A DNA stretch of 64,000 nucleotides, taken from NCBI RefSeq assembly GCF_000384295.1, contig NZ_KB913037.1, forward strand, positions 6,573,533-6,637,532. Reading direction: 5' to 3'. Under the pieces are notes generated by a model, which saw nothing but the letters and a program-made list of their open reading frames with translations, had not been told where the DNA came from and did not search any database. Both the position numbers and the translations under genes were made by a program. Within the stretch, counting starts at the first letter, position 1. Every line of letters begins with the position of its first letter. Shown here piece after piece: positions 1 to 64,000 of the stretch. Origin of the DNA: Amycolatopsis balhimycina FH 1894 (lineage in GTDB: Bacteria; Actinomycetota; Actinomycetes; Mycobacteriales; Pseudonocardiaceae).

Positions 1-2
1 TC

Positions 3-1823
3 AGCCGGGTCCGGCTGCAGTGGGACGCTTCGTGCGCCACGGCCTACGAGGTCGACACCTCCGCCGACCACGTCACGTGGACGCGGATCTACGCGACCAC
101 CGCCGGGAAGGGCGGCGTCGAGGACCTGACCTCCCTCGACGGCACCGGCCGCTACGTGCGGATGTACGGCACGAAACGGTGCCGCACTGACGCGTCGAAG
201 GGCTACTCGCTGCAGGAGTTCGGCGTCTACGGCACGACCGGCGATGTCGTCCCGCCGTCGCAGCCCGGCACGCCGACGCTCGACGAGGTCACGCCGACCA
301 GCGCGACCATCTCGTGGACCGCGGCCACCGACAACGTCGGCGTCGTGGGCTACGACATCTACCGGGACGGGCAGCTCTGCGCCGGCACGACCGGCGCTTT
401 GACGGCGACCTGCTCGAACCTCAGCCCCAACGTCAGCTACGGCTTCTACGTCAACGCGCGTGACGCGGCCGGCAACGTGTCGCAGGCCAGCGGCACGCTG
501 GCGGTGAAGACGCCGCCGTCCGACGACCACACGCCGCCGTCCGTGCCCGGGAACGTGCACACCACCGCGGTCAACAGCACTTCGATCGGCCTCGCGTGGA
601 CCGCGTCGACCGACGACGTGGCGGTCACCGGCTATCGGATCTACAACTCCGGCACGCAGATCGGGACGTCCGACACGGCGAGCACCACCCTCGGCGGGCT
701 GACCCCGAACACCGCCTACCACCTGCAGGTCCGGGCCGTCGACGGGAACGGCAACCTCAGCGAACCGAGCACGCCGGTCCTGGACGTCACGACGACCGGC
801 GGTTCGACCTGCACGCCGTCGCAGGGAGTCTGCGGCGCCACCCAGGTCGCGACGGACGACGACGTCGTGTGGGGCCTGGTGACCCTGCCGGACGGCACGA
901 TCCTCTACAACCAGCGCGACGCGCACACGATCGTCCACTTGAACCCGAAGACCGGGGCGAAGAAGACCATCGGCCTCGTGCCGAACGTGCAGAGCACCGA
1001 CGGTGAGGGCGGCCTGACGGGCCTGGAGATCAATCCGATCTCGTTCGGCTCGGACCACTGGCTCTACATCATGCACACCTCGCCGAACGACAACCGGATC
1101 GTGCGCATCAAATACGACGCGGCGGCCGACTCGCTGACCACGAGCACCGAGCAGATCCTGCTCACCGGCATCGCGCGCAACAAGTTCCACAACGGCGGGC
1201 GGCTGCGCTTCAGCCCGGACGGCAAGTTCCTCTTCGCGGGCACGGGTGACGCGCAGAACGGGTCGAACGCCTCGAACACCAGCAGCCCCAACGGAAAGGT
1301 GCTGCGGATCAACCCGGACGGGACGATCCCGGCGGACAACCCGTTCCACAACGCGGTGTGGAGCTACGGGCACCGGAACATCCAGGGCCTGGCGTTCGAC
1401 TCGCAGGGCAGGCTGTGGGAGCAGGAGTTCGGCAACAGCATCATGGACGAGACGAACCTGATCCAGAAGGGCGGCAACTACGGCTGGCCTTCGTGTGAAG
1501 GGACGTCGGGTTCGTGCGGCACCGCCGGCTTCATCGCGCCGAAGAAGACGTACCCGGTGGGTTCGGGTTCGTGCAGCGGCATCACGATCATCCGTGACGC
1601 GCTGTACGTCGCGTGCCAGAAGGGGCAGCGGCTCTATCGCGCGGTGATCAGCGGCAGTTCGCTGACGAACTTCCAGACGTTCTTCAACGGCACGTACGGC
1701 AGGCTCCGCACGGTCGAGCCCGCCCCCGACGGCCAGATGTGGCTGGCCACCAGCGTGGACGGCGACAAGGACAGCACGCCGCACAACAGCCACAACAAGA
1801 TCCTGCGGGTGGCGGTGGGATAG
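3..1823 (+). CDS. Secreted multidomain sugar (glucose/sorbosone-type) dehydrogenase, 5'-truncated by window edge
   Basis: The reading frame is open from base 3, so the N-terminus and any signal peptide lie outside the window. The first ~75 codons look like the end of an F5/8 type C (discoidin, CBM32-like) carbohydrate-binding domain. Two fibronectin type III domains follow (about nt 250-510 and 534-795), then a GSDH six-bladed propeller (about nt 840-1815) with family signatures FHNGGRLRFSPDG, YGHRNIQGLAF and KGGNYGWP. GSDH enzymes oxidise sugars or cyclic polyols using PQQ and calcium. The carbohydrate-binding and FN3 modules suggest an extracellular enzyme that docks on polysaccharide. Substrate and cofactor cannot be read from the sequence. 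A hairpin terminator follows the stop. Confidence 0.85.
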   Translation, partial: SRVRLQWDASCATAYEVDTSADHVTWTRIYATTAGKGGVEDLTSLDGTGRYVRMYGTKRCRTDASKGYSLQEFGVYGTTGDVVPPSQPGTPTLDEVTPTSATISWTAATDNVGVVGYDIYRDGQLCAGTTGALTATCSNLSPNVSYGFYVNARDAAGNVSQASGTLAVKTPPSDDHTPPSVPGNVHTTAVNSTSIGLAWTASTDDVAVTGYRIYNSGTQIGTSDTASTTLGGLTPNTAYHLQVRAVDGNGNLSEPSTPVLDVTTTGGSTCTPSQGVCGATQVATDDDVVWGLVTLPDGTILYNQRDAHTIVHLNPKTGAKKTIGLVPNVQSTDGEGGLTGLEINPISFGSDHWLYIMHTSPNDNRIVRIKYDAAADSLTTSTEQILLTGIARNKFHNGGRLRFSPDGKFLFAGTGDAQNGSNASNTSSPNGKVLRINPDGTIPADNPFHNAVWSYGHRNIQGLAFDSQGRLWEQEFGNSIMDETNLIQKGGNYGWPSCEGTSGSCGTAGFIAPKKTYPVGSGSCSGITIIRDALYVACQKGQRLYRAVISGSSLTNFQTFFNGTYGRLRTVEPAPDGQMWLATSVDGDKDSTPHNSHNKILRVAVG

Positions 1824-1846
1824 GACGCGGCCGGCAGCCGGTTGAG

Positions 1847-1877
1847 CCCGGCCGGACCCCGAGAGGGACCGGCCGGG
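1847..1877 (+). terminator. Hairpin terminator after the GSDH gene
   Basis: The arms CCCGGCCGG and CCGGCCGGG are perfect complements around a 13-nt centre that itself adds three more pairs. It begins 24 nt after the stop and has no T-run, as is common in actinomycetes. Confidence 0.65.
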
Positions 1878-2058
1878 CGATTCCGGTCCCCGCGCGGTCC
1901 GTGCGCAAGGCCGCCACCAGCAGGTGGAAGTCCAGCTCGTCCATCAGTCGGCCAGGGGCAGCACGAGCTGGGGTTTGGCGATGCGGTGGTCCGCGCGCAA
2001 CGGCTTCACGGCGGTGCCGAGAGCGACGAACTCCTGCGTCATCTCGTCGGGCGAACGG
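1878..2058. other. Intergenic stretch with possible gene remnants on the minus strand
   Basis: No convincing gene is present. On the minus strand a 32-codon frame (2042 to 1944) ends in TGA that overlaps the ATG of a second frame. That second frame begins MDELDFHLLVAALRTD, which resembles the N-terminal helix of an Lrp/AsnC regulator but loses all similarity after about 20 residues and runs antisense into the GSDH gene. These may be decayed gene ends or chance. Confidence 0.25.
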
Positions 2059-3105
2059 TCAGCGCCAGCTGTCGTCGCCGAAGCCGAGGGTCACCGGTCC
2101 GCGGCGGATGCCCGCCACCGTCTCCGCCGGGAGGACCTCGTCCAGGAACGCGTAGTCCGGGCGGCGGGTCCGGGTGTGCCACTCGGCTATCTCGTGCCAG
2201 CCCGGTGCGGCCAGCGCGCCGCCGAAGTGCTGGACCGACAGGCTCGCCGTGAGGCAGGCGAACCGGAGGCGTTCCGCCAGCGGCCAGCCCGTCAGCGTCG
2301 CCGCGACGAACCCGGCGCCGAACACGTCGCCCGCGCCCGTCGCGTCCAGCACGTCCACCGGGAGGGCCGGGACCGCCGCCGTCTCACCGGTCGTGCCGTC
2401 GACCGCCAGGACGCCCGCGCCGCCGCGGGTGATCACCGCGATCGGGACCAGCTCGGCGAGCCGGGACAGCGCCGCCTCCGGCGTGTCCGTGCGGGTGTAG
2501 CGCATGGCTTCGACGTCGTTCGGCAGGAACGCGTGGCAGCACGCCAGCTGTTCGAGCAGCGCCGGCGACCAGGCCTCGGACGGGTCCCAGCCGACGTCGG
2601 CGAACACCAGGCTGCCCGCCTGGTGCGCGGTGTGGACCCAGTCGGCGGTGTCGAGGCCGATGTGCGCGACGGTCGCGCGGCTCGGCGGCGGCGAGCCGGC
2701 CAGCTCCGCGACCGGGACGGGCGGCGGGTGGCCGTGGGTGACCATCGCGCGGTCGCCCGCGTAGGCCAGCGAGACCGTGACCGGCGAGTGCCACTCCGGG
2801 AACCGCCGCGAACGCGACAGGTCGATGTGCTCCTGCCGGGCCAGCACGTCCCAGCAGTACCGCCCGTAGACGTCGGTGCCGAACGCGGCCGCCAGCGACG
2901 TCCGCAGGCCGAGGCGGCTCAGCGCGACCGCGAAGTTCGCGATCCCGCCCGGCCCCGAGCCCATGCCGCCCGTCCACACCTCCGTACCCGGCGACGGCGG
3001 TTGTTCGAGCCCGGTGAAGACCAGGTCGAAGAACAGCAGGCCGGACAGGAAGACATCGACGTCGGGGGCTGGCTCAGCCGGCACGGGCGCCTCCATTCCG
3101 ATCAC
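2059..3105 (-). CDS. PfkB-family sugar/nucleoside kinase
   Basis: The predicted protein is 348 aa (GTG start; an in-frame ATG nine bases later at 3096 is an equally good start). PfkB enzymes transfer the ATP gamma-phosphate to a sugar or nucleoside in the cytoplasm. The N-terminal glycine motif GPGGIANFAVAL (51-62) and the C-terminal motif DATGAGDVFGAGF (254-266), with catalytic base Asp260 and the anion-hole glycines, are intact. The substrate is not identifiable. It is divergent from a GH4 glycosidase gene, so it may phosphorylate a sugar released by that enzyme. The shared 180-bp intergenic region presumably holds both promoters. Confidence 0.88.
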   Translation of the reverse strand: MIGMEAPVPAEPAPDVDVFLSGLLFFDLVFTGLEQPPSPGTEVWTGGMGSGPGGIANFAVALSRLGLRTSLAAAFGTDVYGRYCWDVLARQEHIDLSRSRRFPEWHSPVTVSLAYAGDRAMVTHGHPPPVPVAELAGSPPPSRATVAHIGLDTADWVHTAHQAGSLVFADVGWDPSEAWSPALLEQLACCHAFLPNDVEAMRYTRTDTPEAALSRLAELVPIAVITRGGAGVLAVDGTTGETAAVPALPVDVLDATGAGDVFGAGFVAATLTGWPLAERLRFACLTASLSVQHFGGALAAPGWHEIAEWHTRTRRPDYAFLDEVLPAETVAGIRRGPVTLGFGDDSWR

Positions 3106-3192
3106 GCTGGCGGTGGGCCCGAGCGTGCGTCAGCCGCGCGAGATTCGCAAGAGCTGCCGCCCATCGGCCAGGGATCGCGTGTTTCCGGCTGC

Positions 3193-3198
3193 TATCGT
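3193..3198 (+). promoter_or_regulatory. -10 box for a leaderless transcript upstream of the GH4 gene
   Basis: TATCGT fits the TANNNT consensus and lies exactly 6 nt before an ATG at 3205. That is the geometry expected when transcription starts on the start codon itself. Confidence 0.45.
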
Positions 3199-3204
3199 CG
3201 CCGG

Positions 3205-3291
3205 ATGCGGCACGAGCTGAACCTCGGCGGGGCGCAGGGCGGTCCTCACTCGATGGGGGGACTCCCGCCCGGCGTCGAGGCGCCGCGGTGA
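3205..3291 (+). CDS. Possible 28-codon leaderless upstream ORF coupled to the GH4 gene
   Basis: The ATG at 3205 follows a TANNNT box by 6 nt. The frame reads 28 codons, rich in Gly and Pro (MRHELNLGGAQGG...), and its TGA (3289-3291) overlaps the GTG start (3288-3290) of the GH4 glycosidase as GTGA. That arrangement allows translational coupling, and the GH4 start has no strong ribosome binding site of its own. No homology is recognised and it may be only a leader. Confidence 0.35.
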   Translation: MRHELNLGGAQGGPHSMGGLPPGVEAPR

Positions 3292-4568
3292 AGCTCGCGA
3301 TCCTCGGCGGTGGCGGGTTCCGCGTGCCGCTCGTGCACGGGGCGCTGCTCACCGGCCGGGACGTCACCGAGCTGGTCCTGCACGACGTCGACGCCGGCCG
3401 CCTCGCCGCGATCGAACGCGTCCTCGCCGAGCAAGCCGCCGGAGCGGACGACGCGCCGCGCGTGCGGACCACCACCGACCTCGCCACCGCACTGTCCGAT
3501 GTGGACTTCGTGTTCTCCGCCATCCGCGTCGGGGGCCTGCGCGGCCGGCAGCTCGACGAGCAGGTCGCGTCCGCCGAAGGCGTGCTGGGCCAGGAAACGG
3601 CCGGGGCGGGCGGGATCGCCTACGGGCTCCGGACGGTCCCGGTCGCCGTCCGCCTCGCGCGGACGATCGGCGAGCTGGCGCCGCGCGCGTGGGTCATCAA
3701 CTTCACCAACCCGGCCGGGATGGTCACCGAGGCGATGGCCGCGCACCTCGGCGGCCGGGTGATCGGTATCTGCGACTCGCCGGTCGGGCTGTGCCGCCGC
3801 GTCGCACTGGCCCTCGGCGTCGACCCGGCGACGGCGTGGTTCGACTACGCGGGGCTCAACCACCTGGGCTGGCTCCGCGCGGTCCGCGTCGGCGGCGAGG
3901 ACGTCCTGCCGCGGCTGCTCGCCGACACGGCCGCGGTGGAGTCGTTCGAAGAGGGCAAGCTCTTCGGCGCGGACTGGCTGCGCGCCCTCGGTGCCCTGCC
4001 GAACGAATACCTGCACTATTACTACTTCGCGCGCGAGGCCGCCGGTTCGGAATCGCGCGGTGCGTTGCTGCTGCAGCAGCAGCGCAGATTCTACGAAGAG
4101 CCTTCGCTGGCTTCGTGGGAACGCACGCGCTTGGAGCGCGAAGCGACGTACATGGCCGAGACGCGCGAAGGGGAGCGTGACGATCTCGAAGGGGGCGGCT
4201 ACGAGAAGGTCGCCTTGGCGCTGATGCGTGCCCTGTCCGGCGGCGAACGCACGACGCTGATCCTCAACGTCCGCAACGGTTCCGCGCTCCCGGGCCTGCC
4301 GTCCGACGCCGTCGTCGAGGTGCCGTGCGTCGTCGACGCGAACGGTGCCCGCCCGGTCGCCGCCGCGACGCTGCCGGACCACGCGCTGGGCCTGGTGACC
4401 GCGGTCAAGGCCGTCGAGCGGGCGACGATCGAAGCGGCGACGACCGGTTCGCGGGCGGCGGCGCTGCGGGCGTTCGCGCTGCACCCGCTGGTCGGCTCGG
4501 TGCCGGTGGCGCGGCGGCTGCTCGAGCGCTACCTCGCCGCGCACCCGGAACTCTCCTACCTCGCCTAG
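3288..4568 (+). CDS. Family 4 glycosyl hydrolase (6-phospho-beta-glucosidase type)
   Basis: The predicted protein is 426 aa, a normal length for GH4. GH4 enzymes cleave phosphorylated disaccharides by an NAD+ and Mn2+ dependent oxidation-elimination mechanism. The N-terminal Rossmann motif GGGGFRVP (7-14), N141 in INFTNPAG, C162 in GICDSP and H192 in GLNHLGW match the NAD and metal-binding positions known from BglT/GlvA-type enzymes. The GTG start overlaps the stop of a possible upstream ORF. The gene ends convergently, overlapping the SDR gene by 4 nt. A 6-phospho substrate implies PTS import; a mannose-family PTS lies about 27 kb downstream, but the link is inferred. Confidence 0.9.
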   Translation: MKLAILGGGGFRVPLVHGALLTGRDVTELVLHDVDAGRLAAIERVLAEQAAGADDAPRVRTTTDLATALSDVDFVFSAIRVGGLRGRQLDEQVASAEGVLGQETAGAGGIAYGLRTVPVAVRLARTIGELAPRAWVINFTNPAGMVTEAMAAHLGGRVIGICDSPVGLCRRVALALGVDPATAWFDYAGLNHLGWLRAVRVGGEDVLPRLLADTAAVESFEEGKLFGADWLRALGALPNEYLHYYYFAREAAGSESRGALLLQQQRRFYEEPSLASWERTRLEREATYMAETREGERDDLEGGGYEKVALALMRALSGGERTTLILNVRNGSALPGLPSDAVVEVPCVVDANGARPVAAATLPDHALGLVTAVKAVERATIEAATTGSRAAALRAFALHPLVGSVPVARRLLERYLAAHPELSYLA

Positions 4569-5278
4569 ACCGCCGCCATCGCGTTGAACTCGGCTTCGGC
4601 TTCGTCCCTCGCGGCGTGCAGGGACCACGCCTTCTCGGCGATGTCGTCGGGATCCAGCGTTCCCACCGCGAAGCCGTGGTCCTGCTCGGTGAACACGCGG
4701 TGGATGTCGCCGCGTTCGATCAGGCCGCCGATGGTCAGCGTCCCGGCGTAGACGCCCTTTTCGCGCAGGGCCGCGTGCAAGGTCAGGACGTACATCCGCA
4801 GCGCCGCCGACGCCGGGGCGAGGCTGCCGAGCATCGGCATCGGGTACTTGCCGCTCAGACCGCCCGCGAACAGCAGCGAGCCCGAACCGCGTGCCAGCAT
4901 GCGCGGCAGCACGGCTTCGACGAGTCTCACCGCCGGGAGGACGATGGATTCGAACGGCGCGCGCAGCGTGTCAGCGCCGGCTTCGGTCAGGGGCGTGATG
5001 CCCGGGCCGGCCGTGGCGTCGGCGGGTCCGAAGTACACCGTGCCGATCTCGCCTGCTTCCGCCGCGATGCGGTCGAGGACGGCCTTGAGCTGCACTTCGT
5101 CGGTCACATCGGCGGTGTACGTGTGCGTGGTGACGCCGGGCAGAGACTCGCGGTAGGCCGCGTGCCGCGCGTCGGTGCGCGAGACCAGCGCCGTCGTGAA
5201 GCCTTCGCGGCCGAACCGGCGGGCGATCGACAAGCCGAGCCCGGGGCCGACGCCCAGGACAGCGATCACTGGGGGCAA
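4565..5278 (-). CDS. Atypical short-chain dehydrogenase/reductase lacking the YxxxK motif
   Basis: The predicted protein is 237 aa with a Rossmann fold: a nucleotide-binding loop GVGPGLG (9-15) and an acidic DVTD turn near residue 57. The TTG start is chosen because CGAGGAGG lies 6 nt upstream. The region where SDRs carry YxxxK reads L153-A-P-A-S157, directly before the conserved AALRMY, so both catalytic Tyr and Lys are missing although a Ser is present at 142. It may bind NAD(P)H without normal SDR chemistry or have another role. A near-perfect palindrome sits just upstream of its ribosome binding site, so a TetR/MarR-type repressor probably controls it. Confidence 0.75.
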   Translation of the reverse strand: MPPVIAVLGVGPGLGLSIARRFGREGFTTALVSRTDARHAAYRESLPGVTTHTYTADVTDEVQLKAVLDRIAAEAGEIGTVYFGPADATAGPGITPLTEAGADTLRAPFESIVLPAVRLVEAVLPRMLARGSGSLLFAGGLSGKYPMPMLGSLAPASAALRMYVLTLHAALREKGVYAGTLTIGGLIERGDIHRVFTEQDHGFAVGTLDPDDIAEKAWSLHAARDEAEAEFNAMAAV

Positions 5279-5294
5279 GAGAACCTCCTCGGAG

Positions 5295-5318
5295 TAAGTT
5301 GAGACTCATCTCAACTTA
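5295..5318. promoter_or_regulatory. Perfect 10-bp-arm operator palindrome
   Basis: TAAGTTGAGA and TCTCAACTTA are exact inverted copies separated by four bases. It lies 17-40 nt before the SDR start codon and right before the P450 remnant. It is typical of a TetR-family operator, but no regulator gene is adjacent. Confidence 0.7.
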
Positions 5319-5326
5319 GCCACAAG

Positions 5327-6127
5327 ATGAGGGTGTCGTCAACTTGTCGAATGTCCACAAGGGACAGAGGTGGGTGTCCGGGGGAGGCCGTCGCCGGCCG
5401 CGAACGGTTCCGGCAGTGGTCGCGGGTGATCGTGACGCCGATGCAGCACGCGCCCGCCGACGTCGAGCAGGCACGGCGGGACAGCGTCGAGGACATGGCC
5501 GCGCTGGTGGCGACGAAGCGTTCGCACCCCACGGAGGACTTCTTGAGCGTCCTCGTGCACGCCCGCGACGAGGACGGCGACCGGTTGACCGAGTCCGAGC
5601 TGATCGACCTCGCCACGCAGCTGCTGCTCGCCGGCCACGAGACGACGGTCAACCTGATCGCCTCCGGCGTCGTCCTGCTGTGCCGGCACCCGGAGCAGCT
5701 GGCGGCGTTGCGCGCCGATCCCGCGCTCACGCCGGGCGCGGTCGAGGAGATCATGCGTTTCGACGGCCCGGTCGACACGTCGCTGCTGCGCGTGGCGCTC
5801 GAAGACGTCGAGCTGAGCGGAGTGCTCGTCCGGCGCGGCGAGGCGGTGCTGGCGCACGTCGGGGCCGCCAACCGTGACGAGAACGTGTTCCCGGACGTGG
5901 CCGCGTTCGACATCCGCCGCAAGGACGCCCCGCAGCTCGGTTTCGGGCACGGCGTCCACTTCTGCCTCGGCGCGGCGCTGGCCCGGCTGGAGGGTGAGAT
6001 CGCCCTGCGGGCGCTGGTCGACCGGCTGCCCGGCCTGGACCTGGCCGTTCCGGCGGAAACCATCGCCTGGCGGCCGCCGCTGTCGGTGCGGGGGCCCGAA
6101 GAGGTTCCGGTGACCTGGGCGGCCTGA
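5327..6127 (+). pseudogene. Cytochrome P450 remnant missing its N-terminal third
   Basis: The frame gives 266 aa against about 400 for a bacterial P450. From about nt 5398 it aligns as P450: the I-helix LLLAGHETT (oxygen activation), the K-helix EEIMRF region and the heme-thiolate loop FGHGVHFCLGAA are all intact. The first ~25 codons do not resemble P450 and run through the promoter region of the SDR operator. The simplest reading is a deletion that removed the P450 N-terminus and probably a regulator gene and joined the ends. Without helices A to E and the substrate-access region it is unlikely to be a working enzyme. Confidence 0.75.
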
Positions 6128-6268
6128 GCCTGCGCCGAATGCCGTCACCGGTTGGCGCCACCGGCGCAACGGCGGCGTCCGCGACTGCTCCAAGCGGGTA
6201 GAACCTGTTTCAGTTACTGGCCGCGGCCGACATCATGACCTCGCCGTTCCGCGAGCGAGGAGTGCGCC

Positions 6269-7999
6269 ATGGATGCCGACCTGACCCGCCGCCAGCTTCT
6301 CCGCGGCAGCGCCGCGGGCGTAGGCCTCGCCGTGACGTCCGGGCTCACGGCCCCGGCGGCGAACGCCGCCCCGCCGGTCGGGGAGTACGACGTCGTCGTG
6401 GTCGGCTCGGGTGCGGCGGGCATGACCGCGGCGCTGACGGCGGCCAAGCGCGGGCTGAGCGTCGTCGTGCTCGAGAAGGCGCCGACGTTCGGTGGCTCGG
6501 CGGCCCGCTCCGGCGCCGGGATCTGGATCCCGAACAACCCCGTCCTGCTCGCCGCCGGTGTGCCGGACACGCCCGCGAAGGCCGCGCAGTACCTCGCCGC
6601 CGTCGTCGGCCCGGACGTGCCGGCCGCGCGGCAGGAGGCGTTCCTGCGCAACGGCCCCGACATGATCTCGTTCGTCCTGGCGAACAGCCCGCTGCGGTTC
6701 CGCTTCATGGAGGGCTACAGCGACTACTACCCGGAGCTGCCGGGCGGCCTGCCGAACGGCCGGTCGATCGAGCCGGACCAGTTCGACGGCAAGCTGCTCG
6801 GCGCCGAACTGGCGAACCTGAACCCGCCCTACCTCGCGACGCCGGCCGGGCTGGTCGTCTTCAGCACCGACTACAAGTGGCTGAACCTCGCCTTGGTGAA
6901 CGCGAAGGGTGCCGCGGTCGCCGCCGAGTGCCTCGCCCGTGGCACGGCCGCCGCGCTGGCCGGGCAGAAGCCGCTCACCATGGGGCAGTCGCTCGCCGCC
7001 GGCCTGCGCGTCGGCCTCCAGCGCGCGAACGTCCCGGTGCTGCTGAACACCCCGCTCGTCGACCTGAACGTCGAAAACGGCGCGGTCACCGGGGTCGTGA
7101 CGCCGCAGGGGCTGGTGCGGGCGCGCCGGGGCGTGATCGTCGGCTCCGGCGGGTTCGAGCACAACGCCGCGATGCGCGCGCAGTACCAGCGGCAGCCGAT
7201 CGGCACCGACTGGACGGTCGGCGCGAAGGAGAACACCGGCGACGGCCACCGCGCCGGGCAGCGCGCCGGCGCCGCCCTCGACCTGATGGACGACGCCTGG
7301 TGGGGCCCGGCCATCCCGACCCCCGGCGACCCGTACTTCTGCCTGGCCGAACGGACCCTGCCCGGCGGGCTGATCGTCAACCAGGCCGGGCAGCGGTTCG
7401 TCAACGAAGCCGCGCCCTACAGCGACGTCGTGCACACCATGTACGACAAGAACCCGTCGGCGCCGGACATCCCGGCGTGGCTGATCGTCGACCAGAACTA
7501 CCGCAACCGGTACCTGTTCCGCGACATCGCGCCGCTGCTGCCGTTCCCGGACGCCTGGTACTCCGCCGGCGCGGTCTTCAAGGCATCGACGATCCAGGGC
7601 CTCGGCGCGCAGATCGGCGTGCCGACGGCCGCGTTGAAGTCCACAGTGGACCGATTCAACGGCTTTGCCCGGTCCGGTGTGGACACCGAGTACCACCGCG
7701 GCGCGAGCGCGTACGACCACTACTACACGGATCCGTCGGTGTCGCCGAACTCCTGCCTGGCGCCGCTGCGGGCGGCGCCGTACTACGCGTTGCGGCTCGT
7801 CCCCGGCGACCTCGGTACCAAGGGCGGCATGCGCACGGACGCCCGGGCGCGCGTGCTCCGCCCGGACGGCTCGGTGATCAGCGGTCTGTACGCGGCGGGC
7901 AACGCGAGCGCGGCGGTGATGGGACACAGCTACGCCGGCGCCGGGTCGACGATCGGCCCGGCGATGACGTTCGGCTACATCGCCGCGAACGACGTCTAG
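6269..7999 (+). CDS. Tat-exported FAD-dependent dehydrogenase, 3-ketosteroid delta1-dehydrogenase / fumarate reductase family
   Basis: The predicted protein is 576 aa; GAGGAG lies 8 nt before the ATG. A twin-arginine signal TRRQLLRGSA followed by a hydrophobic stretch and an ANAA-type cleavage site (about residue 37) directs export of a folded flavoprotein. The FAD motif GSGAAGMTAAL (48-58), a GGS...SGAG loop and the C-terminal GNASAAVMGHSYAGAGSTIGPAMTFG region match KstD-like enzymes, which introduce a 1,2 double bond into ring A of 3-ketosteroids. Canonical KstD is cytoplasmic, so the Tat signal is unusual and the substrate may be another ketone. It ends convergently with the LLM monooxygenase (4-nt overlap). 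Confidence 0.85.
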   Translation: MDADLTRRQLLRGSAAGVGLAVTSGLTAPAANAAPPVGEYDVVVVGSGAAGMTAALTAAKRGLSVVVLEKAPTFGGSAARSGAGIWIPNNPVLLAAGVPDTPAKAAQYLAAVVGPDVPAARQEAFLRNGPDMISFVLANSPLRFRFMEGYSDYYPELPGGLPNGRSIEPDQFDGKLLGAELANLNPPYLATPAGLVVFSTDYKWLNLALVNAKGAAVAAECLARGTAAALAGQKPLTMGQSLAAGLRVGLQRANVPVLLNTPLVDLNVENGAVTGVVTPQGLVRARRGVIVGSGGFEHNAAMRAQYQRQPIGTDWTVGAKENTGDGHRAGQRAGAALDLMDDAWWGPAIPTPGDPYFCLAERTLPGGLIVNQAGQRFVNEAAPYSDVVHTMYDKNPSAPDIPAWLIVDQNYRNRYLFRDIAPLLPFPDAWYSAGAVFKASTIQGLGAQIGVPTAALKSTVDRFNGFARSGVDTEYHRGASAYDHYYTDPSVSPNSCLAPLRAAPYYALRLVPGDLGTKGGMRTDARARVLRPDGSVISGLYAAGNASAAVMGHSYAGAGSTIGPAMTFGYIAANDV

Positions 8000-9024
8000 A
8001 ACTCCTTCTCCACCAGCGGAAGCACCTCGGTGCCCAGGAGTTCGATGGCTCGCATGACGTCCGCGTGCGGCACGCCGGACCAGTCCATCTGCATCGCGTA
8101 GCGGTCCGCGCCGGTGAGCTTGCCGACCTCGATCAGCCGCTCGGCGATCTCCTGGGGGCTCCCGACGAACAACGCCTGGGCGCCGTCGGTGTAGGAGTCG
8201 TACTCGGCGCGGGTCGGGACCGCCCAGCCGCGGGCGCGGGCACCGTACTTCATCGTCTCGAGCCAGTACGGGTAGAACGTCTCCTTGGCGTCCTGCGACT
8301 TCTCGGCGATGAAGCCGATCGCGCTCATGGTGACGCGCAGGTCCGCGGGGTCCTGTTCGCCCGCCTCGCCGGCGTGGCGGTAGAGGTCGACCAGCGGGGC
8401 GAAGCGCTCGGGACGGCCGCCGATCACCGCGTACACCACCGGCAGCCCGAGCAGCCCGGCGCGGATCGACGACTCGGGGTTGCCGCCGGTGCCGACCGAG
8501 ATGCGCAGGCGCCCGCCGTACGGCCGGGGCAGGATCCGCGCGTTCTCCAGTGGCGGGCGGAACCTGCCGGACCAGGTCAGCGGGTCTTCGCGGTCGATGC
8601 GCAGCAGCAGTGCCAGCTTCTCCTCGAAGAGCTCGTCGTAGTCGCCGAGGTCGTTGCCGAACAGCGGGAACGACTCGGTGAACGAGCCGCGGCCGGCGAG
8701 CAGCTCGGCGCGGCCGTGGCTGAGCTGGTCGAGCGTCGTGAACTGCTGGTACACGCGGACCGGGTCCTCGGTGCTCAGCACGGTCACCGCGGAGCTGAGC
8801 GTGATCTGCCGGGTGACGCTCGCCGCCGCGGCCAGGACCGTGCCCGGGCTGGAGATGGCGTACTGGTCGAGGTGGTGCTCGCCGAGGCCGTAGAAGCCGA
8901 GGCCCAGCTCGTCGGCGAGCTTGATCCGTTCGAGCGTGTTGGCCAGCGTCCGCGCGACGGTGAGCTGCTCGCCGGTGCCCGGGTCGGGCGCGCGGTCGCC
9001 GAAGCTGTAGATGCCGAGTTTCAT
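7996..9024 (-). CDS. LLM-class flavin-dependent oxidoreductase (luciferase-like)
   Basis: The predicted protein is 342 aa, a normal length for a bacterial luciferase-like TIM barrel that uses reduced FMN or F420. It has the early strand MKLGIYSFGD, the LGFYGLGEHH motif and GRAELLAGRGSFTESFPLFG phosphate-binding region of this family. The start is 36 nt downstream of the stop of the amino acid dehydrogenase gene, so it is probably the last gene of the tetR-dehydrogenase-LLM operon. The substrate is unknown. Confidence 0.85.
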   Translation of the reverse strand: MKLGIYSFGDRAPDPGTGEQLTVARTLANTLERIKLADELGLGFYGLGEHHLDQYAISSPGTVLAAAASVTRQITLSSAVTVLSTEDPVRVYQQFTTLDQLSHGRAELLAGRGSFTESFPLFGNDLGDYDELFEEKLALLLRIDREDPLTWSGRFRPPLENARILPRPYGGRLRISVGTGGNPESSIRAGLLGLPVVYAVIGGRPERFAPLVDLYRHAGEAGEQDPADLRVTMSAIGFIAEKSQDAKETFYPYWLETMKYGARARGWAVPTRAEYDSYTDGAQALFVGSPQEIAERLIEVGKLTGADRYAMQMDWSGVPHADVMRAIELLGTEVLPLVEKEF

Positions 9025-9060
9025 AGAGCGTTCAACTACCGAACGGGACGAATCGTTCCC

Positions 9061-10233
9061 TCAGCCGAAGCGGGCCTGGATGGCCTCCAGGTTCTGCTCC
9101 GACAGCCGCAGGGCCGCGGCGCGAAGGCTCAGGCCGTCCAGCGTCGCCACCTCGAACATGCTGGTCACCAGCCCGATCATGCGGGTCCGGACCTTGCCGA
9201 ACGCTTCGCCGGCGTCCGCGCCGACATCGCCGAACAAGGTCCACCACCACCACGAGTTGGTCGCCGAATTGGCCACGAAGTCCGGCACCACCCGGATGCC
9301 GCGGGCGTCCAGCAGCTCTTCGGCATCCGGGGTGACCGGCAGGTTCGCGGCCTCGACGATGAGCTTCGCGTCGATCTTGGCCTGGTTGTCGCTGTCGACG
9401 CAGTAGGAGATCGCCGCCGGGACGAGGACCTCGGCCGGCACGTCCAGCCACGCCTCCGGCGGGAGCAGCTCGTCGCCGGGCTTGAGGTTGTCGCGGTCGA
9501 TCCCGCCGAAGCGGTCGCGGTGCCGCAGCAGGTTTTCGATGTCGAGCCCGGCGGGGTTGACGACGACCCCGCGCACGTCCGAGACCCCGACCACGCGCAG
9601 CCCCGCGTCGGCGAGGAACCGCGCGGTCGCACCGCCCATCGCGCCGAAGCCCTGCACCACCGCCCGGTTCTCGTTCTTGTCGAGACCCAGCATTTCGAGC
9701 CCGGTCAGCGTGGCCTGCGCGACGCCGAGCCCGCCGACCAGCTCGTCGAGCCCCAGGCCGCCGACCTCGATCCGGAACGCCTCCGCCAGCCGGGCGGTCG
9801 CCGCCTCCCGGTCTTCGAGCAGCGGGTAGACCGCCTGCACCGGGCTGAGCAGGCCGATCTCCGCGATCACGCCGTCGATGACGTCCTGGCGCAGGCCCAG
9901 GTCCTCGCCCATGGTCCAGTACTGCTCGATCAGCGGGCGCATGGCGCCCAGGTAGCGGGCGACGACGTCGCGGGCGCGCTCGTCATACGGGTCGAAGTCG
10001 ATGCCGCCCTTGGCGCCGCCCAGCGGCACGTACCGGCCGTCGGGGTCGTAGTTGAGCCCCTCCTTGAGCGTCATGCCCCTGGCCAGGCCGCGGACCTCGA
10101 AGAGCGTGCAGCCGCGGCGCATCCGCAGGCCCCCGCTGGCCACGCCGCGGACGAGCCGGTCGATCACCAGGTAGCCACGGCACCCGGTGACCGGGTCGGT
10201 CCACGCCACTTCGAGCAAGGCCTGTTCCGTCAT
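9061..10233 (-). CDS. Glu/Leu/Phe/Val-type amino acid dehydrogenase
   Basis: The predicted protein is 390 aa; AGGAGG lies just before GTGATG, and the ATG at 10233 is chosen although an open frame runs further upstream. It catalyses NAD(P)-dependent oxidative deamination of an amino acid or the reverse. The dimerisation/catalytic domain holds the substrate lysine K57 (MTLKEGLNYD) and catalytic lysine K75 (PLGGAKGGI). The C-terminal Rossmann domain carries VQGFGAMGGATARFL. GGAKGGI instead of GGGKGGI marks a divergent subfamily. It lies 20 nt after tetR and 36 nt before the LLM gene. Confidence 0.88.
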   Translation of the reverse strand: MTEQALLEVAWTDPVTGCRGYLVIDRLVRGVASGGLRMRRGCTLFEVRGLARGMTLKEGLNYDPDGRYVPLGGAKGGIDFDPYDERARDVVARYLGAMRPLIEQYWTMGEDLGLRQDVIDGVIAEIGLLSPVQAVYPLLEDREAATARLAEAFRIEVGGLGLDELVGGLGVAQATLTGLEMLGLDKNENRAVVQGFGAMGGATARFLADAGLRVVGVSDVRGVVVNPAGLDIENLLRHRDRFGGIDRDNLKPGDELLPPEAWLDVPAEVLVPAAISYCVDSDNQAKIDAKLIVEAANLPVTPDAEELLDARGIRVVPDFVANSATNSWWWWTLFGDVGADAGEAFGKVRTRMIGLVTSMFEVATLDGLSLRAAALRLSEQNLEAIQARFG

Positions 10234-10253
10234 CACCCCTCCTGATTCCCCGG

Positions 10254-10838
10254 TCAACAGCCGAGCTCGTACGCCATCGCCTGCTCGACCCACCGGGCGC
10301 AGTCGCCGGTGGTGACCGTGCCCTCGCGTGCGACGACCTGCACCGCGAGCCCGTCGAGCAGGGCGGTCAGCCGCCACGCCGCGCCGTGCGGGTCCGGGCA
10401 CCGGAACACCCCGGCCCCGACCCCCTCGGCGATCAACGCGACGACGGCGTCCCGCCACCGCAGGTCCAGCCGCTGCAGCACGGCGCGGAGCTGGGAGTCG
10501 CGCATCGCCGCCGCGCCCGCTTCGATCCACAGCTTCCAGCCGTTTGCGGGCTGGGCCGGCCCGTACAGCGCCAGCACCGAGCGCAGGCGGGCGTCGGCCG
10601 GACCGCCTCGCGCCAGCTCGGCGCGCAGGTTCGCGAGGTCCCGTTCGGCGGCCTGCCGGAACGCCTCGATGACGAGCGTTTCCAGGGTCCCGAAGTGGTA
10701 GAAGATCAGCGCGGTGCTGACGTCGAGGGCCTTGGCGACGTCGGCGGCCCGCACCCCGGCGATACCCCGGGCCCGGATCTGTTCGAGCGCGGCGAGCACG
10801 ATCTCCTCCCGCCGCACCGCAACCGCCTTGCGCGTCAT
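10254..10838 (-). CDS. TetR-family transcriptional regulator
   Basis: The predicted protein is 194 aa from the ATG at 10838 (an upstream ATG at 10874 would add 12 residues without similarity). The N-terminal helix-turn-helix reads IAGVRAADVAKALDVSTALIFYHFGTLETL (matched in parts), the classic TetR pattern with the YxHF turn. The C-terminal ligand domain is generic. It is the first gene of an operon with an amino acid dehydrogenase and an LLM oxidoreductase, so it probably autoregulates and controls those genes. The ligand is unknown. Confidence 0.88.
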   Translation of the reverse strand: MTRKAVAVRREEIVLAALEQIRARGIAGVRAADVAKALDVSTALIFYHFGTLETLVIEAFRQAAERDLANLRAELARGGPADARLRSVLALYGPAQPANGWKLWIEAGAAAMRDSQLRAVLQRLDLRWRDAVVALIAEGVGAGVFRCPDPHGAAWRLTALLDGLAVQVVAREGTVTTGDCARWVEQAMAYELGC

Positions 10839-10998
10839 GCGGTCACCGTACCCAGCGGTGTGGCGCGGCGGCATGCGCCGAATGTGGGTTCTCGGCCTGT
10901 GCGGACAGTCAGGATCGGCGGTGGGCGACCAGGGAGTGCCCCGGTCGGCAGGGGGCCGGCGGAGTCGTGCCCGCCTTGCCGATCAGCGGCTCGCCGAA

Positions 10999-11053
10999 TG
11001 TCATGAACGACTCTTTCCTGTCGTCCGACGAGGTGAACGACTCGTTCATGACA
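10999..11053. repeat. Dispersed imperfect palindrome, TGAACGACTC family (copy A)
   Basis: The outer 12 bases (TGTCATGAACGA) are perfectly inverted; the inner arms carry a few mismatches. The left half is nearly identical to the left arm of the copy at 21906. It lies downstream of the epoxide hydrolase gene. Confidence 0.7.
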
Positions 11054-11093
11054 TCGCGGCGCCGCCATCCGCAAGGGGTGCCGCATGCCTGTT

Positions 11094-11120
11094 GCCGGGG
11101 AACCGTTGTGGTTCCCCGGC
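11094..11120 (-). terminator. Hairpin terminator after the epoxide hydrolase fusion gene
   Basis: GCCGGGGAACC and GGTTCCCCGGC are perfect 11-bp arms around a 5-nt loop, 18 nt beyond the stop codon. Confidence 0.75.
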
Positions 11121-11137
11121 GAACTCGGCGTTGGTCC

Positions 11138-12838
11138 TCAGGCGGTCCACTCGGGGTCGCGGCCCAGGTAGCGCAGCAGCGACGGCACCACGCCGTCGTC
11201 GGACGGGCCTTCCAGGGCCGGGGCGTAGGCGAACCCGCGCAGCGGTTCCGCCAGTTCCTTCGCCACCGGCAGCAGGGCCTCGGCCAGCTCCGGCGTCAGC
11301 GGGGAGGCCTGGCCGCTCGCCACGGCGATGTCCCATGCGTGCACCGCCGCGTCCAGGGCCGCCGCGCCCACCGCCACCGGGGCCGGGAGCGCGCCCTGCG
11401 GCAACGGGGTGGGGACCGCGGCCGCGTCCGGCTTCACCGTGGCGAACGCCGCCGCCGCGGCCTTCAAAGTCGGCTCCAGGAAGCCGGCCGCCGGGCCGGT
11501 GAGCTCGCCGGACGGGGCGAACGGGTTGAAGTCCGGGCCGCCCGTGCCCGTGATGGCCGCCGCGTAGCCGAGCTGGTCGCCCGCCGCGTGCTGGAGGACC
11601 TGGGTGACGTTCCACTCCGAGCACGGCGTCGGGGCCGAGAAGTCCGTGACGCCGGCGACCGCCGACCGCAGGGCTTCGTGCGCCGACGCGAGAAGCGGCC
11701 AGCCGTGGTTCAGGCCGGCGAAGAACCGGCGGATGTCGCCCACCAGGGTGTCCGTGGCCTCGTGCGCCGCGTAGTGGCCCGCCGCGTCGCGGGGGCCGCC
11801 GGAGCCCGCCGAGACGTCGTAGCTGTTCCAGCTGACGATGTTCGCGTGGTCGCGCTCGGCGAACCGGCGGATCGACTGGAAGTCGCCCGCGAACATCGCC
11901 AGGCCCGTCGGGACCGTCGTCGGGCCCTCCGGGCGCGCCGCCGTGTGCGCGTCCTCGTAGTAGAAGCGGATCGACGAGCCGCCGGTGCGGGTCAGCCAGT
12001 ACAGCGTCACGTTCGCCAGGACGAACTCCGGGTCGAGGTGCTCGCCGAACAGCTGGGCGTTCCACGCCAGCAGGCCCAGCGGCGAGTCCGCGAGCGCGAA
12101 CGCCAGCGTGTGCGGCTGCTGGCTGTGCAGCGTGTTGAAGGAGAACATGTTCTCGTAGAACCACTGCAGGCGCGCGAGCCCGGCCTGGTCGGCTTCGCTC
12201 AGGTCCGCCATCTCGGCCGGGTCGCCGGACGGGAACGAGAACAGCTGCGTGACGTGTACGCCGACGACCTTCTCCGGCACGAGCCTGCCGATCTCCGGCG
12301 AGATCATCGAGCCCGCGTCGTTGCCCACCGCGCCGTACGACTCGTAGCCGAGACGGCTCATCAGCTCGGTCCACGCCGCCGCCGTGCGGTGCGTGCCCCA
12401 GCCCGCCGAGCGGGCCGGGCCCGAGAAGCCGAAGCCCGGCAGCGACGGGATGACCAGGTGGAACGCCGGCTCGTCCGCCGGCTCCGGCTCGGTCAGCGGG
12501 CCGATCACGTCGAGGAACTCGACGATCGAGCCCGGCCAGCCGTGCGTCAGCACCAGCGGCGTCGCGTCCTCCCGCGACGACCGGACGTGCAGGAAGTGGA
12601 TCGTCTCGCCGTCGATCTCGGTCAGGAACTGCGGGTACGCGTTGAGCCGCGCCTCGAAGGCCCGCCAGTCGAACTTCTCCAGCCAGTACTCGGCCAGCGT
12701 GCGGACCCGCTCGTTCGTGACGCCGTACTCGGCGGGCAGGTCGTCCGGCCACAGCGCGCCGCGCAGGCGGTTCTGCAGGTCGTCCAGGGCGGCCTGGGGG
12801 ATCTCGGCGCGGAACGGGCGGAGGGCGGGGACCGTCAT
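11138..12838 (-). CDS. Epoxide hydrolase (EHN type) fused to a mycothiol-dependent maleylpyruvate isomerase-like (DinB-fold) domain
   Basis: The predicted protein is 566 aa (AAGGAG 6 nt before the ATG). Residues 1-110 are an epoxide-hydrolase N-terminal (EHN) domain, followed by an alpha/beta hydrolase with oxyanion motif HGWPGS (99-104), nucleophile Asp174 in GNDAGS and a C-terminal histidine (H355 or H359). A normal EHN enzyme ends near residue 375. Here about 185 more residues begin LLASAHEALRSAVAG and carry TPCSEWNVTQVLQHAAGD, the TIGR03086/MDMPI signature with metal-type His. The fusion suggests epoxide opening coupled to mycothiol chemistry or binding. It is divergent from a TetR gene across two GGAACG operators. 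Confidence 0.85.
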   Translation of the reverse strand: MTVPALRPFRAEIPQAALDDLQNRLRGALWPDDLPAEYGVTNERVRTLAEYWLEKFDWRAFEARLNAYPQFLTEIDGETIHFLHVRSSREDATPLVLTHGWPGSIVEFLDVIGPLTEPEPADEPAFHLVIPSLPGFGFSGPARSAGWGTHRTAAAWTELMSRLGYESYGAVGNDAGSMISPEIGRLVPEKVVGVHVTQLFSFPSGDPAEMADLSEADQAGLARLQWFYENMFSFNTLHSQQPHTLAFALADSPLGLLAWNAQLFGEHLDPEFVLANVTLYWLTRTGGSSIRFYYEDAHTAARPEGPTTVPTGLAMFAGDFQSIRRFAERDHANIVSWNSYDVSAGSGGPRDAAGHYAAHEATDTLVGDIRRFFAGLNHGWPLLASAHEALRSAVAGVTDFSAPTPCSEWNVTQVLQHAAGDQLGYAAAITGTGGPDFNPFAPSGELTGPAAGFLEPTLKAAAAAFATVKPDAAAVPTPLPQGALPAPVAVGAAALDAAVHAWDIAVASGQASPLTPELAEALLPVAKELAEPLRGFAYAPALEGPSDDGVVPSLLRYLGRDPEWTA

Positions 12839-12856
12839 GACTGGCTCCTTCGGAGT

Positions 12857-12876
12857 GGAACGGAATGCTTCGTTCC
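12857..12876. promoter_or_regulatory. TetR operator 1 (GGAACG-N8-CGTTCC)
   Basis: Six-base perfect inverted arms 8 nt apart, about 20 nt upstream of the epoxide hydrolase start. The same GGAACG/CGTTCC half-sites recur at 12892. Confidence 0.65.
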
Positions 12877-12891
12877 GAACTGTACCAGAGC

Positions 12892-12906
12892 GGAACGATC
12901 CGTTCC
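12892..12906. promoter_or_regulatory. TetR operator 2 (GGAACG-N3-CGTTCC)
   Basis: Perfect inverted arms with a 3-nt centre, lying between the -35 and -10 positions of the tetR promoter. This suggests autorepression. Confidence 0.65.
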
Positions 12907-12911
12907 AGTGC

Positions 12912-12917
12912 TAATCT
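12912..12917 (+). promoter_or_regulatory. -10 box of a leaderless tetR transcript
   Basis: TAATCT lies 6 nt before the ATG at 12924, with no ribosome binding site between them. Confidence 0.6.
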
Positions 12918-12923
12918 CGGGTC

Positions 12924-13550
12924 ATGAGTGAGACAGCCCTGCCCGGCCGCCGCGGCCAGGCCGCCCGCAACGATGTCGTCATCCTCGATGCCGCCCGCCA
13001 GGTCTTCCTCGTGGACCCGAAGGCGCCGATCTCGCACGTCGCCGACCGTGCCGGGGTCGGGATCAGCGCGCTCTACCGGCGGTACCCCAGCAAGGAGGTG
13101 CTGCTGTGCCGGCTCTGCCACGACGGCCTCCGCCGGTTCATCGACGAAGCCGAAATCGCCGCCGAAGAGCCCGACGGCTGGACGGCGCTGACCGGGTTCC
13201 TCACCCGGGTCGTGGACGCCGACGTGCACTCGCTGACCGTCCACCTCGCGGGCACGTTCACCCCGACGCCCGAGATGGGCTCCGACGCCCGCCGGGCCAA
13301 CGAGCTGGCGGCGGGCCTGGTCGCCCGGGCCCACGAGAGCGGGCGCCTGCGCAGTGACGCCGTCGCCGAGGACGTCGGCATGATCCTCGAGTGCTGCGCG
13401 GCGATCCGCGTCGACGACCCGGAGCGCACCGCGCAGCTGCGGCGCCGGTACCTCGCCCTGCTCGTCGAGGGATTGTCGGCGGGTGGGCCCGACCTGCCGG
13501 GCCCACCGCCGCGCCCGGGTGAGATGAACGGCCGCTGGCGTCCCTCCTGA
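12924..13550 (+). CDS. TetR-family regulator divergent from the epoxide hydrolase fusion
   Basis: The predicted protein is 208 aa. The helix-turn-helix reads PISHVADRAGVGISALYRRYPSKEVLL (in parts), with the usual YxxYPSKE turn of a TetR subgroup. No Shine-Dalgarno is visible, but TAATCT 6 nt upstream indicates a leaderless mRNA. Two inverted GGAACG sites in the 85-bp divergent region make it the likely repressor of both itself and the epoxide hydrolase gene. The Pro-rich C-terminal tail (from about 190) is unstructured. Confidence 0.88.
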   Translation: MSETALPGRRGQAARNDVVILDAARQVFLVDPKAPISHVADRAGVGISALYRRYPSKEVLLCRLCHDGLRRFIDEAEIAAEEPDGWTALTGFLTRVVDADVHSLTVHLAGTFTPTPEMGSDARRANELAAGLVARAHESGRLRSDAVAEDVGMILECCAAIRVDDPERTAQLRRRYLALLVEGLSAGGPDLPGPPPRPGEMNGRWRPS

Positions 13551-13679
13551 GGGCGGTGCCGCGGCGCGTCCGGATGGCGGTAACGAATTCCGGGAACGCG
13601 ACGACTGATCAGCGTCGGCTGTCCACAAAAGACCACGCAACATCTGTCAGAGCGGCATTCCCCGGACCGGAACAGCGAG

Positions 13680-14555
13680 ATGACGATTATGCAAAGAAGC
13701 TGGCGACGGACCACGATTCTGTCCTCGGTGGCCGCACTGGCCACGGCGTTCATCGCAATCGCGCCCGCCGCGCAGGCGGACACGCCCACCAGTTCCGTCG
13801 AAGTCAGTCCCACCACCGTGCTGCCGGGACAGACATTCACGGTCACGCAAACCATTCACAACGACCGCGATTTCACGGTGACTTTCGCGAAGGGCGCCAT
13901 TTACGGCACTCCGACCGCGATCGTCGACGTCGTCGACATCGTGTCCTGCACCAACACGACGGCGGTCGGCTGCTTCCAGGCCGGGAGCAGCTACCGGGCC
14001 GCGTTCGGCGACCTCGAGGCGGGCGGCACGAAGACCACGGTGTGGACCTTGCGCGTCAAGGACACCGCGGCGCCGGGGCAGTTCACGCTGCAGCACCAGT
14101 TCGTCGGCGACAACTACGCCTTCGAGACCTTCGACGGCCCGGTCATCACGATCGCCAACCCGGTGACCTACGCCGACGTCAAGGTCGCGCTGGGCGCGAC
14201 CGGGCACGGCGGGCTGAACGCGCGCATCGACTACACGCTCACCGTGACGAACAACGGCCCGTCCACGGCGACCGGAATCCGGGTCGTGGCCACCTATCCC
14301 GCGGGCCTGTCGTTCGCGAGCGGCTCCGGCTGTACCCACGTCGGCAGCACGCGGACCGTGAACTGTGACGTCGCTTCGCTGGCCAGTGGCGCTTCCGCGA
14401 CGCCCAAGTTCTCCGTGAACGGCGGCCTGCTCGCGCTCGGTTCGTACACCACGACGGCGGTGCGGACGGCGAGCTCGCCGGAGGATCCCACCAGCGCCAA
14501 CGACAGCGCGTCGAAGACGTGCTCGGCGCTCACCGGGCTCATCGTGACCTGCTGA
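13680..14555 (+). CDS. Secreted DUF11-domain protein
   Basis: The predicted protein is 291 aa (start 13680; ATG 13689 also possible). A Sec signal peptide (basic RSWRRT, hydrophobic core, AAQA-type cleavage about residue 33) is followed by two beta-sandwich regions. The second, about 165-280, has the DUF11 repeat signature YTLTVTNNGPSTATGIRVVA (in parts) and the ending DPTSANDSAS. Four cysteines occur as likely disulfide pairs. There is no LPxTG anchor or transmembrane segment, so the protein is probably released. DUF11 domains are surface adhesion or structural modules; no enzymatic motif is seen. Confidence 0.75.
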   Translation: MTIMQRSWRRTTILSSVAALATAFIAIAPAAQADTPTSSVEVSPTTVLPGQTFTVTQTIHNDRDFTVTFAKGAIYGTPTAIVDVVDIVSCTNTTAVGCFQAGSSYRAAFGDLEAGGTKTTVWTLRVKDTAAPGQFTLQHQFVGDNYAFETFDGPVITIANPVTYADVKVALGATGHGGLNARIDYTLTVTNNGPSTATGIRVVATYPAGLSFASGSGCTHVGSTRTVNCDVASLASGASATPKFSVNGGLLALGSYTTTAVRTASSPEDPTSANDSASKTCSALTGLIVTC

Positions 14556-14560
14556 GGGTT

Positions 14561-14617
14561 CGCGAGAGGTGAACCGGGCTCGTGTCTTCCGCCAGGGACA
14601 CGGGTCCGGTTCTCGCG
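14561..14617. terminator. Bidirectional terminator between convergent genes
   Basis: GAACCGGGCTCGTGTC pairs with GACACGGGTCCGGTTC (14 of 16), flanked by an outer CGCGAGA/TCTCGCG pair. It separates the DUF11 gene from the S1 protease gene. Confidence 0.7.
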
Positions 14618-14620
14618 TTT

Positions 14621-15385
14621 TCAGCCGGTGACCGACGCGTACAGCTTTGCGATGTCGTCGTCGAAATAGGGACTGTAGGAGACGTCCGGGGTGTCGCCGC
14701 CGAGCTGGTAACCGCCGATGACGCCGATGACCGCGCCGTCGGTCACCCACGGCCCGCCGCTGGTGCCGTCGGGGAAACCGGGGCACGCCACGCGCATTTG
14801 GTAGGTGTCGGAACGTGTGGTGGTTCCTTCGCAAACCACCGGGGAATCGGTCGTGTCGGGGTAGCCCGTGAGGGTGATCCGGTGGTCGAATCCGCGGTTC
14901 GTGCCGAGCACGTTCGCGCCCGTGAGGCTTTCCAGCGAGTTCGCGTTTCCGGCCTGCCGGACGGTGAGGAACGCGAAATCCAGATCCGGGTCGGCGGACG
15001 ACGTCCAGCCGCCGGCGACGGCCACCCCGGTCACCGTCCACATTCCCAGTGGCGCGACACCGTCGTGGTACTCCGGTGCGAAAGACATGCCGTCCTTGAC
15101 GCAGTGCGCGGCGGTCAGCACGAGGTCGCCGGCGCCGGAGTGCACGACGCTCGCGCTGCAGAAATGGCTGCCGTTCGCGAACAGTGCTCCGACCGGGGAG
15201 GCGGCCTTCGGCGGGGGCGGAGCAGCGGGGGTGACCGGAGCCGGTGCCGGGGTGGTGACCGGGGCCGGCACGCCCGCGGCGTAGGCGTCGTCGGCGGTCG
15301 TGCCGGTGCCGAGGACCAGCCCGGTCCCCAGGACCAGCAACGCCGCCGCGGTCGTCAGCGCGGTGCGGGGAAACTTGATCGCCAC
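14621..15385 (-). CDS. Secreted trypsin-like serine protease (S1 family)
   Basis: The predicted protein is 254 aa, GTG start. A signal peptide with a long hydrophobic core ends near residue 37 (DAYAA). A Pro/Ala-rich linker (38-64) precedes the protease domain. The catalytic triad is visible as H94 (TAAHC), D136 (DLDFAF) and S209 (GTSGGP). Cysteines at 76 and 95 and at 185 and 201 fit the conserved disulfides. The lack of a long propeptide suggests the V8/glutamyl endopeptidase-like branch found in many actinomycetes. Specificity is not predictable. Confidence 0.88.
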   Translation of the reverse strand: MAIKFPRTALTTAAALLVLGTGLVLGTGTTADDAYAAGVPAPVTTPAPAPVTPAAPPPPKAASPVGALFANGSHFCSASVVHSGAGDLVLTAAHCVKDGMSFAPEYHDGVAPLGMWTVTGVAVAGGWTSSADPDLDFAFLTVRQAGNANSLESLTGANVLGTNRGFDHRITLTGYPDTTDSPVVCEGTTTRSDTYQMRVACPGFPDGTSGGPWVTDGAVIGVIGGYQLGGDTPDVSYSPYFDDDIAKLYASVTG

Positions 15386-15528
15386 CGGTCCAGATCACCA
15401 CAGCGGCGCCGGATCCGCAGCGTGCGCGGCCCGATGCACAGCGACCTCATAGTGACCTCACAGCGCTACACAGGCTGCCCGAACGCGCGGTCTTCGGCGT
15501 GAGCCGGGGCTGTGCGGTAGTTCGTCGT

Positions 15529-15534
15529 TAGCCT
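15529..15534 (+). promoter_or_regulatory. -10 box of a leaderless transcript
   Basis: TAGCCT (TANNNT) lies 7 nt before the ATG of the alpha/beta hydrolase gene, and no ribosome binding site is present. Confidence 0.5.
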
Positions 15535-15541
15535 CGAAGCC

Positions 15542-16381
15542 ATGTCGAGATCGGTCACCTCGCCCGACGGGACGGTCGTCGGGTTCGAGACGTACGGCGA
15601 CGGGCCGCCGATGGTCCTGGTCCACGGCACCGGCGCGGACCACACCCGCTGGGCCGCGGTCCGCGAGCGGCTGGGCCGGCGCTACCGCCTCCACCTGCTC
15701 GACCGCCGCGGCCGGGGCCTGAGCCGCGCCGAGGCCGGCAGGTACGGCATCCGGCGGGAAGGCGAGGACATCGCCGCCGTCGCGGAGGCCGCCGGGGGAG
15801 ACGTCTACGTCGTCGCGCACTCCTACGGTGCCCTGTGCGCCCTGGAGGCGGCCCAGATCACCGACGCGATCGGCCGGCTCGTGGCCTACGAGCCGCCGCG
15901 GCCGGAGCCGGGCGGGTTCGTCGTCGGGCCGGACGCGCGGGCCCGCATGAAGGCGGCCGAAGATCCGGAGGAGATCCTGGAGATCTTCCTCGGGGAGGCG
16001 CTCCGGCTCGCCCCGGCGGCCGTCGAGGCGATGCGCGGCACGCCGGTCTGGCAGGCCCGGGTGGCCGCGGCGGCCACGATCCCGCGCGAACTGGACGTCG
16101 TCGAAGCGATGGTGTTCGACGAGCGGCTGGCCGGGATCGCGGTCCCGGTCCGGCTGTTCGCGGGCACGGAAAGCCCGGGCTACCTCCGGCTCGCCGCCGA
16201 CGCGGTCGCGGAGCGGATCCCCGGTGCCGACGTCGTGCCGATGCGCGGGCAGGCGCACCAGGCGATGGACTTCGACCCGGACCAGTTCACCGAGGCGGTG
16301 TTCGCGTTCGGCCCGCTCATGGGGGGTTCCGGGTGGCGGAGCCCCCGGCCCGGGGCGGAGCCCCGGTCGGCACCGTCGTGA
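15542..16381 (+). CDS. Alpha/beta-hydrolase fold protein
   Basis: The predicted protein is 279 aa. The oxyanion motif VLVHGTG (25-31), nucleophile elbow AHSYGA (Ser nucleophile) and a late QAHQAMDF histidine region give a full hydrolase triad. The substrate is unknown; small esters or lactones are usual. About 19 residues at the C-terminus (after FGPLM) are low-complexity and lie over the antisense 3' end of the neighbouring LuxR gene, a 65-bp convergent overlap. Transcription probably starts at the ATG (TANNNT box 7 nt upstream). Confidence 0.85.
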   Translation: MSRSVTSPDGTVVGFETYGDGPPMVLVHGTGADHTRWAAVRERLGRRYRLHLLDRRGRGLSRAEAGRYGIRREGEDIAAVAEAAGGDVYVVAHSYGALCALEAAQITDAIGRLVAYEPPRPEPGGFVVGPDARARMKAAEDPEEILEIFLGEALRLAPAAVEAMRGTPVWQARVAAAATIPRELDVVEAMVFDERLAGIAVPVRLFAGTESPGYLRLAADAVAERIPGADVVPMRGQAHQAMDFDPDQFTEAVFAFGPLMGGSGWRSPRPGAEPRSAPS

Positions 16382-19115
16382 GGCCCCGGCGGTGTGCCCA
16401 CGCCGCCACCTCCGTCCGGTTCGCCAGGCCCAGCTTGGCCAGGACACTGCGGACGTGGCTTTCCACCGTGCGCTCGGACAGCACCAGCCGGTGGGCGATC
16501 TGGCGGTTGCTCAGCGCGCCGGCCACCAGCGCCACGATCTCCCGTTCGCGGCCGGTCAGCGGGTCGGCCTCGGTGCGCACCCGGTCGAGCAACTCGGTGG
16601 CTTTCCGCACCCAGCGGGGCATGCCGAGCCGCCGGGCTTCGTCGGCGGCCTGCCGGGCCAGCGTCTCCGCGCGCGGCAGTTCCCCCAGCGCGGCCAGCTC
16701 GGCCGCCAGCCGGACGCGGTTGTGCACGACGTAGGGCCGGGCGCCGAGCCGCGTGTCCCATGCGATCGCCTCCTCGAAGAGCGGCACGGCCTCGGCGTGC
16801 TGCCCGAGGAGGGCGGCCAGGCGGCCGGCCCAGCTGCTGGAGCAGTCGCTGCAGAAGGTGCCCGCGCCACCCGAGCCGATCGGGGGCTCGCCGTCCATCC
16901 GCTTCGCGAGCCACTCCGCGGTTTCGAGGTCCTCGAACGCTTCCAGCAGCGGCAGGAGACTCGGGCCGATCCCCGGTGGATGCTCGACGAAGTCGGGGTC
17001 GCGCAGGTGCGGGCGCAGGGCGTCGTAGGCGGCGCGCGCCTCGTCGCGGCGGCCGGCGATCAGGGCGCACAGCGGCCGGGAGACGACCGTGATCGGCAGC
17101 GGCGGCGCGATCGCCAGCAGCTCGCCGTACCCCTCGGGCAGCTCGGCCGGGTCGCCGACCACGTCGGCCAGCTGCTGCGCGAACGCGAAGGACATCGCGA
17201 CCGTGGACCGGTCTTCGCCCAGTTCCGCCTCCGCGAGCTCGCTCGCGAGCCGGTTCAGCTCGCGGCTCTCGGCGAACGCGCCGCGGTAGGCCGCGACGGA
17301 CGCCCGCAACCGCAGCTCGTGCCAGCGGACGAGCGGCAGCCGCGTCGTCGCCGCGAGGTCGGAGATCGCGCTCAGCTCGGCGTCGACGGCGGGAATCGTG
17401 CCGACCTCGAACGCCGCGTCGATCCGCCACTTGTGCCCCCACAGCGCCACGAGCGGCCGTCCTGGGCCGCCGAGGGACACGGCGAGCGCGCCGAGCCGCA
17501 GCCGTTCGGCCAGGGGCAGCTCCCTCGGGCGCGTCTTCAGCCGGGCGCGGACGGCGTCGAGCCGCGCTTCCTGGTCGCCGGACAGCTCCGCGAGGGACAG
17601 CGCTTCGTCGGCGGTCTTCGCCGCTTCGCTCGTCTTCCCGCAGTCGGCCGCCACCGAGGCCGACTGCGCGAGCAGCTTCGCCCGCACCGCCGGGTCCCCG
17701 TCCGGGCCGATCGCGGCCAGCGCGGACGCCGTGAGCGCGGCCATCTCCGGCAACAGGCCGGGCGCGGCGGTGTCCCGGACGACGAGGGCCGCGGCGGCGG
17801 CCAGCATCGGATCGGACGTCAGCCCGGCGGCCTCGCGGGCGTGGTCCAGGCTGCGGGCGAACCGGCCCGCCCGGTACTCCGCGGTCGCGAGGTCGACGAG
17901 CAGGGCGGCGAGCCCGTCAGGGGTGCCCGCGCGGCGACGGCTGCCGAGCGCGAGGGCCAGAAAACGCGCGGCTTCGGTGAAGGCGAGTGAGCGGGTCGCG
18001 TCCCGCGCCGCCGTTTCGGCCCAGTCCGCCGCGCGGGCGAGGGCGTCCGGCGTCGCCGCGGCCCGCAGCCAGTGCCCGGCGACCACCCCCGGCTCGGCCC
18101 GGTGCTCCAGCGCGGCCGCCGTCCGGGCGTGCAGCTCCTCGCGGACGCCCTGGTCGAGGTCGGCGTAGATCCCGTCGCGCACGACGGCGTGGGCGAACCG
18201 CCGGGAGCCGGCGACCGCCGGCAGCAGCACGCGAGCGCGCACCGCGCGGTCGAGCGCGACGACGACGTCGTCCACCGGCTGCCCGGCCACTTCGGCGACG
18301 ATGTGCGCGTCGACCTCTTCGCCGAGGACCGAGGCGATCGCCAGCAGCTCGCGCGTCCCCGCGTCCAGCCCGGCGACCGTGGTGCGGACGAGGTGACGCA
18401 GCTCCGCCTCGCCGCCGCCGGTCGCCGAGGACCGCGCCACCGCCTTGAGGTACAGCGGGTTCCCGCCCGACCGCCGCAACGCGTCGACGGCGTCGACGCC
18501 CGCCCGGCCGATCCCGGCGAGGTAGGCGCGGACGTCGGGCTCGGTCAGCGGGTCCAGGCGGAGGCTTTCCGTGCCCGGCCGGCCCAGCAGGTCCGGGAGC
18601 GCCTCGAAGAGCGGGCCGGCCGAGCCGGTGTCCCGGTACGTCGCGACCACGGCGAGCCGGGAGCGGCGGATCTCCCCGGCCAGGTGCCGCAACAGCCGCA
18701 GCGACGCCTCGTCGGCCCAGTGCACGTCTTCGAGGACCACGACGAGGCCGTCCGGGCCGGCCGCGTCGACCAGCGCGTCGGCGGCCACCGCGACGAACCG
18801 GAACCGGGCCGCGACCAGGTCGGCGCCGTCGCGGCCGTCGAGGTCAGCCAGCGCCCGGGAAACCTCCGCGCCCGCCTCCGGCAGCGCCCGCAGCACCCGC
18901 CGCCACGGCCACAGCGGCGGGGCGCCGGGGTCGTCGACGCACCGGCCCCAGACGGCGGCCCGGTCCGTGACCGTCTCGACCAGCCGGGTCTTGCCGATCC
19001 CCGCCGGGCCGCCGACGAGCACCAGCGCGCCGGAGCCCTCGGCCGCCGCCGCGAGCCACGCGCGCAGGTCGGCCGCGGCACCGGCCCGCCCGACGAACGG
19101 TTCGCTGCGCGTCAC
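16317..19115 (-). CDS. Large ATP-binding LuxR-family (LAL) transcriptional regulator
   Basis: The predicted protein is 932 aa. The GTG at 19115 is preferred because a longer frame would overlap the divergent gene at 19237; GATACT lies 6 nt upstream, hinting at a leaderless transcript. The N-terminal AAA_16 ATPase has Walker A GGPAGIGKTR (35-44) and Walker B VVVLEDVHWAD. A long helical, TPR-like sensor region follows. The C-terminal LuxR helix-turn-helix reads LTGREREIVALVAGALSN (in part) and SERTVESHVRSVLAKLG. Members are ATP-dependent activators of sugar or antibiotic genes. The divergent pair 19237-20291 is a possible target. Confidence 0.9.
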   Translation of the reverse strand: MTRSEPFVGRAGAAADLRAWLAAAAEGSGALVLVGGPAGIGKTRLVETVTDRAAVWGRCVDDPGAPPLWPWRRVLRALPEAGAEVSRALADLDGRDGADLVAARFRFVAVAADALVDAAGPDGLVVVLEDVHWADEASLRLLRHLAGEIRRSRLAVVATYRDTGSAGPLFEALPDLLGRPGTESLRLDPLTEPDVRAYLAGIGRAGVDAVDALRRSGGNPLYLKAVARSSATGGGEAELRHLVRTTVAGLDAGTRELLAIASVLGEEVDAHIVAEVAGQPVDDVVVALDRAVRARVLLPAVAGSRRFAHAVVRDGIYADLDQGVREELHARTAAALEHRAEPGVVAGHWLRAAATPDALARAADWAETAARDATRSLAFTEAARFLALALGSRRRAGTPDGLAALLVDLATAEYRAGRFARSLDHAREAAGLTSDPMLAAAAALVVRDTAAPGLLPEMAALTASALAAIGPDGDPAVRAKLLAQSASVAADCGKTSEAAKTADEALSLAELSGDQEARLDAVRARLKTRPRELPLAERLRLGALAVSLGGPGRPLVALWGHKWRIDAAFEVGTIPAVDAELSAISDLAATTRLPLVRWHELRLRASVAAYRGAFAESRELNRLASELAEAELGEDRSTVAMSFAFAQQLADVVGDPAELPEGYGELLAIAPPLPITVVSRPLCALIAGRRDEARAAYDALRPHLRDPDFVEHPPGIGPSLLPLLEAFEDLETAEWLAKRMDGEPPIGSGGAGTFCSDCSSSWAGRLAALLGQHAEAVPLFEEAIAWDTRLGARPYVVHNRVRLAAELAALGELPRAETLARQAADEARRLGMPRWVRKATELLDRVRTEADPLTGREREIVALVAGALSNRQIAHRLVLSERTVESHVRSVLAKLGLANRTEVAAWAHRRGLTTVPTGAPPRAGGSATRNPP

Positions 19116-19236
19116 CCGAGCAGTATCCCCTCCGCGTCCGGTTTCAGCGCCGTTCTCCGTACTGGCACTGATGCCCGGGACGCGGTCCGCGGCGAAAGTG
19201 GCTCCCAACGCATTGACCAGCGAAAAGGAGCGTCCG

Positions 19237-19794
19237 ATGCACGCCACGATCCACCAGTTCCGGAGTCCTCTCGGGACTCACGACCTCGGCGAGGGCGCCC
19301 TCGGCGCCGCCACGCTCACCCAGCTCGGCGGCCAGGCCGGTGCCGTCGTCACCTTCTGGCCCGACGCCGCGGCCGCGGGCGAGGCCGCGTCCCGGCAGCC
19401 CGCCGGGACGACCTGGCTCGACACCGGCGTCTACCGGGTCGCCGACGTGCACCCGGCGTCGGACGCGGCCGCCTACGCCCAGATCACCTGGTTCGACGGC
19501 CCGCGCGGCGCCGACCAGTCGGCCGCCGAGCAGCGCGCGGGGCGCGAGCGCATCTGGCCCGCGGTCCGGGGCATCGAGGGCGTCGGCACGACCTACGCCC
19601 TCATCGCGGAAGACCGGTCCCTGGTCATCGTCGGGTTCACCGCGTCGCTGGCGACGGTCGAAGCCGTCCAGGAGGCGATCATGGCCACCGAGCTGCTGCC
19701 CGGTGAGGACCCCGCGCTGCTGCCCGGCGCGGACCGGGTCGACCTGCACCGCGTGCTGCACGCGCACCTGCCGGCGCCGGCGGGTGCGCGATGA
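19237..19794 (+). CDS. Uncharacterised protein, possibly with a ferredoxin-like (ABM-type) fold
   Basis: The predicted protein is 185 aa; AAAGGAG lies 7 nt before the ATG. It has no signal peptide, membrane segment or catalytic motif that can be named. The second half (SLVIVGFTASLATVEAVQEAIM) resembles the strand-helix pattern of antibiotic-biosynthesis-monooxygenase-like domains, but this is only a shape impression. Its stop overlaps the start of the YceI gene (ATGA), so the two are co-translated. It is divergent from the LAL regulator. Confidence 0.6.
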   Translation: MHATIHQFRSPLGTHDLGEGALGAATLTQLGGQAGAVVTFWPDAAAAGEAASRQPAGTTWLDTGVYRVADVHPASDAAAYAQITWFDGPRGADQSAAEQRAGRERIWPAVRGIEGVGTTYALIAEDRSLVIVGFTASLATVEAVQEAIMATELLPGEDPALLPGADRVDLHRVLHAHLPAPAGAR

Positions 19795-20291
19795 GCCCGC
19801 ACCCGGCGGCCACGCTCCGCACCGGGACGTGGACCGTCCTCAGTGGACGGACGACGGCGGCCTTCGAGGTCCGCAACTTCGGCTTCAACCGGGTGCGCGG
19901 CACGATTCCCGTTCGTACGGGCGTTGTCGAGGTGACTGACGGCGAGGTGACGGCCGTCCGGGCGGAACTGGACCTCGGCACGCTCGACACACGGAACGAG
20001 CGCCGCGACGCCGACCTTCGCAAGCCCAACCTGCTGGACAGCGGCGCTCGCCCGGAGATGACGTTCGTGGCCGCCGATGTCCAGCGGCGCGGCGACGGCT
20101 GGGAAGTCACCGGCGAGCTGTGGCTTCGGGGGACGTCGTGCCCGCTGACCCTGACCGTCGTCCCGGATGGCACCCGGGTCCGCGCCACCGGGACGCTCGA
20201 CCGGGCGCCGCTCGGCATGCGGGTGCCGCGAGCGGTGATCGGCCGGTACGTCCGGATCGACGTCGAGGCGGAACTCGAGCCGCCTAGCTGA
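19791..20291 (+). CDS. YceI-family lipid-binding protein
   Basis: The predicted protein is 166 aa, a normal YceI lipocalin-like barrel that binds polyisoprenoid or similar lipids. The conserved N-terminal G-x-W-x-(V/L)-x-x-x-x-(S/T) start (GTWTVLSGRTTAAFEVRNFG in parts), DTRNERRDADLR, the LLDSGARPEMTFV stretch and the final G-x-F/Y-V strand are present. There is no signal peptide, so it is probably cytoplasmic. It is coupled to the preceding gene through ATGA. It ends convergently, overlapping the rhomboid gene by 8 nt. Confidence 0.85.
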   Translation: MSPHPAATLRTGTWTVLSGRTTAAFEVRNFGFNRVRGTIPVRTGVVEVTDGEVTAVRAELDLGTLDTRNERRDADLRKPNLLDSGARPEMTFVAADVQRRGDGWEVTGELWLRGTSCPLTLTVVPDGTRVRATGTLDRAPLGMRVPRAVIGRYVRIDVEAELEPPS

Positions 20292-20940
20292 AGTCCTTGG
20301 GGAGCAGGGTGGTCGCCGCGTCCGGGGTGGCGACCGCCTTCGGGCGCCGATCGCGGAAGAGCCAGCCGCCGATGATGCCGCCGACGAACCCGAACAGGTG
20401 TCCCTGCCAGCTGATCCGCTCGTCGGTGGGCAGCAGCGCCGTGAACTGGTAGGCGAAGCACAATGCCATCACCAGCCCGATCACGATGTCGATCGGGTGC
20501 CGGTCGAACAGCCCGCGCACGATGATGTAGCCGAAGTAACCGAACACCAGGCCGCTGGCGCCGATGGTGATCGAGTGCGACGGCGCGGTGAACCAGACGC
20601 CCAGCCCGCTCGCGACGATGATCAGCACGCTCACGCTGAGCCACTTCTTCACCCCGCGGTAGGCGGCGAGGAACCCGAACACGAACAGCGGCCCCGAGTT
20701 GCCTTCGATGTGGGCCCAGCCGGAGTGCATCAACGGCGCGCTGAAGATCTCCGGCAGCGACGCCGGGTCGCGCGGCTCGATGCCGAACTCCGTGCTCAGG
20801 TCGTACCCTTCGACGGCGTTGACGATCTGCAGCAGCCACAGCACCGCCAGCAGGCCGACCATCACCCACAGGGCCTTCTTGGCCTCGGCGATCATCGACT
20901 CGGCTTCGCTGCGGGCCGGACCTTCACTGGTCGTACTCAT
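20284..20940 (-). CDS. Rhomboid-family intramembrane serine protease
   Basis: The predicted protein is 218 aa; the ATG at 20940 follows AGGGGG, and longer upstream frames lack support. It has about six hydrophobic segments. The catalytic dyad is S129 in GASG (TM4) and H181 in WQGHLFGF (TM6), and the oxyanion-associated H77-x-x-x-N81 is in TM2. Rhomboids cleave single-pass membrane proteins inside the bilayer. The substrate is unknown. An N-terminal cytoplasmic stretch of about 20 residues precedes TM1. Confidence 0.88.
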   Translation of the reverse strand: MSTTSEGPARSEAESMIAEAKKALWVMVGLLAVLWLLQIVNAVEGYDLSTEFGIEPRDPASLPEIFSAPLMHSGWAHIEGNSGPLFVFGFLAAYRGVKKWLSVSVLIIVASGLGVWFTAPSHSITIGASGLVFGYFGYIIVRGLFDRHPIDIVIGLVMALCFAYQFTALLPTDERISWQGHLFGFVGGIIGGWLFRDRRPKAVATPDAATTLLPKDFS

Positions 20941-21035
20941 GCGTTTCCCCCTGCTCGGTTGCGCGCCGAGAATAACCGCCGGTGGGCCCGGACGCGGCGT
21001 TCCGGCCCCAGCTGTGACCTGGCAGGGTGATGACC

Positions 21036-21908
21036 ATGACGTCACACCGGCCGGAGGTGGTCTTCCGGGGCCGCCGCATGCCCGGCGACCGCGCCCTGGT
21101 GATGGCCATCGTCAACCGCACGCCGGATTCGTTCTACGACAAGGGCGCGACGTTCGCCGGGAACGCGGCCAGGGACGCCGTCGACCGCGCGGTCGCGGCC
21201 GGTGCCGACATCGTGGACATCGGCGGGGTGAAGGCGGGCGAGGGGCCCGAGGTCGACGTCGACGAGGAGATTCGCCGGGTGGTGCCGTTCGTCGCCGAGG
21301 TGCGCGACCGCCACCCGGGGCTGGTCATCAGCGTCGACACCTGGCGGCACGAGGTCGGCAGGCAGGTCTGCGAAGCGGGTGCCGACCTGCTCAACGACAC
21401 CTGGGCGGGCGCCGACCCGAAGCTGGTCGAAATCGCCGCCGAGTTCGGCGCGGGCTACGTCTGCTCCCACGTCGGGGGCATGCCGGTCCGGACCGACCCG
21501 TACCCCGCGCCGACCCCGGACCGGCCCTTCTGGCCCCGCTACGACGACGTCGTCGCGGACGTCGTCGCCGAGCTGACCACCGCGGCCGAGCGGACCGTCG
21601 CCGCCGGGGTCCCGCGCGGCGGCGTGCTCGTCGACCCGACCTTCGACTTCGGCAAGAGCACCCGGCACGGCCTTGAGCTGCTCCGGCACTTCGACCGGCT
21701 GGTGGCGACCGGCTGGCCGGTGCTGGTCGCGCTGTCGAACAAGGACCTCATCGGCGAGACCCTGGACGTCGAGGCCCACGACCGCCTGACGGGCACCCTC
21801 GCGGCGACGGCGATCGCGGCGCACGCCGGCGCCGCGGTCTTCCGCGCCCACAACGTCCGGGAGACGCGGGAAGCGGTGGAAGCGGTGGCGGGTTTCGCGA
21901 TGCGGTGA
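21036..21908 (+). CDS. Dihydropteroate synthase homologue (FolP2-like)
   Basis: The predicted protein is 290 aa from ATG 21036 (GTG 21027 and ATG 21030 are also in frame behind GGCAGG). The DHPS TIM barrel shows NRTPDSF (canonical NVTPDSF), DIGGVKAG, SVDTWRHEV, LLNDTW, DPTFDFGKST and a late HAGAAVFRAHNVRET. Canonical DHPS joins pteridine pyrophosphate to p-aminobenzoate. The variant motifs resemble the second mycobacterial copy (Rv1207), whose DHPS activity is doubtful. No other folate gene is nearby. The stop codon lies inside a long palindrome. Confidence 0.85.
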   Translation: MTSHRPEVVFRGRRMPGDRALVMAIVNRTPDSFYDKGATFAGNAARDAVDRAVAAGADIVDIGGVKAGEGPEVDVDEEIRRVVPFVAEVRDRHPGLVISVDTWRHEVGRQVCEAGADLLNDTWAGADPKLVEIAAEFGAGYVCSHVGGMPVRTDPYPAPTPDRPFWPRYDDVVADVVAELTTAAERTVAAGVPRGGVLVDPTFDFGKSTRHGLELLRHFDRLVATGWPVLVALSNKDLIGETLDVEAHDRLTGTLAATAIAAHAGAAVFRAHNVRETREAVEAVAGFAMR

Positions 21909-21950
21909 ACGACTCTTTCCTGTCGTCAGAAGACAGGAAAGAGTCGTTCA
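21906..21950. repeat. Dispersed perfect palindrome, TGAACGACTC family (copy B), likely bidirectional terminator
   Basis: Two perfect 19-bp arms (21906-21924 and 21932-21950) flank a 7-nt loop. It starts at the DHPS stop codon and lies between convergent genes. Confidence 0.8.
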
Positions 21951-21974
21951 TGGCATCGGCGTGCTTCTTGTCCA

Positions 21975-23042
21975 CTATGGACTGAGGCGCCAGAGGGACG
22001 TCACTTCGGCGGACCGGGCCCGGTGCAGCGGGTCGGCGGGGTCGAGCGCGCGGGGATGGCGCGGAACCGCCTCGGTCCGAGCGACGACCCGCAGGCCCGC
22101 CGCCGTGATCCAGCCGAGCAGCGCGGCGCGCGTGCGCAGGCCGAGGTGCTCGGCGAGGTCCGACAGCACGAGCCACGCCTCGCCGTCCGGGGTCAGGTGC
22201 CTGCGCGCCCGGTCGAGGAAACCGCGCAGCATCCGGCTGCCCGGGTCGTAGACGGCGTGGTCGAGCGGCGTGCGCGGCCGGCCCGGCAGCCACGGCGGGT
22301 TCGCCACCACCAGCGGCGCCCGGCCGGGCGGGAACAGGTCCGCGCGCACGACCTCGGCGCGCGCGCCGAAGCCCAGCCGGGCCAGGTTCTCGGCCGCGCA
22401 CGCCACGGCGCGGGGATCGGAGTCCGTCGCCACCAGCCGCTCGACCCCGCGCCGGGCGAGCACGGCGGCGAGCACGCCGGAGCCGGTGCCGATGTCGAAC
22501 ACCAGTTCCGTGCCGGGTAACGGCGTTTCCGCGACGAGGTCGACGTATTCCTGCCGCAGTGGCGCGAAAACGCCGTAGTGCGGGTGGATCCGCGCGCCGA
22601 GGGCCGGGACGGCGATGCCCCGGCGACGCCATTCGGCGGCACCGAGGACGCCGAGCAGCTCCCGCAGCGGCACCGCCGCCGGCACGTCCAGAGGGCCGTA
22701 GACCGCGGTGCACGCCGTGCGGACGTCCGGGGCCCGGCGCAGCGGGACGACGTGCCCCGGGTCCAGCGGCACGTACAGCAGGGAGAGCAGCCGGGCCCGG
22801 CGGGCCCGGTCGGCGCGGTAGCGGGGGTAATCGTCCGGCGGGGGCGGCGGGATCCGCCGGTTCACGGCGTCGAGCAGGTGCCGCGCGGCCGGGTAGCTGC
22901 CGAGCCACAGGAGCGCGGTAGCGGAGGACATCGCGCGGAGGGCGGCGTCGGCCGGGAGCCGGTCGTCGGCGGCGACGACGCGGCGCGGCGGCGGGGTGAA
23001 CAGCCGGCGATCGGGTTCGCCGGGCAGGACGAGAAAAGCCAC
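21975..23042 (-). CDS. HemK/PrmC-like SAM-dependent methyltransferase
   Basis: The predicted protein is 355 aa, GTG start. The C-terminal two-thirds is a class I methyltransferase with motif I VFDIGTGSGVLAA and the NPPW motif (VVANPPWLPGR), which is typical of enzymes that methylate the side-chain amide of Gln or the exocyclic amine of nucleobases. The N-terminal ~140 residues form an extra helical domain, as in the DUF7059/DUF7782 methyltransferases of actinobacteria. The exact substrate is uncertain. A four-codon upstream ORF lies 88 nt before the start. Confidence 0.82.
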   Translation of the reverse strand: MAFLVLPGEPDRRLFTPPPRRVVAADDRLPADAALRAMSSATALLWLGSYPAARHLLDAVNRRIPPPPPDDYPRYRADRARRARLLSLLYVPLDPGHVVPLRRAPDVRTACTAVYGPLDVPAAVPLRELLGVLGAAEWRRRGIAVPALGARIHPHYGVFAPLRQEYVDLVAETPLPGTELVFDIGTGSGVLAAVLARRGVERLVATDSDPRAVACAAENLARLGFGARAEVVRADLFPPGRAPLVVANPPWLPGRPRTPLDHAVYDPGSRMLRGFLDRARRHLTPDGEAWLVLSDLAEHLGLRTRAALLGWITAAGLRVVARTEAVPRHPRALDPADPLHRARSAEVTSLWRLSP

Positions 23043-23129
23043 GGGTGAAGGGTTTCCGTTCTTGCTGCGGGCACGACGAAGAACCCGCGAGAGGTGCGGG
23101 GTGTGCGAAGGACCGGAGCGGGAACTAGC

Positions 23130-23144
23130 TCAGGACAGCAGCAT
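23130..23144 (-). other. Possible four-codon upstream ORF in the methyltransferase leader
   Basis: ATG CTG CTG TCC TGA lies in the 5' region of the methyltransferase gene, downstream of a TATGGT box. A GC-rich stem can form between it and the start codon. It could be a leader peptide or chance. Confidence 0.25.
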
Positions 23145-23221
23145 GAACGGGGGTCGTCACCGTCCGACCATAGCCCGGACCGGACTTCCATGGCGTACAA
23201 AGGACGCAGAGGTGATGCCGG

Positions 23222-24349
23222 ATGACGCCCTCGGTGGTACGGCACGAGAAGCGGCGCCGGTGGGCGGTCGCCGCCGCCGCGGCCGTGGTGCTCGTGTCCG
23301 CGCCGTCGGTCGTCGCCGCGCTCGCCCCGGCCGGGGCGGCGGCCGACCCGGCCCGGTTGCGCGCCCTCGTCCTGGACTCCGCCGGGCGGCCGTACCAGGG
23401 TTACGCCGAAAGCACCGGTTCGCTCGCCCTGCCCGAGCTGCCGAACCTCGGCTCCGTCACCGCGCTCTTCTCGATGAAGACGCCGATGCGCGCGTGGTAC
23501 GCCGGACCCGACCGCTACCGCGTCGACATCCTCGGCACCGCCGGCGAGCACGACGTCTACCGGTTGCCCGACGGCGAATACACGTGGGACTACGGCGACA
23601 ACACGCTGACCGAGCTGATCGGCGAGCCGGCCGTGCGGCTCCCGCGCGCCGGGGACCTGCTGCCGCCCGAGCTCGCCCGGCGGATCCTCCGCGCCGCCGG
23701 CAACGACAGAGTGAGCGCGCTGCCCGGGCGGAACGTCGCCGGGGTCGCCGCGTCCGGGCTCCGGCTCGTCCCCGCCGACCCGGACACGACGATCGGGCAG
23801 GTCGACGTCTGGGCGGACCCGGCGACCGGCGTGGCCGTGCGGGTCGAGCTGACCGCCCGCGGGCAGCGGGCACCGATCTTCGTCACCGAGTTCCGGGAGC
23901 TGGCGCAGACGACGCCGGTCGTCGAGGCGCCGCGGCCGGCGCTCGGGTCCGGGTTCACCGTGGCGAGCGCCCCGGACGTCGCCAGTGTGCTCGGCGCGAT
24001 GGGGGAGGTGCCGTTGCCGGCGAAGCTCGCCGGCCGTCCGGTGACGTCGCCGGGCTTCGGCGGGATCGAGGGTGCCGCGCTCTACGGCAACGGGCTCGCG
24101 TCGTTCGCCGTGATCGCCGTGCCGCGCACTGTCGCCGCGGCGGCCGGTGACGCCGCGGGCAAGGCCGGCGGGACGCAGGTCAAGCTGGCCGCCGGCACCG
24201 TGGTGCAGCTGTCGATCACGCCGTTGTCGCTGGCGATCGTCCGCTCGGCCGTCTCCCGCCGCTCGTACCTGCTGGCCGGGACGGTGACCCCGGACGTACT
24301 GAAGTCGGTGGCCGACGAGCTGTCCCGGCTGCGCCGGAGCGGCCGATGA
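23222..24349 (+). CDS. Secreted RseB/LolA-like protein of an ABC exporter operon
   Basis: The predicted protein is 375 aa with a basic start (RHEKRRRW), a hydrophobic segment (15-35) and an Ala-rich cleavage or anchor region. The body has the LolA/RseB-like pattern (YQGYAESTGSLALPELPNL, YRVDILGTAGEHDVYRLPDGEYTWDY in parts), a curved beta sheet that binds lipids or proteins outside the membrane. It has no lipobox cysteine. Its stop overlaps the ABC ATPase start (ATGA), so it is co-translated with the transporter and may deliver or sense the transported substrate, or act in envelope-stress signalling. Confidence 0.75.
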   Translation: MTPSVVRHEKRRRWAVAAAAAVVLVSAPSVVAALAPAGAAADPARLRALVLDSAGRPYQGYAESTGSLALPELPNLGSVTALFSMKTPMRAWYAGPDRYRVDILGTAGEHDVYRLPDGEYTWDYGDNTLTELIGEPAVRLPRAGDLLPPELARRILRAAGNDRVSALPGRNVAGVAASGLRLVPADPDTTIGQVDVWADPATGVAVRVELTARGQRAPIFVTEFRELAQTTPVVEAPRPALGSGFTVASAPDVASVLGAMGEVPLPAKLAGRPVTSPGFGGIEGAALYGNGLASFAVIAVPRTVAAAAGDAAGKAGGTQVKLAAGTVVQLSITPLSLAIVRSAVSRRSYLLAGTVTPDVLKSVADELSRLRRSGR

Positions 24350-25257
24350 TCGTCACGCGCGCGCTGACCAAGCGGTACGGCACCACGGTGGCCGTCGACG
24401 CGGTGGACCTCGATGTCCGCGAAGGTGATCGCTACGGCTTCCTCGGCCCGAACGGCTCGGGCAAGACCACCCTGGTCCGGATGCTGCTCGGCCTGGTCTA
24501 CGCCACTACCGGCGAGATCGAAGTGCTCGGGAAACCGGTGCCGAAACGGGTCGCCGAAGTGCTGCCCGACGTCGGTGCGCTCGTCGAGAGCCCGGCCGCG
24601 TACCCGCACCTGTCCGGACGGCGGAACCTGGCGCTGCTCGACGCCGCCGGGCGCGGCGGCGGCCGGCGCACGCGACGCCGTCGCATCGACGAAGCCCTGG
24701 AGCAGGTGGGGCTCGGCGGGGTCGACCAGCGGCCGGTGAAGGCGTACTCGCTCGGCATGCGGCAACGGCTCGGGCTCGCCGGCGCGCTGCTGCGGCGGCC
24801 CCGGCTGCTGATCCTCGACGAGCCGACCAACGGCCTCGACCCGCAGGGCATCAAGGAGATCCGGGAACTGCTCGTGGCGCTGAACGCGGGCGGCACCACG
24901 GTGTTCCTGTCGAGTCACCTGCTGGCCGAGGTGGAGCAGCTGTGCACACGCGTCGGCGTCGTCGACCGGGGACGGCTCGTGCTCCAGGAGGACCTGGCCA
25001 CGCTGCGGGCGGCGACCGGCCGGGTGCTGGTCGGCACGCCGGACGCCGCCGCGGCGGCCGCCGTCCTCGACGGGCAGCTCGAGACCCGCGACGGCGACCG
25101 GCTGGTCATCCGGCACGGCGACCCGGCGGCGCTCAACGCGCTGCTCGTCGGAGCCGGGGTGCGCGTGACATCCATCCACGCCGAGCAGCGGACGCTGGAG
25201 CAGGTCGTCCTCGACGTGACGGGTCCGGGCTCGGACCGGTTCGGGGCGGCCGGATGA
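24346..25257 (+). CDS. ABC-2 type exporter ATP-binding protein
   Basis: The predicted protein is 303 aa. Walker A GPNGSGKTTL, the signature YSLGMRQRLGLA and Walker B LLILDEPTNGLDP are intact, followed by a D-loop and an H-loop histidine (LSSHLLAEVEQL). The C-terminal ~80 residues are the regulatory extension common in drug and bacitracin-type exporters. It overlaps both neighbours by ATGA, forming a three-gene operon with the RseB/LolA-like protein and the permease. The substrate is unknown. Confidence 0.92.
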   Translation: MIVTRALTKRYGTTVAVDAVDLDVREGDRYGFLGPNGSGKTTLVRMLLGLVYATTGEIEVLGKPVPKRVAEVLPDVGALVESPAAYPHLSGRRNLALLDAAGRGGGRRTRRRRIDEALEQVGLGGVDQRPVKAYSLGMRQRLGLAGALLRRPRLLILDEPTNGLDPQGIKEIRELLVALNAGGTTVFLSSHLLAEVEQLCTRVGVVDRGRLVLQEDLATLRAATGRVLVGTPDAAAAAAVLDGQLETRDGDRLVIRHGDPAALNALLVGAGVRVTSIHAEQRTLEQVVLDVTGPGSDRFGAAG

Positions 25258-26096
25258 TCGGCGTCGAGCTGCGGAAGCTCGCGCTGCGGCCGCGGGTGTG
25301 GGTCAGCGTGCTGCTGCTGTGCCTGCTGCCCGCGATCGTCGGCGTCTTCCTGGCGACGGCCGACTTCGCGCCGCCGCCCGGGCAGGGCGGGGCGTTCCTG
25401 TCCGCGGTGGTGAACGACGGCGCGCTGTACCCGGCCGCCGCGCTCGCGCTCGTGCTGCCGCTGTTCCTGCCGATCGCGGTCGCGGTGGTCGCGGGCGACG
25501 CGATCGCGGGCGAGGCCGCCGGCGGCACCCTCCGCTACCTGCTGGTGCGCCCGGTCGGGCGGACCCGGCTGCTGGGCGCCAAGATGGTGGCGCTGGCCGT
25601 CTACGTGACCGCGGCGATCGTCATCGTCGTGCTGACTTCGCTGGTGCTCGGGGTGTTCCTGTTCGGCACCGGCGGCACCCCGGGCATCGCCGGCCCGGGC
25701 GGGCAGCCGTCCGGCGTCACGTCGTTGTCGGGGCAGTCGCTCAGCTCGTCCGCGCTCGGCCTGCGGCTGCTGGGCGCGGTGACCTACATCGTGATGTCGA
25801 TGCTGGGATTCGCCGCGATCACCGTGTTCCTCTCGACGGTGACCGACTCCGCACTCGGGGCCGCACTGGGCGGGCTGGCCGTGCTGATCACCAGCTCGGT
25901 GCTGGAGGCCCTCGACGCGGCCGCGTCCGTGAAGCCCTACCTGCCGACGCACTACTGGCTGTCGTGGATCGACTTCTTCCGCGATCCGGTGCTGTGGCAC
26001 AACATCGGCCAGGGACTGCTGCTGCAGGCCGGCTACATCGTGGTGTTCTTCGGCGCGGCGTGGGCGAACTTCTCGACGAAGGACGTCACGAGCTGA
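25254..26096 (+). CDS. ABC-2 type exporter permease
   Basis: The predicted protein is 280 aa with start ATG overlapping the ATPase stop. It begins MIGVELRKLALRPRVWV, typical of ABC-2 permeases, and has about six hydrophobic segments with a GEAAGGTLRYLLVRPVGR cytoplasmic loop that contacts the ATPase. It partners the preceding ATPase as a homodimeric exporter. The last 11 bases overlap the end of the convergent lipase gene. Confidence 0.9.
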   Translation: MIGVELRKLALRPRVWVSVLLLCLLPAIVGVFLATADFAPPPGQGGAFLSAVVNDGALYPAAALALVLPLFLPIAVAVVAGDAIAGEAAGGTLRYLLVRPVGRTRLLGAKMVALAVYVTAAIVIVVLTSLVLGVFLFGTGGTPGIAGPGGQPSGVTSLSGQSLSSSALGLRLLGAVTYIVMSMLGFAAITVFLSTVTDSALGAALGGLAVLITSSVLEALDAAASVKPYLPTHYWLSWIDFFRDPVLWHNIGQGLLLQAGYIVVFFGAAWANFSTKDVTS

Positions 26097-26892
26097 GGCA
26101 GTCCGTGGGAGCTTCGAGCGGGCCGGTGCCGAGGGCCTGGAGGACGAGCTCGGTGACGGCCGGGTCGGTGGGCAGGTCGCCGTGGGCGGCCTGGTTGCCG
26201 GGGCAGACCTGCTGCAGGGCGACGTTGACGGCGCCGTCGAGCCGGGCGGAGTCCGGCGGGGTGACCGTCTCGTCCCGCTCGGTCCAGACCGACAGCCACG
26301 GCAGGGCCGGCGGGATCGGCTCCTTCGTCAGCTCCCGCATGAGGCTGCTGCCCGGCGCGAGCTGGACGCACGCGGCAGGGCACGCGCCCGGGACGAGCGC
26401 GCCGCCCGCCGTGGCCAGTCCGGTGCCGTGCATCGGCGCGCCGAGCGTCACCACCCGGCGGGCCTGGTGGGCGCCGCCCTCGCGGCTGACCCACAGCCGG
26501 GCCACGACCCCGCCGGCGGAGTATCCGACGACGTCGACCGAAGGTGCTCCCTGTTCGTACGCCCTTTCGACGGCCGCGGCCAGGACGGTGGCCTGTTCCA
26601 CCAGGTCACCGGTGCCGTCCCCGGCGAGGGTGAGCACCTCGGCGGTGCGGCCGGTGGCCTGCCGGATCCGCGCGGCGAGCTCGTCGAGCGCTCCTTGCCC
26701 GCCGCCGTAACCGGGCACGAGCAGCACCGGGCCGGGCCGGTTCTGGTCGGGTGTCCCGGCCTCCGGCGCGGCTTTCGCACCGGAGGTGGCGACGACGGCG
26801 GCGGCGACCACCGCGACCACGGCCACGGCGACACAGCTCAGCATCAAGCGTCGCCGCGGGCTGAGTCCGCCCCACCAGGCCGTGATCCGCAC
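26086..26892 (-). CDS. Membrane-anchored or secreted alpha/beta lipase
   Basis: The predicted protein is 268 aa. A basic N-terminus and hydrophobic segment (about 16-37) form a signal anchor or signal peptide. The lipase-like core has an early VLLVPGYGGG oxyanion loop, nucleophile elbow VGYSAGG, an acid in WTERDETV and a candidate His in NQAAHGDLP. Cysteines are consistent with extracytoplasmic disulfides. It resembles actinobacterial lipases of the triacylglycerol lipase class 2 group; the substrate is unproven. The start is 31 nt from the 21-bp repeat array. Confidence 0.82.
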   Translation of the reverse strand: MRITAWWGGLSPRRRLMLSCVAVAVVAVVAAAVVATSGAKAAPEAGTPDQNRPGPVLLVPGYGGGQGALDELAARIRQATGRTAEVLTLAGDGTGDLVEQATVLAAAVERAYEQGAPSVDVVGYSAGGVVARLWVSREGGAHQARRVVTLGAPMHGTGLATAGGALVPGACPAACVQLAPGSSLMRELTKEPIPPALPWLSVWTERDETVTPPDSARLDGAVNVALQQVCPGNQAAHGDLPTDPAVTELVLQALGTGPLEAPTDCLSS

Positions 26893-26923
26893 GGTTCCAT
26901 GATGACCCGGCCGACGTCACACC

Positions 26924-27074
26924 CGCGTGCTGGAAACCGGAACTCGCGTGATCGAACCCGTAACTGGCGTGATTGAAGCCGTAACTCGCGAGTTACGGCT
27001 CTGATCACGCGGGATACGGCTTGGATCACGCCAGTTGCGTCTTGGATCACGCGAGGTACGGCCTGGATCACGCG
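26924..27074. repeat. 21-bp repeat array with a central inversion
   Basis: Three head-to-tail units (26924, 26945, 26966; consensus CGCGTGATyGAAsCCGTAACT, 21 bases) are followed, after a 4-base CGCG centre, by four units in the opposite orientation (26991, 27012, 27033, 27054). Units differ at a few positions. The whole can fold into a large cruciform. It lies between two genes read leftwards, directly downstream of the EamA transporter stop. Confidence 0.85.
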
Positions 27075-27080
27075 AGTCGT

Positions 27081-27986
27081 TCAAACCATCGCGGAGTCGG
27101 TGGCCTGGCGAGCGGTCGTCGAAGACTGCCCGGTCCTCTTGCGCCGCTGGGCGAGCACGACGGCGGCGAGCACGATCGCGGCGCCGAGCAGCTGCCACGC
27201 CGTCAGCCGCTGGCCGAGCACGAGCCAGCCGAGCAGGGTCGCGACGACCGGGCTCAGCAGGCCGAGGAACGTCACGTGCGTCGCGGACAGCGCGCGGATC
27301 CCGCGGAACCACAAGGCGTACGCCAGCGCGGCGCCGATCAGCGAGAGGTAGCCGTAGCCCGCCAGGTTCGCGCCGGACAGCGTCGCCGGGGGAGCGCCTT
27401 CGACGGCCAGCGCGACCGGCACGAGCACCAGCCCGCCGGCGACGAGCTGCCAGCCGGTCGTCGCCAGCAGCGGGGCGGGGGACGTCCAGCGCTTGCTCAG
27501 CACGACGCCGGTGGCCATCACGACCGCGCCGCCGGCCGCGGCGGCGACGCCGAGCGCGTCGAGGCGGGCGTCGGACTGCAGGACCAGCAGGCTGACCCCG
27601 AGCACCCCGGCGAGGCCGGCGAGCACCGTCCGGCGGTTGAGGCGTTCGCCGAGGAGGCCGGTGGACAGGCCCGCGACGATCAGCGGCTGCAGGGCGCCGA
27701 GGGTGGCGGCGACGCCGCCGGGCAGCCGGTAGGCGGCGACGAACAGCAGGGCCAGGAAGGCGCCGATGTTGAGGGTGCCGAGCACGAGCGAGCGCCACCA
27801 CCAGTCGCCCTTCGGCAGGCGGCGGGTGAGCGCGACCAGCAGCAGCCCGGCGGGCAGGGCGCGGATCACCGCGGCGAGCAGCGGGCGGCCGGGCGGCAGG
27901 AACTCGGTCGTGACGAGGTAGGTGGTGCCCCAGATCGCGGGGGCCAGGGCGGTCACGAGGACGACGGCGAGTCGGTTGTTTAGCAC
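27081..27986 (-). CDS. EamA/DMT-family transporter
   Basis: The predicted protein is 301 aa with ten hydrophobic segments arranged as two EamA halves (about 10-135 and 145-285), typical of drug/metabolite exporters. The GTG start follows TAATCT by 6 nt, so the mRNA is probably leaderless. The -10 box overlaps CTAAGG repeats shared with the divergent marR gene, so expression is probably repressed by that MarR protein. The substrate is unknown; amino acids or metabolites are usual. Confidence 0.9.
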   Translation of the reverse strand: MLNNRLAVVLVTALAPAIWGTTYLVTTEFLPPGRPLLAAVIRALPAGLLLVALTRRLPKGDWWWRSLVLGTLNIGAFLALLFVAAYRLPGGVAATLGALQPLIVAGLSTGLLGERLNRRTVLAGLAGVLGVSLLVLQSDARLDALGVAAAAGGAVVMATGVVLSKRWTSPAPLLATTGWQLVAGGLVLVPVALAVEGAPPATLSGANLAGYGYLSLIGAALAYALWFRGIRALSATHVTFLGLLSPVVATLLGWLVLGQRLTAWQLLGAAIVLAAVVLAQRRKRTGQSSTTARQATDSAMV

Positions 27987-28044
27987 TAAGGCAGATTACC
28001 TCAGCGCTAAGGTAGATCGCTACTACTCACTTACCGCTAAGGCA
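27986..28044. promoter_or_regulatory. MarR-type operator region, three CTAAGGYA repeats
   Basis: CTAAGGCA (27986), CTAAGGTA (28007) and CTAAGGCA (28037) lie in the divergent marR/eamA promoter region, the first two 21 bp apart. An inverted TTACCTCAG partner follows the first. The first repeat lies between the -10 box (27993-27998, minus strand) and start codon of the transporter gene. Confidence 0.65.
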
Positions 28045-28049
28045 TCCGT

Positions 28050-28055
28050 TACGCT
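28050..28055 (+). promoter_or_regulatory. -10 box of a leaderless marR transcript
   Basis: TACGCT lies 6 nt before the ATG at 28062. Confidence 0.55.
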
Positions 28056-28061
28056 GAGGCC

Positions 28062-28559
28062 ATGGCCGACCACGTGGACCGGGTCCTGGAGCAGTGGCAC
28101 GCGGAGCGTCCCGACCTCGACGTATCCCCCATGGGGGTGATTGGCCGGCTGAGTCGGCTGAGCGCGCTGGTCGACGCGGAGCTGCGCCGCACGTTCGCCC
28201 GCCACGGCCTGGACCGCTCGACCTTCGACGTCCTCGCGACCCTGCGCCGCAGCGGGCCGCCCTACCGGCTGACCCCGACCGAGCTGATGCGCTCGGCCAT
28301 GGTCACGTCCGGGGCCGTCACCCAGCGGCTCGACAAGCTGGAGGCCCGCGGGCTGGTCGAGCGCACCCCGGACGAGGCGGACGGCCGCGGGGTCCGCGTC
28401 GAGCTGACCGGCGCCGGCGGCGAGCTGATCGACCGGGTCCTGCCGGACCACGTCGAAACCGAGCACCGCATCCTGGCCGCGCTGGATGCCGGCGAGCGCG
28501 ACGAACTGGCCGCGACGCTGCGCACGCTGCTGGAAAGCCTGGGCGGCGCGGGCTCCTGA
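28062..28559 (+). CDS. MarR-family transcriptional regulator
   Basis: The predicted protein is 165 aa. The winged helix is clear: LTPTELMRSAMVTSGAVTQRLDKLEARGLVER (in parts) followed by the D-x-R-G wing (DEADGRGVRVELT). N- and C-terminal helices form the dimer interface. It is divergent from the EamA transporter with shared CTAAGG operator repeats and probably represses both. No redox-active cysteine is present, so the inducer is more likely a small ligand. Confidence 0.92.
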   Translation: MADHVDRVLEQWHAERPDLDVSPMGVIGRLSRLSALVDAELRRTFARHGLDRSTFDVLATLRRSGPPYRLTPTELMRSAMVTSGAVTQRLDKLEARGLVERTPDEADGRGVRVELTGAGGELIDRVLPDHVETEHRILAALDAGERDELAATLRTLLESLGGAGS

Positions 28560-28580
28560 CCAGCGCCGGCGCCGGTGGCA

Positions 28581-28637
28581 ACGTCGTGAACGACTCGTTG
28601 ATGACGTCGGATGACATGAACGAGTCGTTCACGACGT
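28581..28637. repeat. Dispersed palindrome, TGAACGACTC family (copy C), likely bidirectional terminator
   Basis: Arms of about 23 bp (ACGTCGTGAACGACTCGTT...) are inverted with one mismatch. It lies between the convergent marR and MBL hydrolase genes. Confidence 0.8.
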
Positions 28638-28644
28638 CCGGGGG

Positions 28645-29589
28645 CTAGGAGATCTGCCGGACCGGTTCGCCGTCCAGCAGGTAGTCGAGGTCGATGCGGC
28701 CGCCCGCGGCCGCGAGGACCGCGTCGATCGCCAGGTCGACGTCGAGCTTGCGGCCGTGCTGGTCGGCGTACGCGCGCATCAGGTTGCCGACGTGCCGTTC
28801 CGGGTTGAGCCATCCCGGCCACCGCAGCGACGCCTGCTTCGCCAGCTTCGTGAAGTCGGACTGGCGCGCGGTCGCCTCCAGCAGCCACTCCAGGTAGACG
28901 CGCATCGCGTGGAACGCGGTGTGGCCCGGGGTCGCCACCGGGCCGTGGCCGGGCACCACGGTGCGCGGCCGGAACGTGTCCTGGAGCCAGTCGAGCGCGT
29001 CGAGCCAGCCCGGGATCGAGCCGTGCACCGCCACCGGTGTGCTGCCGATGAACACCAGGTCGCCGGTGAACAGCGTGCCCGACCGCGGCTCGTGCACCAC
29101 CAGGTCGCCCGCCGTGTGCGCGACGCCCGGCACGGCCACCACGTCGGCGGATGCGCCGCCGAGGTCGAGCTGCTGCCAGCCGGTCACCGGCCGTACCGCG
29201 TCCGGCTCCGGTGGCTCGAGCACGCCCCAGCGGGTGCAGGTGAAGACGTTGCCGTAGGTCTGCGGACCCGCCTTGACCAGCTCGACGCTGCCTGGCGCGG
29301 CCAGTGCCGTTCCGCCGTCGCGGAGAGCGACGCCGAGGCCGTTGTGGTGTTCGCCGTGCGCATGGGTGATCACGACCGTGAGTGCCTGGTCACCGGCGTA
29401 CTTGCGGACGTCGCGCAGCAGTTCCAGTGTCGCCTGCTCGGTGCCGCAGGTGTCGATCAGCACGACGCCGTCGCTGCCCTGGATCCAGCCGCTGTTCGCG
29501 ACGAACCACTCGGCCGGGCTCTTCACGTACGCCACCACTCCCGGGCGTGCGTGCCGAAGCGGGACGATGTTCGATCTGACGGCCGGCAT
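28645..29589 (-). CDS. Metallo-beta-lactamase fold hydrolase
   Basis: The predicted protein is 314 aa from the ATG at 29589 (GGGGAGG 7 nt upstream; longer frames lack support). The metal motif reads H76-A-H78-G-E80-H81, an HxHxEH version of HxHxDH, followed by a GVAHTAGD histidine, FTGDLVF and GHGPV. It belongs to the cytosolic/quinoprotein-relay-like MBL group that hydrolyses esters or thioesters. The Asp-to-Glu change at the second metal site is conservative. It is divergent from the PTS operon, but no functional link is shown. Confidence 0.85.
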   Translation of the reverse strand: MPAVRSNIVPLRHARPGVVAYVKSPAEWFVANSGWIQGSDGVVLIDTCGTEQATLELLRDVRKYAGDQALTVVITHAHGEHHNGLGVALRDGGTALAAPGSVELVKAGPQTYGNVFTCTRWGVLEPPEPDAVRPVTGWQQLDLGGASADVVAVPGVAHTAGDLVVHEPRSGTLFTGDLVFIGSTPVAVHGSIPGWLDALDWLQDTFRPRTVVPGHGPVATPGHTAFHAMRVYLEWLLEATARQSDFTKLAKQASLRWPGWLNPERHVGNLMRAYADQHGRKLDVDLAIDAVLAAAGGRIDLDYLLDGEPVRQIS

Positions 29590-29749
29590 GGTGTCCTCCC
29601 CTGAACTGACGAAGCGGTTAACGACGGTGGCCGGGCCAGGTTGCGCTTTCCCCGGGAATCTTCGGGGCCGGGAGCCCCTTCGGCAATCCTTCAAATTTCG
29701 ATCGGTTGAACGGTCGATAATTTTCTCGGACCGATCATCGGCGCAGGTC

Positions 29750-29787
29750 TTGACAGTCGATCTCGACCGTCCATACTGGTATATACC
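29750..29787 (+). promoter_or_regulatory. PTS promoter P1 with operator 1
   Basis: A consensus TTGACA -35 (29750-29755) is followed after 17 nt by ATACTGGTATATACC (29773-29787), whose core GGTATATACC is a perfect palindrome. It resembles the ACTGGTCTAGACCA-type sites of GntR/HutC regulators. The -10 position overlaps the operator. Confidence 0.65.
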
Positions 29788-29817
29788 TTTATGGGAGGGT
29801 CCGGGAAACACCGAGGG

Positions 29818-29878
29818 GGCTTCGCGCTCGCGGGCCGACGGCAGGTCTGAGGGGTCCTACCGTCGGCCGCGCGAAGCC
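29818..29878 (+). other. Strong stem-loop in the PTS leader
   Basis: GGCTTCGCG pairs with CGCGAAGCC, and inside it GGCCGACGG pairs with CCGTCGGCC. It lies between promoters P1 and P2 and could attenuate P1 transcripts or act as a terminator. No T-run follows. Confidence 0.6.
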
Positions 29879-29908
29879 GTTGGTCCGGATGGCCGGTCAC
29901 GGGCAGTA

Positions 29909-29937
29909 TTGACACAGATACTGGTACGAACCAGTAT
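29909..29937 (+). promoter_or_regulatory. PTS promoter P2 with operator 2
   Basis: A second TTGACA (29909-29914) is followed by ATACTGGT-ACGA-ACCAGTAT (29918-29937), a perfect 8-bp inverted repeat overlapping the expected -10 region. Confidence 0.7.
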
Positions 29938-29964
29938 GTCTCCTTGCCGGCCGGGAGGAGACAC

Positions 29965-30441
29965 ATGGCGGGGGAACACGTCCGGATCGACAACCGGCTC
30001 ATCCACGGTCAGGTCACCGTCGCGTGGACCCGGCGGCTCGGCGTACGCCGGCTGCTGGTCTGCAACGACGACGTCGCCGCCGACGACCTGCAGCGGATGC
30101 TGCTCCCGCAGGCCGCCCGCGGCCTGCCGACCGACGTGCTGTCGGTCGCCGACGCGCTGGCCGCACCCGCCGGCCGGGACGTCATGATCATCGCGCAGCA
30201 CCCCGAGGACGCGTTCCGCCTCGTCGAAGGCGGACTGCGGCCCGAGGTCGTCAACGTCGGCAACGTCGCGCCGCGGCCCGGCGCCACGTTCACCATGGTG
30301 ACCCGCTCGATCGCGGTCACCGCGGACGAGGCCGACGCCTACCGGAAGCTCGCCGCCGCGGGCATCCCGCTGGTCACCCAGCTGATGCCCCAGGACAAGC
30401 CGACCGAATTCGTCCCGTTGCTCGACCGGAAAGGGCTCTAG
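29965..30441 (+). CDS. PTS mannose/fructose/sorbose-family EIIB
   Basis: The predicted protein is 158 aa; GGGAGGAG lies 4 nt before the ATG. Mannose-family IIB accepts phosphate on a histidine and passes it to the sugar during transport. The signature RIDNRLIHGQV is present with H14 as the phosphorylation site, and the fold continues with CNDDVA and LMPQD regions. It is the first gene of a IIB-IICD-IIA-hydrolase operon. Mannose-type PTS is well known in Firmicutes and enterics and less usual in high-GC actinomycetes. The sugar is unknown. Confidence 0.9.
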   Translation: MAGEHVRIDNRLIHGQVTVAWTRRLGVRRLLVCNDDVAADDLQRMLLPQAARGLPTDVLSVADALAAPAGRDVMIIAQHPEDAFRLVEGGLRPEVVNVGNVAPRPGATFTMVTRSIAVTADEADAYRKLAAAGIPLVTQLMPQDKPTEFVPLLDRKGL

Positions 30442-30447
30442 CCCCGC

Positions 30448-32076
30448 ATGCTCGTCGCGTTGGCCCTGACCATCTGGGCGATCTACTGCACCTACGACGG
30501 GCTCGGCCCGTTCCTCATCTACGCCCAGCGCCCGCTGATCGCCGGCTCGGTGGCCGGGCTGATCACCGGGCACCCGCTGCTCGGCCTGCTGATCGGCGCG
30601 ACGCTGGAGCTGGCGGCGCTGGGCGTCTACACCTACGGCGGCGCGACGATCCCGGACTACCAGACCGGCGCGATCGTGGGCACCGCGCTGGCCGCGGGCG
30701 CCGCCGGCGACGTGTCCGCGCAGGCCGCGATCGGGATCGGCGTCGGGCTGCCGGCGGCGATCCTGCTGGCCGCGCTGGACCCGGTCGGCAAGATGGTGAC
30801 CACCGCGCTGGTGCACCGGGCCGACGGCTACGCCGCCGACGGCAACGCGCGCGGCCTCGCGATGATCCACTGGGTCAGCCTGGTCCCGTGGGTCGCGGTG
30901 CGCGCCATCCCGACGTTCCTCGCCGCGCTCGCCGCGTCCGGCGGGCTGGTCAAGGACATCACCGCGAGCATCCCCGCGGGGTTCGTCCAGGGCATGACCC
31001 TGGCCGGGTCGCTGCTGCCCGCCGTCGGGTTCGCGCTGCTGCTCGGCATGATGGAGCTGTCGAAGTACTGGTACCTGCTGCTGATCGGGTTCGTCGGGTT
31101 CGCCTACCTGCACCTGCCGGTCCTGGGCATCGCGCTGGTCGGCGTCGCGGTCGCGATGCTGTTCGTGACGCTCAAGCGCGACGAGCCCGTGCTCGTGGTG
31201 CCCGAGGCCGCGAACGCTGCCGAGGAAAAGTCCGCCGCCGATCCCCGGCTGACCAGACAGGACCTGCGCCGCGCGTTCCGCCGGTACTTCTGGTCGAGCC
31301 AGATCTCCTGGAACTACGAACGGATGCAGGCGCTCGGGTTCGCGTACTCGATGGAACCGGTGCTGCGCAAGCTGTACCCGGACAAGGCCGACTACACCGC
31401 CGGGCTGCAGCGGCACCTCCAGTTCTTCAACACCTCGGTGCTGGTCGGCGGCCCGCTGATCCTCGGCTCCACGGTCGCGCTCGAGGAGGCCGGCACGCCG
31501 AAGTCGGCCGCGAGCACCAAGGTCGCACTGATGGGGCCGATGGCCGGCATCGGCGACACCGTCGTCTTCGCGCTGTACAACAGCATCATCTTCACCATGG
31601 GCGCGTCGTGGGCGCTGCAGGGCAACTGGCTCGGCCCGGCGTTCGCCGCGGTGATGGTGCTGGTCCCGTACGCGCTCGTGCGGCGCTGGCAGTTCGGGTT
31701 CGCCTACCGCGAAGGCAAGCGGCTGGCCGGGCACCTCGCCGCCGGCGCGCTCGCCCGCGTCGCGCAGGGCGCGACCGTGCTGGGGTTCGTCGTGCTCGGC
31801 GGGTTCATCCCGTCGATCGTCAAGGTGGTCACCACGCTGACCTACCGGCAGACCACCACGGTCCAGGGGAAGCCGGTGACGCAGTCGGTCGCCATCCAGG
31901 ACCGGCTCGACGAGCTGCTGCCCTTCCTGCTCCCGGTGCTGGTCACCGCCGGGGTCTACCTGTTGACGGTCAAGGCCCGGCTGCGGCCGGTCTGGGTCAT
32001 CGCCATCGTCGTCGTCGCCGGGGTCGTCCTGGGGTGGCTCGGCTGGTTCGTGCCCGCCCCGGCGAAGAGTTCCTGA
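30448..32076 (+). CDS. PTS mannose-family IIC-IID fusion permease
   Basis: The predicted protein is 542 aa. Residues 1-245 are an EIIC domain (GLGPFLIYAQRPLIAG, GATLELAALGVYTYGGATIPDYQ in parts) and about 265-542 an EIID domain (LRRAFRRYFWSSQISWNYERMQALGFAYSM in parts, LMGPMAGIGDTVVFALYNSI), joined by a charged Ala/Glu-rich linker (246-262). These are normally two proteins that together form the sugar channel, so the gene is a natural fusion. It starts 6 nt after the IIB stop with a weak ribosome binding site. Confidence 0.9.
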   Translation: MLVALALTIWAIYCTYDGLGPFLIYAQRPLIAGSVAGLITGHPLLGLLIGATLELAALGVYTYGGATIPDYQTGAIVGTALAAGAAGDVSAQAAIGIGVGLPAAILLAALDPVGKMVTTALVHRADGYAADGNARGLAMIHWVSLVPWVAVRAIPTFLAALAASGGLVKDITASIPAGFVQGMTLAGSLLPAVGFALLLGMMELSKYWYLLLIGFVGFAYLHLPVLGIALVGVAVAMLFVTLKRDEPVLVVPEAANAAEEKSAADPRLTRQDLRRAFRRYFWSSQISWNYERMQALGFAYSMEPVLRKLYPDKADYTAGLQRHLQFFNTSVLVGGPLILGSTVALEEAGTPKSAASTKVALMGPMAGIGDTVVFALYNSIIFTMGASWALQGNWLGPAFAAVMVLVPYALVRRWQFGFAYREGKRLAGHLAAGALARVAQGATVLGFVVLGGFIPSIVKVVTTLTYRQTTTVQGKPVTQSVAIQDRLDELLPFLLPVLVTAGVYLLTVKARLRPVWVIAIVVVAGVVLGWLGWFVPAPAKSS

Positions 32077-32184
32077 TGCGGCCAAAAGGAGGCCGCCCCC
32101 CGAGCGGCACGTAACCGTTGCTACGAAGCCATTCGGCCGTGACTGTGGCCGGATCGGGAACAATCGGCACAGTAGGAGTCCGCC

Positions 32185-32583
32185 ATGACCGTTCCGATCA
32201 TCCTCGCCGGGCACGGCCGCCTGCCCTCCGGCGTGGGGGAAGCCGCCGAGATGATCCTCGGCCCGCAGGCGCGGCTGAAGATTTGCGAGCTGGGTCCGCA
32301 CGAGAGCCCGGACGAGTTCGGCGCTCACGTGCTCGCCCTGGCCGGCGACGCCGCCGAGGTGCTCGTCCTCGCCGACCTGCACGGCGGCTCGCCGTTCAAC
32401 ACCGTCCGCGCGCTCGCCGCCGCGCCCGCCACGCGCCCGCGCCTGGAGCTGGTGTCGGGGCTGAACCTGCCGATGCTGCTGGAAGTCCTGCTGCACACGA
32501 CCGGCGACGTCACCGAGCTGGCCGGGGTGGCTCGCGCCGCCGGCCGCGACGGCGTCGTCGACGTCCTGGAATCGACCTGGTGA
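32185..32583 (+). CDS. PTS mannose-family EIIA
   Basis: The predicted protein is 132 aa; AGGAG lies 7 nt before the ATG. It accepts phosphate from HPr on H10 in IILAGHGRLPSG and passes it to IIB. The LADLHGGSPFNTV and GLNLPMLLEVL motifs match the mannose IIA fold. A 108-nt gap separates it from the IICD gene, and its stop overlaps the next start (GTGA). No EI or HPr gene is in the window, so general PTS components must be encoded elsewhere. Confidence 0.9.
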   Translation: MTVPIILAGHGRLPSGVGEAAEMILGPQARLKICELGPHESPDEFGAHVLALAGDAAEVLVLADLHGGSPFNTVRALAAAPATRPRLELVSGLNLPMLLEVLLHTTGDVTELAGVARAAGRDGVVDVLESTW

Positions 32584-33923
32584 CCGCCGCGCTGATGCTC
32601 GCCGCGCAGGACGTCCGGATCACGCCGGGACCCGGGCACCCGCTCGGCGGCTACCTGGCCCGGCACGGCGTCGCGACCGGCACGCACGACGACCTCGAGG
32701 CGTCGCTGATCTGGCTGTCCACCGAGGACGATCCCGGCGTGCTGTGGGTGGCGCTGGACGCGCTGGCGGTCGACGCCGGCCTCACCAGCACCCTGGCCGA
32801 CGCCGTCGCCGCGGCGGTGGGCATCGGCCCGGAGCGGGTGCTCGTCTGCGCGTCGCACACGCATTCCGGCCCCGAGGGCTGGACCGGGCCGCTGCACCCC
32901 GGGCTGCCGGGGCAGCGCGACCCCGGGCTGGTCGGCCGCATGGCGGAGAAGGTCACCGGCGCCGCGTTGCGGCTGCGCGCCTGCCGCGGGCGGGTCCGCG
33001 CCCGCTGGCACGCGGGTTCGACCCAAGCCGTCGGCGGCAACCGCTACCGGCCGGACGGGCCGCACGACACGTCGTTCGGGGTGCTCGAACTGCGCCGCGA
33101 CGACGGCTCCCCGGCCGCGCTGCTGTTCGACTACGCCAGCCACCCGACCGTGCTGGGCCCCGACAACCTCGCCTGGTCGGCGGACTGGCCGGGCGCGACG
33201 CGCCGCGAGCTGGCCACGCTGGTCGGGCAGCCGGTCGCGGCCTTCCTGCAGGGCGCGGCGGGGGACGCCAGCTCCCGGTTCGTGCGGCGCGGCCGCAACC
33301 ACGAGGAGGTCCGCACGCTCGGCGGGCACCTCGCGACGTCGATCGCGCGCACCCTCGCCGAGGCGGGGGCACCGTCGTCACCGGCGGCGACCGGCCCGGT
33401 CCGGCTGACCCGCTCCGCGCTGCACCTGCCCTACCGGGACGTGCCGTCCCTGGAGGACAGCGTCGAGCTGCGGGAGGCGGCCGAGGCCGAGTGGCAGCGT
33501 GAACTGGCGAGCCACGGCGAGGACCACCCGGCCGTCCGGATCGCGCAGACCCGGTACGAAGGGTGCGCGATGCTCGCCGTGATGGCGGCCAGCAACCCGC
33601 CCGCCGGCTGTGCCGAAGTGCCGGTCACGGTGGTGTCGCTCGGGGAGATCGCCTGGCTGCACACGCCGTTCGAGCTGTTCGCGTCGCTGGGGCTGCGGAT
33701 CCGGCAGGGCAGCCCGTTCCGGCACACGCGGGTGATCGGCTACACCGACGGCTACCTCGGGTACCTGCCCGACGCCGCGGGCCACCGGGAGGGCATTTAC
33801 GAGTCCTACGTGACGCTGTTCCGCCCGGAGGCCGCGGACGTGCTGGTGGAGCACTGCCTGAAGCAGCTGCGGGCCCACCATCACACCGGCCGGTGTGATT
33901 CGGTCCCGGCTCGGGGGGCCTAG
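32580..33923 (+). CDS. Intracellular neutral/alkaline ceramidase-like hydrolase coupled to the PTS
   Basis: The predicted protein is 447 aa, GTG start overlapping the IIA stop. The zinc-amidase core of the neutral ceramidase family is visible: PLGGYLAR near the start, H93/H95 in CASHTHSGPEG and the second histidine in LFDYASHPTVLG. Known neutral ceramidases are secreted, about 650-700 aa, with a C-terminal Ig-like domain; this one has no signal peptide and lacks that domain. Translational coupling to a sugar PTS suggests it cleaves an amide (or similar bond) in the imported, phosphorylated compound. This is inference. Confidence 0.8.
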   Translation: MTAALMLAAQDVRITPGPGHPLGGYLARHGVATGTHDDLEASLIWLSTEDDPGVLWVALDALAVDAGLTSTLADAVAAAVGIGPERVLVCASHTHSGPEGWTGPLHPGLPGQRDPGLVGRMAEKVTGAALRLRACRGRVRARWHAGSTQAVGGNRYRPDGPHDTSFGVLELRRDDGSPAALLFDYASHPTVLGPDNLAWSADWPGATRRELATLVGQPVAAFLQGAAGDASSRFVRRGRNHEEVRTLGGHLATSIARTLAEAGAPSSPAATGPVRLTRSALHLPYRDVPSLEDSVELREAAEAEWQRELASHGEDHPAVRIAQTRYEGCAMLAVMAASNPPAGCAEVPVTVVSLGEIAWLHTPFELFASLGLRIRQGSPFRHTRVIGYTDGYLGYLPDAAGHREGIYESYVTLFRPEAADVLVEHCLKQLRAHHHTGRCDSVPARGA

Positions 33924-34687
33924 GCCGGGCTGCGCCGTGCCTGGGTGAAGACGGTGTAGCGGTCCGCGCGGTAGAGGGACCGGCCCGCCTCGATGACGCC
34001 GCCGCTCTGGTCGTGCAGCGTGCCTTCGATGATCAGGCACGGCTGGGTGGCCTCGATGCCGAGCAGGGCGGCGTCACCCGAGTTCGGCAGCACCGCCGAA
34101 ATCGCCGTGTCGTTCCACTCCGCGTGCACGCCCCAGCGTTCCTCGATCGTGCGGTGCAGGGACTCCGTTTCCCAGTCGAACAGCTCGATGCCCGGGAACC
34201 GGTCCACGGACAGGTTGGTGCGCTCGACCGCGAACGGCTCGTTCTCGACGAAGCGGAGCCGTTCGAGCCGGAACACCCGGGCGCCGGGGGGCACGTTGAG
34301 CCGTCCCGCGATGCGCGGGCCCGCGCTCTCGACTTCGGCGTGCAGCACCTTCGTCTTCGGCACCACGCCGCGGGCCTGCATGTCCTCGGTGAACGAGGTC
34401 AGCATGTCGATGTGCGCCGCCTGGCGTTCCGCGGTGAACGTCGCGGTGCCGTGCTGGCGGTACAGGACGCCGTCCGCGACGAGCCGGTTGATCTCCTGCC
34501 GGACGGTGCCGCGGGCGACCCCGAAGTGCTCGGCGAGGAACCGTTCCGACGGCATCAGCCTGCCGGGACCCGCCTCCGTCGCGACGCTTTCCAGGATTTC
34601 GCGGAGCTGGTCGCCCTTCGGCCGCCCCGGCTGCAGCGCGTCCGGAAGGCGCAGATCGCTCGCGGCAACGTGTTTCGGACGGGGCAT
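33920..34687 (-). CDS. GntR/HutC-family regulator of the PTS operon
   Basis: The predicted protein is 255 aa. The N-terminal winged helix (PSERFLAEHFGVARGTVRQEINRLVADGVLYR in parts) and C-terminal UTRA ligand domain (about 90-250, with FRLERLRFVENEPFAVERT in parts) are typical of sugar-phosphate-sensing HutC regulators such as DasR and NagR. It ends convergently against the ceramidase-like gene with a 4-nt overlap. A CCAGTAT half-site lies 5 nt upstream of its own start, matching the operators before the PTS operon, so autoregulation and PTS repression are likely. Confidence 0.9.
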   Translation of the reverse strand: MPRPKHVAASDLRLPDALQPGRPKGDQLREILESVATEAGPGRLMPSERFLAEHFGVARGTVRQEINRLVADGVLYRQHGTATFTAERQAAHIDMLTSFTEDMQARGVVPKTKVLHAEVESAGPRIAGRLNVPPGARVFRLERLRFVENEPFAVERTNLSVDRFPGIELFDWETESLHRTIEERWGVHAEWNDTAISAVLPNSGDAALLGIEATQPCLIIEGTLHDQSGGVIEAGRSLYRADRYTVFTQARRSPA

Positions 34688-34691
34688 CTCT

Positions 34692-34698
34692 CCAGTAT
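34692..34698. promoter_or_regulatory. Half-site matching the PTS operators, upstream of gntR
   Basis: CCAGTAT repeats the right arm of the ATACTGGT/ACCAGTAT operator at 29918-29937 and lies just before the gntR start codon. Confidence 0.45.
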
Positions 34699-34735
34699 GT
34701 CGCGCCGCGGGGTGGGAGTGACACCCGCCGGTGGG

Positions 34736-37700
34736 TCAGCCTGTCGCGCGATCGGCCAACCGGGCCAGGAAGCGCTCGGCGAAGGCTTCGCCTGTGACGT
34801 GCCCGACAGCCTGGTAGCGGGCGCGGGACTCGCGGGCCGTGCCGTCGGCGAGCCTCGACCGGCCCGCCGCGGCCTCGACCGCGGCCAGCCCCAGCAGGGC
34901 CTCCGCCTCGACCACGCGGAACCCGCCCGCCCGGGCCGCGTCGAGCGCCGTCCGCGCGTGTTCGCCGGCTTCGCCCACGCGGCCGCCGGCGGCGAGGACC
35001 CGCGAGAGTGTCGCGGACGCCTCCGCCAGCTGGCCCCGCAGTCCCGACTCCGCGGTCAGTTCCCTGGCCTCGCGCAGGACGCGCTCCGCGGCGCCGAGGT
35101 CACCCCGGGCCTCCAACGCCCGGCCCAGCGCGATCAGCGCGGCGGCCTCGACCTGCCGGTCGCCGTCGCGGCGGACGCAGTCCAGTGCCGCCTCCGCCGT
35201 CGCCACCGCCGCGACGTGCTCCCCGCGGGCGACCTGCAGGGCGCTCACCGCGTTCAGCGCGGTGGCCTCGCCGAAGCTGGAGCCCAGGTCGCGGAAGGCC
35301 CGCAACGCCTGGTCGAGGACGTCCCCCGCGTCGGCCAGCCGTCCCGTGGCGAGCAGCACCCAGCCGAGGTCGGCGAGGTTCGCGGCCTCCCAGAACGCGA
35401 GGTCCTCCTTGCGGGCCAGCGCGATCGCCTCGACCAGGCAGTCTTCGGCCTGCTCCAGCCGGCCCAGCTGCCGGTAGTGGCAGCTCAGCGAGTTCAGCGC
35501 GAGTGCTTCGCCCGAGCGGTTGGCCAGCTCGCGGAACAGCTGGATCGCCCGCCGGCTGTGTTCGACGGCCTCCGCCAGCCTGCCGGTCCACTCCAGCATC
35601 GCCCCGAGGTTCGCGACGGCTGTGGCCTCGCACTGCCGCCAGCCGCACGCCCGGCTGGCGAGCACCGCCTTCTCCGAGTGCCGGATGCCCGCTTCGTGCT
35701 GGCCTTCGCGGAAGTACGCGCCGCCGATGGACAGGTGCACGAGGGCTTCGGCGGGCTGGGCACCGCGCTCCTGCGCCGCGCGGAGCACGATCGGGGCCAG
35801 CTCGAGCCATTCCGCGCGACGGCCGTGGTCGTGGAAGAACCGCCGCAACGCGTCGGCGAGGTACCAGGCGCCGGGGTACGGCCCGCGCGTCGCGGCCTGC
35901 CGGAGCGCGGCCGACAGGTTCGGCACCTCGACGTCCAGCCAGGCCACGGCTTCGGCCGCGCCGCCGAAGACGACCGGGCTCGGCGCCGACGGCGCGTCTT
36001 CGCGGGGGAGCGCCACGATCCGCGCGCCGAGCAGGGCGACCGCCGCGTCCGCCGCCGCGCAGTAGCCGGTGAACAGCCGCTCCCACGCCGCGTCCCGCGC
36101 GGACTCGTCCTCATCGGCGGAGACGCACTTCTCGGCGTAGCGCCGGGCGAGGTCGTGGAACCGGTAACGGCGGGGCGCGTGCGCCTCGAGGAGGTTCGCC
36201 GCGATCAGCCCGCGCAGCCGCCGGGTCGCCTCCTCGGCGGGCACCGCCAGCAGGGCCGCCGCCGCGACCGCCGTGAAGTCGGCCCCCGGCACCAGCGCGA
36301 GCAGCCGGAACGCGTGCCGCAGCACCGGCGGCAGCGCCTGGTAGGACACCGAAAACGCCTTGGCGACGGCGCTTTCCCCGGACCCGTCGAAGCCGAGCTG
36401 GGCCAGCGGGTCGCCGCGCAGCTCGTCGACCAGCTCGCCGATGCCGGCGACGCCGGTGTTCGCCGCGGCGATCCGCAGGGCCAGCGGGTGGTGCCCGCAC
36501 AGGCGGGCCAGCTCCGCCAGCTCGCCCCGCTCGCCGGCGGCCCGCTCGCCGAGCAGGGCGGTCAGCAGCGCCAGTGAGTCCTCCTCACGCAGCTGCGTGA
36601 GGCCCAGCGACCGCGCGCCGGTGCGGGCGACGAGCTCGTCGAGCCGGTGGCGGCTGGTCACCAGCACCCGGCCGGACGACGGCAGCAGCGGCAGCACCTG
36701 GGCGGCGTCACGGGCGTTGTCCAGCACCACCAGCGCCTGCCGGTCGGCCAGCAGCGACCGGTAGAGCTTGCTCTGGTCGTCGACGCCCGGCGGCACGTCC
36801 CGCAGGTCGACGCCGAGGGTCCGCAGCAGCTGGGCGAGCGCGGCGGCGGGGGTGAGCGGCTCGTCGTCGGCGTCGAAGCCGCGCAGGTTCACGTACAGCT
36901 GGCCGTCGGGGTAGCGCTCCCGCGCGGTGTGGGCCCAGTGCACGGCCAGCGCGGTCTTGCCGACGCCGGCGGTGCCCGTGATCACCCAGACGTCGCCGGG
37001 TTCGTCGAGCGCGGCCAGCTCCGGCGCCCGGCCGGCGAACCCCCGGACATCCAGCGGCAGTTCGGCGGGCCGCGGCGCGACCGGGGCCGGCGCGGGTTCG
37101 TCTTCGCCACGCAGGATCCGCAGCCGCAGGTCCTGCAGGGCCTGGCCGGGTTCGATGCCCAGCTCGTCCACCAGCAGGTCGTGTGCGCGCGTGTATGTCT
37201 CCAGCGCTTCCGCACTGCGGCCGCAGCGGTGCAGCGCGAGCATCAGCGCGGCCCGCAGCCGCTCGCGGAACGGGTGTTCGTCGACGAGCTGCCGCAGCTC
37301 GCCGACCACTTCGCCGTGCCGTCCCGAAGCCAGCTCCTGCTCGTACAGCTCCTCCAGCACGACGAGCCGGCGTTCGGCCAGTGCCGGGCCTTCGCGCCCG
37401 GTCAGCTCCTCGCTCGCCCCGCCGAGCGGGCTGCCGTCCCACAGCGCCAGCGCGGCCCGCAGGTGCGCGACGGCGGCCGGCCCGGCGGTGGCCCTGGCCT
37501 TGGCGACCTCGTCGTCGAACACGTCGAGGTCCCGGTCGCCGGACGCGACCTCGATGACGTACCCGGGCGCGCGCCGCACGATGACGTCGCGGCCGAGGAG
37601 CTTCCGCAGTTCGGAGATGTGCACCTGCAGCCGCCCGCGGACGCTCGGCGGCGCGTTCTCGCCCCAGGTCAGGTCGATGAGCCGGTCTTCGCTGACCACG

Positions 37701-37813
37701 CGGTTCGGGTTCAGCAAGAGCGCGGCCAGCACGGACGTCTGCTTCTGGCCGCCGGGACGGACCGGGCCCGTGTCGTGGAGGACCGTGACGGGTCCGAGCA
37801 GGCGGTAGCGCAC
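34736..37813 (-). CDS. SARP/AfsR-type regulator (BTAD + NB-ARC + TPR)
   Basis: The predicted protein is 1025 aa from the GTG at 37813 (GGGGGG 7 nt upstream). The N-terminal OmpR-like winged helix (MRYRLLGPVTVL, then LIDLTWGENAPPSVRGRLQVHISELRK in parts) and BTAD helices (to about 245) give the SARP activator. An NB-ARC ATPase follows with Walker A GTAGVGKTA and Walker B ALVVLDN. The last ~400 residues are TPR repeats. AfsR-like proteins activate secondary metabolism in response to signals. It is divergent from a thioesterase-like gene; no biosynthetic cluster is visible around it. Confidence 0.92.
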   Translation of the reverse strand: MRYRLLGPVTVLHDTGPVRPGGQKQTSVLAALLLNPNRVVSEDRLIDLTWGENAPPSVRGRLQVHISELRKLLGRDVIVRRAPGYVIEVASGDRDLDVFDDEVAKARATAGPAAVAHLRAALALWDGSPLGGASEELTGREGPALAERRLVVLEELYEQELASGRHGEVVGELRQLVDEHPFRERLRAALMLALHRCGRSAEALETYTRAHDLLVDELGIEPGQALQDLRLRILRGEDEPAPAPVAPRPAELPLDVRGFAGRAPELAALDEPGDVWVITGTAGVGKTALAVHWAHTARERYPDGQLYVNLRGFDADDEPLTPAAALAQLLRTLGVDLRDVPPGVDDQSKLYRSLLADRQALVVLDNARDAAQVLPLLPSSGRVLVTSRHRLDELVARTGARSLGLTQLREEDSLALLTALLGERAAGERGELAELARLCGHHPLALRIAAANTGVAGIGELVDELRGDPLAQLGFDGSGESAVAKAFSVSYQALPPVLRHAFRLLALVPGADFTAVAAAALLAVPAEEATRRLRGLIAANLLEAHAPRRYRFHDLARRYAEKCVSADEDESARDAAWERLFTGYCAAADAAVALLGARIVALPREDAPSAPSPVVFGGAAEAVAWLDVEVPNLSAALRQAATRGPYPGAWYLADALRRFFHDHGRRAEWLELAPIVLRAAQERGAQPAEALVHLSIGGAYFREGQHEAGIRHSEKAVLASRACGWRQCEATAVANLGAMLEWTGRLAEAVEHSRRAIQLFRELANRSGEALALNSLSCHYRQLGRLEQAEDCLVEAIALARKEDLAFWEAANLADLGWVLLATGRLADAGDVLDQALRAFRDLGSSFGEATALNAVSALQVARGEHVAAVATAEAALDCVRRDGDRQVEAAALIALGRALEARGDLGAAERVLREARELTAESGLRGQLAEASATLSRVLAAGGRVGEAGEHARTALDAARAGGFRVVEAEALLGLAAVEAAAGRSRLADGTARESRARYQAVGHVTGEAFAERFLARLADRATG

Positions 37814-37899
37814 GTGTTGCCCCCCGGAAGGCGGACCGAAGCGGAACGGAAGTGCCGTCACCGACCCTATCCCCGGACGTGACGGAAGGGAGGCCATGG

Positions 37900-38520
37900 G
37901 TGGACAGGGACGACGCGGACCGCTTGTTGTTCGTCTGTTTCCCGGACGCGGGCGAAGCCGCGGGCCGCTACCGGGCCTGGCGCGATCCGCGGATCTCGGT
38001 GCAGGTCGTCGAGCTGCCGGGCCGCGGCGAGCGCCGTGACGAGCACCCGTACCGGGACATGTGGCTGCTGGTGGAGTCCTTGTCCGCGGAGCTGGCCGCC
38101 GTCCTCGCCCGCCCGCACGTCCTGTTCGGTGCCGGGCTCGGCGCGCTCGTCGCGTACCGCCTGGCGCAGCGGCGGGTGGCCGCGGGGCTGGGGGTCCCGC
38201 GGGCACTCGTCGTGGCGCACCAGGCACCACCCGCCCGGGTCGCGCGGGCGGTGCCCGAGCAGGCGGAACGCGCCGACGTGAGCCTGCTGATGAGCGACGC
38301 GCACGTGCCGGTGGCGCCGCCGCTGCCGTGCCCGATCCGCGGGTTCGGCGACCCGCAGGTGATGACCGGCTGGGGTGAGCACACGGGCGCCGGGTTCGTG
38401 CTCGCCCCGGCGCGGACGCAGGACAGCGCCGCCCTGCTGCGCGACGCCGTCCTGCGTTCGGCCTACCTGATCTCCGCCATGGCCGTGCGGGAGCCGGTGA
38501 CGGAGGAGTCGCCGCGCTAG
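37900..38520 (+). CDS. Type II thioesterase-fold protein lacking the catalytic serine
   Basis: The predicted protein is 206 aa; the GTG at 37900 is preferred because GGAAGGGAGG ends 6 nt before it. The fold follows type II (GrsT/RifR-like) thioesterases: LLFVCFPDAG, VELPGRGER and the WLLVESLSAEL helix. The nucleophile elbow, normally FGHSMGA, reads F76-G-A-G-L-G-A, so His and Ser are replaced by Ala and Gly. The GGHFF histidine near residue 165 is also absent. It is probably not a hydrolase; a binding or chaperone role is possible. It is divergent from a SARP regulator. Confidence 0.78.
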   Translation: MDRDDADRLLFVCFPDAGEAAGRYRAWRDPRISVQVVELPGRGERRDEHPYRDMWLLVESLSAELAAVLARPHVLFGAGLGALVAYRLAQRRVAAGLGVPRALVVAHQAPPARVARAVPEQAERADVSLLMSDAHVPVAPPLPCPIRGFGDPQVMTGWGEHTGAGFVLAPARTQDSAALLRDAVLRSAYLISAMAVREPVTEESPR

Positions 38521-38522
38521 GT

Positions 38523-38540
38523 AGCTTTCACGTGAAAGCT
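38523..38540. repeat. Perfect 18-bp palindrome downstream of the thioesterase-like gene
   Basis: AGCTTTCAC and GTGAAAGCT are exact inverted halves with no spacer, starting 3 nt after the stop, between convergent genes. It may be a terminator stem or protein site. Confidence 0.6.
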
Positions 38541-38680
38541 GCGCTCAGGTGCGATCGTCGTGGATCTGTAAGCACTGTTACAACTGGCGCGTGGTCCGGC
38601 CATGACTCTGACGCGCGCTCTCGTCCGTCCAGTCCTGTTTCGTCGCGGGCGGCGGGCCGGCCGCGAACTGAGCCGGTGCG

Positions 38681-39736
38681 TCAGCCGGCCGGGGACGGCG
38701 CCAGCTCGAGGGCCTTCTCGGCGCCCTGGATGAGGTCGGCGTAGGTGATCACCTCGACGCGGCTGAGGTGCGCGTTGTAGGTCCGGAGCGTCTCCGGGAC
38801 GTGCTCGCGGACCTCGGGGTCGCCGACGTGTCCGGGGTGGCCGATGACCACCGTCGCGAACGCGCGACGGCACTCGATGCCCAGTTTCTGCTTGATGCTG
38901 TTGCGTTCCTCGTCCAGCTCGCGCAGGTAGTTGAGGGTTTGGCCGACGGCTTTGTTCACCTCGGGGCCGACCACGAAGAATTTGCGGTACGGGATGATGA
39001 GATCCCGGATGCAGGCCCGTTTCAGCTCGACGACGTGGAGCGCGCCGTCGGCCCGGATCAGCGGGACGTCCAGCTGGGTCATGACGGCCAGTAGCCGGCG
39101 TTTCGTCTTGTCGACGAAGCGGCCGCCGAACATCCACCAGCTTTCCTCGAGGATCCGCTGGAAATCGTTCTCCTTGGCGGCCGGATCCCGGACGACGTCG
39201 GAAAGCGCCGTGATCACGTCCCGTTGTTTCGCGGCCTGGATGCCGTCGAGCAGCACCTGCCCGGCGCCGTGCGCGGCCAGGATCTCCGCCGCGTGCGGGG
39301 CTTCCGCCAGTGCTTCGGCCAGCTGGGCCAATTGGCCTGCGTCGGCTTCGCCCGTTTGGACCTTCCGGATGACCGCCGAAAGCGGCGCGTCCGGCTCGGT
39401 TTGCGGCTCTGCCGTGCCGGACGGCGTGCCGAACCGGGCGGAAAGGAGCCGGTGGAGTTCGCCGATCGCGGCGTCCTCGCACGTCCATTGGCTCGCGCCG
39501 GGCCGCAGGTGGAATCCGGAGTGGCCCGGCCGTGGTGACCAGGACTGGGCGACGAGAATCAGTTTTCCGTCGTCGCCACCGGTGGGGACGAACCATATCG
39601 TCGCGGTTTTGTAGACGTCGTCGCTTCGGTGGACGACGGCCGTTTCCACGTGCCGCCAATCGTCCTCCGGTGCGGAGTTTTCGATCAGTTTCCTCAGTTC
39701 TTCGGCGGGGTCCGGTTCGTCCGGGGTGGAGGTCAC
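38681..39736 (-). CDS. sduA: Shedu-type (DUF4263) nuclease
   Basis: The predicted protein is 351 aa, GTG start. The C-terminal half (about 180-340) has the Shedu/SduA DUF4263 pattern: KENDFQRILEESWWMFGG (E189, Q193), then VPLIRADGALHVVELKR with the PD-(D/E)xK residues D230, E237 and K239, and a later VGQTLNYL. The N-terminal ~150 residues are a divergent sensor-like domain typical of Shedu subtypes. Shedu is a single-gene anti-phage nuclease system. No other defence gene is adjacent. Activity against phage is inferred from family only. Confidence 0.8.
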   Translation of the reverse strand: MTSTPDEPDPAEELRKLIENSAPEDDWRHVETAVVHRSDDVYKTATIWFVPTGGDDGKLILVAQSWSPRPGHSGFHLRPGASQWTCEDAAIGELHRLLSARFGTPSGTAEPQTEPDAPLSAVIRKVQTGEADAGQLAQLAEALAEAPHAAEILAAHGAGQVLLDGIQAAKQRDVITALSDVVRDPAAKENDFQRILEESWWMFGGRFVDKTKRRLLAVMTQLDVPLIRADGALHVVELKRACIRDLIIPYRKFFVVGPEVNKAVGQTLNYLRELDEERNSIKQKLGIECRRAFATVVIGHPGHVGDPEVREHVPETLRTYNAHLSRVEVITYADLIQGAEKALELAPSPAG

Positions 39737-40024
39737 ATCAGCCAGTCGCGCCGCGAATCCGCGCTGTTACGGCGGTCGGGACCCCGGTCACCTGCGGTGG
39801 CGAGATCACCGGAACGAGGACATTCCAGTGGGTTTGTTTCCTTGGTCCAACCACTCCTGTCAGTGGGTCACCGTTCGCGCGCCCGTCACTCTTTCGCGTG
39901 ACCATGCTGTGACGTATTTCTCGGCAACGTATTTGCGGACCCGGAAATCGTCATCTACAGTCCGGCGAATCACGGCTCGACGAGCCGGATTCCGTGATCG
40001 AAAGATTCTTTCTCCAGGAGAGCT
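39737..40024. other. Promoter region before the solute-binding protein gene
   Basis: About 290 bases without a gene. It contains two direct ACGTATTT copies near 39912 and 39929 and a stem-loop around CGGCTCGACGAGCCG (about 39970). No riboswitch consensus was recognised. Confidence 0.4.
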
Positions 40025-41005
40025 ATGCCCCATCGCGCCTCGCCCCGCCGGCTCGCCGCGCTCGCTCTCGTCGTCGCCGCACTGCTGAGCGCGTGCAGTC
40101 AGCCGAGCCGTTCCGCGGCCGCCGGCGACGTCGAAAAGCCGTCGATCCGCGTCGCGATCTTCCCCGCCGTCGACCTCGCCACCCTGTGGCTCGCCCAGGA
40201 AGGCGGGTACTTCAAGGCCGAGGGTCTCGACGTGCAGACCGACGTCGGCGCCAGCGGCCAGGAGACGCTGACCCGGATGACGAACGGCCAGGACGACCTC
40301 GCGCTGTCCACCTACACCCTGTTCTTCCTGGCGAAGAGCAGCGGAACCGCGGACGTGAAGCTGGTCAGCGACGCCACCTCGGCGAGCCCGCGCAGCAACG
40401 AGATCGTCACCGTGCCGAACTCGCCGGTGAAGACCGTGAACGACCTGGGCGGCAAGCGGATCGCCATCAGCTCGAAGAACGCGGCTTCGGACGTGCTCAC
40501 CCGGTCGGTCATGCGTGACCACGGCGTCGCGACCGACAAGGTGCAGTGGGTCCCGATGCCGCTGCCCGAAATGGGCGCCGCGCTTGCGCAGGGCCGGGTC
40601 GACGCGGCCTACCAGCCGGAGCCGTTCCTCACCCAGGCCGCCAAGACCGCCGGGGCGTACCCCGTGGTCGACGCGGCCAGCGGCAGCACGCAGGCGTTCC
40701 CGCTCACCGGCTACGGCGCCACCGCCAAGTGGGCCCAGGAGCACCCGAAGACGGTGCGGGCCTTCCAGCGCGCGATGCTCAACGCCACCCGCGCCGCGGT
40801 GGACCGGGCCCGGATCGAACCCCTGGTCGTCCGCAACGCCCGGGTGGACCAGGACATCGCGGGCCTGATGGTGATGCCGGCCTTCGGGTCCACCCTGGAC
40901 GCCCGCCGCATCCAGCGGGTGCCGGACCTGCTGCAGCAGCTGGATGTTGTCCAGACCAAGATCGACGCCTCCTCGATGATCGCCCCGCAGGCCGGGACCG
41001 GCTGA
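40025..41005 (+). CDS. Orphan NMT1/SsuA-like ABC solute-binding lipoprotein
   Basis: The predicted protein is 326 aa; CAGGAGAG precedes the ATG. A signal peptide ends in the lipobox LLSAC (Cys about residue 25), so it is anchored in the membrane facing outward. The body matches NMT1/THI5-SsuA binding proteins (WLAQEGGYFKAEGLDVQ, LGGKRIAISSKNAASD, QGRVDAAYQPEPFL), which bind sulfonates, nitrate, pyrimidine precursors or similar. There is no adjacent permease or ATPase of that family. It is followed by a strong terminator and then by an unrelated Liv-type operon. Confidence 0.85.
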   Translation: MPHRASPRRLAALALVVAALLSACSQPSRSAAAGDVEKPSIRVAIFPAVDLATLWLAQEGGYFKAEGLDVQTDVGASGQETLTRMTNGQDDLALSTYTLFFLAKSSGTADVKLVSDATSASPRSNEIVTVPNSPVKTVNDLGGKRIAISSKNAASDVLTRSVMRDHGVATDKVQWVPMPLPEMGAALAQGRVDAAYQPEPFLTQAAKTAGAYPVVDAASGSTQAFPLTGYGATAKWAQEHPKTVRAFQRAMLNATRAAVDRARIEPLVVRNARVDQDIAGLMVMPAFGSTLDARRIQRVPDLLQQLDVVQTKIDASSMIAPQAGTG

Positions 41006-41022
41006 GCGGAGGACGGGCCGCG

Positions 41023-41054
41023 AAGGGCGGGTGCGCGAACGCGCACCCGCCCTT
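41023..41054 (+). terminator. Strong intrinsic terminator after the binding-protein gene
   Basis: AAGGGCGGGTGCGCG pairs perfectly with CGCGCACCCGCCCTT around a 2-base loop, followed by CTTTGT. Confidence 0.85.
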
Positions 41055-41143
41055 CTTTGTGCCGTAAGGACTTTCCCCGCCGGGTGGCCTTCGTGAAATT
41101 TTCGGACCGGGTAACCGCGCGTCCGGTTTCGGCGGTTCGCACC

Positions 41144-41172
41144 TTGACACGACCGCCGTCGCAGCCCACCCT
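41144..41172 (+). promoter_or_regulatory. Candidate promoter of the liv operon
   Basis: TTGACA (41144-41149) and CACCCT (41167-41172) are separated by 17 nt. A palindrome ACCGCGCGGT (41183-41192) follows and could be an operator for the TetR gene at the end of the operon. Confidence 0.45.
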
Positions 41173-41227
41173 CTTCATACCGACCGCGCGGTACGGGTTG
41201 GTCCACCTGCTGAGACAGGAGTCATCG

Positions 41228-42034
41228 ATGACACCTCTTGGTGAGGCACTGCCCGGCGAGGACCTGCTTGTGGTCGACGGCCTGACCGTGCGCTTCGGTG
41301 GCCTCACCGCGTTGCACGACGTCCGGCTGAGCGTCGACGCCGGCACCGTCGTCGGCGTCATCGGGCCCAACGGCGCCGGCAAGACCACGCTGTTCAACGT
41401 CGTCTGCGGGTTCGTGCGGCCGCAGGCGGGCCGCGTGCTGTGGCGGGGAGAACCCCTCGTGCGGCACCGCACCGAACACCTCGCCCGGCTCGGGATCGTC
41501 CGGACCCTCCAGGGTCTCGGCCTGTTCCCCGGGCTGACCGTGCTGGAGAACGTGATGGCCGGGGCGGGCCGCCACGCCCGGACCGGCGTGCTGCCGGCCC
41601 TGGCCGGAGCCGGCCGTTCGGCGCGCGACGAAGCCGCGTTGGCCGCCCGCGCCCGCGAAACGCTCGGCGAGCTCGGGATCGACGACCTCGCCGACCGGCT
41701 GCCCGGCGTTCTTCCTTATGGCGTAAGGAAACGCGTCGCGCTCGCGCGGGCGCTGGTGGCGGACCCGGACCTGCTGCTGCTCGACGAACCCGCGAGCGGG
41801 CTCTCGGCCGCCGAACTCGCCGAGCTCTCGACGTTGATCCTGGCCCTGCGGCGGCACATGGCGATCGTCCTCGTCGAACACCACATGGACTTCGTCATGC
41901 AGGTCTGCGACCGCGTGGTGGTGCTGAACTTCGGCGAGGTGATCGCGGCGGGCACCCCGGCCGAGATCCAGGCCGACCCCCGCGTGGCCGAGGCCTACCT
42001 GGGTGACCCCGCCGAGGAGGCGCCCGGTGCTTGA
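41228..42034 (+). CDS. livG: Branched-chain amino acid-type ABC transporter ATPase LivG
   Basis: The predicted protein is 268 aa from the ATG at 41228 (ACAGGAG 6 nt upstream). Walker A GPNGAGKTTL, Walker B LLLLDEPASGLS and the H-loop VEHHMDFV are intact; the signature LPYGVRKRVALARAL is a variant of LSGGQ seen in LivG. It energises import of hydrophobic amino acids or related acids with LivF. It starts a five-gene operon, livG-F-H-M-K, and its stop overlaps the livF start by 8 nt. Confidence 0.9.
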   Translation: MTPLGEALPGEDLLVVDGLTVRFGGLTALHDVRLSVDAGTVVGVIGPNGAGKTTLFNVVCGFVRPQAGRVLWRGEPLVRHRTEHLARLGIVRTLQGLGLFPGLTVLENVMAGAGRHARTGVLPALAGAGRSARDEAALAARARETLGELGIDDLADRLPGVLPYGVRKRVALARALVADPDLLLLDEPASGLSAAELAELSTLILALRRHMAIVLVEHHMDFVMQVCDRVVVLNFGEVIAAGTPAEIQADPRVAEAYLGDPAEEAPGA

Positions 42035-42734
42035 GATCGAGGAGCTTTCCGTGGCCTACGGCGCGGTCCGCGCGCTCGACGGCGTCGGCATCACGGTCGA
42101 GCGCGGCGGGATCACCGCCGTGCTCGGCGCGAACGGCGCCGGCAAGACGACGCTGCTGCGCACGATCAGCGGCCTGCAGCCCGCCCGCGGCGGCCGGATC
42201 GCCTGGAACGGCCGGGAACTCACCGGCCTGGCGCCGGACCGCATCGCGCGCGGCGGGATCTCGCACGTGCCCGAGGGCGGCGGCGTGATCACCGAGCTGA
42301 CCGTCGACGAGAACCTCCGGCTGGGCGCGCTGTGGCGGCGTGACCGCGCCGACCGCGCGGTCGCGCGCACCGAGGTGTACGAGCTTTTCCCGCCGCTGGA
42401 AGAACGTTCGGCGAAACCCGCCTCGACGCTCTCGGGCGGCGAGCGGCAGATGCTGGCCATCGGCCGCGCCCTGATGAGCCGTCCGGCGTTGCTGCTGCTG
42501 GACGAACCGTCGCTGGGGCTGGCCCCGCTGATCACCGCCCGCATCATGGGAATCCTGCGGGACCTGCGGGCCTCGACCGGGCTCACCGTCGTGCTCGTCG
42601 AACAGAACGCGCACAGCGCGTTGTCCATCGCCGACCGCGGGTACGTCCTCGCGCTCGGCCGCGTCGTGGCGGTCGACACCGCGGCGGAACTGCTGGCCGA
42701 CGACGGCCTCCGCCACGCCTACCTCGGTTTCTGA
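42027..42734 (+). CDS. livF: Branched-chain amino acid-type ABC transporter ATPase LivF
   Basis: The predicted protein is 235 aa; the GTG at 42027 follows GAGGAGG by 6 nt and is preferred to an upstream frame start. Walker A GANGAGKTTL, signature LSGGERQMLAIGRAL, Walker B LLLLDEPSLGLAP and H-loop-equivalent VEQNAHSAL match LivF. Together with LivG it forms the ATPase heterodimer. Confidence 0.92.
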   Translation: MLEIEELSVAYGAVRALDGVGITVERGGITAVLGANGAGKTTLLRTISGLQPARGGRIAWNGRELTGLAPDRIARGGISHVPEGGGVITELTVDENLRLGALWRRDRADRAVARTEVYELFPPLEERSAKPASTLSGGERQMLAIGRALMSRPALLLLDEPSLGLAPLITARIMGILRDLRASTGLTVVLVEQNAHSALSIADRGYVLALGRVVAVDTAAELLADDGLRHAYLGF

Positions 42735-42765
42735 CTTCCCCTCACCAGGAGGTGACCGGTCCGAT

Positions 42766-43617
42766 ATGCAGGACTTCTTCGACCTGACCCTCGGCGGGAT
42801 CTCGGCCGGCGCGGTGTACGCGGCACTCGGGCTCGCGCTGGTCATCATCTACCGGGCCACCAGGGTGGTGAACTTCGCGCAGCCCGCGCTCGCCCTGATT
42901 TCGACGTACCTCGCCTACTCGGTCACCAAGTCCTCCGGCAGTTACTGGCTCGGCTTCGCCGTCGCGATCGCCGCCGGGACGGTGCTGGGCGTCGCCACCG
43001 AACGGCTGCTGATCCGGCCGCTGCGGCACCGCTCCGAGCTGAGCTCGATCATCGTCACCCTCGGGCTCCTGCTGGTGCTGCAGGCGGTCGCGGGCATGAT
43101 CTGGTCCAACGAGCCGCTGGCGTTCCCGTACGCCTTCGACTTCCGCGGCCGGTTCTCCGCCAACGACCTGTTCGTGGTGCTGGTGGTGCTCGCCATCGCC
43201 GCGCTCGTGCTGGTGGTGTTCAAGTACACGCCGCTGGGCCTGCGGATGCGCGCGGCCGCGTTCGCCCCCGACGTGGCACGCACACTGGGCGTGCGGGTCG
43301 GGCTGATGCTCACCTTCGGCTGGGGGCTGGCCGCCGGCGTCGGCTCGCTGGCCGGGCTGCTCGCCACGCCGCCGTTCCTCTTCCCGAACGTGCTGGACGG
43401 CGTCTTCGTCTACGCGCTCACCGCGGCGGTGCTCGGCGGCCTCGACAACCCGCTGGGCACCATCGCCGGCGGGTTCGTCCTCGGCGTCGGACTGTCCTAT
43501 GTGTCCGGTTACCTCGGACCGGAGCTGGTGACGATCGCCGCGCTCGCGATCCTGGTGGTCGTGCTGACGCTGCGGCCGAGCGGACTGTTCGGCCGGGCCA
43601 AGGTGAGGCGGGTATGA
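42766..43617 (+). CDS. livH: Branched-chain amino acid-type ABC permease LivH
   Basis: The predicted protein is 283 aa; AGGAGGTG lies upstream of the ATG. It has about eight hydrophobic segments and the LivH patterns GGISAGAVYAALGLALVIIYRATRVVNFA (in parts), the EAA-like TPLGLRMRAAAFAPDVARTLGV loop and GGLDNPLGTIAGGFVLGV. It forms the channel with LivM. The stop overlaps the livM start as ATGA. Confidence 0.92.
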   Translation: MQDFFDLTLGGISAGAVYAALGLALVIIYRATRVVNFAQPALALISTYLAYSVTKSSGSYWLGFAVAIAAGTVLGVATERLLIRPLRHRSELSSIIVTLGLLLVLQAVAGMIWSNEPLAFPYAFDFRGRFSANDLFVVLVVLAIAALVLVVFKYTPLGLRMRAAAFAPDVARTLGVRVGLMLTFGWGLAAGVGSLAGLLATPPFLFPNVLDGVFVYALTAAVLGGLDNPLGTIAGGFVLGVGLSYVSGYLGPELVTIAALAILVVVLTLRPSGLFGRAKVRRV

Positions 43618-44684
43618 GCGTGCGCACCGAGCTCCCGGAAACCCCGGTGGAAACACCGAAGCGGCGCCGGGCACTGCCGCCGCTGCTGGTCCACGCGCTG
43701 GCCGCGCTGGGCGCGTTCGCCGTCGTCGTCGCGCTGACCCTGGTCACCGACGAGTTCACCAACCTGCGGATCGCGACGATCGGCTACTACCTGATCGCGG
43801 TGGCCGGGCTGACGCTGCTCACCGGCCTCACCGGCCAGGTTTCCCTGGGGCACGGCGCGTTCATGTTCATCGGCGCCTACACGGTCGCGTTGCTGGTGCG
43901 CCGGGTGCCGTCGTTCCCGCTGTGGGCCGACCTGCTGCTGGCCTCGGCCGCCGGCGGGCTCGCCGGGTTGCTGGCGGGCGCCGCCGCGGCCCGGTTGCGC
44001 GGCCCGTACCTGGCCGGGGCGACGCTCGCCCTGGCCGTCGGCCTGCCCGCGCTGACCCGCCGGTTCCCGGACTTCCTCGGCGGCAGCAACGGACTGAGCT
44101 TCACCGTCCACAGCAGACCGTCCGGAGTGGCCGTTCCCGAGCTGCGCTGGCAGACCTGGATCGTCTGGCTCAGCGTGCTCATCGCGCTGGTGCTGGTGGT
44201 GAACATCGTCCGCGGCCGGCTCGGCCGCGAGTTCCGCGCGGTCCGCGACGACGAGGTCGCCGCCGCGCTCGGCGGGATCGCCGTGGGGCGCACGAAGATC
44301 CTCGCGTTCCTGGTCAGCGCGGTCTGCGGTGGGCTCGCCGGTGGCCTGCAGGCGTTCCTGCTCGGCACCGCCGCGCCCGGGTCGTTCACCCCGGCGCTGT
44401 CGCTGAGCCTGCTGGCGGCCGTGGTGCTGGGCGGGCTCGGGTCCCTGTGGGGCGCGCTGTGGGGCGCGGTCGCGCTCGTCTACTTCCAGGCCTGGTCCGA
44501 GGACCTCGCCGACGCTCTGCACCTGAACACCGACGTGGCCAACAACCTCCCGCTGGCGGTGTACGGCGTGATCCTCATCGTCGTCGTGCTCGCCTTCCCG
44601 CGCGGCATCCAGGGTGGCTTCCGAAGACTGGGCACTTCTCTGACCTCGATCCGCCGAGCAAAGGAGAACGATGAGAAGCACTAG
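43614..44684 (+). CDS. livM: Branched-chain amino acid-type ABC permease LivM
   Basis: The predicted protein is 356 aa with about nine hydrophobic segments. LLTGLTGQVSLGHGAFMFIGAY (in parts) and GREFRAVRDDEVAAALGG, then GGLGSLWGALWGAV, are LivM signatures. An N-terminal cytoplasmic stretch of about 20 residues (ETPVETPKRRR) is extra. The last 14 bases overlap the start of livK. Confidence 0.92.
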   Translation: MSVRTELPETPVETPKRRRALPPLLVHALAALGAFAVVVALTLVTDEFTNLRIATIGYYLIAVAGLTLLTGLTGQVSLGHGAFMFIGAYTVALLVRRVPSFPLWADLLLASAAGGLAGLLAGAAAARLRGPYLAGATLALAVGLPALTRRFPDFLGGSNGLSFTVHSRPSGVAVPELRWQTWIVWLSVLIALVLVVNIVRGRLGREFRAVRDDEVAAALGGIAVGRTKILAFLVSAVCGGLAGGLQAFLLGTAAPGSFTPALSLSLLAAVVLGGLGSLWGALWGAVALVYFQAWSEDLADALHLNTDVANNLPLAVYGVILIVVVLAFPRGIQGGFRRLGTSLTSIRRAKENDEKH

Positions 44685-45984
44685 GTACGGCGCGGGTTTC
44701 GCCGCCCTCGCCTTGGTACTGACCGCGTGCGGCGGCGCGGGCGAAAGCGACGGCGGTGGCGCGAAGACCGCCGACTCGGCCGTCGGCGTCACGAAGGACG
44801 CCGTCGTCATCGGCACCCACCAGCCGCTCACCGGCCCGGCCGCGCCCGGGTACAGCCGGATCTCCGTCGGGGCCCGCGCGGTGTTCCAGGCGATCAACGA
44901 CGGCGGCGGGGTCAACGGCCGCAAGATCGACTACCGCGTCGAGGACGACGGCTACAACCCGACGAGGACCGTCGAGGTCGTCAAGAAGCTCGTGCTGCAG
45001 GACAAGGTGTTCGCGATCGTCGGCGGGCTCGGCACGCCGACGCACTCCAAAGTGGTCGACTACCTCAACTCCGAAGGCGTGCCGGACGTGCTGGTGTCGT
45101 CGGGCGCGCTCGCCTGGGACAACCCGCAGAAGGCGCCGATGACTTTCGGGTACCAGGTGGACTACGCCCGCGAAGGCAAGATCCAGGGCAAGTACGTCAA
45201 GGACACCTTCGCCGGCAAGAAGATCGGGTACTTCACCCAGAACGACGACATCGGACGGGACACCCAGGCCGGGCTCGACCAGTTCCTCAAGGACCAGACC
45301 GTCGTCCGGCAGGGTTACGACACCGCCAACACCGACGTCACGCCGCAGCTGTCCGCGCTCAAGGCGGCGGGCGCCGAGGTCGTCGTCTGCGAGTGCATCC
45401 CGGCGTTCACCGCGCTCGCCATCCTGTCCGCGGCGAAGATCGGCTACCACCCGCAGTTCGTCGTCAGCAGCATCGGCGCGGACCCGGCGACGCTGTCCGG
45501 GCTGTTACAGGACTTCGCCCGGCGCGGCGGCGCCAGCGTCTCCAGCGCGCAGCTGCTGGCCGGCCTGATCGGCACCGGCTACCTGCCGGACGTCGCGCTG
45601 ACTTCGGACCCCTGGGTCGCCTACTTCAAGGGCATCCACGACAAGTACATCCCGAAGGAGCAGCTCACCAACACGCTGTTCTACGGCATGGTGCTGGCCT
45701 ACACGTTCGCGCAGGCGCTGAAGGCGGCGGGCCCGGACCCGACGCGGCAGAAGCTCGTCGACGCGATGAGCTCCGGCGCCCTCAAGGGGCCCGGGCTGAC
45801 ACCGTTCGGGTTCTCGAAGGACTCGCACTCCGGCTACACCGGCGCGTACGTGTTCAAGATCAACCCGGACACCACGACGACGGTGCTCCAGCCACCGGCC
45901 GTCACCGACCGGGGCACCGGCGCGATCACGCCGTACACCGGTGAGCGCGCCACTCCGGAGCAGGTGAACCCGCAGGGCAAGTGA
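44671..45984 (+). CDS. livK: Branched-chain amino acid-type ABC substrate-binding lipoprotein LivK
   Basis: The predicted protein is 437 aa; AAAGGAG lies 5 nt before the ATG, inside livM. The lipobox LTAC (Cys20) anchors it outside the membrane. The Peripla_BP_6 fold is clear: VIGTHQPLTGPAAPGYSRIS (in parts), INDGGGVNGRKIDYRVEDDGYNP (in parts). HAAT-family proteins bind amino acids, amides, urea or aromatic acids, so the substrate is open. Placing the binding protein last in the operon and a TetR gene next suggests regulation by an acyl or aromatic ligand. Confidence 0.9.
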   Translation: MRSTRYGAGFAALALVLTACGGAGESDGGGAKTADSAVGVTKDAVVIGTHQPLTGPAAPGYSRISVGARAVFQAINDGGGVNGRKIDYRVEDDGYNPTRTVEVVKKLVLQDKVFAIVGGLGTPTHSKVVDYLNSEGVPDVLVSSGALAWDNPQKAPMTFGYQVDYAREGKIQGKYVKDTFAGKKIGYFTQNDDIGRDTQAGLDQFLKDQTVVRQGYDTANTDVTPQLSALKAAGAEVVVCECIPAFTALAILSAAKIGYHPQFVVSSIGADPATLSGLLQDFARRGGASVSSAQLLAGLIGTGYLPDVALTSDPWVAYFKGIHDKYIPKEQLTNTLFYGMVLAYTFAQALKAAGPDPTRQKLVDAMSSGALKGPGLTPFGFSKDSHSGYTGAYVFKINPDTTTTVLQPPAVTDRGTGAITPYTGERATPEQVNPQGK

Positions 45985-45988
45985 GGAT

Positions 45989-46017
45989 CGGGCCGGGCTC
46001 GTGGCGGGCCCGGCCCG
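45989..46017 (+). terminator. Hairpin terminator after the liv operon
   Basis: CGGGCCGGGC and GCCCGGCCCG are perfect 10-bp arms around a 9-nt loop, 5 nt after the livK stop. Confidence 0.75.
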
Positions 46018-46032
46018 CCCCGCTCACTCGAA

Positions 46033-46038
46033 TAGGGT
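46033..46038 (+). promoter_or_regulatory. -10 box of a leaderless tetR transcript
   Basis: TAGGGT (TANNNT) lies 6 nt before the ATG at 46045, after the liv operon terminator, so tetR has its own promoter. Confidence 0.55.
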
Positions 46039-46044
46039 GACGAC

Positions 46045-46611
46045 ATGACGGTCAGGGAGAAGGTCGTGCGGGCGGCGGTGCGCCTGTTCGCGGAGAAGGG
46101 GTTCGAGGCCACCACGGTCCGCGAAATCGTCGAAGTGGCCGGTGTGACCAAAGGCGGGCTGTACCACTACTTCGAGTCCAAGGACGACCTGCTCTTCGAG
46201 ATCTACGCGGCCATGCTGCGGATGCAGACCCGGCGCATGGAGACGATCGCCGAATCGGACCTCCCGCTGGCGGAACGGCTGCACGCGATCATCGCCGACG
46301 TCGTGGTGACGAGCATCGCCGACCTCGACGCGGCAACCGTGTTCTTCCAGTCGTTCCCGCTGCTGGAAAAGTCCAAACAGGTCCAGGTGCGCGCCGAGCG
46401 GCGCACGTACCACGAGCGGGTGCGGGACCTCGTCTCCGAAGGCCAGCGCACCGGCGTCTTCCGCGCCGACGTCCCGGCCGACCTCGTCATCAACTACCAC
46501 TTCGGCGCCATCCATCGGCTGGGCATGTGGTACCACGTCGAAGGCGAGCTGTCGGGGGAGCAGGTGGCCGGCCACTTCGCCGACCTCATGCTGCGCAGCC
46601 TCCGTCCTTAG
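46045..46611 (+). CDS. TetR-family regulator (KstR2-like C-terminal domain)
   Basis: The predicted protein is 188 aa. The helix-turn-helix is textbook TetR: FEATTVREIVEVAGVTKGGLYHYFESKDDLLFEIY (in parts). The C-terminal half (SIADLDAATVFFQSFPLLEKSKQ, ERVRDLVSEGQRTGVFR) resembles the TetR_C group of KstR2, whose ligands are CoA thioesters. It probably controls the preceding liv operon. Transcription appears leaderless. Confidence 0.88.
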   Translation: MTVREKVVRAAVRLFAEKGFEATTVREIVEVAGVTKGGLYHYFESKDDLLFEIYAAMLRMQTRRMETIAESDLPLAERLHAIIADVVVTSIADLDAATVFFQSFPLLEKSKQVQVRAERRTYHERVRDLVSEGQRTGVFRADVPADLVINYHFGAIHRLGMWYHVEGELSGEQVAGHFADLMLRSLRP

Positions 46612-46635
46612 TGGACGTTGTACGCGCTCACCCGG

Positions 46636-46694
46636 AAAGCCGTGAATGGCACATTGAGGGACTTCAAGTCCCTCAATGTGCCATTCACGGCTTT
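46636..46694. repeat. Perfect 29-bp-arm palindrome between convergent genes (copy D, separate family)
   Basis: AAAGCCGTGAATGGCACATT... runs 29 bases (46636-46664) and is exactly inverted after a single base (46666-46694). It starts 25 nt after the tetR stop and ends 17 nt before the response-regulator stop, so it probably terminates transcription from both sides. Confidence 0.85.
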
Positions 46695-46710
46695 GACCGC
46701 GAGCCCCGTG

Positions 46711-47367
46711 CTAGCCCGCGTCGCGGCCGAGGTAGGCCAGTACTGCCAGCACTCGCCGGTGCCCGGCGCCTTCGTCGGACGGCAGGCCGAGTTTCGCGAA
46801 GATGTTCCGGATGTGCTTGAGCACGGCGCCGTCGCTGACCACCAGGAGCTCGGCGATCGTGCTGTTGTTGTAGCCCTCCGCCATCAGCCCCAGTACTTCG
46901 CGCTCCCGGGCGGTCAACGACGCCAAGGGATCCGCGGTGCGGCGGCGGCCCATCAGCCGGCCGATCACCTCGGGGTCCATCGCCGTGCCACCCTTCGCGA
47001 CCCGCTGGAGCGCGTCCAGGAACCGCTCGACCTTGCCGACGCGCTCCTTGAGCAGGTAGCCGACGCCGCCGACGCCGTCGGCGAGCAACTCGACCGCGTA
47101 GCTCGTCTCCACGTGCGCCGACAGCACCAGCACCGGCAGGGCCGGGTGGATCTCGCGAGCGCGCACGGCCGCGCGCAGGCCCTCGTCGCGGTGGGTCGGG
47201 GGCATGCGGACGTCCATCACCACCGCGTCGGGCCGGTCGCCCTCGATGAACGCCAGGAAGTCCTCGGCGTTGTCGAACGCGGCGGCCACTTCGATGCCCG
47301 CCGTCTTCAGCAGCAGGGCGAGGCCTTCGCGCAGCAGCGCGTCGTCCTCGGCGATCACGACCCGCAT
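46711..47367 (-). CDS. NarL/LuxR-family response regulator
   Basis: The predicted protein is 218 aa from the ATG at 47367 (a longer frame upstream is inside the kinase gene). The receiver domain has the acid pocket AEDD and phospho-acceptor D52 (VVMDVRMP), Ser in LVLSAH and Lys in GYLLKERVG. The LuxR helix-turn-helix (LTAREREVLGLMAEGYNN and AVLKHIRNIFAKLGL) binds DNA. Its start overlaps the kinase stop by 13 nt, so the pair is co-translated. It probably regulates the divergent ABC exporter. Confidence 0.92.
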   Translation of the reverse strand: MRVVIAEDDALLREGLALLLKTAGIEVAAAFDNAEDFLAFIEGDRPDAVVMDVRMPPTHRDEGLRAAVRAREIHPALPVLVLSAHVETSYAVELLADGVGGVGYLLKERVGKVERFLDALQRVAKGGTAMDPEVIGRLMGRRRTADPLASLTAREREVLGLMAEGYNNSTIAELLVVSDGAVLKHIRNIFAKLGLPSDEGAGHRRVLAVLAYLGRDAG

Positions 47368-48554
47368 GGCAGCTCCACTCGCAGCACGGTCGGCCCACCG
47401 GGTGGGCTGGTCAGGGTCAGGGTTCCGTCGAAGGCTTCGGCGCGGCGGCGGATCCCGGCGAGCCCGCTGCCGCGCGACTCGTCGGCGCCGCCGCGGCCGT
47501 CGTCGCGGATTTCCAGGCACAGCACCGAAGCCGTCCCGCCGAGCGTGATGTCCACTTGGGACGCGTCGGCGTGCTTGGTCACGTTGGCCAGCGCCTCCGC
47601 GACGACGAAGTACGCGGCCGCCTCGACGGCGGCCGGGCGGCCGGTCTCGGCGGCGACGTCGACCGTGGCCGGCACCGGGCTGCGCTCGGCGAGCGCGCGC
47701 ACCGCCCCGGCCAGGCCGCGCTCGCTCAGCAGCGGCGGGTGGATGCTGCGCACCACCGTGCGCAGCTCGGCCAGCGCGTCGGTCGCGGTGTCCTGCGCCT
47801 TGACCAGCAGGTCGCGCACGGTGGCCGGATCGCGGTCGTACAGCTGGCCGGCAATGCCCAGCTGCAGGACGACCGCCGCGATCCGCGCCTGCGTGCCGTC
47901 GTGCAGGTCACGCTCGATGCGCCGCAGCTCGGCCCCGTGCGCCTCCAGCGCGGCGGCGCGGGTCGCGGTCAGCTCGGCGACCCGGTCCGCCAGCACGACG
48001 CCGGGGGCGGGGGCGAGCAGCTTCCGGGCGGTGCGGGCCTGCCACCAGGCGACGCGCGGCAGCTGCAGCGTCGCCGCGACCATGGCGGCGGCCACCAGCA
48101 GGTCCAGCGCGGCCCGTGGCCAGGAATCCACCACGATCCCGAGCGAGCCTTCGATCCCGCCGGGGACCAGCGGCCAGACGAAGACCGTGATGACCTGCTG
48201 GACCGCGCCCAGCGGCAGGCCGAAGGCCAGCGCGCCGATGATCAACCCGGTCGCGGCGTGGATCGCGAGCCACGCGAGGTCGCGGCGGGTGGCCGGGTCC
48301 TTGAGCGGGGAGCCGTCCCGGTACGGCTCGGGGATCGGTTCGCCGAGCTTCCGCGCGGCCCGGCGGCGGTCGGCCCCGACCGGCCACCGCGACAGCCGGA
48401 TCATCGGCGCCAGTGACGGGATCCCGATGCCGACCGGGCACAGCAGCAGGACGGCGAACAGCCCGGCGAGGGCGAACAGCGACAGCAGCGACGTGCCGGC
48501 GCCGACCACGAGGTAGCGAACCGCCGACCAGCACTCGCGCAGGCGGGTCGTCAT
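47355..48554 (-). CDS. Sensor histidine kinase (HisKA_3, LiaS/DesK type)
   Basis: The predicted protein is 399 aa from the ATG at 48554. Four hydrophobic segments (an early pair near 15-45, two near 95-130 and 150-170) form a membrane sensor with little extracellular sequence. The HisKA_3 motif ERDLHDGTQ gives phospho-acceptor H218. The HATPase domain has EALANVTKHADAS (N box) and IRDDGRGG (G1). It lies upstream of its response regulator and is divergent from a MacB-type ABC exporter, as in cell-envelope or peptide stress systems. Confidence 0.9.
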   Translation of the reverse strand: MTTRLRECWSAVRYLVVGAGTSLLSLFALAGLFAVLLLCPVGIGIPSLAPMIRLSRWPVGADRRRAARKLGEPIPEPYRDGSPLKDPATRRDLAWLAIHAATGLIIGALAFGLPLGAVQQVITVFVWPLVPGGIEGSLGIVVDSWPRAALDLLVAAAMVAATLQLPRVAWWQARTARKLLAPAPGVVLADRVAELTATRAAALEAHGAELRRIERDLHDGTQARIAAVVLQLGIAGQLYDRDPATVRDLLVKAQDTATDALAELRTVVRSIHPPLLSERGLAGAVRALAERSPVPATVDVAAETGRPAAVEAAAYFVVAEALANVTKHADASQVDITLGGTASVLCLEIRDDGRGGADESRGSGLAGIRRRAEAFDGTLTLTSPPGGPTVLRVELPCGS

Positions 48555-48687
48555 CACGGCAGTGTCCCACCCCACCACCGTGGTGGTGCTGGCGCTACCC
48601 CCGATCCACCCCTCCACGGGATCGAACGCGCGGCCGCACCGACCTAGTTTTCCTTACGACGCAAGGATGAGTTTTAAGGGGACAGAG

Positions 48688-49428
48688 ATGACCACAGCGA
48701 GCGCATACGCGCTGGAGCTGACCGAGGTGCGGAAGGTGTACGGCTCCGGCGACGGCGCGGTCACCGCGCTGGACGGGGTGTCGGCGGGGGTGGCGCGGGG
48801 GACGTTCACCGCGGTGATGGGGCCGTCCGGCTCGGGGAAGAGCACCTTCCTGCACTGCGCGGCCGGTCTCGACCGGCCGACGGCGGGGCGGGTGCTGCTC
48901 GGCGGCACCGAGATCGGCAGGCTGAAGGAAAACGAGCTGACCCGGCTGCGGCGCACCCGGATCGGGTTCGTCTTCCAGGCCTACAACCTGCTGCCGTCGC
49001 TGAACGTGCTGCAGAACGTCACGCTGCCGCTGCGGCTGGCCGGCGTCAAGCCGGACCCGCGGTGGCTGCGGGAGATCGTCGACGGCGTCGGGATCGCGAA
49101 GCGGCTGGAACACCGCCCGGCGGAGCTGTCCGGCGGGCAGCAGCAGCGCGTCGCGATCGCGCGGGCGCTCGTCACCCGGCCCGAGGTGGTGCTGGCCGAC
49201 GAGCCGACCGGCGCGCTCGACACCCGCACCGCGCGGCAGGTGCTGGACCTGCTCCGCGCGATCGTCGAGGGGATGGGGCAGACCGTCCTGATGGTCACCC
49301 ACGACCCCGTCGCGGCCTCGGCCGCGCACAGCGTCCTGTTCCTGGCCGACGGCAAGCTGGCCGGCCACCTCCCGCACCCCACCCCCGAGCGGGTGGCGGA
49401 GCGGATGACGCACCTCGGGGAGTGGTGA
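48688..49428 (+). CDS. MacB/LolD-type ABC exporter ATPase
   Basis: The predicted protein is 246 aa from the ATG at 48688 (AAGGGGA upstream). Walker A GPSGSGKSTF, the LolD/MacB-type Q-loop VFQAYNLLPSLNV, signature LSGGQQQRVAIARAL, Walker B VVLADEPTGALD and H-loop MVTHD are intact. The stop overlaps the permease start (GTGA). The pair is divergent from a two-component system and probably exports or removes a membrane-active compound. Confidence 0.93.
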   Translation: MTTASAYALELTEVRKVYGSGDGAVTALDGVSAGVARGTFTAVMGPSGSGKSTFLHCAAGLDRPTAGRVLLGGTEIGRLKENELTRLRRTRIGFVFQAYNLLPSLNVLQNVTLPLRLAGVKPDPRWLREIVDGVGIAKRLEHRPAELSGGQQQRVAIARALVTRPEVVLADEPTGALDTRTARQVLDLLRAIVEGMGQTVLMVTHDPVAASAAHSVLFLADGKLAGHLPHPTPERVAERMTHLGEW

Positions 49429-51959
49429 CCGTGCTGACCCTGGCCTGGCAGACGATCCGGAGCCGGCTCGGCGGGTTCGCCGGCGCGTTCATCGCGATCC
49501 TGTGCGGCACCGCCCTGGTGGCGGCGTGCGGGGTCCTCATGGAGTCCGGCCTGCGGGCCGGCGTCCCCACGCAGCGGTACGCCGCCGCGGCCGTCGTCGT
49601 CGGCGGCGCCCAGACCGTCCGGCCCCCAGGTGCCGACGCGCTTTCCTTCGAGCAGGTCGGCGAGCAGCCTTCGGTCCCGGCCGCGCTGGCCGGGCGGATC
49701 GCCTCGGTGCCCGGGGTGCGTTCCGCGGTGGTGGAGCAGAGCTTCCCCGCGCAGGTCGTGGCCCGCGACGGGCAGCTGCTCGGCGGAAGCGGGTCCCTCG
49801 GCCACAACTGGGACGCGGCCGTGCTGGCGCCGTTCACCCTGCGCGGGGGCGAGGCACCCGCGGCCGCCGGCGAGGTCGTGCTGGACGCCGACCTGGCGCG
49901 CCGGGCCGGCGTCGGCATCGGCGGGCAGGTGCGGATCACGACCCGGTCGGTGCCGGCGACGTTCAAGGTGAGCGGCGTCGTCGACAGCGTGCCGCGCCAG
50001 TCGGCGTTGTTCTTCACCCCGGAACGGGCCGCGGCGCTGGCCGGGCAGCCCGGCCGGGCGCGCGCGATCGGCGTCCTCGCCGGCCCCGGCGTGACGCCGG
50101 AGACCCTGGCCGGCCGGGTGCGGGCGGTCGCGGACGGCGCTGAGGTCACCACGGGCGTCGAGCGCAGCAGCGTCGAGTTCCTCGACGTCAGCCAGACGCG
50201 CACGCTGCTGCTGACGATCGCCGGTTCGTTCGGCGGCTTCGCGTTGCTGGTCGCGGTGTTCGTGGTGGCGAGCACCCTGGCCCTGACCATCAACCAGCGC
50301 CGCCGGGAGTTCGCGCTGCTGCGTGCGGTCGCGGCCACGCCGAAGCAGATCCGCAAGCTCATCGGCACCGAGACGACGCTGATCGCGCTGGTCGCGGGCG
50401 TGCTGGGCAGTGCGCTGGGCCTGGCGGTGGCCTCCGGGCTGCGGGACGCGTTCGCCGCCATCGGCGTGATCCCGGCCGACTTCGGGCTGGCGATCAGCCC
50501 GCTGCCGCTGCTCGCCGCGGTGCTGCTCGGCCTGGGCGCGGCCCGGCTGGCGGCCTGGGCGGCGTCGCGGCGGCCGTCGTCGATCCGGCCGGTCGAGGCG
50601 CTCGGGGAGGCCGCCGTGGAGCGGCGCGAACTCGGCCGCGGCCGGCTGCTCACCGGCTGGGGCCTGGTGCTCGCCGGCTTCGGCGGCGCGCTGGTCCCGC
50701 TGTTCCTCCGCGGCGACATCGCGGCCGCGGCGTCCTCGATGGCGACGCTGGTCGTCGTCGTCGGGCTGGCCGTGGTGGGCCCGCAGGTGACCGGGCTGGT
50801 GGTGCGGTTCCTCGCGCCGGCGCTGGCGCGGGTGTGGCGGATCAGCGGCTACCTGGCGGGCGCGAACGCCCACGCCAACGCCCGGCGCGTCGCCGCGGCG
50901 GTGACGCCGCTGATGCTCGCGGTGGCGTTCGCCCTCGCCACGTTCTACGGCCCGCTGGCCGCCTCGGCGGCCGCCGAGCAGCAGACCGCGCGGTCGACGA
51001 CCGCCGACTACGTGCTCGCGGGCCCGGGCGGCGTCTCCCCGGAGGTCGCGGAGGCGGCCCGGCGGGTGCCCGGCGTGGCGGCGGCGACGCCGGTGGTGCG
51101 CACGTCCGTGATCACCGCGAGCAAGCTGGGCGACAGCGTCGAGGTCCAGCGGACACCGGCCCAGGGCCTGGCGGCCGAGCAGGCGGGCGGCGCCCTCGAA
51201 CTGGGCGTCGACGCCGGGAAACTCACCGACCTGACCGGCGACACCGTGGCACTGAGCCGTTCGGAAGCGGATTGGCTGGACAAGAAGCTCGGCGACGAGG
51301 TCGAGTTCTACTTCGGCGACGGCGTCCCGGCGAAGCTGCGGCTGGTGGCGACGTACACGCACGACCTGGCGTTCGGCGACTTCGTGCTGCCGGTCGCGCT
51401 GGCCCGCGAGCACATCGGCGGCCGGCTGGACGACTCGGTCCTGGTCCGGCGCCAGCCGGGCGCCGACGCGGCCGCGGTGGCCACGGCGTTGCGGGCGCTG
51501 CCCTACCCGGGCCTGGCGCTCACAGCACCGGCATCGGCCGCCCCGGAAGGCGGCGAACGGCAGGTGCAGTTCTACCTCAACCTGGTGGCGGCCGGCGTCA
51601 TCGTCGGGTACCTGGCGATTTCCGTGGCCAACACGCTGGTCCTGACGACCGCGCAGCGAAGCCGGGAGTTCGCGTTGCTGCGCCTGGTCGGAACGACGCG
51701 TCGTCAGGTGACCCGCATGATGCGGCTCGAGGCACTTGTCACGGTGGGGATCGCCATGGCACTGGGGACGCTGGTGGCCCTGGTGCCGTTGGGACTGCTC
51801 AACATCGGCCTGCGCGGCAACGTCGTTCCGGCGGGACCACCGTCCGTCTACTTCGGAATCATCGGCGGCGCGGCACTGCTCGGGATGGTGGCGATCGGGG
51901 TGGCGACACGGGTGACGCTGCGGGCCCGGCCGATCGACGCGATCGGCGTGCACGAGTAG
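49425..51959 (+). CDS. FtsX/MacB-like ABC permease with duplicated core
   Basis: The predicted protein is 844 aa, GTG start coupled to the ATPase gene. It has an N-terminal hydrophobic segment, a large extracytoplasmic region (about 50-255), a first FtsX three-helix unit (about 260-390, with NQRRREFALLRAVAATPKQIR in parts), a second N-terminal segment and ectodomain (about 490-700) and a second FtsX unit near the end (TTAQRSREFALLRLVGTTRRQV in parts). Such tandem permeases work with one ATPase as mechanotransmission exporters in antibiotic resistance or lipoprotein handling. Confidence 0.9.
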   Translation: MTVLTLAWQTIRSRLGGFAGAFIAILCGTALVAACGVLMESGLRAGVPTQRYAAAAVVVGGAQTVRPPGADALSFEQVGEQPSVPAALAGRIASVPGVRSAVVEQSFPAQVVARDGQLLGGSGSLGHNWDAAVLAPFTLRGGEAPAAAGEVVLDADLARRAGVGIGGQVRITTRSVPATFKVSGVVDSVPRQSALFFTPERAAALAGQPGRARAIGVLAGPGVTPETLAGRVRAVADGAEVTTGVERSSVEFLDVSQTRTLLLTIAGSFGGFALLVAVFVVASTLALTINQRRREFALLRAVAATPKQIRKLIGTETTLIALVAGVLGSALGLAVASGLRDAFAAIGVIPADFGLAISPLPLLAAVLLGLGAARLAAWAASRRPSSIRPVEALGEAAVERRELGRGRLLTGWGLVLAGFGGALVPLFLRGDIAAAASSMATLVVVVGLAVVGPQVTGLVVRFLAPALARVWRISGYLAGANAHANARRVAAAVTPLMLAVAFALATFYGPLAASAAAEQQTARSTTADYVLAGPGGVSPEVAEAARRVPGVAAATPVVRTSVITASKLGDSVEVQRTPAQGLAAEQAGGALELGVDAGKLTDLTGDTVALSRSEADWLDKKLGDEVEFYFGDGVPAKLRLVATYTHDLAFGDFVLPVALAREHIGGRLDDSVLVRRQPGADAAAVATALRALPYPGLALTAPASAAPEGGERQVQFYLNLVAAGVIVGYLAISVANTLVLTTAQRSREFALLRLVGTTRRQVTRMMRLEALVTVGIAMALGTLVALVPLGLLNIGLRGNVVPAGPPSVYFGIIGGAALLGMVAIGVATRVTLRARPIDAIGVHE

Positions 51960-51966
51960 CCGGGAT

Positions 51967-54843
51967 TCACGGATCGAGTCCCGCGGGCCAGAGCCCGAGC
52001 CGGCCGAACTGGGTGCGGACGTGGTCGTGCAGGGGCCCGTCGAGTTCGGCGACGAGCGCGATGGTCTGGCGGGACTCGTTCCACGCTTCGGCCTGCCGCC
52101 CCGTGGCCGCGAGGGACCGAACCAAGGCCACCAGCGCGCGGACGGCCTGGCCGCGGTCGGCGGACGAGCGGGAGATGCCGAGTGCTTTCCGGGCGTACAG
52201 CAGGACGTCACCGTGTTCGCCGGCGTCGCAGCTGGCCTCGCTCAGCTCGACCAGCGCGGCCAGCGTCCGCCCGTGGTCCGCGGGGTGGCGGTCGTGCAAC
52301 GTGACCGCCTCGGTCAGGAAGCGGATGGCCTCCGTCGTCCGGCCGGCCCGGCGGCTCAGGAGACCGAGCTCCAGCGCCATGGCGGCGTGCCGCCGGTGGT
52401 CTTCGAGCTCGGTGTACAGCAGTTTCGCCTCGGAAAGGTGCCCCGCCGCCTCCTCGAGCCGTTCCCTTCGGCGAAGGTGGGCGCCGAGTTCGCCGTGCAC
52501 CGCCGCGCATTGGGCGGGTTCGTTCAGGCCGGCCTGGAGTTCCAGGGCCTGGCGCAGGCACGACTCGGCGTAGGCCGGATCGCCGGAGTCCTCCGCGTGG
52601 CGGGCGAGCAGGAGCAGGACTTCGGCCGACGACCGGTCGTCGCGCGTGATGCGGAAGATCGTGATCGCGAGCTGGAGCGATTCCTCGGCGGCCATCGGAT
52701 CGCCGAGTGCCCCGTGAACGCGCGCCAAGGTGGTCAGGGCCTGGCCTTCGGCGCCGAGGTCGTTCGCGGCGCGGGCGGCCAGCAAGACGGCTTGGGCGGC
52801 TTCGCGCCACCCGCTGCCCGCGAAATCGAGGTGCGGCCGGAGCAGCCGCAGCAGGGTCACCGCCCGGGCGAGGTCACTGCCGGCCGCGCGGTGGATCGCG
52901 GCGGCCAGGTACGCCTCCTCATCGGTGAGGAACGTCTTGGCCTCGGCGAAGCCGGGAAGGTGACGGGCCGGATCCGCGATGCGCCACCGGCTCGGCGCCA
53001 GGGCTTCGGCGGCCTCCCCGACCCGGGCGATGTACCAGTCGAGCAGCCGCGCCTGCGCCCGCGAGCGGTCGGCCGGCGGATCTTGCGCGAGCGCGAGGCG
53101 TTCGCCGGCCGCCCGGGTGAGCGCGTCCATCCGGAACCGGCCGTTTTCCCTGCTGACCAGGTATCGGGCGCCCAGTTCGGCGAGCGCGCCGCGGGTGGTT
53201 TCGGCGTCGGTCCCGTCGAGGGCGTGCACCGCTTCCGCGCCGATGCCGGACTCGACGTGGAGGGCGAGTGAACGGAACAGCTGGGCGGCGTGCGGGCCCA
53301 GCGCGTCACAGGACCACAGTATCGAGGTGAGGATCGTTCCCGACGCGAGTTCTCCGGCCAGGAGCAGCTCGGCGAGGCTCGGTGGTTCCCCGGAGCCGGG
53401 CAGGAGCTCGGCGAGGGTGCGGATGGCTTGCGGGGTCCCCCCGGTGAGCGCGACGACCGTGGCCGGCTCGGGAAGCGCGACCGCCGGGTCCGGCAGCAGC
53501 CCGGCGAGGAGCCGGGCCGCCTCGGTCTCGGTGAACCGCGCGACCTCCAGCCGGTAGGCGCCGTGGTGGGTCACGAGGTCGCTCAGCCGGTGCCGGCTGG
53601 TCACCACGACAACGCACTGGGCGCTGCCCGGCAGCAAGGGCACGACTTGCCCGGAATCCCGCGCGTTGTCGAGGAAGAAAAGCGCCCGGCTGTCGTCGAG
53701 CAGCGTGCGCAGCATCGCCGTCCGGGCGCTCAGGCTCGCGGGCATCGCCGGCGCCGTGACGCCCAGGGCGTCGAGGAACTCGCCGAGGATGTCGCGCGGA
53801 TCGCGCGGCGGGCCGCTGCCGTGGCCGGAGAGGTCCGCGTGCAGCTGGCCGTGGGGGAACTGTTCCCGGATGCCGTGCGCCCAGCACAGTCCCAGCTCGG
53901 TCTTGCCGACCCCGGCCGGGCCGGTGATGGCGACGATCAGCGTCGCCGGCGAGCCGCCGACGCGGGAGCGCAGGAGCAGCTCGTCGAGCCGGGCGAGATC
54001 GTCGGAGCGACCGACGAATCCGCTGACCCGGGACGGCAGCTGAGCGGGCGGCAGGGCGCGCAGGGCGGCCTGGGTGCGGTGGAGGTCCGCCGGGGCCAGC
54101 GCGTCCCGGGACTGCAGCAGCCGCCGGTGCAGTTCCTGCAGTTCGCGGGCGGGCCCGGTACCGAACGACCGGGCGGAGCGGTCGTAGACTTCTTTCCAGT
54201 AGGCGTCGAATTCTTCGTAGTGGCCCAGCCCGTCGAGCGCGATCAGCCGCTGCCCGATGTAATCGGTGTCGAATTCGTGCTCGACCATCGCGAAGTCGAG
54301 GATCCGCAGCACCTCGCGGAAGCGGCCGCGTTCGAGTTCGACGGCGCACAACGCCTGGTACCCGGCGACGCGGTCGTAGCGGTCGAGGTCTTCGCGCTTG
54401 CGTTCCATCCAGAGAGTGCCGAGGTCTTCGACGACGGGCCCACGCCACAGGTCCATCGCTTCCCGCAGGGCGGCCGCGGCCTCGTCCAGCCGCCCGGCCC
54501 GTCGCGCTATCCCGCTGTCGCGGACGAGGGCTTTGAACCGTGCGTAATCGAGTTCTTCGTCCCCGGGCAAGAAGAGGTAGCCGCCGCGCTGGGTGACGAT
54601 CCGCGCCGACACGCCGTACCCGCGCAGCGCGGCCCGCAGCCGGCTGACATAGGCCTGGAGGTCTTTCTTCGCGTGGGCGGGCGGGTTGTCGTCCCAGAGC
54701 GCTTCGGTGACCGTGCCGAGGCTGACCACCTTGCCGTGGTTGAGCATCAGCACACCCAGCAGCGAACGTTCTTTCGCGCGCCCGAGCGCGACTTCCCGGT
54801 CGCCGAGCCGGAGCTCGACGGCCCCGAGGATCCGGAACTCCAT
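51967..54843 (-). CDS. SARP-type regulator with NB-ARC and TPR domains
   Basis: The predicted protein is 958 aa from the ATG at 54843 (GAGGAAG upstream). The winged-helix DNA-binding region (MEFRILGAVELR; LGTVTEALWDDNPPAHAKKDLQAYVSRLRAAL in parts) and BTAD (to about 265) are followed by NB-ARC with Walker A GPAGVGKTE and Walker B ALFFLDN, then TPR repeats to the end. It is a paralogue of the AfsR-like protein at 34736. Upstream heptamer repeats spaced 11 bp suggest it controls itself or the divergent cyclase-like gene. Confidence 0.92.
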   Translation of the reverse strand: MEFRILGAVELRLGDREVALGRAKERSLLGVLMLNHGKVVSLGTVTEALWDDNPPAHAKKDLQAYVSRLRAALRGYGVSARIVTQRGGYLFLPGDEELDYARFKALVRDSGIARRAGRLDEAAAALREAMDLWRGPVVEDLGTLWMERKREDLDRYDRVAGYQALCAVELERGRFREVLRILDFAMVEHEFDTDYIGQRLIALDGLGHYEEFDAYWKEVYDRSARSFGTGPARELQELHRRLLQSRDALAPADLHRTQAALRALPPAQLPSRVSGFVGRSDDLARLDELLLRSRVGGSPATLIVAITGPAGVGKTELGLCWAHGIREQFPHGQLHADLSGHGSGPPRDPRDILGEFLDALGVTAPAMPASLSARTAMLRTLLDDSRALFFLDNARDSGQVVPLLPGSAQCVVVVTSRHRLSDLVTHHGAYRLEVARFTETEAARLLAGLLPDPAVALPEPATVVALTGGTPQAIRTLAELLPGSGEPPSLAELLLAGELASGTILTSILWSCDALGPHAAQLFRSLALHVESGIGAEAVHALDGTDAETTRGALAELGARYLVSRENGRFRMDALTRAAGERLALAQDPPADRSRAQARLLDWYIARVGEAAEALAPSRWRIADPARHLPGFAEAKTFLTDEEAYLAAAIHRAAGSDLARAVTLLRLLRPHLDFAGSGWREAAQAVLLAARAANDLGAEGQALTTLARVHGALGDPMAAEESLQLAITIFRITRDDRSSAEVLLLLARHAEDSGDPAYAESCLRQALELQAGLNEPAQCAAVHGELGAHLRRRERLEEAAGHLSEAKLLYTELEDHRRHAAMALELGLLSRRAGRTTEAIRFLTEAVTLHDRHPADHGRTLAALVELSEASCDAGEHGDVLLYARKALGISRSSADRGQAVRALVALVRSLAATGRQAEAWNESRQTIALVAELDGPLHDHVRTQFGRLGLWPAGLDP

Positions 54844-54928
54844 CGGGCTTCCTCGTCCACCCCTGGCCTGCCGGCAAGGACTTTCTCGACCAGCACAGTA
54901 ACCCGCGGAGCACCGCGGTTCAGCGCAG

Positions 54929-54980
54929 GTCAACCGGCTGTCAAGAATTTGTCCAGCAACCGGCAACCGAAGCGTCAACC
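54929..54980. promoter_or_regulatory. Heptamer direct repeats, candidate SARP binding site
   Basis: GTCAACC (54929), GTCAAGA (54940), GTCCAGC (54951), GGCAACC (54962) and GTCAACC (54974) start 11, 11, 11 and 12 bases apart. Seven-base repeats with 4-base spacers are the established SARP site layout. Confidence 0.6.
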
Positions 54981-55032
54981 ACCGCCGTTCACGATCATCC
55001 CGGCCCGAGTGGCCCGGTGGAGGGAGGTCGGA

Positions 55033-55701
55033 ATGTCGTGGAGGGACTGGACCGGATGGCTGCGGCAGCGCCCGGTGCCGTGCAGCCCGGCCGAGCCGGT
55101 GACGGATCCGGTGCACCACACCATTCTGGCGCTCGTCATCGAGGGATTTTCCGCGCCCGACCGGACGACGATGCACCGGCTGGCGCAGCGGGCGGGCCTT
55201 TATCACGTGGCCCAGCAGGCGCTGCTGGCCGGCGGAGTGGAATGGGAGGACTGCCATTGGGCCGACCTGGGCGACGGCGTGCTCGTCCTGGTGCCGGCAG
55301 GCTATCCGAAGGCCGTGTTCAGCGAGGTGCTGCCGGGTGAGCTCACGGCATCGCTGGCCGTCCACAACGCTTCCCACCGGCGTCCGGAACGCATCCGGTT
55401 GCGCGTGGCCCTCCACGCGGGAGAGGTGAGTTACGACGTGCACGGCACAGCCGGGGCGGCGATCGTGCACACGTTCCGCCTGCTTCATTCGCGGGTGATG
55501 GCGAACGCGGCGGCGCACGCGGGCGGGGACCTCGCGGTGATCGCGTCGGCGTGGTTCTACGACGAGATCATCCGCCACAGCCCGGTCAGCAGGCCGGACC
55601 TGTTCCGTCAGGTACGGGTCCAGGAGAAGGAAACCGCGGCCTGGGGCTGGGTTCGCCTGCTGGGACCGGGCGAAGGAGCGCGGCGCCGGACGGCCGGGTG
55701 A
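55033..55701 (+). CDS. Degenerate class III nucleotide cyclase-like protein (copy 1)
   Basis: The predicted protein is 222 aa; GGGAGG lies 6-7 nt before the ATG. The region 30-190 follows a class III cyclase homology domain: LALVIEGFS (first metal Asp replaced by E37), WADLGDGVLVLVP with D81 as the second metal position, and RVALHAGEVSYDVHGTAGAAI. The catalytic Lys, Asn and Arg of true cyclases are not visible. It is about half-identical by eye to the protein at 57619. It may bind a nucleotide or act as a scaffold. It is divergent from a SARP regulator and convergent with DUF397 genes. Confidence 0.65.
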   Translation: MSWRDWTGWLRQRPVPCSPAEPVTDPVHHTILALVIEGFSAPDRTTMHRLAQRAGLYHVAQQALLAGGVEWEDCHWADLGDGVLVLVPAGYPKAVFSEVLPGELTASLAVHNASHRRPERIRLRVALHAGEVSYDVHGTAGAAIVHTFRLLHSRVMANAAAHAGGDLAVIASAWFYDEIIRHSPVSRPDLFRQVRVQEKETAAWGWVRLLGPGEGARRRTAG

Positions 55702-55734
55702 GGGTGCCCGGTGTCTCCCTCACCCGGCTTTGAC

Positions 55735-55959
55735 TTACTGACTCGACGTCAGACGTCCTACGGCGCGCAGGAAGGACGTCCAGGATGCGGGCGGAAACTC
55801 GATGACAGGCGAGTCGGCGCAGCGGTTCTTGCTGTCCCGGACGGCGGCGCAGCCGGAGGCGAAACGAACTTCCACACAGCTGCCACTCGCATTCGAGTGG
55901 CTGCTCTTGAACCAGTCGGAACGGTGGGACGCGGCGGTGTAGGAACAGAACTTGTCCAC
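55735..55959 (-). CDS. DUF397 protein (copy 1)
   Basis: The predicted protein is 74 aa; GAGGAG lies 5 nt before the GTG. The DUF397 core is complete: WFKSSHSNASGSCVEVRF, AAVRDSKN and PVIEFPPASWTSFL. DUF397 proteins are small partners of Scr1-type XRE regulators and are often arranged beside them; antitoxin-antagonist or developmental roles are proposed. It lies in the same orientation as the XRE gene and copy 2. Confidence 0.88.
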   Translation of the reverse strand: MDKFCSYTAASHRSDWFKSSHSNASGSCVEVRFASGCAAVRDSKNRCADSPVIEFPPASWTSFLRAVGRLTSSQ

Positions 55960-56138
55960 GTGAGCTCCTCGGCTTGGGTGCGGGGCATTCTCATGGATGT
56001 TCTGGCTTTTCGGGCACGACGGCAAACCCCGCGCAGGGACGACCTCCTGCGGGGGACGATGGGCGGGGGGTGGTGTGCCGGAGGCCGGGACGAGGGTTTG
56101 TGGTCGCACCCTCGTCCGCGCGCCTCAGGTGTTCGAGC
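55960..56138. other. Spacer between the two DUF397 genes
   Basis: 179 bases with no gene. It should contain the promoter of DUF397 copy 1, but no clear -10/-35 pair was found. Confidence 0.4.
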
Positions 56139-56342
56139 TCAGGAATCGTCCCGTGTCATGATGGCGAGGAATGATGTCCAGGCCGCGGGGGCGAATTCGA
56201 TGACCGGGGAGTCGGGGCGGCGGTCCTTGCTGTCCCGGACCAACGTGGCATCCGTGGTGAACCTGGTTTCGACGCAGCTTCCGCCGGCATTCGAATAGCT
56301 GCTTTTGAACCACCCGGTGAGGATGCGCGAATTGGTGGCCAT
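56139..56342 (-). CDS. DUF397 protein (copy 2)
   Basis: The predicted protein is 67 aa from the ATG at 56342; a GTG at 56351, behind AAGGAAA, is the main alternative. It reads GWFKSSYSNAGGSCVETRF, VRDSKDR and PVIEFAPAAWTSFLA, clearly paralogous to copy 1. A TGTTAGGGTAACA palindrome covers its likely -10 box, pointing to control by the neighbouring Scr1-type regulator. Confidence 0.88.
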   Translation of the reverse strand: MATNSRILTGWFKSSYSNAGGSCVETRFTTDATLVRDSKDRRPDSPVIEFAPAAWTSFLAIMTRDDS

Positions 56343-56370
56343 GAATTCCACGGTAATCGATTTCCTTGCT

Positions 56371-56381
56371 GTTAGGGTAAC
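56371..56381. promoter_or_regulatory. GTTAGGGTAAC palindrome, candidate Scr1-type operator 1
   Basis: GTTA-GGG-TAAC (TGTTA...TAACA when extended by one) overlaps a TACCCT -10 box of the DUF397 copy 2 promoter. It matches 57481-57493 at 10 of 11 positions. Confidence 0.6.
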
Positions 56382-56389
56382 AAAAGTCA

Positions 56390-56420
56390 CCGGCTGGCCC
56401 TCTTGTCGAGGGCCAGCCGG
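56390..56420 (-). terminator. Hairpin terminator between XRE and DUF397 copy 2
   Basis: CCGGCTGGCCCTC and GAGGGCCAGCCGG are perfect 13-bp arms with a 5-nt loop. A second small palindrome CCGGTA-CCC-TACCGG follows at 56426-56440. Confidence 0.8.
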
Positions 56421-56489
56421 CGTGTCCGGTACCCTACCGGTGTGAGTCCCCTTGCTCTATGATGTCCGCGTGGCGTGTTTGCGGCGAGG

Positions 56490-57356
56490 TCAACTCAACT
56501 CTCTGATGCAGTTGTCGACCTTCTCCAGGGTCGCGTCCTTGCCGAGGGCGAGCCGGTAGGCGTCCTCGAACGTGGTCGTAAGGTTCCTGACCTGCGTCGG
56601 GTCGTCGATGATGCCCCAGCTGGTGACAGTCTCCTGCCAAGCCAGGGTGGGCAGTTGCGGGTTGTCGAAGTCGATGAGGACGACGGTGGCTCCGCCGAAG
56701 AGGCCGCACGCCGTTGCGGTGAACGGGATAACCCGGATGTCCAACTTGGACGGATATCGCTCGATCAGGGTCGCGAGGTGCCTGAGCTGATCCCGCAGTA
56801 CACGCGGGCCGCCGATTTGCTGGCGTAGACTCGCTTCGCTGATGACCGCCGTGAAGGTAAACGCATCGTTTTCGTCCAGGAGACGGGCTTGGCGGCGCAG
56901 TCGGACCTCCACGCGCTGGTCGACCTCGACCGGGCGCATGGTCACGTCGGGCATCATGATCGCCCTCGTGTAGTCGGCGGTCTGGAGCAGGCCGGGAATC
57001 AGCAGATTTTCGTAATCGCGGATTCCTCGGGCGCCTTGTTCCAATCCGTACAGTCGTTGGATCTCGTTGTCGAAAAGTGCAGAGTACCGTGTCCACCAGC
57101 CGCGTTCCTTGGCCGCAGTGCGCAGGGCCAATAGTTCTTCTTTCTCCTCGTCGTCGAATTCGAACAGCTCGATTATCCTGGCGAGGCTTTCTTGGGAAAG
57201 GATCTTGCGTTCGTTTTCGACGGCGGACCAGTAATTGCGGGTGAAACCCAGTGTTTCGGTGATGGTCCTGACCTCGACGCCCAGTTGCTCACGACGCCGT
57301 TTCAGCCGGAGCGCGAGCTCCCACGAGGCGACGACGGGAGACTGGGGCGCTGACAC
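56490..57356 (-). CDS. Scr1-type XRE transcriptional regulator (HTH_31 + DUF5753)
   Basis: The predicted protein is 288 aa, GTG start. The N-terminal XRE helix-turn-helix (LALRLKRRREQLGVEVRTITETLGFTRNYWSAVENER in parts) is followed from about residue 95 by DUF5753 (YENLLIPGLLQTADYTRAIM in part, RQARLL, RVIPF, FDNPQLP). This architecture is the Scr1/BldB-partner family of actinomycetes, usually next to DUF397 genes as here. It probably binds the GTTA-S-GGTAAC palindromes on both sides of it. Confidence 0.9.
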   Translation of the reverse strand: MSAPQSPVVASWELALRLKRRREQLGVEVRTITETLGFTRNYWSAVENERKILSQESLARIIELFEFDDEEKEELLALRTAAKERGWWTRYSALFDNEIQRLYGLEQGARGIRDYENLLIPGLLQTADYTRAIMMPDVTMRPVEVDQRVEVRLRRQARLLDENDAFTFTAVISEASLRQQIGGPRVLRDQLRHLATLIERYPSKLDIRVIPFTATACGLFGGATVVLIDFDNPQLPTLAWQETVTSWGIIDDPTQVRNLTTTFEDAYRLALGKDATLEKVDNCIRELS

Positions 57357-57618
57357 GTCGGCGCTCCGCTAGCGTCCGATGTGGCCAGGTGCAGGCCAGG
57401 TCGTCGTCCGGCTCGGGACACCCATGTTCACGACCTTCTGCAAGGGCAGGCGCAGCTGCGATGGGGACGGGACGTTGCGTGGTTACGGTAACCGAACGAT
57501 GCTACCAGTGTGCTCCCGGCATCCCGTTCGGTTGACTACGCTGAGGATAGGACACGAGCGCACTGCGCCACATCCCGACGCGCGCTCGATCGGCTGATTC
57601 TCGGCAAAGGAACCCCCG
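57357..57618. other. Intergenic region between XRE and cyclase-like genes
   Basis: 262 bases with no supported gene. It contains GGTTAC-G-GTAACC at 57481-57493 and presumably the divergent promoters of both genes. Confidence 0.5.
57481..57493. promoter_or_regulatory. GGTTACGGTAACC palindrome, candidate Scr1-type operator 2
   Basis: A perfect 13-bp palindrome whose core GTTACGGTAAC differs from operator 1 by one base. It lies between the XRE gene and the second cyclase-like gene. Confidence 0.6.
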
Positions 57619-58377
57619 ATGCCCGATCCCGAAGCGGCGAGGCCGCCGCTGCCCCGGCCTGGAGGCCGGACGCGCGCGTCCGAGCGCGTGCGGACCGGCG
57701 CCGTCGGGATCGCGCCCCTGCACGGGGCGAGGGCGGTGGATTGGCAGGGCAGCGTCGAGCTGGACACCGCGCACTGCACCGTGGTCGTCGTGGACGTCGA
57801 AGCGTTCGGCAGACGCCTGAATCCGAATCAGCTGCGAGTCCGGCAGGGGATGTATCGATCATTGGAACGGGCATTCGCCACCGCCGGCATTCCGTGGGGC
57901 GCCTGTCGCTATTCGGATCTGGGCGACGGCGTGCTCGTGCTGGCCCCCGCGGAAATCCCCAAGACTCTGTTCGCCGATTTGCTTGTCGGCGCACTCGCCG
58001 ACGAACTGGCGATTCACAACGAGGTTCATCCGGCGCCGGAACGGTTCCGGCTCAGGCTGGCACTGCACGCCGGCGAGGTGTCCTCCGACGAGCACGGCGT
58101 GACCGGCTCGTCGATCCTGCACGCCCAGCAGCTGGTGGACGCGCCGGAGCTGAAGCGGGCGCTGGCGGACGCCGCGGCGGTGCTGGCGGTGATCGCCTCG
58201 GACTGGTTCTTCGGTGAGGTCGTCAGGCACAGTGAGCGCGCCCGGGCCGAGGACTACCGAGCCGTCTCCGTCGCGAGCGGTGCCGGACCGGCGGCGGCGT
58301 GGATCCGGCTCGTCCCCGCGCCGGCGGTCATCCGGCGGCGCGGTCTGCGCCGCGCCCGGCGGGACCGCTCCGCCTGA
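57619..58377 (+). CDS. Degenerate class III nucleotide cyclase-like protein (copy 2)
   Basis: The predicted protein is 252 aa; AAAGGA lies 7 nt before the ATG. A disordered basic N-terminus (1-50) leads into a cyclase homology domain: TVVVVDVEAFGRR with metal D59, YSDLGDGVLVLAP with D103 and LALHAGEVSSDEHGVTGSSIL. Both metal aspartates are kept, but the Lys before GD reads Ser and the Asn/Arg transition-state pair is not found, so cyclase activity is doubtful. The C-terminus is basic (RRRGLRRARRDR). It pairs with copy 1 across the DUF397/XRE genes. Confidence 0.68.
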   Translation: MPDPEAARPPLPRPGGRTRASERVRTGAVGIAPLHGARAVDWQGSVELDTAHCTVVVVDVEAFGRRLNPNQLRVRQGMYRSLERAFATAGIPWGACRYSDLGDGVLVLAPAEIPKTLFADLLVGALADELAIHNEVHPAPERFRLRLALHAGEVSSDEHGVTGSSILHAQQLVDAPELKRALADAAAVLAVIASDWFFGEVVRHSERARAEDYRAVSVASGAGPAAAWIRLVPAPAVIRRRGLRRARRDRSA

Positions 58378-58414
58378 CCCGCGCAGCAGCCGCGGCACTT
58401 CCCGTCACCCCGGT

Positions 58415-58430
58415 CGAAACTTTCCGAAAG
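58415..58430 (+). promoter_or_regulatory. Xylanase-type regulatory motif
   Basis: CGAAACTTTCC overlaps a CTTTC-C-GAAAG palindrome 67 nt before the xylanase start. It resembles the GAAANTTTC element described in Streptomyces xylanase promoters. Confidence 0.55.
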
Positions 58431-58496
58431 TGATTGCCCCGCCGCCCTCGGTGATCACATGCTTTCTCCGACGCCAGGCCTCGACGAGGAGGAAGA

Positions 58497-59156
58497 ATGC
58501 GTACCAAGAACCGCTTCAGGGTGTTCGCCGGTGGGGCCGCGCTCGCGGTGATCGCCGCGTTGGTGCCCGGGGTGGCGCGAGCCGATACCGTCATCACCAC
58601 CAACCAGACCGGCACCAACAACGGGTATTACTACTCGTTCTGGTCCGCCGGTGGCGGCTCGGTCTCCATGACGCTCGGCTCCGGCGGCAACTACCGCACG
58701 AACTGGAGCAACGTCAACAACTTCGTCGCCGGCAAGGGCTGGAGCAACGGCAGCCGCCGGAACGTGAACTACTCCGGCAGCTTCAACCCCTCCGGCAACA
58801 GCTACCTGTCGCTCTACGGCTGGACGTCCAACCCGCTCGTCGAGTACTACATCGTCGACAACTGGGGCAGCTGGCGGCCGACCGGGACCTACAAGGGCAC
58901 CGTGACCAGCGACGGCGGCACCTACGACATCTATATGACCACCCGCTACAACGCGCCGTCCGTCGAAGGGAACAAGACCTTCAACCAGTACTGGAGCGTG
59001 CGGCAGCAGCGGCGGACCGGCGGCACCATCACCACCGGCAACCACTTCGACGCCTGGGCCCGCGCCGGCATGCGGCTCGGCAGCTTCAACTACTACATGA
59101 TCCTTGCGACGGAGGGTTACCAGAGCAGCGGCAACTCCAACCTGACGGTGGGCTGA
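58497..59156 (+). CDS. Secreted GH11 endo-1,4-beta-xylanase
   Basis: The predicted protein is 219 aa; GGAGGAAG precedes the ATG. A Sec signal peptide ends at about residue 29 (VARA). The single GH11 beta-jelly-roll has nucleophile E116 in [12 protein letters not shown] and acid/base E206 in [11 protein letters not shown], with the thumb region near 150-165 ([11 protein letters not shown]). There is no CBM. It hydrolyses xylan outside the cell. The stop is 2 nt before the start of the deacetylase gene, so the two are one operon, as with xlnB/axeA-type pairs of streptomycetes. Confidence 0.95.
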
Positions 59157-59158
59157 CC

Positions 59159-59836
59159 ATGCGACCTCGCAGCACCTTGCCGGCCGCCGCCGCGATGGCC
59201 GTGGCGGCGATGGCCGTGGCGGGGACCGTCGCCGTCACCCCGGCGCACGCCGCGACGTGCAACGGGTACGTCGGTCTCACCTTCGACGACGGGCCGTCGA
59301 ACGCCCACACCCCGGCCCTGCTGAACGCGCTGCGGCAGAACGGGTTGCGGGCCACCATGTTCAACGAGGGCCAGTACGCGGCCGCGTACCCGGCCCAGGT
59401 CCGTGCCGAGGTCTCCGCCGGCATGTGGGTGGGCAACCACAGTTACACCCACCCGCACCTGACCCAGCAGAGCCAGGCGCAGGTGGACTCCGAGATTTCC
59501 CGGACCCAGCAGGCGATCTCGGCGGCCGGCGGCGGCACGCCCCGGCTGTTCCGCCCGCCGTACGGCGAAACGAACGCGACAGTCCAGGCGGTGGAGGCGA
59601 AGTACGGCCTCCGGCAGATCATCTGGGACGTCGACTCGGGAGACTGGAACAACGCGAGCGTCGACGCGATCGTCGCGGCCAACGCCCGGCTCACGAACGG
59701 GCAGGTCATCCTGATGCACGAATGGCCGGCCAACACCCTGGCCGCGATTCCCCGGATCGCCCAGACGCTGAGCAGCCGCGGGTTGTGCTCGGGGATGATC
59801 TCGCCGCAGACCGGGCGGGCGGTCGCCCCAGGCTGA
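59159..59836 (+). CDS. Secreted CE4 polysaccharide deacetylase, probable acetylxylan esterase
   Basis: The predicted protein is 225 aa with a signal peptide ending near residue 31. The CE4 NodB motifs are all present: TFDDGPS (catalytic base D43, metal D44), H94-SYT-H98 (metal), RPPYG, DVDSGDW and LMHEW. CE4 enzymes remove acetyl groups from xylan, chitin or peptidoglycan; the operon with a GH11 xylanase favours acetylxylan. It is short, without the CBM often attached to AxeA enzymes. Confidence 0.9.
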   Translation: MRPRSTLPAAAAMAVAAMAVAGTVAVTPAHAATCNGYVGLTFDDGPSNAHTPALLNALRQNGLRATMFNEGQYAAAYPAQVRAEVSAGMWVGNHSYTHPHLTQQSQAQVDSEISRTQQAISAAGGGTPRLFRPPYGETNATVQAVEAKYGLRQIIWDVDSGDWNNASVDAIVAANARLTNGQVILMHEWPANTLAAIPRIAQTLSSRGLCSGMISPQTGRAVAPG

Positions 59837-59843
59837 CAGGAGC

Positions 59844-59880
59844 GGTGGTGCGGCGGTTCCGGTGCCGCCGCACCACCTTT
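59844..59880. terminator. Bidirectional terminator after the xylanase operon
   Basis: GGTGGTGCGGCGG and CCGCCGCACCACC are perfect 13-bp arms around an 8-nt loop, followed by TTT. It lies between convergent genes. Confidence 0.85.
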
Positions 59881-59881
59881 C

Positions 59882-60568
59882 CTAGTTCACGTACCAGTCG
59901 ACGCGCGCCGAGGTTTCAGTGAAGGTATAGAGATCCGCGCACACCGTGTGGGTCACCAGAAGCCCCGTGTCGCGGCAGAACCGTTCGATCCTCCGGTCGC
60001 CGGCCGACGGCGCGGGGATGAAGTCGCGGGCCGTGAGGTGCGCGCGCAGGACGTCGGCGGCGTAGTCGCCGGTGACGGCCATTTCCCGCCAGCAGTTGCC
60101 GGAACCGCAGCCGATGCTCTCGACGATCCGCAGCTGTGCGGGGCCGGGTGACACGCCTTCGTCGCCGGGCGGGGCCTCCCATTCGGAGAACAGGACGCCG
60201 CCGGTGACGACGAACCCGGCGACCACCAGCGCCGTCAGCCGGCCGGCGCCGCGCCGGGCGCCGATCGCGCACACCACCGCCGCCAGCGTCGTGTAGAGCC
60301 AGTAGACCTCGATCTTCGCCGGCACCCAGGGTCCGGACAGGTCCAGTTCGCGCGGAACCACGAACCAGGCCAGCAGCGCCAGCAAGACCAGCCCGACGAC
60401 CACCCCGTTCCGGGGCGACCGCGCCAGTGAGCACCACAGGAGGACGGGGACCAGGGCGAACACCGCCGCGAACGGCGCTTCCCGTGCGAACGCGGCGGCG
60501 ATGGTCACCGCCGTCACCACGAGCGCCCCGCGCCACCAGTGGGTCTTCACTTGCTCGGGGGTCAGCAT
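59882..60568 (-). CDS. Uncharacterised four-helix membrane protein with a C-terminal soluble domain
   Basis: The predicted protein is 228 aa. Hydrophobic segments lie at about 14-30, 33-48, 57-71 and 85-125 (one or two). The C-terminal ~100 residues (after FSEWEAPPGDEG) form a soluble domain with four cysteines (IGCGSGNCW, RFCRDT, TVCADL), probably outside the cell with disulfides. No family is recognised. It is divergent from an orphan response regulator. Confidence 0.65.
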   Translation of the reverse strand: MLTPEQVKTHWWRGALVVTAVTIAAAFAREAPFAAVFALVPVLLWCSLARSPRNGVVVGLVLLALLAWFVVPRELDLSGPWVPAKIEVYWLYTTLAAVVCAIGARRGAGRLTALVVAGFVVTGGVLFSEWEAPPGDEGVSPGPAQLRIVESIGCGSGNCWREMAVTGDYAADVLRAHLTARDFIPAPSAGDRRIERFCRDTGLLVTHTVCADLYTFTETSARVDWYVN

Positions 60569-60624
60569 CCCGCCATTGTCCTTGTTCCGGATAGCCTGCC
60601 CCGGGCAAGGGCGGAAGGGGGACC

Positions 60625-61311
60625 ATGGGGGAGCCGCGGGCCATCAGGGTGATCGTCGTGGACGACCGGGAGGCCGTGCGGGACGGCCTGGTCGCGCTGA
60701 TGGGCCTCCTCGAAGACGTCGAGGTCGCCGGCTCGGCGGCGGACGGCGCGCAGGCCCTCGAACTCCTCCGGCGGCTCGACCGGGTCGACGTCGTGCTGAT
60801 GGACCTGAACACGCCCGTCCTGGGCGGGGTCGAAGCGACCCGGCGGATCACCGGGAACCACCCGGACGTCGCCGTCGTGGTGCTGACGACCGGTTCGGAC
60901 GACGAGCCGATCGCCGGCGCGCTGGCCGCCGGGGCACGGGGGTTCCTGACGAAGGACGCGGGCCGCGGCGAGATCGGTGTCGCGCTGCGAGCCGTGGCGG
61001 CCGGGCAGCTGACGTTCGGCGCCGGCGTGTCGAGCCAGGTCGCGAGCCTCCTGCCCGGCGCGGCCGACCCGGTGGTGAAAGGCCTGCCGCGCAAGGAAGG
61101 CCTGCCGGGCGGGCTCACCGCGCGGGAGGCCGAGGTGCTCGGCCTGATCGCCGCCGGGCTGAGCAACGGGGAGATCGCGGCCGAGCTGTTCATCGGCGAG
61201 GCGACGGTCAAGACGCACATCAACAACGCGTTCGCCAAGATCGGCGTGCGCAACCGCGTCCAGGCGACGCGCTACGCCGTGGGGCACGGGCTGGCGCGGC
61301 CGCCGCGCTGA
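60625..61311 (+). CDS. Orphan NarL-type response regulator
   Basis: The predicted protein is 228 aa; GGAAGGGGG precedes the ATG. The receiver domain has DD (13-14), phospho-acceptor D60 (LMDLN), Thr in VLTTG and Lys in FLTKDAG. A linker (about 135-160) leads to a LuxR helix-turn-helix (LTAREAEVLGLIAAGLSN, EATVKTHINNAFAKIGV). No histidine kinase is adjacent, so its partner is elsewhere. The ABC exporter that follows is a possible target. Confidence 0.92.
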   Translation: MGEPRAIRVIVVDDREAVRDGLVALMGLLEDVEVAGSAADGAQALELLRRLDRVDVVLMDLNTPVLGGVEATRRITGNHPDVAVVVLTTGSDDEPIAGALAAGARGFLTKDAGRGEIGVALRAVAAGQLTFGAGVSSQVASLLPGAADPVVKGLPRKEGLPGGLTAREAEVLGLIAAGLSNGEIAAELFIGEATVKTHINNAFAKIGVRNRVQATRYAVGHGLARPPR

Positions 61312-61490
61312 TCCTCGTGAGGGCATCCGCGTCAAGGCAAGGCGAGGGTTAACCAGCGCGCAACCCGGACATTTCACCGGTCCGGCCACGGCCGGTCGGC
61401 TCCCGTTCCGCGTCAGTTCACTCGACGCGCCCGCCGCCGTCACTTGCGGTACCTAAGTTTCTCCGCGCAGGCCGGGAACGGAAGGGACCC
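61312..61490. other. Intergenic region before the second ABC-2 exporter
   Basis: 179 bases without a gene. It holds a CCGGTCCGGCC-type stem near 61377 and the exporter promoter, for which no certain -10 box was identified. Confidence 0.4.
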
Positions 61491-62405
61491 ATGGACGCAC
61501 CCTTGGCAGTGAGAGCGCGCGGGATCACCAAGTGCTTCGGGGACGTCGTCGCGCTCGACGGCGTCGACCTGGACGTGGCGGCCGGGCAGATCCACGGGCT
61601 GGCGGGCCCGAACGGCGCCGGCAAGACGACCCTGCTCGGCCTGCTGCTGAGCCTCGCCGTCGCCGACGAAGGCCGGCTGGAGATCCTCGGCACGCCGGTC
61701 GGGCGGGCGCTCGCCGCGCCCGCCGGCGTCGCGGGGTTCGTGGACGGCCCCGGCCTCTACCCCTCGCTCACCGCCCGGCAGAACCTCGCCGCGCTGGCCA
61801 GGCTCGGCGGCCACGTCGTCGGTGACGTGCTCGAAGAGGTCGGGCTCGCCGACGTCGCCGACGACCGGGTGCGCGGCTTCTCCCTCGGCATGCGCCAGCG
61901 GCTCGGCCTCGCCGCGGCCCTGCTCACCGAGCCGCGGCTGCTGGTGCTCGACGAGCCGGCGAACGGCCTGGACCCGGCGGGCAAGAAGCACGTCCACGGC
62001 GTCCTCGGCCGCCTCGCCGCGGCCGGCACCGCGGTGGTGCTGTCCAGCCACCGGATGGACGACCTCGAGGCACTGTGCGCGGAGGTGACGATCCTCGCGA
62101 CCGGCCGCGTGGTCTTCACCGGCCCGCTCGCCAAGCTGTCGGCGGAGAACGGCGAGCTCGCGTACCGGCTGCGCACCTCCGACCCGGCCGCCGCCCGGCG
62201 GGTGATCGCGGATACGCGGGGGATCAAGCTCGTCGACGCGCCACGGGATGCCGAGGGAGTGGTCGTGCGGGCGCTCGTTCCCGCGCTCGACGAACTGGTG
62301 CTGCGGCTGGGGCGGGACGGTGTCGCGGTGCGCGAGCTGGCGCCGGTGGTGTCGCCGCTGGAAGCCGCGTTCCTGGCTCTCACCGAACAGGGGAGCACCC
62401 GATGA
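61491..62405 (+). CDS. ABC-2 type exporter ATPase
   Basis: The predicted protein is 304 aa; GGAAGGGACCC precedes the ATG. Walker A GPNGAGKTTL, signature FSLGMRQRLGLA, Walker B LLVLDEPANGLDP and H-loop LSSHRMDDLEAL are complete, with a C-terminal extension as in antibiotic exporters. Its stop overlaps the permease start (ATGA). It is close kin to the ATPase at 24346. Confidence 0.93.
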   Translation: MDAPLAVRARGITKCFGDVVALDGVDLDVAAGQIHGLAGPNGAGKTTLLGLLLSLAVADEGRLEILGTPVGRALAAPAGVAGFVDGPGLYPSLTARQNLAALARLGGHVVGDVLEEVGLADVADDRVRGFSLGMRQRLGLAAALLTEPRLLVLDEPANGLDPAGKKHVHGVLGRLAAAGTAVVLSSHRMDDLEALCAEVTILATGRVVFTGPLAKLSAENGELAYRLRTSDPAAARRVIADTRGIKLVDAPRDAEGVVVRALVPALDELVLRLGRDGVAVRELAPVVSPLEAAFLALTEQGSTR

Positions 62406-63730
62406 CCACCGCCGTCGCCCGGCCCGTTCCCCTCGGGCGCACCTACCGGTTCGAGCTGGTCAAGCTCTTCGCCACCTGGCGCATCCGCCTGCTCATCCTC
62501 GCCTGCTGGCTGGCTCCCGCGATCTTCGTCGCGGCCGTCAGCGAACAGAGCTCGCTGCCCGTCGACACCCTCTTCGGTCGCTGGATGAACGCGACCGGCT
62601 GGGCCGGGCCGCTGGTGATGCTCGGCTTCGCGGGCACCTACGCCCTGCCGCTGCTCACCTCCGTCGTCGCCGGGGACGTGTTCGCCGCCGAAGACCGGCT
62701 GGGCACCTGGCGGCACCTGCTGGTGGCTGTCCGGTCCGCGAGCCGGCTCTTCACCGCGAAGGCCCTGGCCAGCCTCACCGTCCTGCTCGTGCTCGTCGCC
62801 GGGATGGCCGTCTCCAGCACCGCCGGCGGCCTCCTCACCGCCGGGAACCGGGCCCTGGTCGGCTTCGACGGCCACCTGCTCACTCCCGGCGACGCCGCCG
62901 GGCGGGTCCTGCTCGCCTGGGTCTGCGTGCTCGCCCCGACCCTGGCCCTGGCCGCACTCGGGCTGCTCGGGTCCGTCCTCGGGGGACGCTCGCCGATGGG
63001 GCTGCTGCTGCCCGCCGTCGTCGCGCTGGCGATGGCGCTCGCCCAGCTGCTGCCGCTGCCGGTCGCCGTCCGCCTCGCTCTGCCCAGTTACGCCTTCATC
63101 GCGTGGAACGGCCTGTTCACCGATCCCGGCCAGCTCGGCCCGCTGCTCGTCGGCGTGGGCGTCGGCCTGGCGTGGGCCGTGGCCGCGACGACGCTCGCGT
63201 ACCTGCTGTTCGTCCGGCGGGACTTCACCAACTCGGCCCACGACGGCTCGGGGCGCCGGACGCTCGCCGCGCTGCCCTTGGTCGCGCTCTTCGCCGTGAC
63301 GGCCGGGATCATCGCCGCCGCGACGCCGTCCCTGGGGTCCGGGATCGACCAGGACAAGGTGCAGCGGTCGGTCGCGACGGCGTTCGCCCACCTCTACCGC
63401 CTCCAGACCGCGCAGCTCGGCCGCCCCGACGTCACCGAGGCGCGGCTGGCGGCCACGGCCGCGTGCACCAAGGGCGACGGCCTGATCGCGGCCGAAGGGC
63501 CGGGGAACGACTGGCGGTGCGTCGTCTCCTGGCACCTTCCCGGCGTCGACGCCACCGGGACCGCCATCTACCAGCTCGACGTCACCTCGGACGGGCGGTA
63601 CGTCGCCGACGGCGACGGGCCGAAGGAAGTGAACGGCTACTTCCAGGTACGGACCCCGGCGGGGGACCAGCCCAACCCGCTCTGGCAGTTCGACGCCAAC
63701 GTCGAGCTGCTCTCCTCCACGAAGGGATGA
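62402..63730 (+). CDS. ABC-2 exporter permease with C-terminal extracytoplasmic domain
   Basis: The predicted protein is 442 aa. Residues 1-280 carry six hydrophobic segments of an ABC-2 permease (GDVFAAEDRLGTWRHLLV coupling loop). After another segment (about 290-308) come ~130 residues without hydrophobic stretches, including two cysteines (TAACTKGD, WRCVVSW) and a beta-rich pattern ending VELLSS. That tail is predicted to face outward and is unusual for ABC-2 permeases. The stop overlaps the next start (ATGA), so three genes are coupled. Confidence 0.85.
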   Translation: MTTAVARPVPLGRTYRFELVKLFATWRIRLLILACWLAPAIFVAAVSEQSSLPVDTLFGRWMNATGWAGPLVMLGFAGTYALPLLTSVVAGDVFAAEDRLGTWRHLLVAVRSASRLFTAKALASLTVLLVLVAGMAVSSTAGGLLTAGNRALVGFDGHLLTPGDAAGRVLLAWVCVLAPTLALAALGLLGSVLGGRSPMGLLLPAVVALAMALAQLLPLPVAVRLALPSYAFIAWNGLFTDPGQLGPLLVGVGVGLAWAVAATTLAYLLFVRRDFTNSAHDGSGRRTLAALPLVALFAVTAGIIAAATPSLGSGIDQDKVQRSVATAFAHLYRLQTAQLGRPDVTEARLAATAACTKGDGLIAAEGPGNDWRCVVSWHLPGVDATGTAIYQLDVTSDGRYVADGDGPKEVNGYFQVRTPAGDQPNPLWQFDANVELLSSTKG

Positions 63731-64000
63731 GCCCCATGCAGGTAGCACGCCGCAGACGGCGGGCCGGGAAGGACCGCCGCGTCCGGCACCGGTTCCGCTT
63801 CGCGACCGCCGGTTCCGCCACGCTCGTGCTGGTCGCCACCGGCACCGGGGTCGGGGTCGCGTCGACGCAGCAGTTCGGGCACGACCAGGTCGGCCAGGTC
63901 ACCGGCCAGGGCCAGGTCGTCGCCGCCGACCAGTACATCGACCCCATCGGCGACCGGCTCGTCGTGCCGGGCGGCAAGATCATGGCGTCCTCGGCCAGCC
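63727..64000 (+). CDS. Secreted protein cut by the window end, possibly a YncE-like propeller/phosphatase
   Basis: The first 91 codons are present (ATG overlapping the permease stop; an ATG at 63736 is also possible). A very basic N-terminus (RRRRRAGKDRRVRHRFRF) and hydrophobic segment (about 29-45) form a signal or anchor. The sequence DQYIDPIGDRLVVPGGKIM resembles the start of YncE family propeller proteins fused to alkaline phosphatase domains in actinomycetes, a weak impression. It is co-translated with the ABC exporter. Confidence 0.55.
   Translation, partial: MSPMQVARRRRRAGKDRRVRHRFRFATAGSATLVLVATGTGVGVASTQQFGHDQVGQVTGQGQVVAADQYIDPIGDRLVVPGGKIMASSAS

Follow-up and report, generated by a model that had tools for sequence, protein, structure and literature searches.

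Why should a hydrolase that resembles neutral ceramidases be encoded together with a sugar phosphotransferase system (PTS)? This question is raised by an operon in the window, i.e. the 64,000-nucleotide stretch of the Amycolatopsis balhimycina FH 1894 genome analysed here. The initial annotation had described a IIB, IIC-IID, IIA cassette that is coupled by a GTGA overlap to a 447-aa hydrolase and faces a HutC regulator, and Pfam matches and coordinates confirm this arrangement. All four domains of a mannose-family PTS are present. The plus strand encodes, in this order, IIB (29965..30441; PF03830, 125 bits), a membrane subunit of 542 aa in which IIC and IID are fused, hereafter IICD (30448..32076; a single ORF matching PF03609 with 189 bits and PF03613 with 267 bits), IIA (32185..32583; PF03610, 60.7 bits) and a predicted ceramidase-fold zinc hydrolase, assigned from its fold and active-site residues and hereafter called HYD (32580..33923), the start of which lies in the GTGA at the end of the IIA gene. 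The GntR/HutC regulator, which carries a UTRA domain and is a relative of DasR, is encoded convergently (33920..34687, minus strand). A dispersed repeat of 93 bp with short terminal inverted repeats (32069..32161, no strand assigned) sits between IICD and IIA and provides the stop codon of IICD. It has at least 40 matches in the host genome and is found at the same site in one Amycolatopsis locus (L016), while the gap length indicates its absence there in the other 13. Apart from HYD, no amino-sugar enzyme is encoded in the window's own operon.

The fold of HYD matches those of neutral ceramidases (2zws/2zxc and 4wgk) over 386-392 of its 447 residues, with an identity of 18%. Its PF04734 score of 26.3 bits is below the cut-off of 32.1, despite which the source database annotates the protein as PF04734.19. 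In agreement with the zinc hydrolase proposed earlier, putative metal ligands are present (H93, H188, E365 and Y395); they correspond to H97, H204, E411 and Y448, the zinc ligands of neutral ceramidase. H95, R155 and Y407 are further active-site residues. H93, H95, R155, H188, E365 and Y395 are conserved in all 74 rows of the alignment and Y407 in 71, the remaining three having Phe. The neutral ceramidase residues His196, Arg257, Tyr579, Tyr591 and Ser354, named in PMC6952831, have their counterparts in H95, R155, Y395, Y407 and S231 of HYD. Together, the fold and the catalytic residues suggest that HYD cleaves an amide. Hydrolysis of a different bond in a sugar phosphate, such as an ester or lactone, would be compatible with what the fold and the metal site convey and with a step order around HYD that is itself deduced, but we regard it as quite improbable, as HYD retains the residues with which ceramidases hydrolyse amides, among them the Ser of the amidase motif described in PMC6952831.

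The match to neutral ceramidases could also indicate a lipid ceramidase with the PTS as an unrelated neighbour. This is highly improbable: a PTS or a sugar kinase adjoins HYD in 59 of 61 group loci, the base of the lipid pocket is recoded with arginines, and HYD has, as described before, neither a signal peptide that could be seen by eye nor the C-terminal ceramidase domain, the match ending near residue 489 of 2zws. Nothing was found in support of a link to glycolipids. HYD thereby belongs to the neutral-ceramidase superfamily as a single-domain and presumably cytosolic protein.

The recoded pocket defines a group of related proteins. HYD carries an SxRxxR motif at the place that forms the base of the lipid pocket in neutral ceramidases, and the signature residues S231, R233 and R236 are present in 46 of 46 rows of its clade and in all 14 further distant members. 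At these three positions the signature letters occur 0, 4 and 2 times, respectively, among 28 relatives outside the clade. The 75 loci underlying this comparison were found with two peptide patterns, which gave 245 confirmed matches, the best 80 being retained. Outer relatives without the FLQGAAGD or His motif are therefore under-sampled, and the 28 outer loci do not represent the superfamily evenly. The tree leaves out L057-L075 as well as L015, which lies at a contig end, and L017, whose HYD is split in two. Fourteen matches of greater distance also carry the motif (L082-L084, L161-L167, L169-L171 and L174); all but L164 were fetched with their neighbourhoods, together with seven matches without the motif. 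This added 14 loci from 13 genomes to the group, namely L184-L196 and L203, the latter with GN in place of GD and the rest of the motif unchanged; L202 was excluded as it has no HYD ORF. The arginines at positions 233 and 236, being invariant in the group, favour an anionic substrate. Five further loci (L197-L201) pair HYD with a SIS protein and lack both arginines, so that the company of a SIS protein does not require them.

Next, we compared the neighbourhoods of HYD by tblastn (E 1e-7, 45% of the query); the search reached 6 kb at 75 loci and covered the fetched stretch at 20. As expected for a functional unit in the initial annotation, the operon order was found again, among others in Amycolatopsis and Lentzea, and related gene sets were found in metagenome-assembled genomes of Chloroflexota and Bacillota. 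A mannose PTS accompanies HYD in 27 of the 61 group loci and a BadF-type sugar kinase in 32, with neither in two and both in none; a NagS-family SIS protein is adjacent in 22, NanE in 12 and an ABC transporter in 18. The 47 nearer loci (L001-L046 and L049) contain PTS (27), BadF (18), neither (2) or both (0), besides UTRA regulators (29), NanE (10), SIS (8), ABC transporters (6), Cof-type HAD proteins (4), NagA (1) and NagB (1). The 14 distant loci all have BadF and SIS, 12 each have an ABC transporter and a UTRA regulator, two have NanE and none has the PTS. No mannose PTS, BadF kinase, NagS-family SIS or NanE was detected beside the 28 relatives outside the clade, several of these loci being short contigs. 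A plasmid search gave no match, and no title or abstract opening found in the open-licence literature ties ceramidase-like proteins to a PTS or to amino sugars.

NanE, NagS-family SIS proteins, NagK-like kinases and the single NagA and NagB beside HYD in relatives point to amino sugars, and the alternation of PTS and kinase points to a phosphorylated substrate. The loci are phylogenetically clumped, and on independent tree pairs this alternation is not significant (median p 0.5; three pairs on starred branches). The earlier proposal of an N-acylated or amide-linked sugar that enters as a phosphate is partly supported by these findings. HYD might instead work on the sugar prior to its phosphorylation, or cleave a larger amino-sugar conjugate with an amide link, the 6-phosphate being incidental, since cells with the BadF kinase (32 of 61) or an ABC transporter (18 of 61) must contain an unphosphorylated form. 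We consider this improbable, because with a PTS as partner the sugar should arrive phosphorylated and because the invariant Arg233 and Arg236 favour an anion.

Do HYD genomes lack the classical deacetylase? At HYD itself there is no match to TIGR00221 (NagA family), and the host genome has two elsewhere, at 4.97 and 3.84 Mb. Each of the 19 HYD genomes that were searched has a NagA match, over the cut-off in 17, and for this reason we rejected HYD as a general replacement of NagA. That it is an additional GlcNAc-6-P deacetylase replacing or backing up NagA could be argued from the adjoining NanE, NagB and NagK-like genes and from L049, where the HYD cluster contains NagB and NanE and not NagA; but NagA even lies within the HYD cluster of L039, and we think this role improbable as well. 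Since all these genomes match NagA, HYD does not merely stand in for it, and simple GlcNAc-6-P deacetylation would not need HYD, which also counts against the explanation we prefer. NagB is patchier, being over the cut-off in three of the 19 genomes, below it in 11 more (only just in G168) and without a match in five. This suggests that another enzyme may handle deamination in many HYD genomes.

The frequent SIS neighbour raises the possibility of a later step for HYD: an N-acetylhexosamine 6-phosphate would first be dehydrated by a NagS-family SIS protein, and HYD would then deacetylate the resulting enamide, which would be of the chromogen type. In eight of the 14 distant loci the SIS match begins 9 bases beyond the HYD stop, and the host genome holds one NagS-family SIS, away from the operon. 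Ten SIS sequences, from nine HYD loci and the host genome, all keep H53, R64, E94, S119, S121, D179 and N228 of NagS, and eight keep S54. Furthermore, NagA deacetylates 6P-chromogen I as a side activity in Streptomyces, according to PMC12680351. On the other hand, S91, which is important in NagS, is kept in just three of the ten (Glu in L040), the clusters of Amycolatopsis, Lentzea, Kibdelosporangium and Kribbella have no SIS within 6 kb, and SIS relatives 26-36% identical to NagS are reported in the same paper to have negligible or no GlcNAc-6P dehydratase activity. A SIS enzyme may act ahead of HYD in some members; as a general order of steps this is rather unlikely.

For the PTS to function, the general components have to be supplied by the genome, where two EI matches over the cut-off were found, one beside an HPr-like ORF detected by motif only. 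For IIA, IIB and IICD, none of the listed NCBIfam scores reaches its cut-off, so that no PTS subfamily of known specificity could be assigned; the top match of IIA is AgaF (70.4 bits, cut-off 130). Within the host's family, EIID occurs in six of 150 genomes, and strong HYD matches (641-686 bits) occur in the same six. In a sample of the class, none of 11 other EIID genomes has a PTS-linked HYD, while six have a kinase-type cluster elsewhere; in seven, HYD-like matches are weaker (131-149 bits) and lie on another contig or more than 1 Mb away, six of them being of the kinase type with the SxRxxR motif, the exception being G385.

The regulator contains GntR DNA-binding and UTRA domains (PF00392 and PF07702). 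It shares 36.5% identity with DasR (230 aligned columns), and DasR and NagR are its nearest PDB structures. Nine of 14 DasR effector-site positions are kept, including the equivalents of Thr99, Arg142, Arg144, Ser175 and Leu176 at the phosphate site, and five are changed, including the ring-contacting Tyr177 (His here), Glu193 and Arg221 (residue roles as given in PMC4918961). Both operator-reading arginines are retained. Upstream of the operon lies a perfect palindromic, dre-like putative operator, ACTGGTACGAACCAGT (29920..29935, plus strand), the sole perfect match in the 10.86-Mb genome; such a palindrome is also present at two ABC-transporter versions of the cluster. An imperfect second operator-like site, ACTGGTATATACCTTT (29775..29790, plus strand), has identical letters in 14 of 14 Amycolatopsis loci (L001-L010 and L014-L017). 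We also considered whether the UTRA protein controls a wider regulon. The host genome contains 18 sites that deviate from the palindrome at no more than one position, compared to 10 for the reversed control pattern. Five stretches of the genome were inspected, two around NagA and SIS and three covering four one-mismatch sites, at which no sugar cluster was seen (ORFs by eye), the other 13 one-mismatch sites lying outside them. On the four sites inspected, the wider regulon was rejected.

Together, these data are best explained by uptake as a 6-phosphate followed by cytosolic, zinc-dependent removal of the N-acyl group from an amino-sugar phosphate, a reading to which we assign a probability of about 0.5. 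The PTS, fed by the EI and HPr of the genome, would import an N-acylated amino sugar as its 6-phosphate, most likely of the ManNAc/GlcNAc series and with a specificity poorly covered by NagA. HYD would then hydrolyse the amide in the cytosol with zinc-activated water, thereby freeing the amine, while Arg233 and Arg236 may hold the anionic substrate at the place of the ceramidase lipid chain. In kinase-type relatives, the BadF kinase would make the phosphate and the SIS protein would perform the next step. The UTRA regulator may repress the operon from ACTGGTnnnnACCAGT and be released by binding of a sugar phosphate.

With an even chance of being correct, the proposal extends to the SxRxxR group as a whole. 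Its members would form a new cytosolic family of amidases for amino-sugar phosphates that arose from the ceramidase fold and has no relationship to NagA. The family would be the mark of a so far undescribed route of amino-sugar catabolism in Actinomycetota, Chloroflexota and Bacillota. Uptake by PTS or by ABC transporter plus BadF kinase would be interchangeable, and a NagS-family SIS enzyme would work next to HYD, in some members perhaps as a dehydratase making the amide that HYD cleaves. The same pairing with sugar genes is found in other bacteria, which suggests an enzyme family with a putative amidase role. If this is true, a lipid-amidase fold has had a second career in sugar metabolism, adding to the NagA and LpxC folds a further one that frees an amino sugar from an acyl group. 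The signature would then identify the family among proteins now labelled ceramidase or hypothetical, and the operator of the regulator would be similar to the one used by the GlcNAc regulator that is connected with antibiotic control in actinomycetes.

With the neutral ceramidases of Pseudomonas aeruginosa (2zws/2zxc) and human ASAH2 (4wgk), HYD shares the fold, zinc ligands and catalytic residues, whereas it has GDxSxRxxR in place of their GDVSPN, is a distant and shorter homologue and is coupled to sugar transport. DasR and NagR, both GlcNAc regulators, are the solved structures nearest to the UTRA protein and agree with it in operator-reading arginines, five phosphate-site residues and a palindromic GG/CC operator, in contrast to the identity of 36.5%, the five effector-site changes and the one target at perfect match. 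The SIS proteins beside HYD in relatives belong to the family of Streptomyces NagS (SCO4393) and keep its four essential residues; unlike in the NagS pathway, the window operon has no SIS gene, S91 is mostly changed in these proteins and distant NagS relatives lack the dehydratase activity. The aga PTS of E. coli is likewise of the mannose family, and AgaS is a SIS protein. In the aga/gam pathway an N-acetylhexosamine 6-phosphate is passed to a deacetylase and then to AgaS, the proposed deaminase/isomerase, as outlined in PMC3668189. The window operon differs in lacking AgaA and AgaS, the deacetylase and deaminase for GalNAc, and in the fold of its hydrolase, and its IIA scores best against AgaF without reaching the cut-off; the succession of kinase or PTS, HYD and SIS would nevertheless parallel the steps of NagK or PTS, NagA/AgaA and NagB/AgaS.

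The genome, a single contig of 10.86 Mb, encodes on the plus strand of the window the IIB component of a mannose-family PTS (29965-30441). IIC and IID follow, fused in one gene (30448-32076), then IIA (32185-32583), and the row closes with the gene for the 447-aa ceramidase-fold zinc hydrolase (32580-33923), whose start shares the bases GTGA with the end of IIA. A GntR/UTRA regulator gene on the minus strand (33920-34687) meets the hydrolase gene end-to-end. The initial annotation had described this GTGA-coupled cassette facing a regulator, which stands, and had proposed an uptake and cleavage route for an N-acylated or amide-linked sugar phosphate, which is mostly right in kind. Fold, transporter class and regulator class are known; the arrangement is a new variant, for which a literature search (titles and abstract starts of open-licence papers) returned no paper.

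The nearest named relatives of both the hydrolase and the entire cassette belong to Amycolatopsis, with A. vastitatis (L014) at the top (97% hydrolase identity). Between IIC-IID and IIA lies a 93-bp repeat (32069-32161) that is bounded by short inverted repeats and provides the IIC-IID stop codon; at least 40 matches to it with 83-100% identity are spread over the genome. A copy with 83% identity occupies the same site in L016 and the site is empty in L014, which indicates that the repeat was either lost in L014 or inserted twice. A second family of short dispersed palindromes is formed by three 43-base stretches (11005-11047, 21907-21949 and 28588-28630) in which GAACGACTCGTTC or close variants of it occur in pairs; eight of the nine matches with at most one mismatch (0.08 expected) fall into these stretches and the ninth lies within the regulator gene (34232). 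Furthermore, two arrays of tandem repeats with 21-base units adjoin each other (26924-27077) directly past the end of an EamA-like transporter gene, named by eye.

To compare gene neighbourhoods, relatives were scanned with one genome per species and the best 75 of 245 loci were retained. A tree of 55 rows (54 of these loci, without L015 and L017, plus the window) separated a clade of 46 rows from an outer group of nine. We counted the clade as 47 loci (L001-L046 and L049, with L015 and L017 and without the window) and compared it with the 28 others. Within 6 kb of the hydrolase gene, 27 of the 47 clade loci carried mannose-PTS genes and 18 a BadF-type sugar kinase, whose closest NCBIfam model is GlcNAc kinase at a score far under the cut-off. 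No clade locus carried both. Two carried neither; of these, L038 has an ABC transporter and L041 a SIS gene. The ManNAc-6-P epimerase NanE (10/47), NagS-family SIS proteins (8/47; the L026 copy more than 3 kb away on the opposite strand), Cof-type HAD phosphatases (4/47), NagA (1/47) and NagB (1/47) were further neighbours. None of these genes, PTS and BadF included, was found at the 28 outer loci. The PTS label requires at least four gains or losses on well-supported branches; the loci are mostly from Amycolatopsis or Kribbella, and the alternation of PTS and kinase is unable to reach significance on independent pairs.

The same five-gene order as in the window was also found in Amycolatopsis, in Lentzea and in a Pseudonocardiales MAG (L043), a check that had been suggested. 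No IIA was recognised in the Kibdelosporangium-type loci L019, L020 and L044, though IIB, IIC-IID and the hydrolase gene are adjacent, and no regulator in L045. A Frankiales MAG (L039) and a Bacillota MAG (L049) contain the same kinds of genes in different orders, and in two Chloroflexota MAGs with short contigs (L036, L040) IIA and IIB were the only PTS genes seen. The record of L020 is titled Rhodococcus rhodnii, but its cassette is the Kibdelosporangium version and clusters there on the tree; either the record is mislabelled or the cassette was transferred. In Amycolatopsis sp. 2-2 (L017, 8001-9330) the hydrolase match is split in two pieces, as if interrupted.

Among 150 genomes of the family, the IID domain was detected in six, and strong hydrolase matches (641-686 bits) occurred in exactly the same six, from three genera; 28 more had weaker matches, at least three of them of the kinase type. 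Two family genomes (G093, G147) contain a second IID locus. In the class sample (394 genomes), 12 contained IID, which was linked to a search-detected hydrolase in the window's genome only.

The arginine signature SxRxxR of the hydrolase group (S231/R233/R236 in the window) was present in 14 of 45 further loci from whole-genome searches (L082-L105, L155-L175). We fetched 13 of these with flanks, together with seven motif-less loci, one of which (L203) differs solely by Gly-Asn for Gly-Asp. All 14 loci (the 13 and L203) have a BadF kinase and a SIS gene near the hydrolase; ABC-transporter genes are present in 12 of them, a UTRA regulator likewise in 12, NanE in two and a PTS in none, and in eight the SIS match starts 9 bases beyond the hydrolase stop. 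Over the whole group of 61 loci, PTS genes accompany 27, BadF 32, neither 2, both 0, SIS 22 and NanE 12. Five of the seven motif-less loci, the actinomycete L197-L201, have a SIS gene directly before the hydrolase, which retains the zinc ligands, lacks both arginines and reads QGCCGQxNTG in place of the motif; neither PTS nor BadF kinase was in view. They represent a third kind, a sister system, and show that hydrolase and SIS are partners outside the motif group too.

The palindrome ACTGGTACGAACCAGT, which we take to resemble the DasR site consensus, ends 29 bases upstream of the IIB start and is the sole perfect site in the genome. ACTGGTnnnnACCAGT precedes IIB in all 18 loci L001-L018 (15 perfect, three with one mismatch), in L045 with one mismatch and in the three Kibdelosporangium-type loci with two; L029 and L038, versions with an ABC transporter, have it without mismatch, and L039 has a two-mismatch site ahead of IIC. 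In the clusters of Kribbella, Chloroflexota, L043 and L049, no such site at up to two mismatches was found ahead of the genes tested. Among solved structures, the regulator is closest to two GlcNAc regulators, DasR of Streptomyces (84 of 230 columns identical) and, next, NagR of Bacillus. Nine of 14 DasR effector-site residues, with roles as described in PMC4918961, are kept, including, in the phosphate site, Thr99, Arg142, Arg144, Ser175 and Leu176, whereas Tyr98, Tyr177, Glu193, Arg221 and Val234 are changed. Counted along the structural match, Arg49 and Arg59 correspond to NagR Arg38 and Arg48, which read the operator according to PMC4333415.

Elsewhere in the genome lie two EI genes, one with an adjoining HPr-like ORF, a single NagA above its cut-off and a single SIS gene of the NagS family. 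NagA was matched in all 19 hydrolase carriers searched genome-wide (17 over cut-off), so that its absence is not the reason for the hydrolase, and we reject a role as stand-in for NagA as a general account. NagB exceeded the cut-off in three of the 19; five (G150, G157, G161, G164, G165) contain NagA and no NagB match at all. The hydrolase takes either a sugar or acyl group poorly handled by NagA, or an altered form of the sugar. Direct deacylation of an amino-sugar phosphate is our main reading, with a probability of roughly 0.5. Deacylation after the SIS step has a precedent in Streptomyces, where NagS removes water from GlcNAc-6-P and NagA then takes the acetyl group off the resulting compound (PMC12680351), and the four NagS-essential residues are kept in all ten SIS proteins compared. 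However, S91 of NagS is kept in only three of the ten and distant NagS relatives lack the activity (PMC12680351), which leaves this order of steps an unlikely rival. Direct deacylation agrees with the set of kinase, hydrolase and SIS protein, which resembles NagK-NagA-NagB and also the AgaA-AgaS pair in GalNAc breakdown by E. coli (PMC3668189); this likeness favours the first of the two options, poor handling of the sugar or acyl group by NagA.
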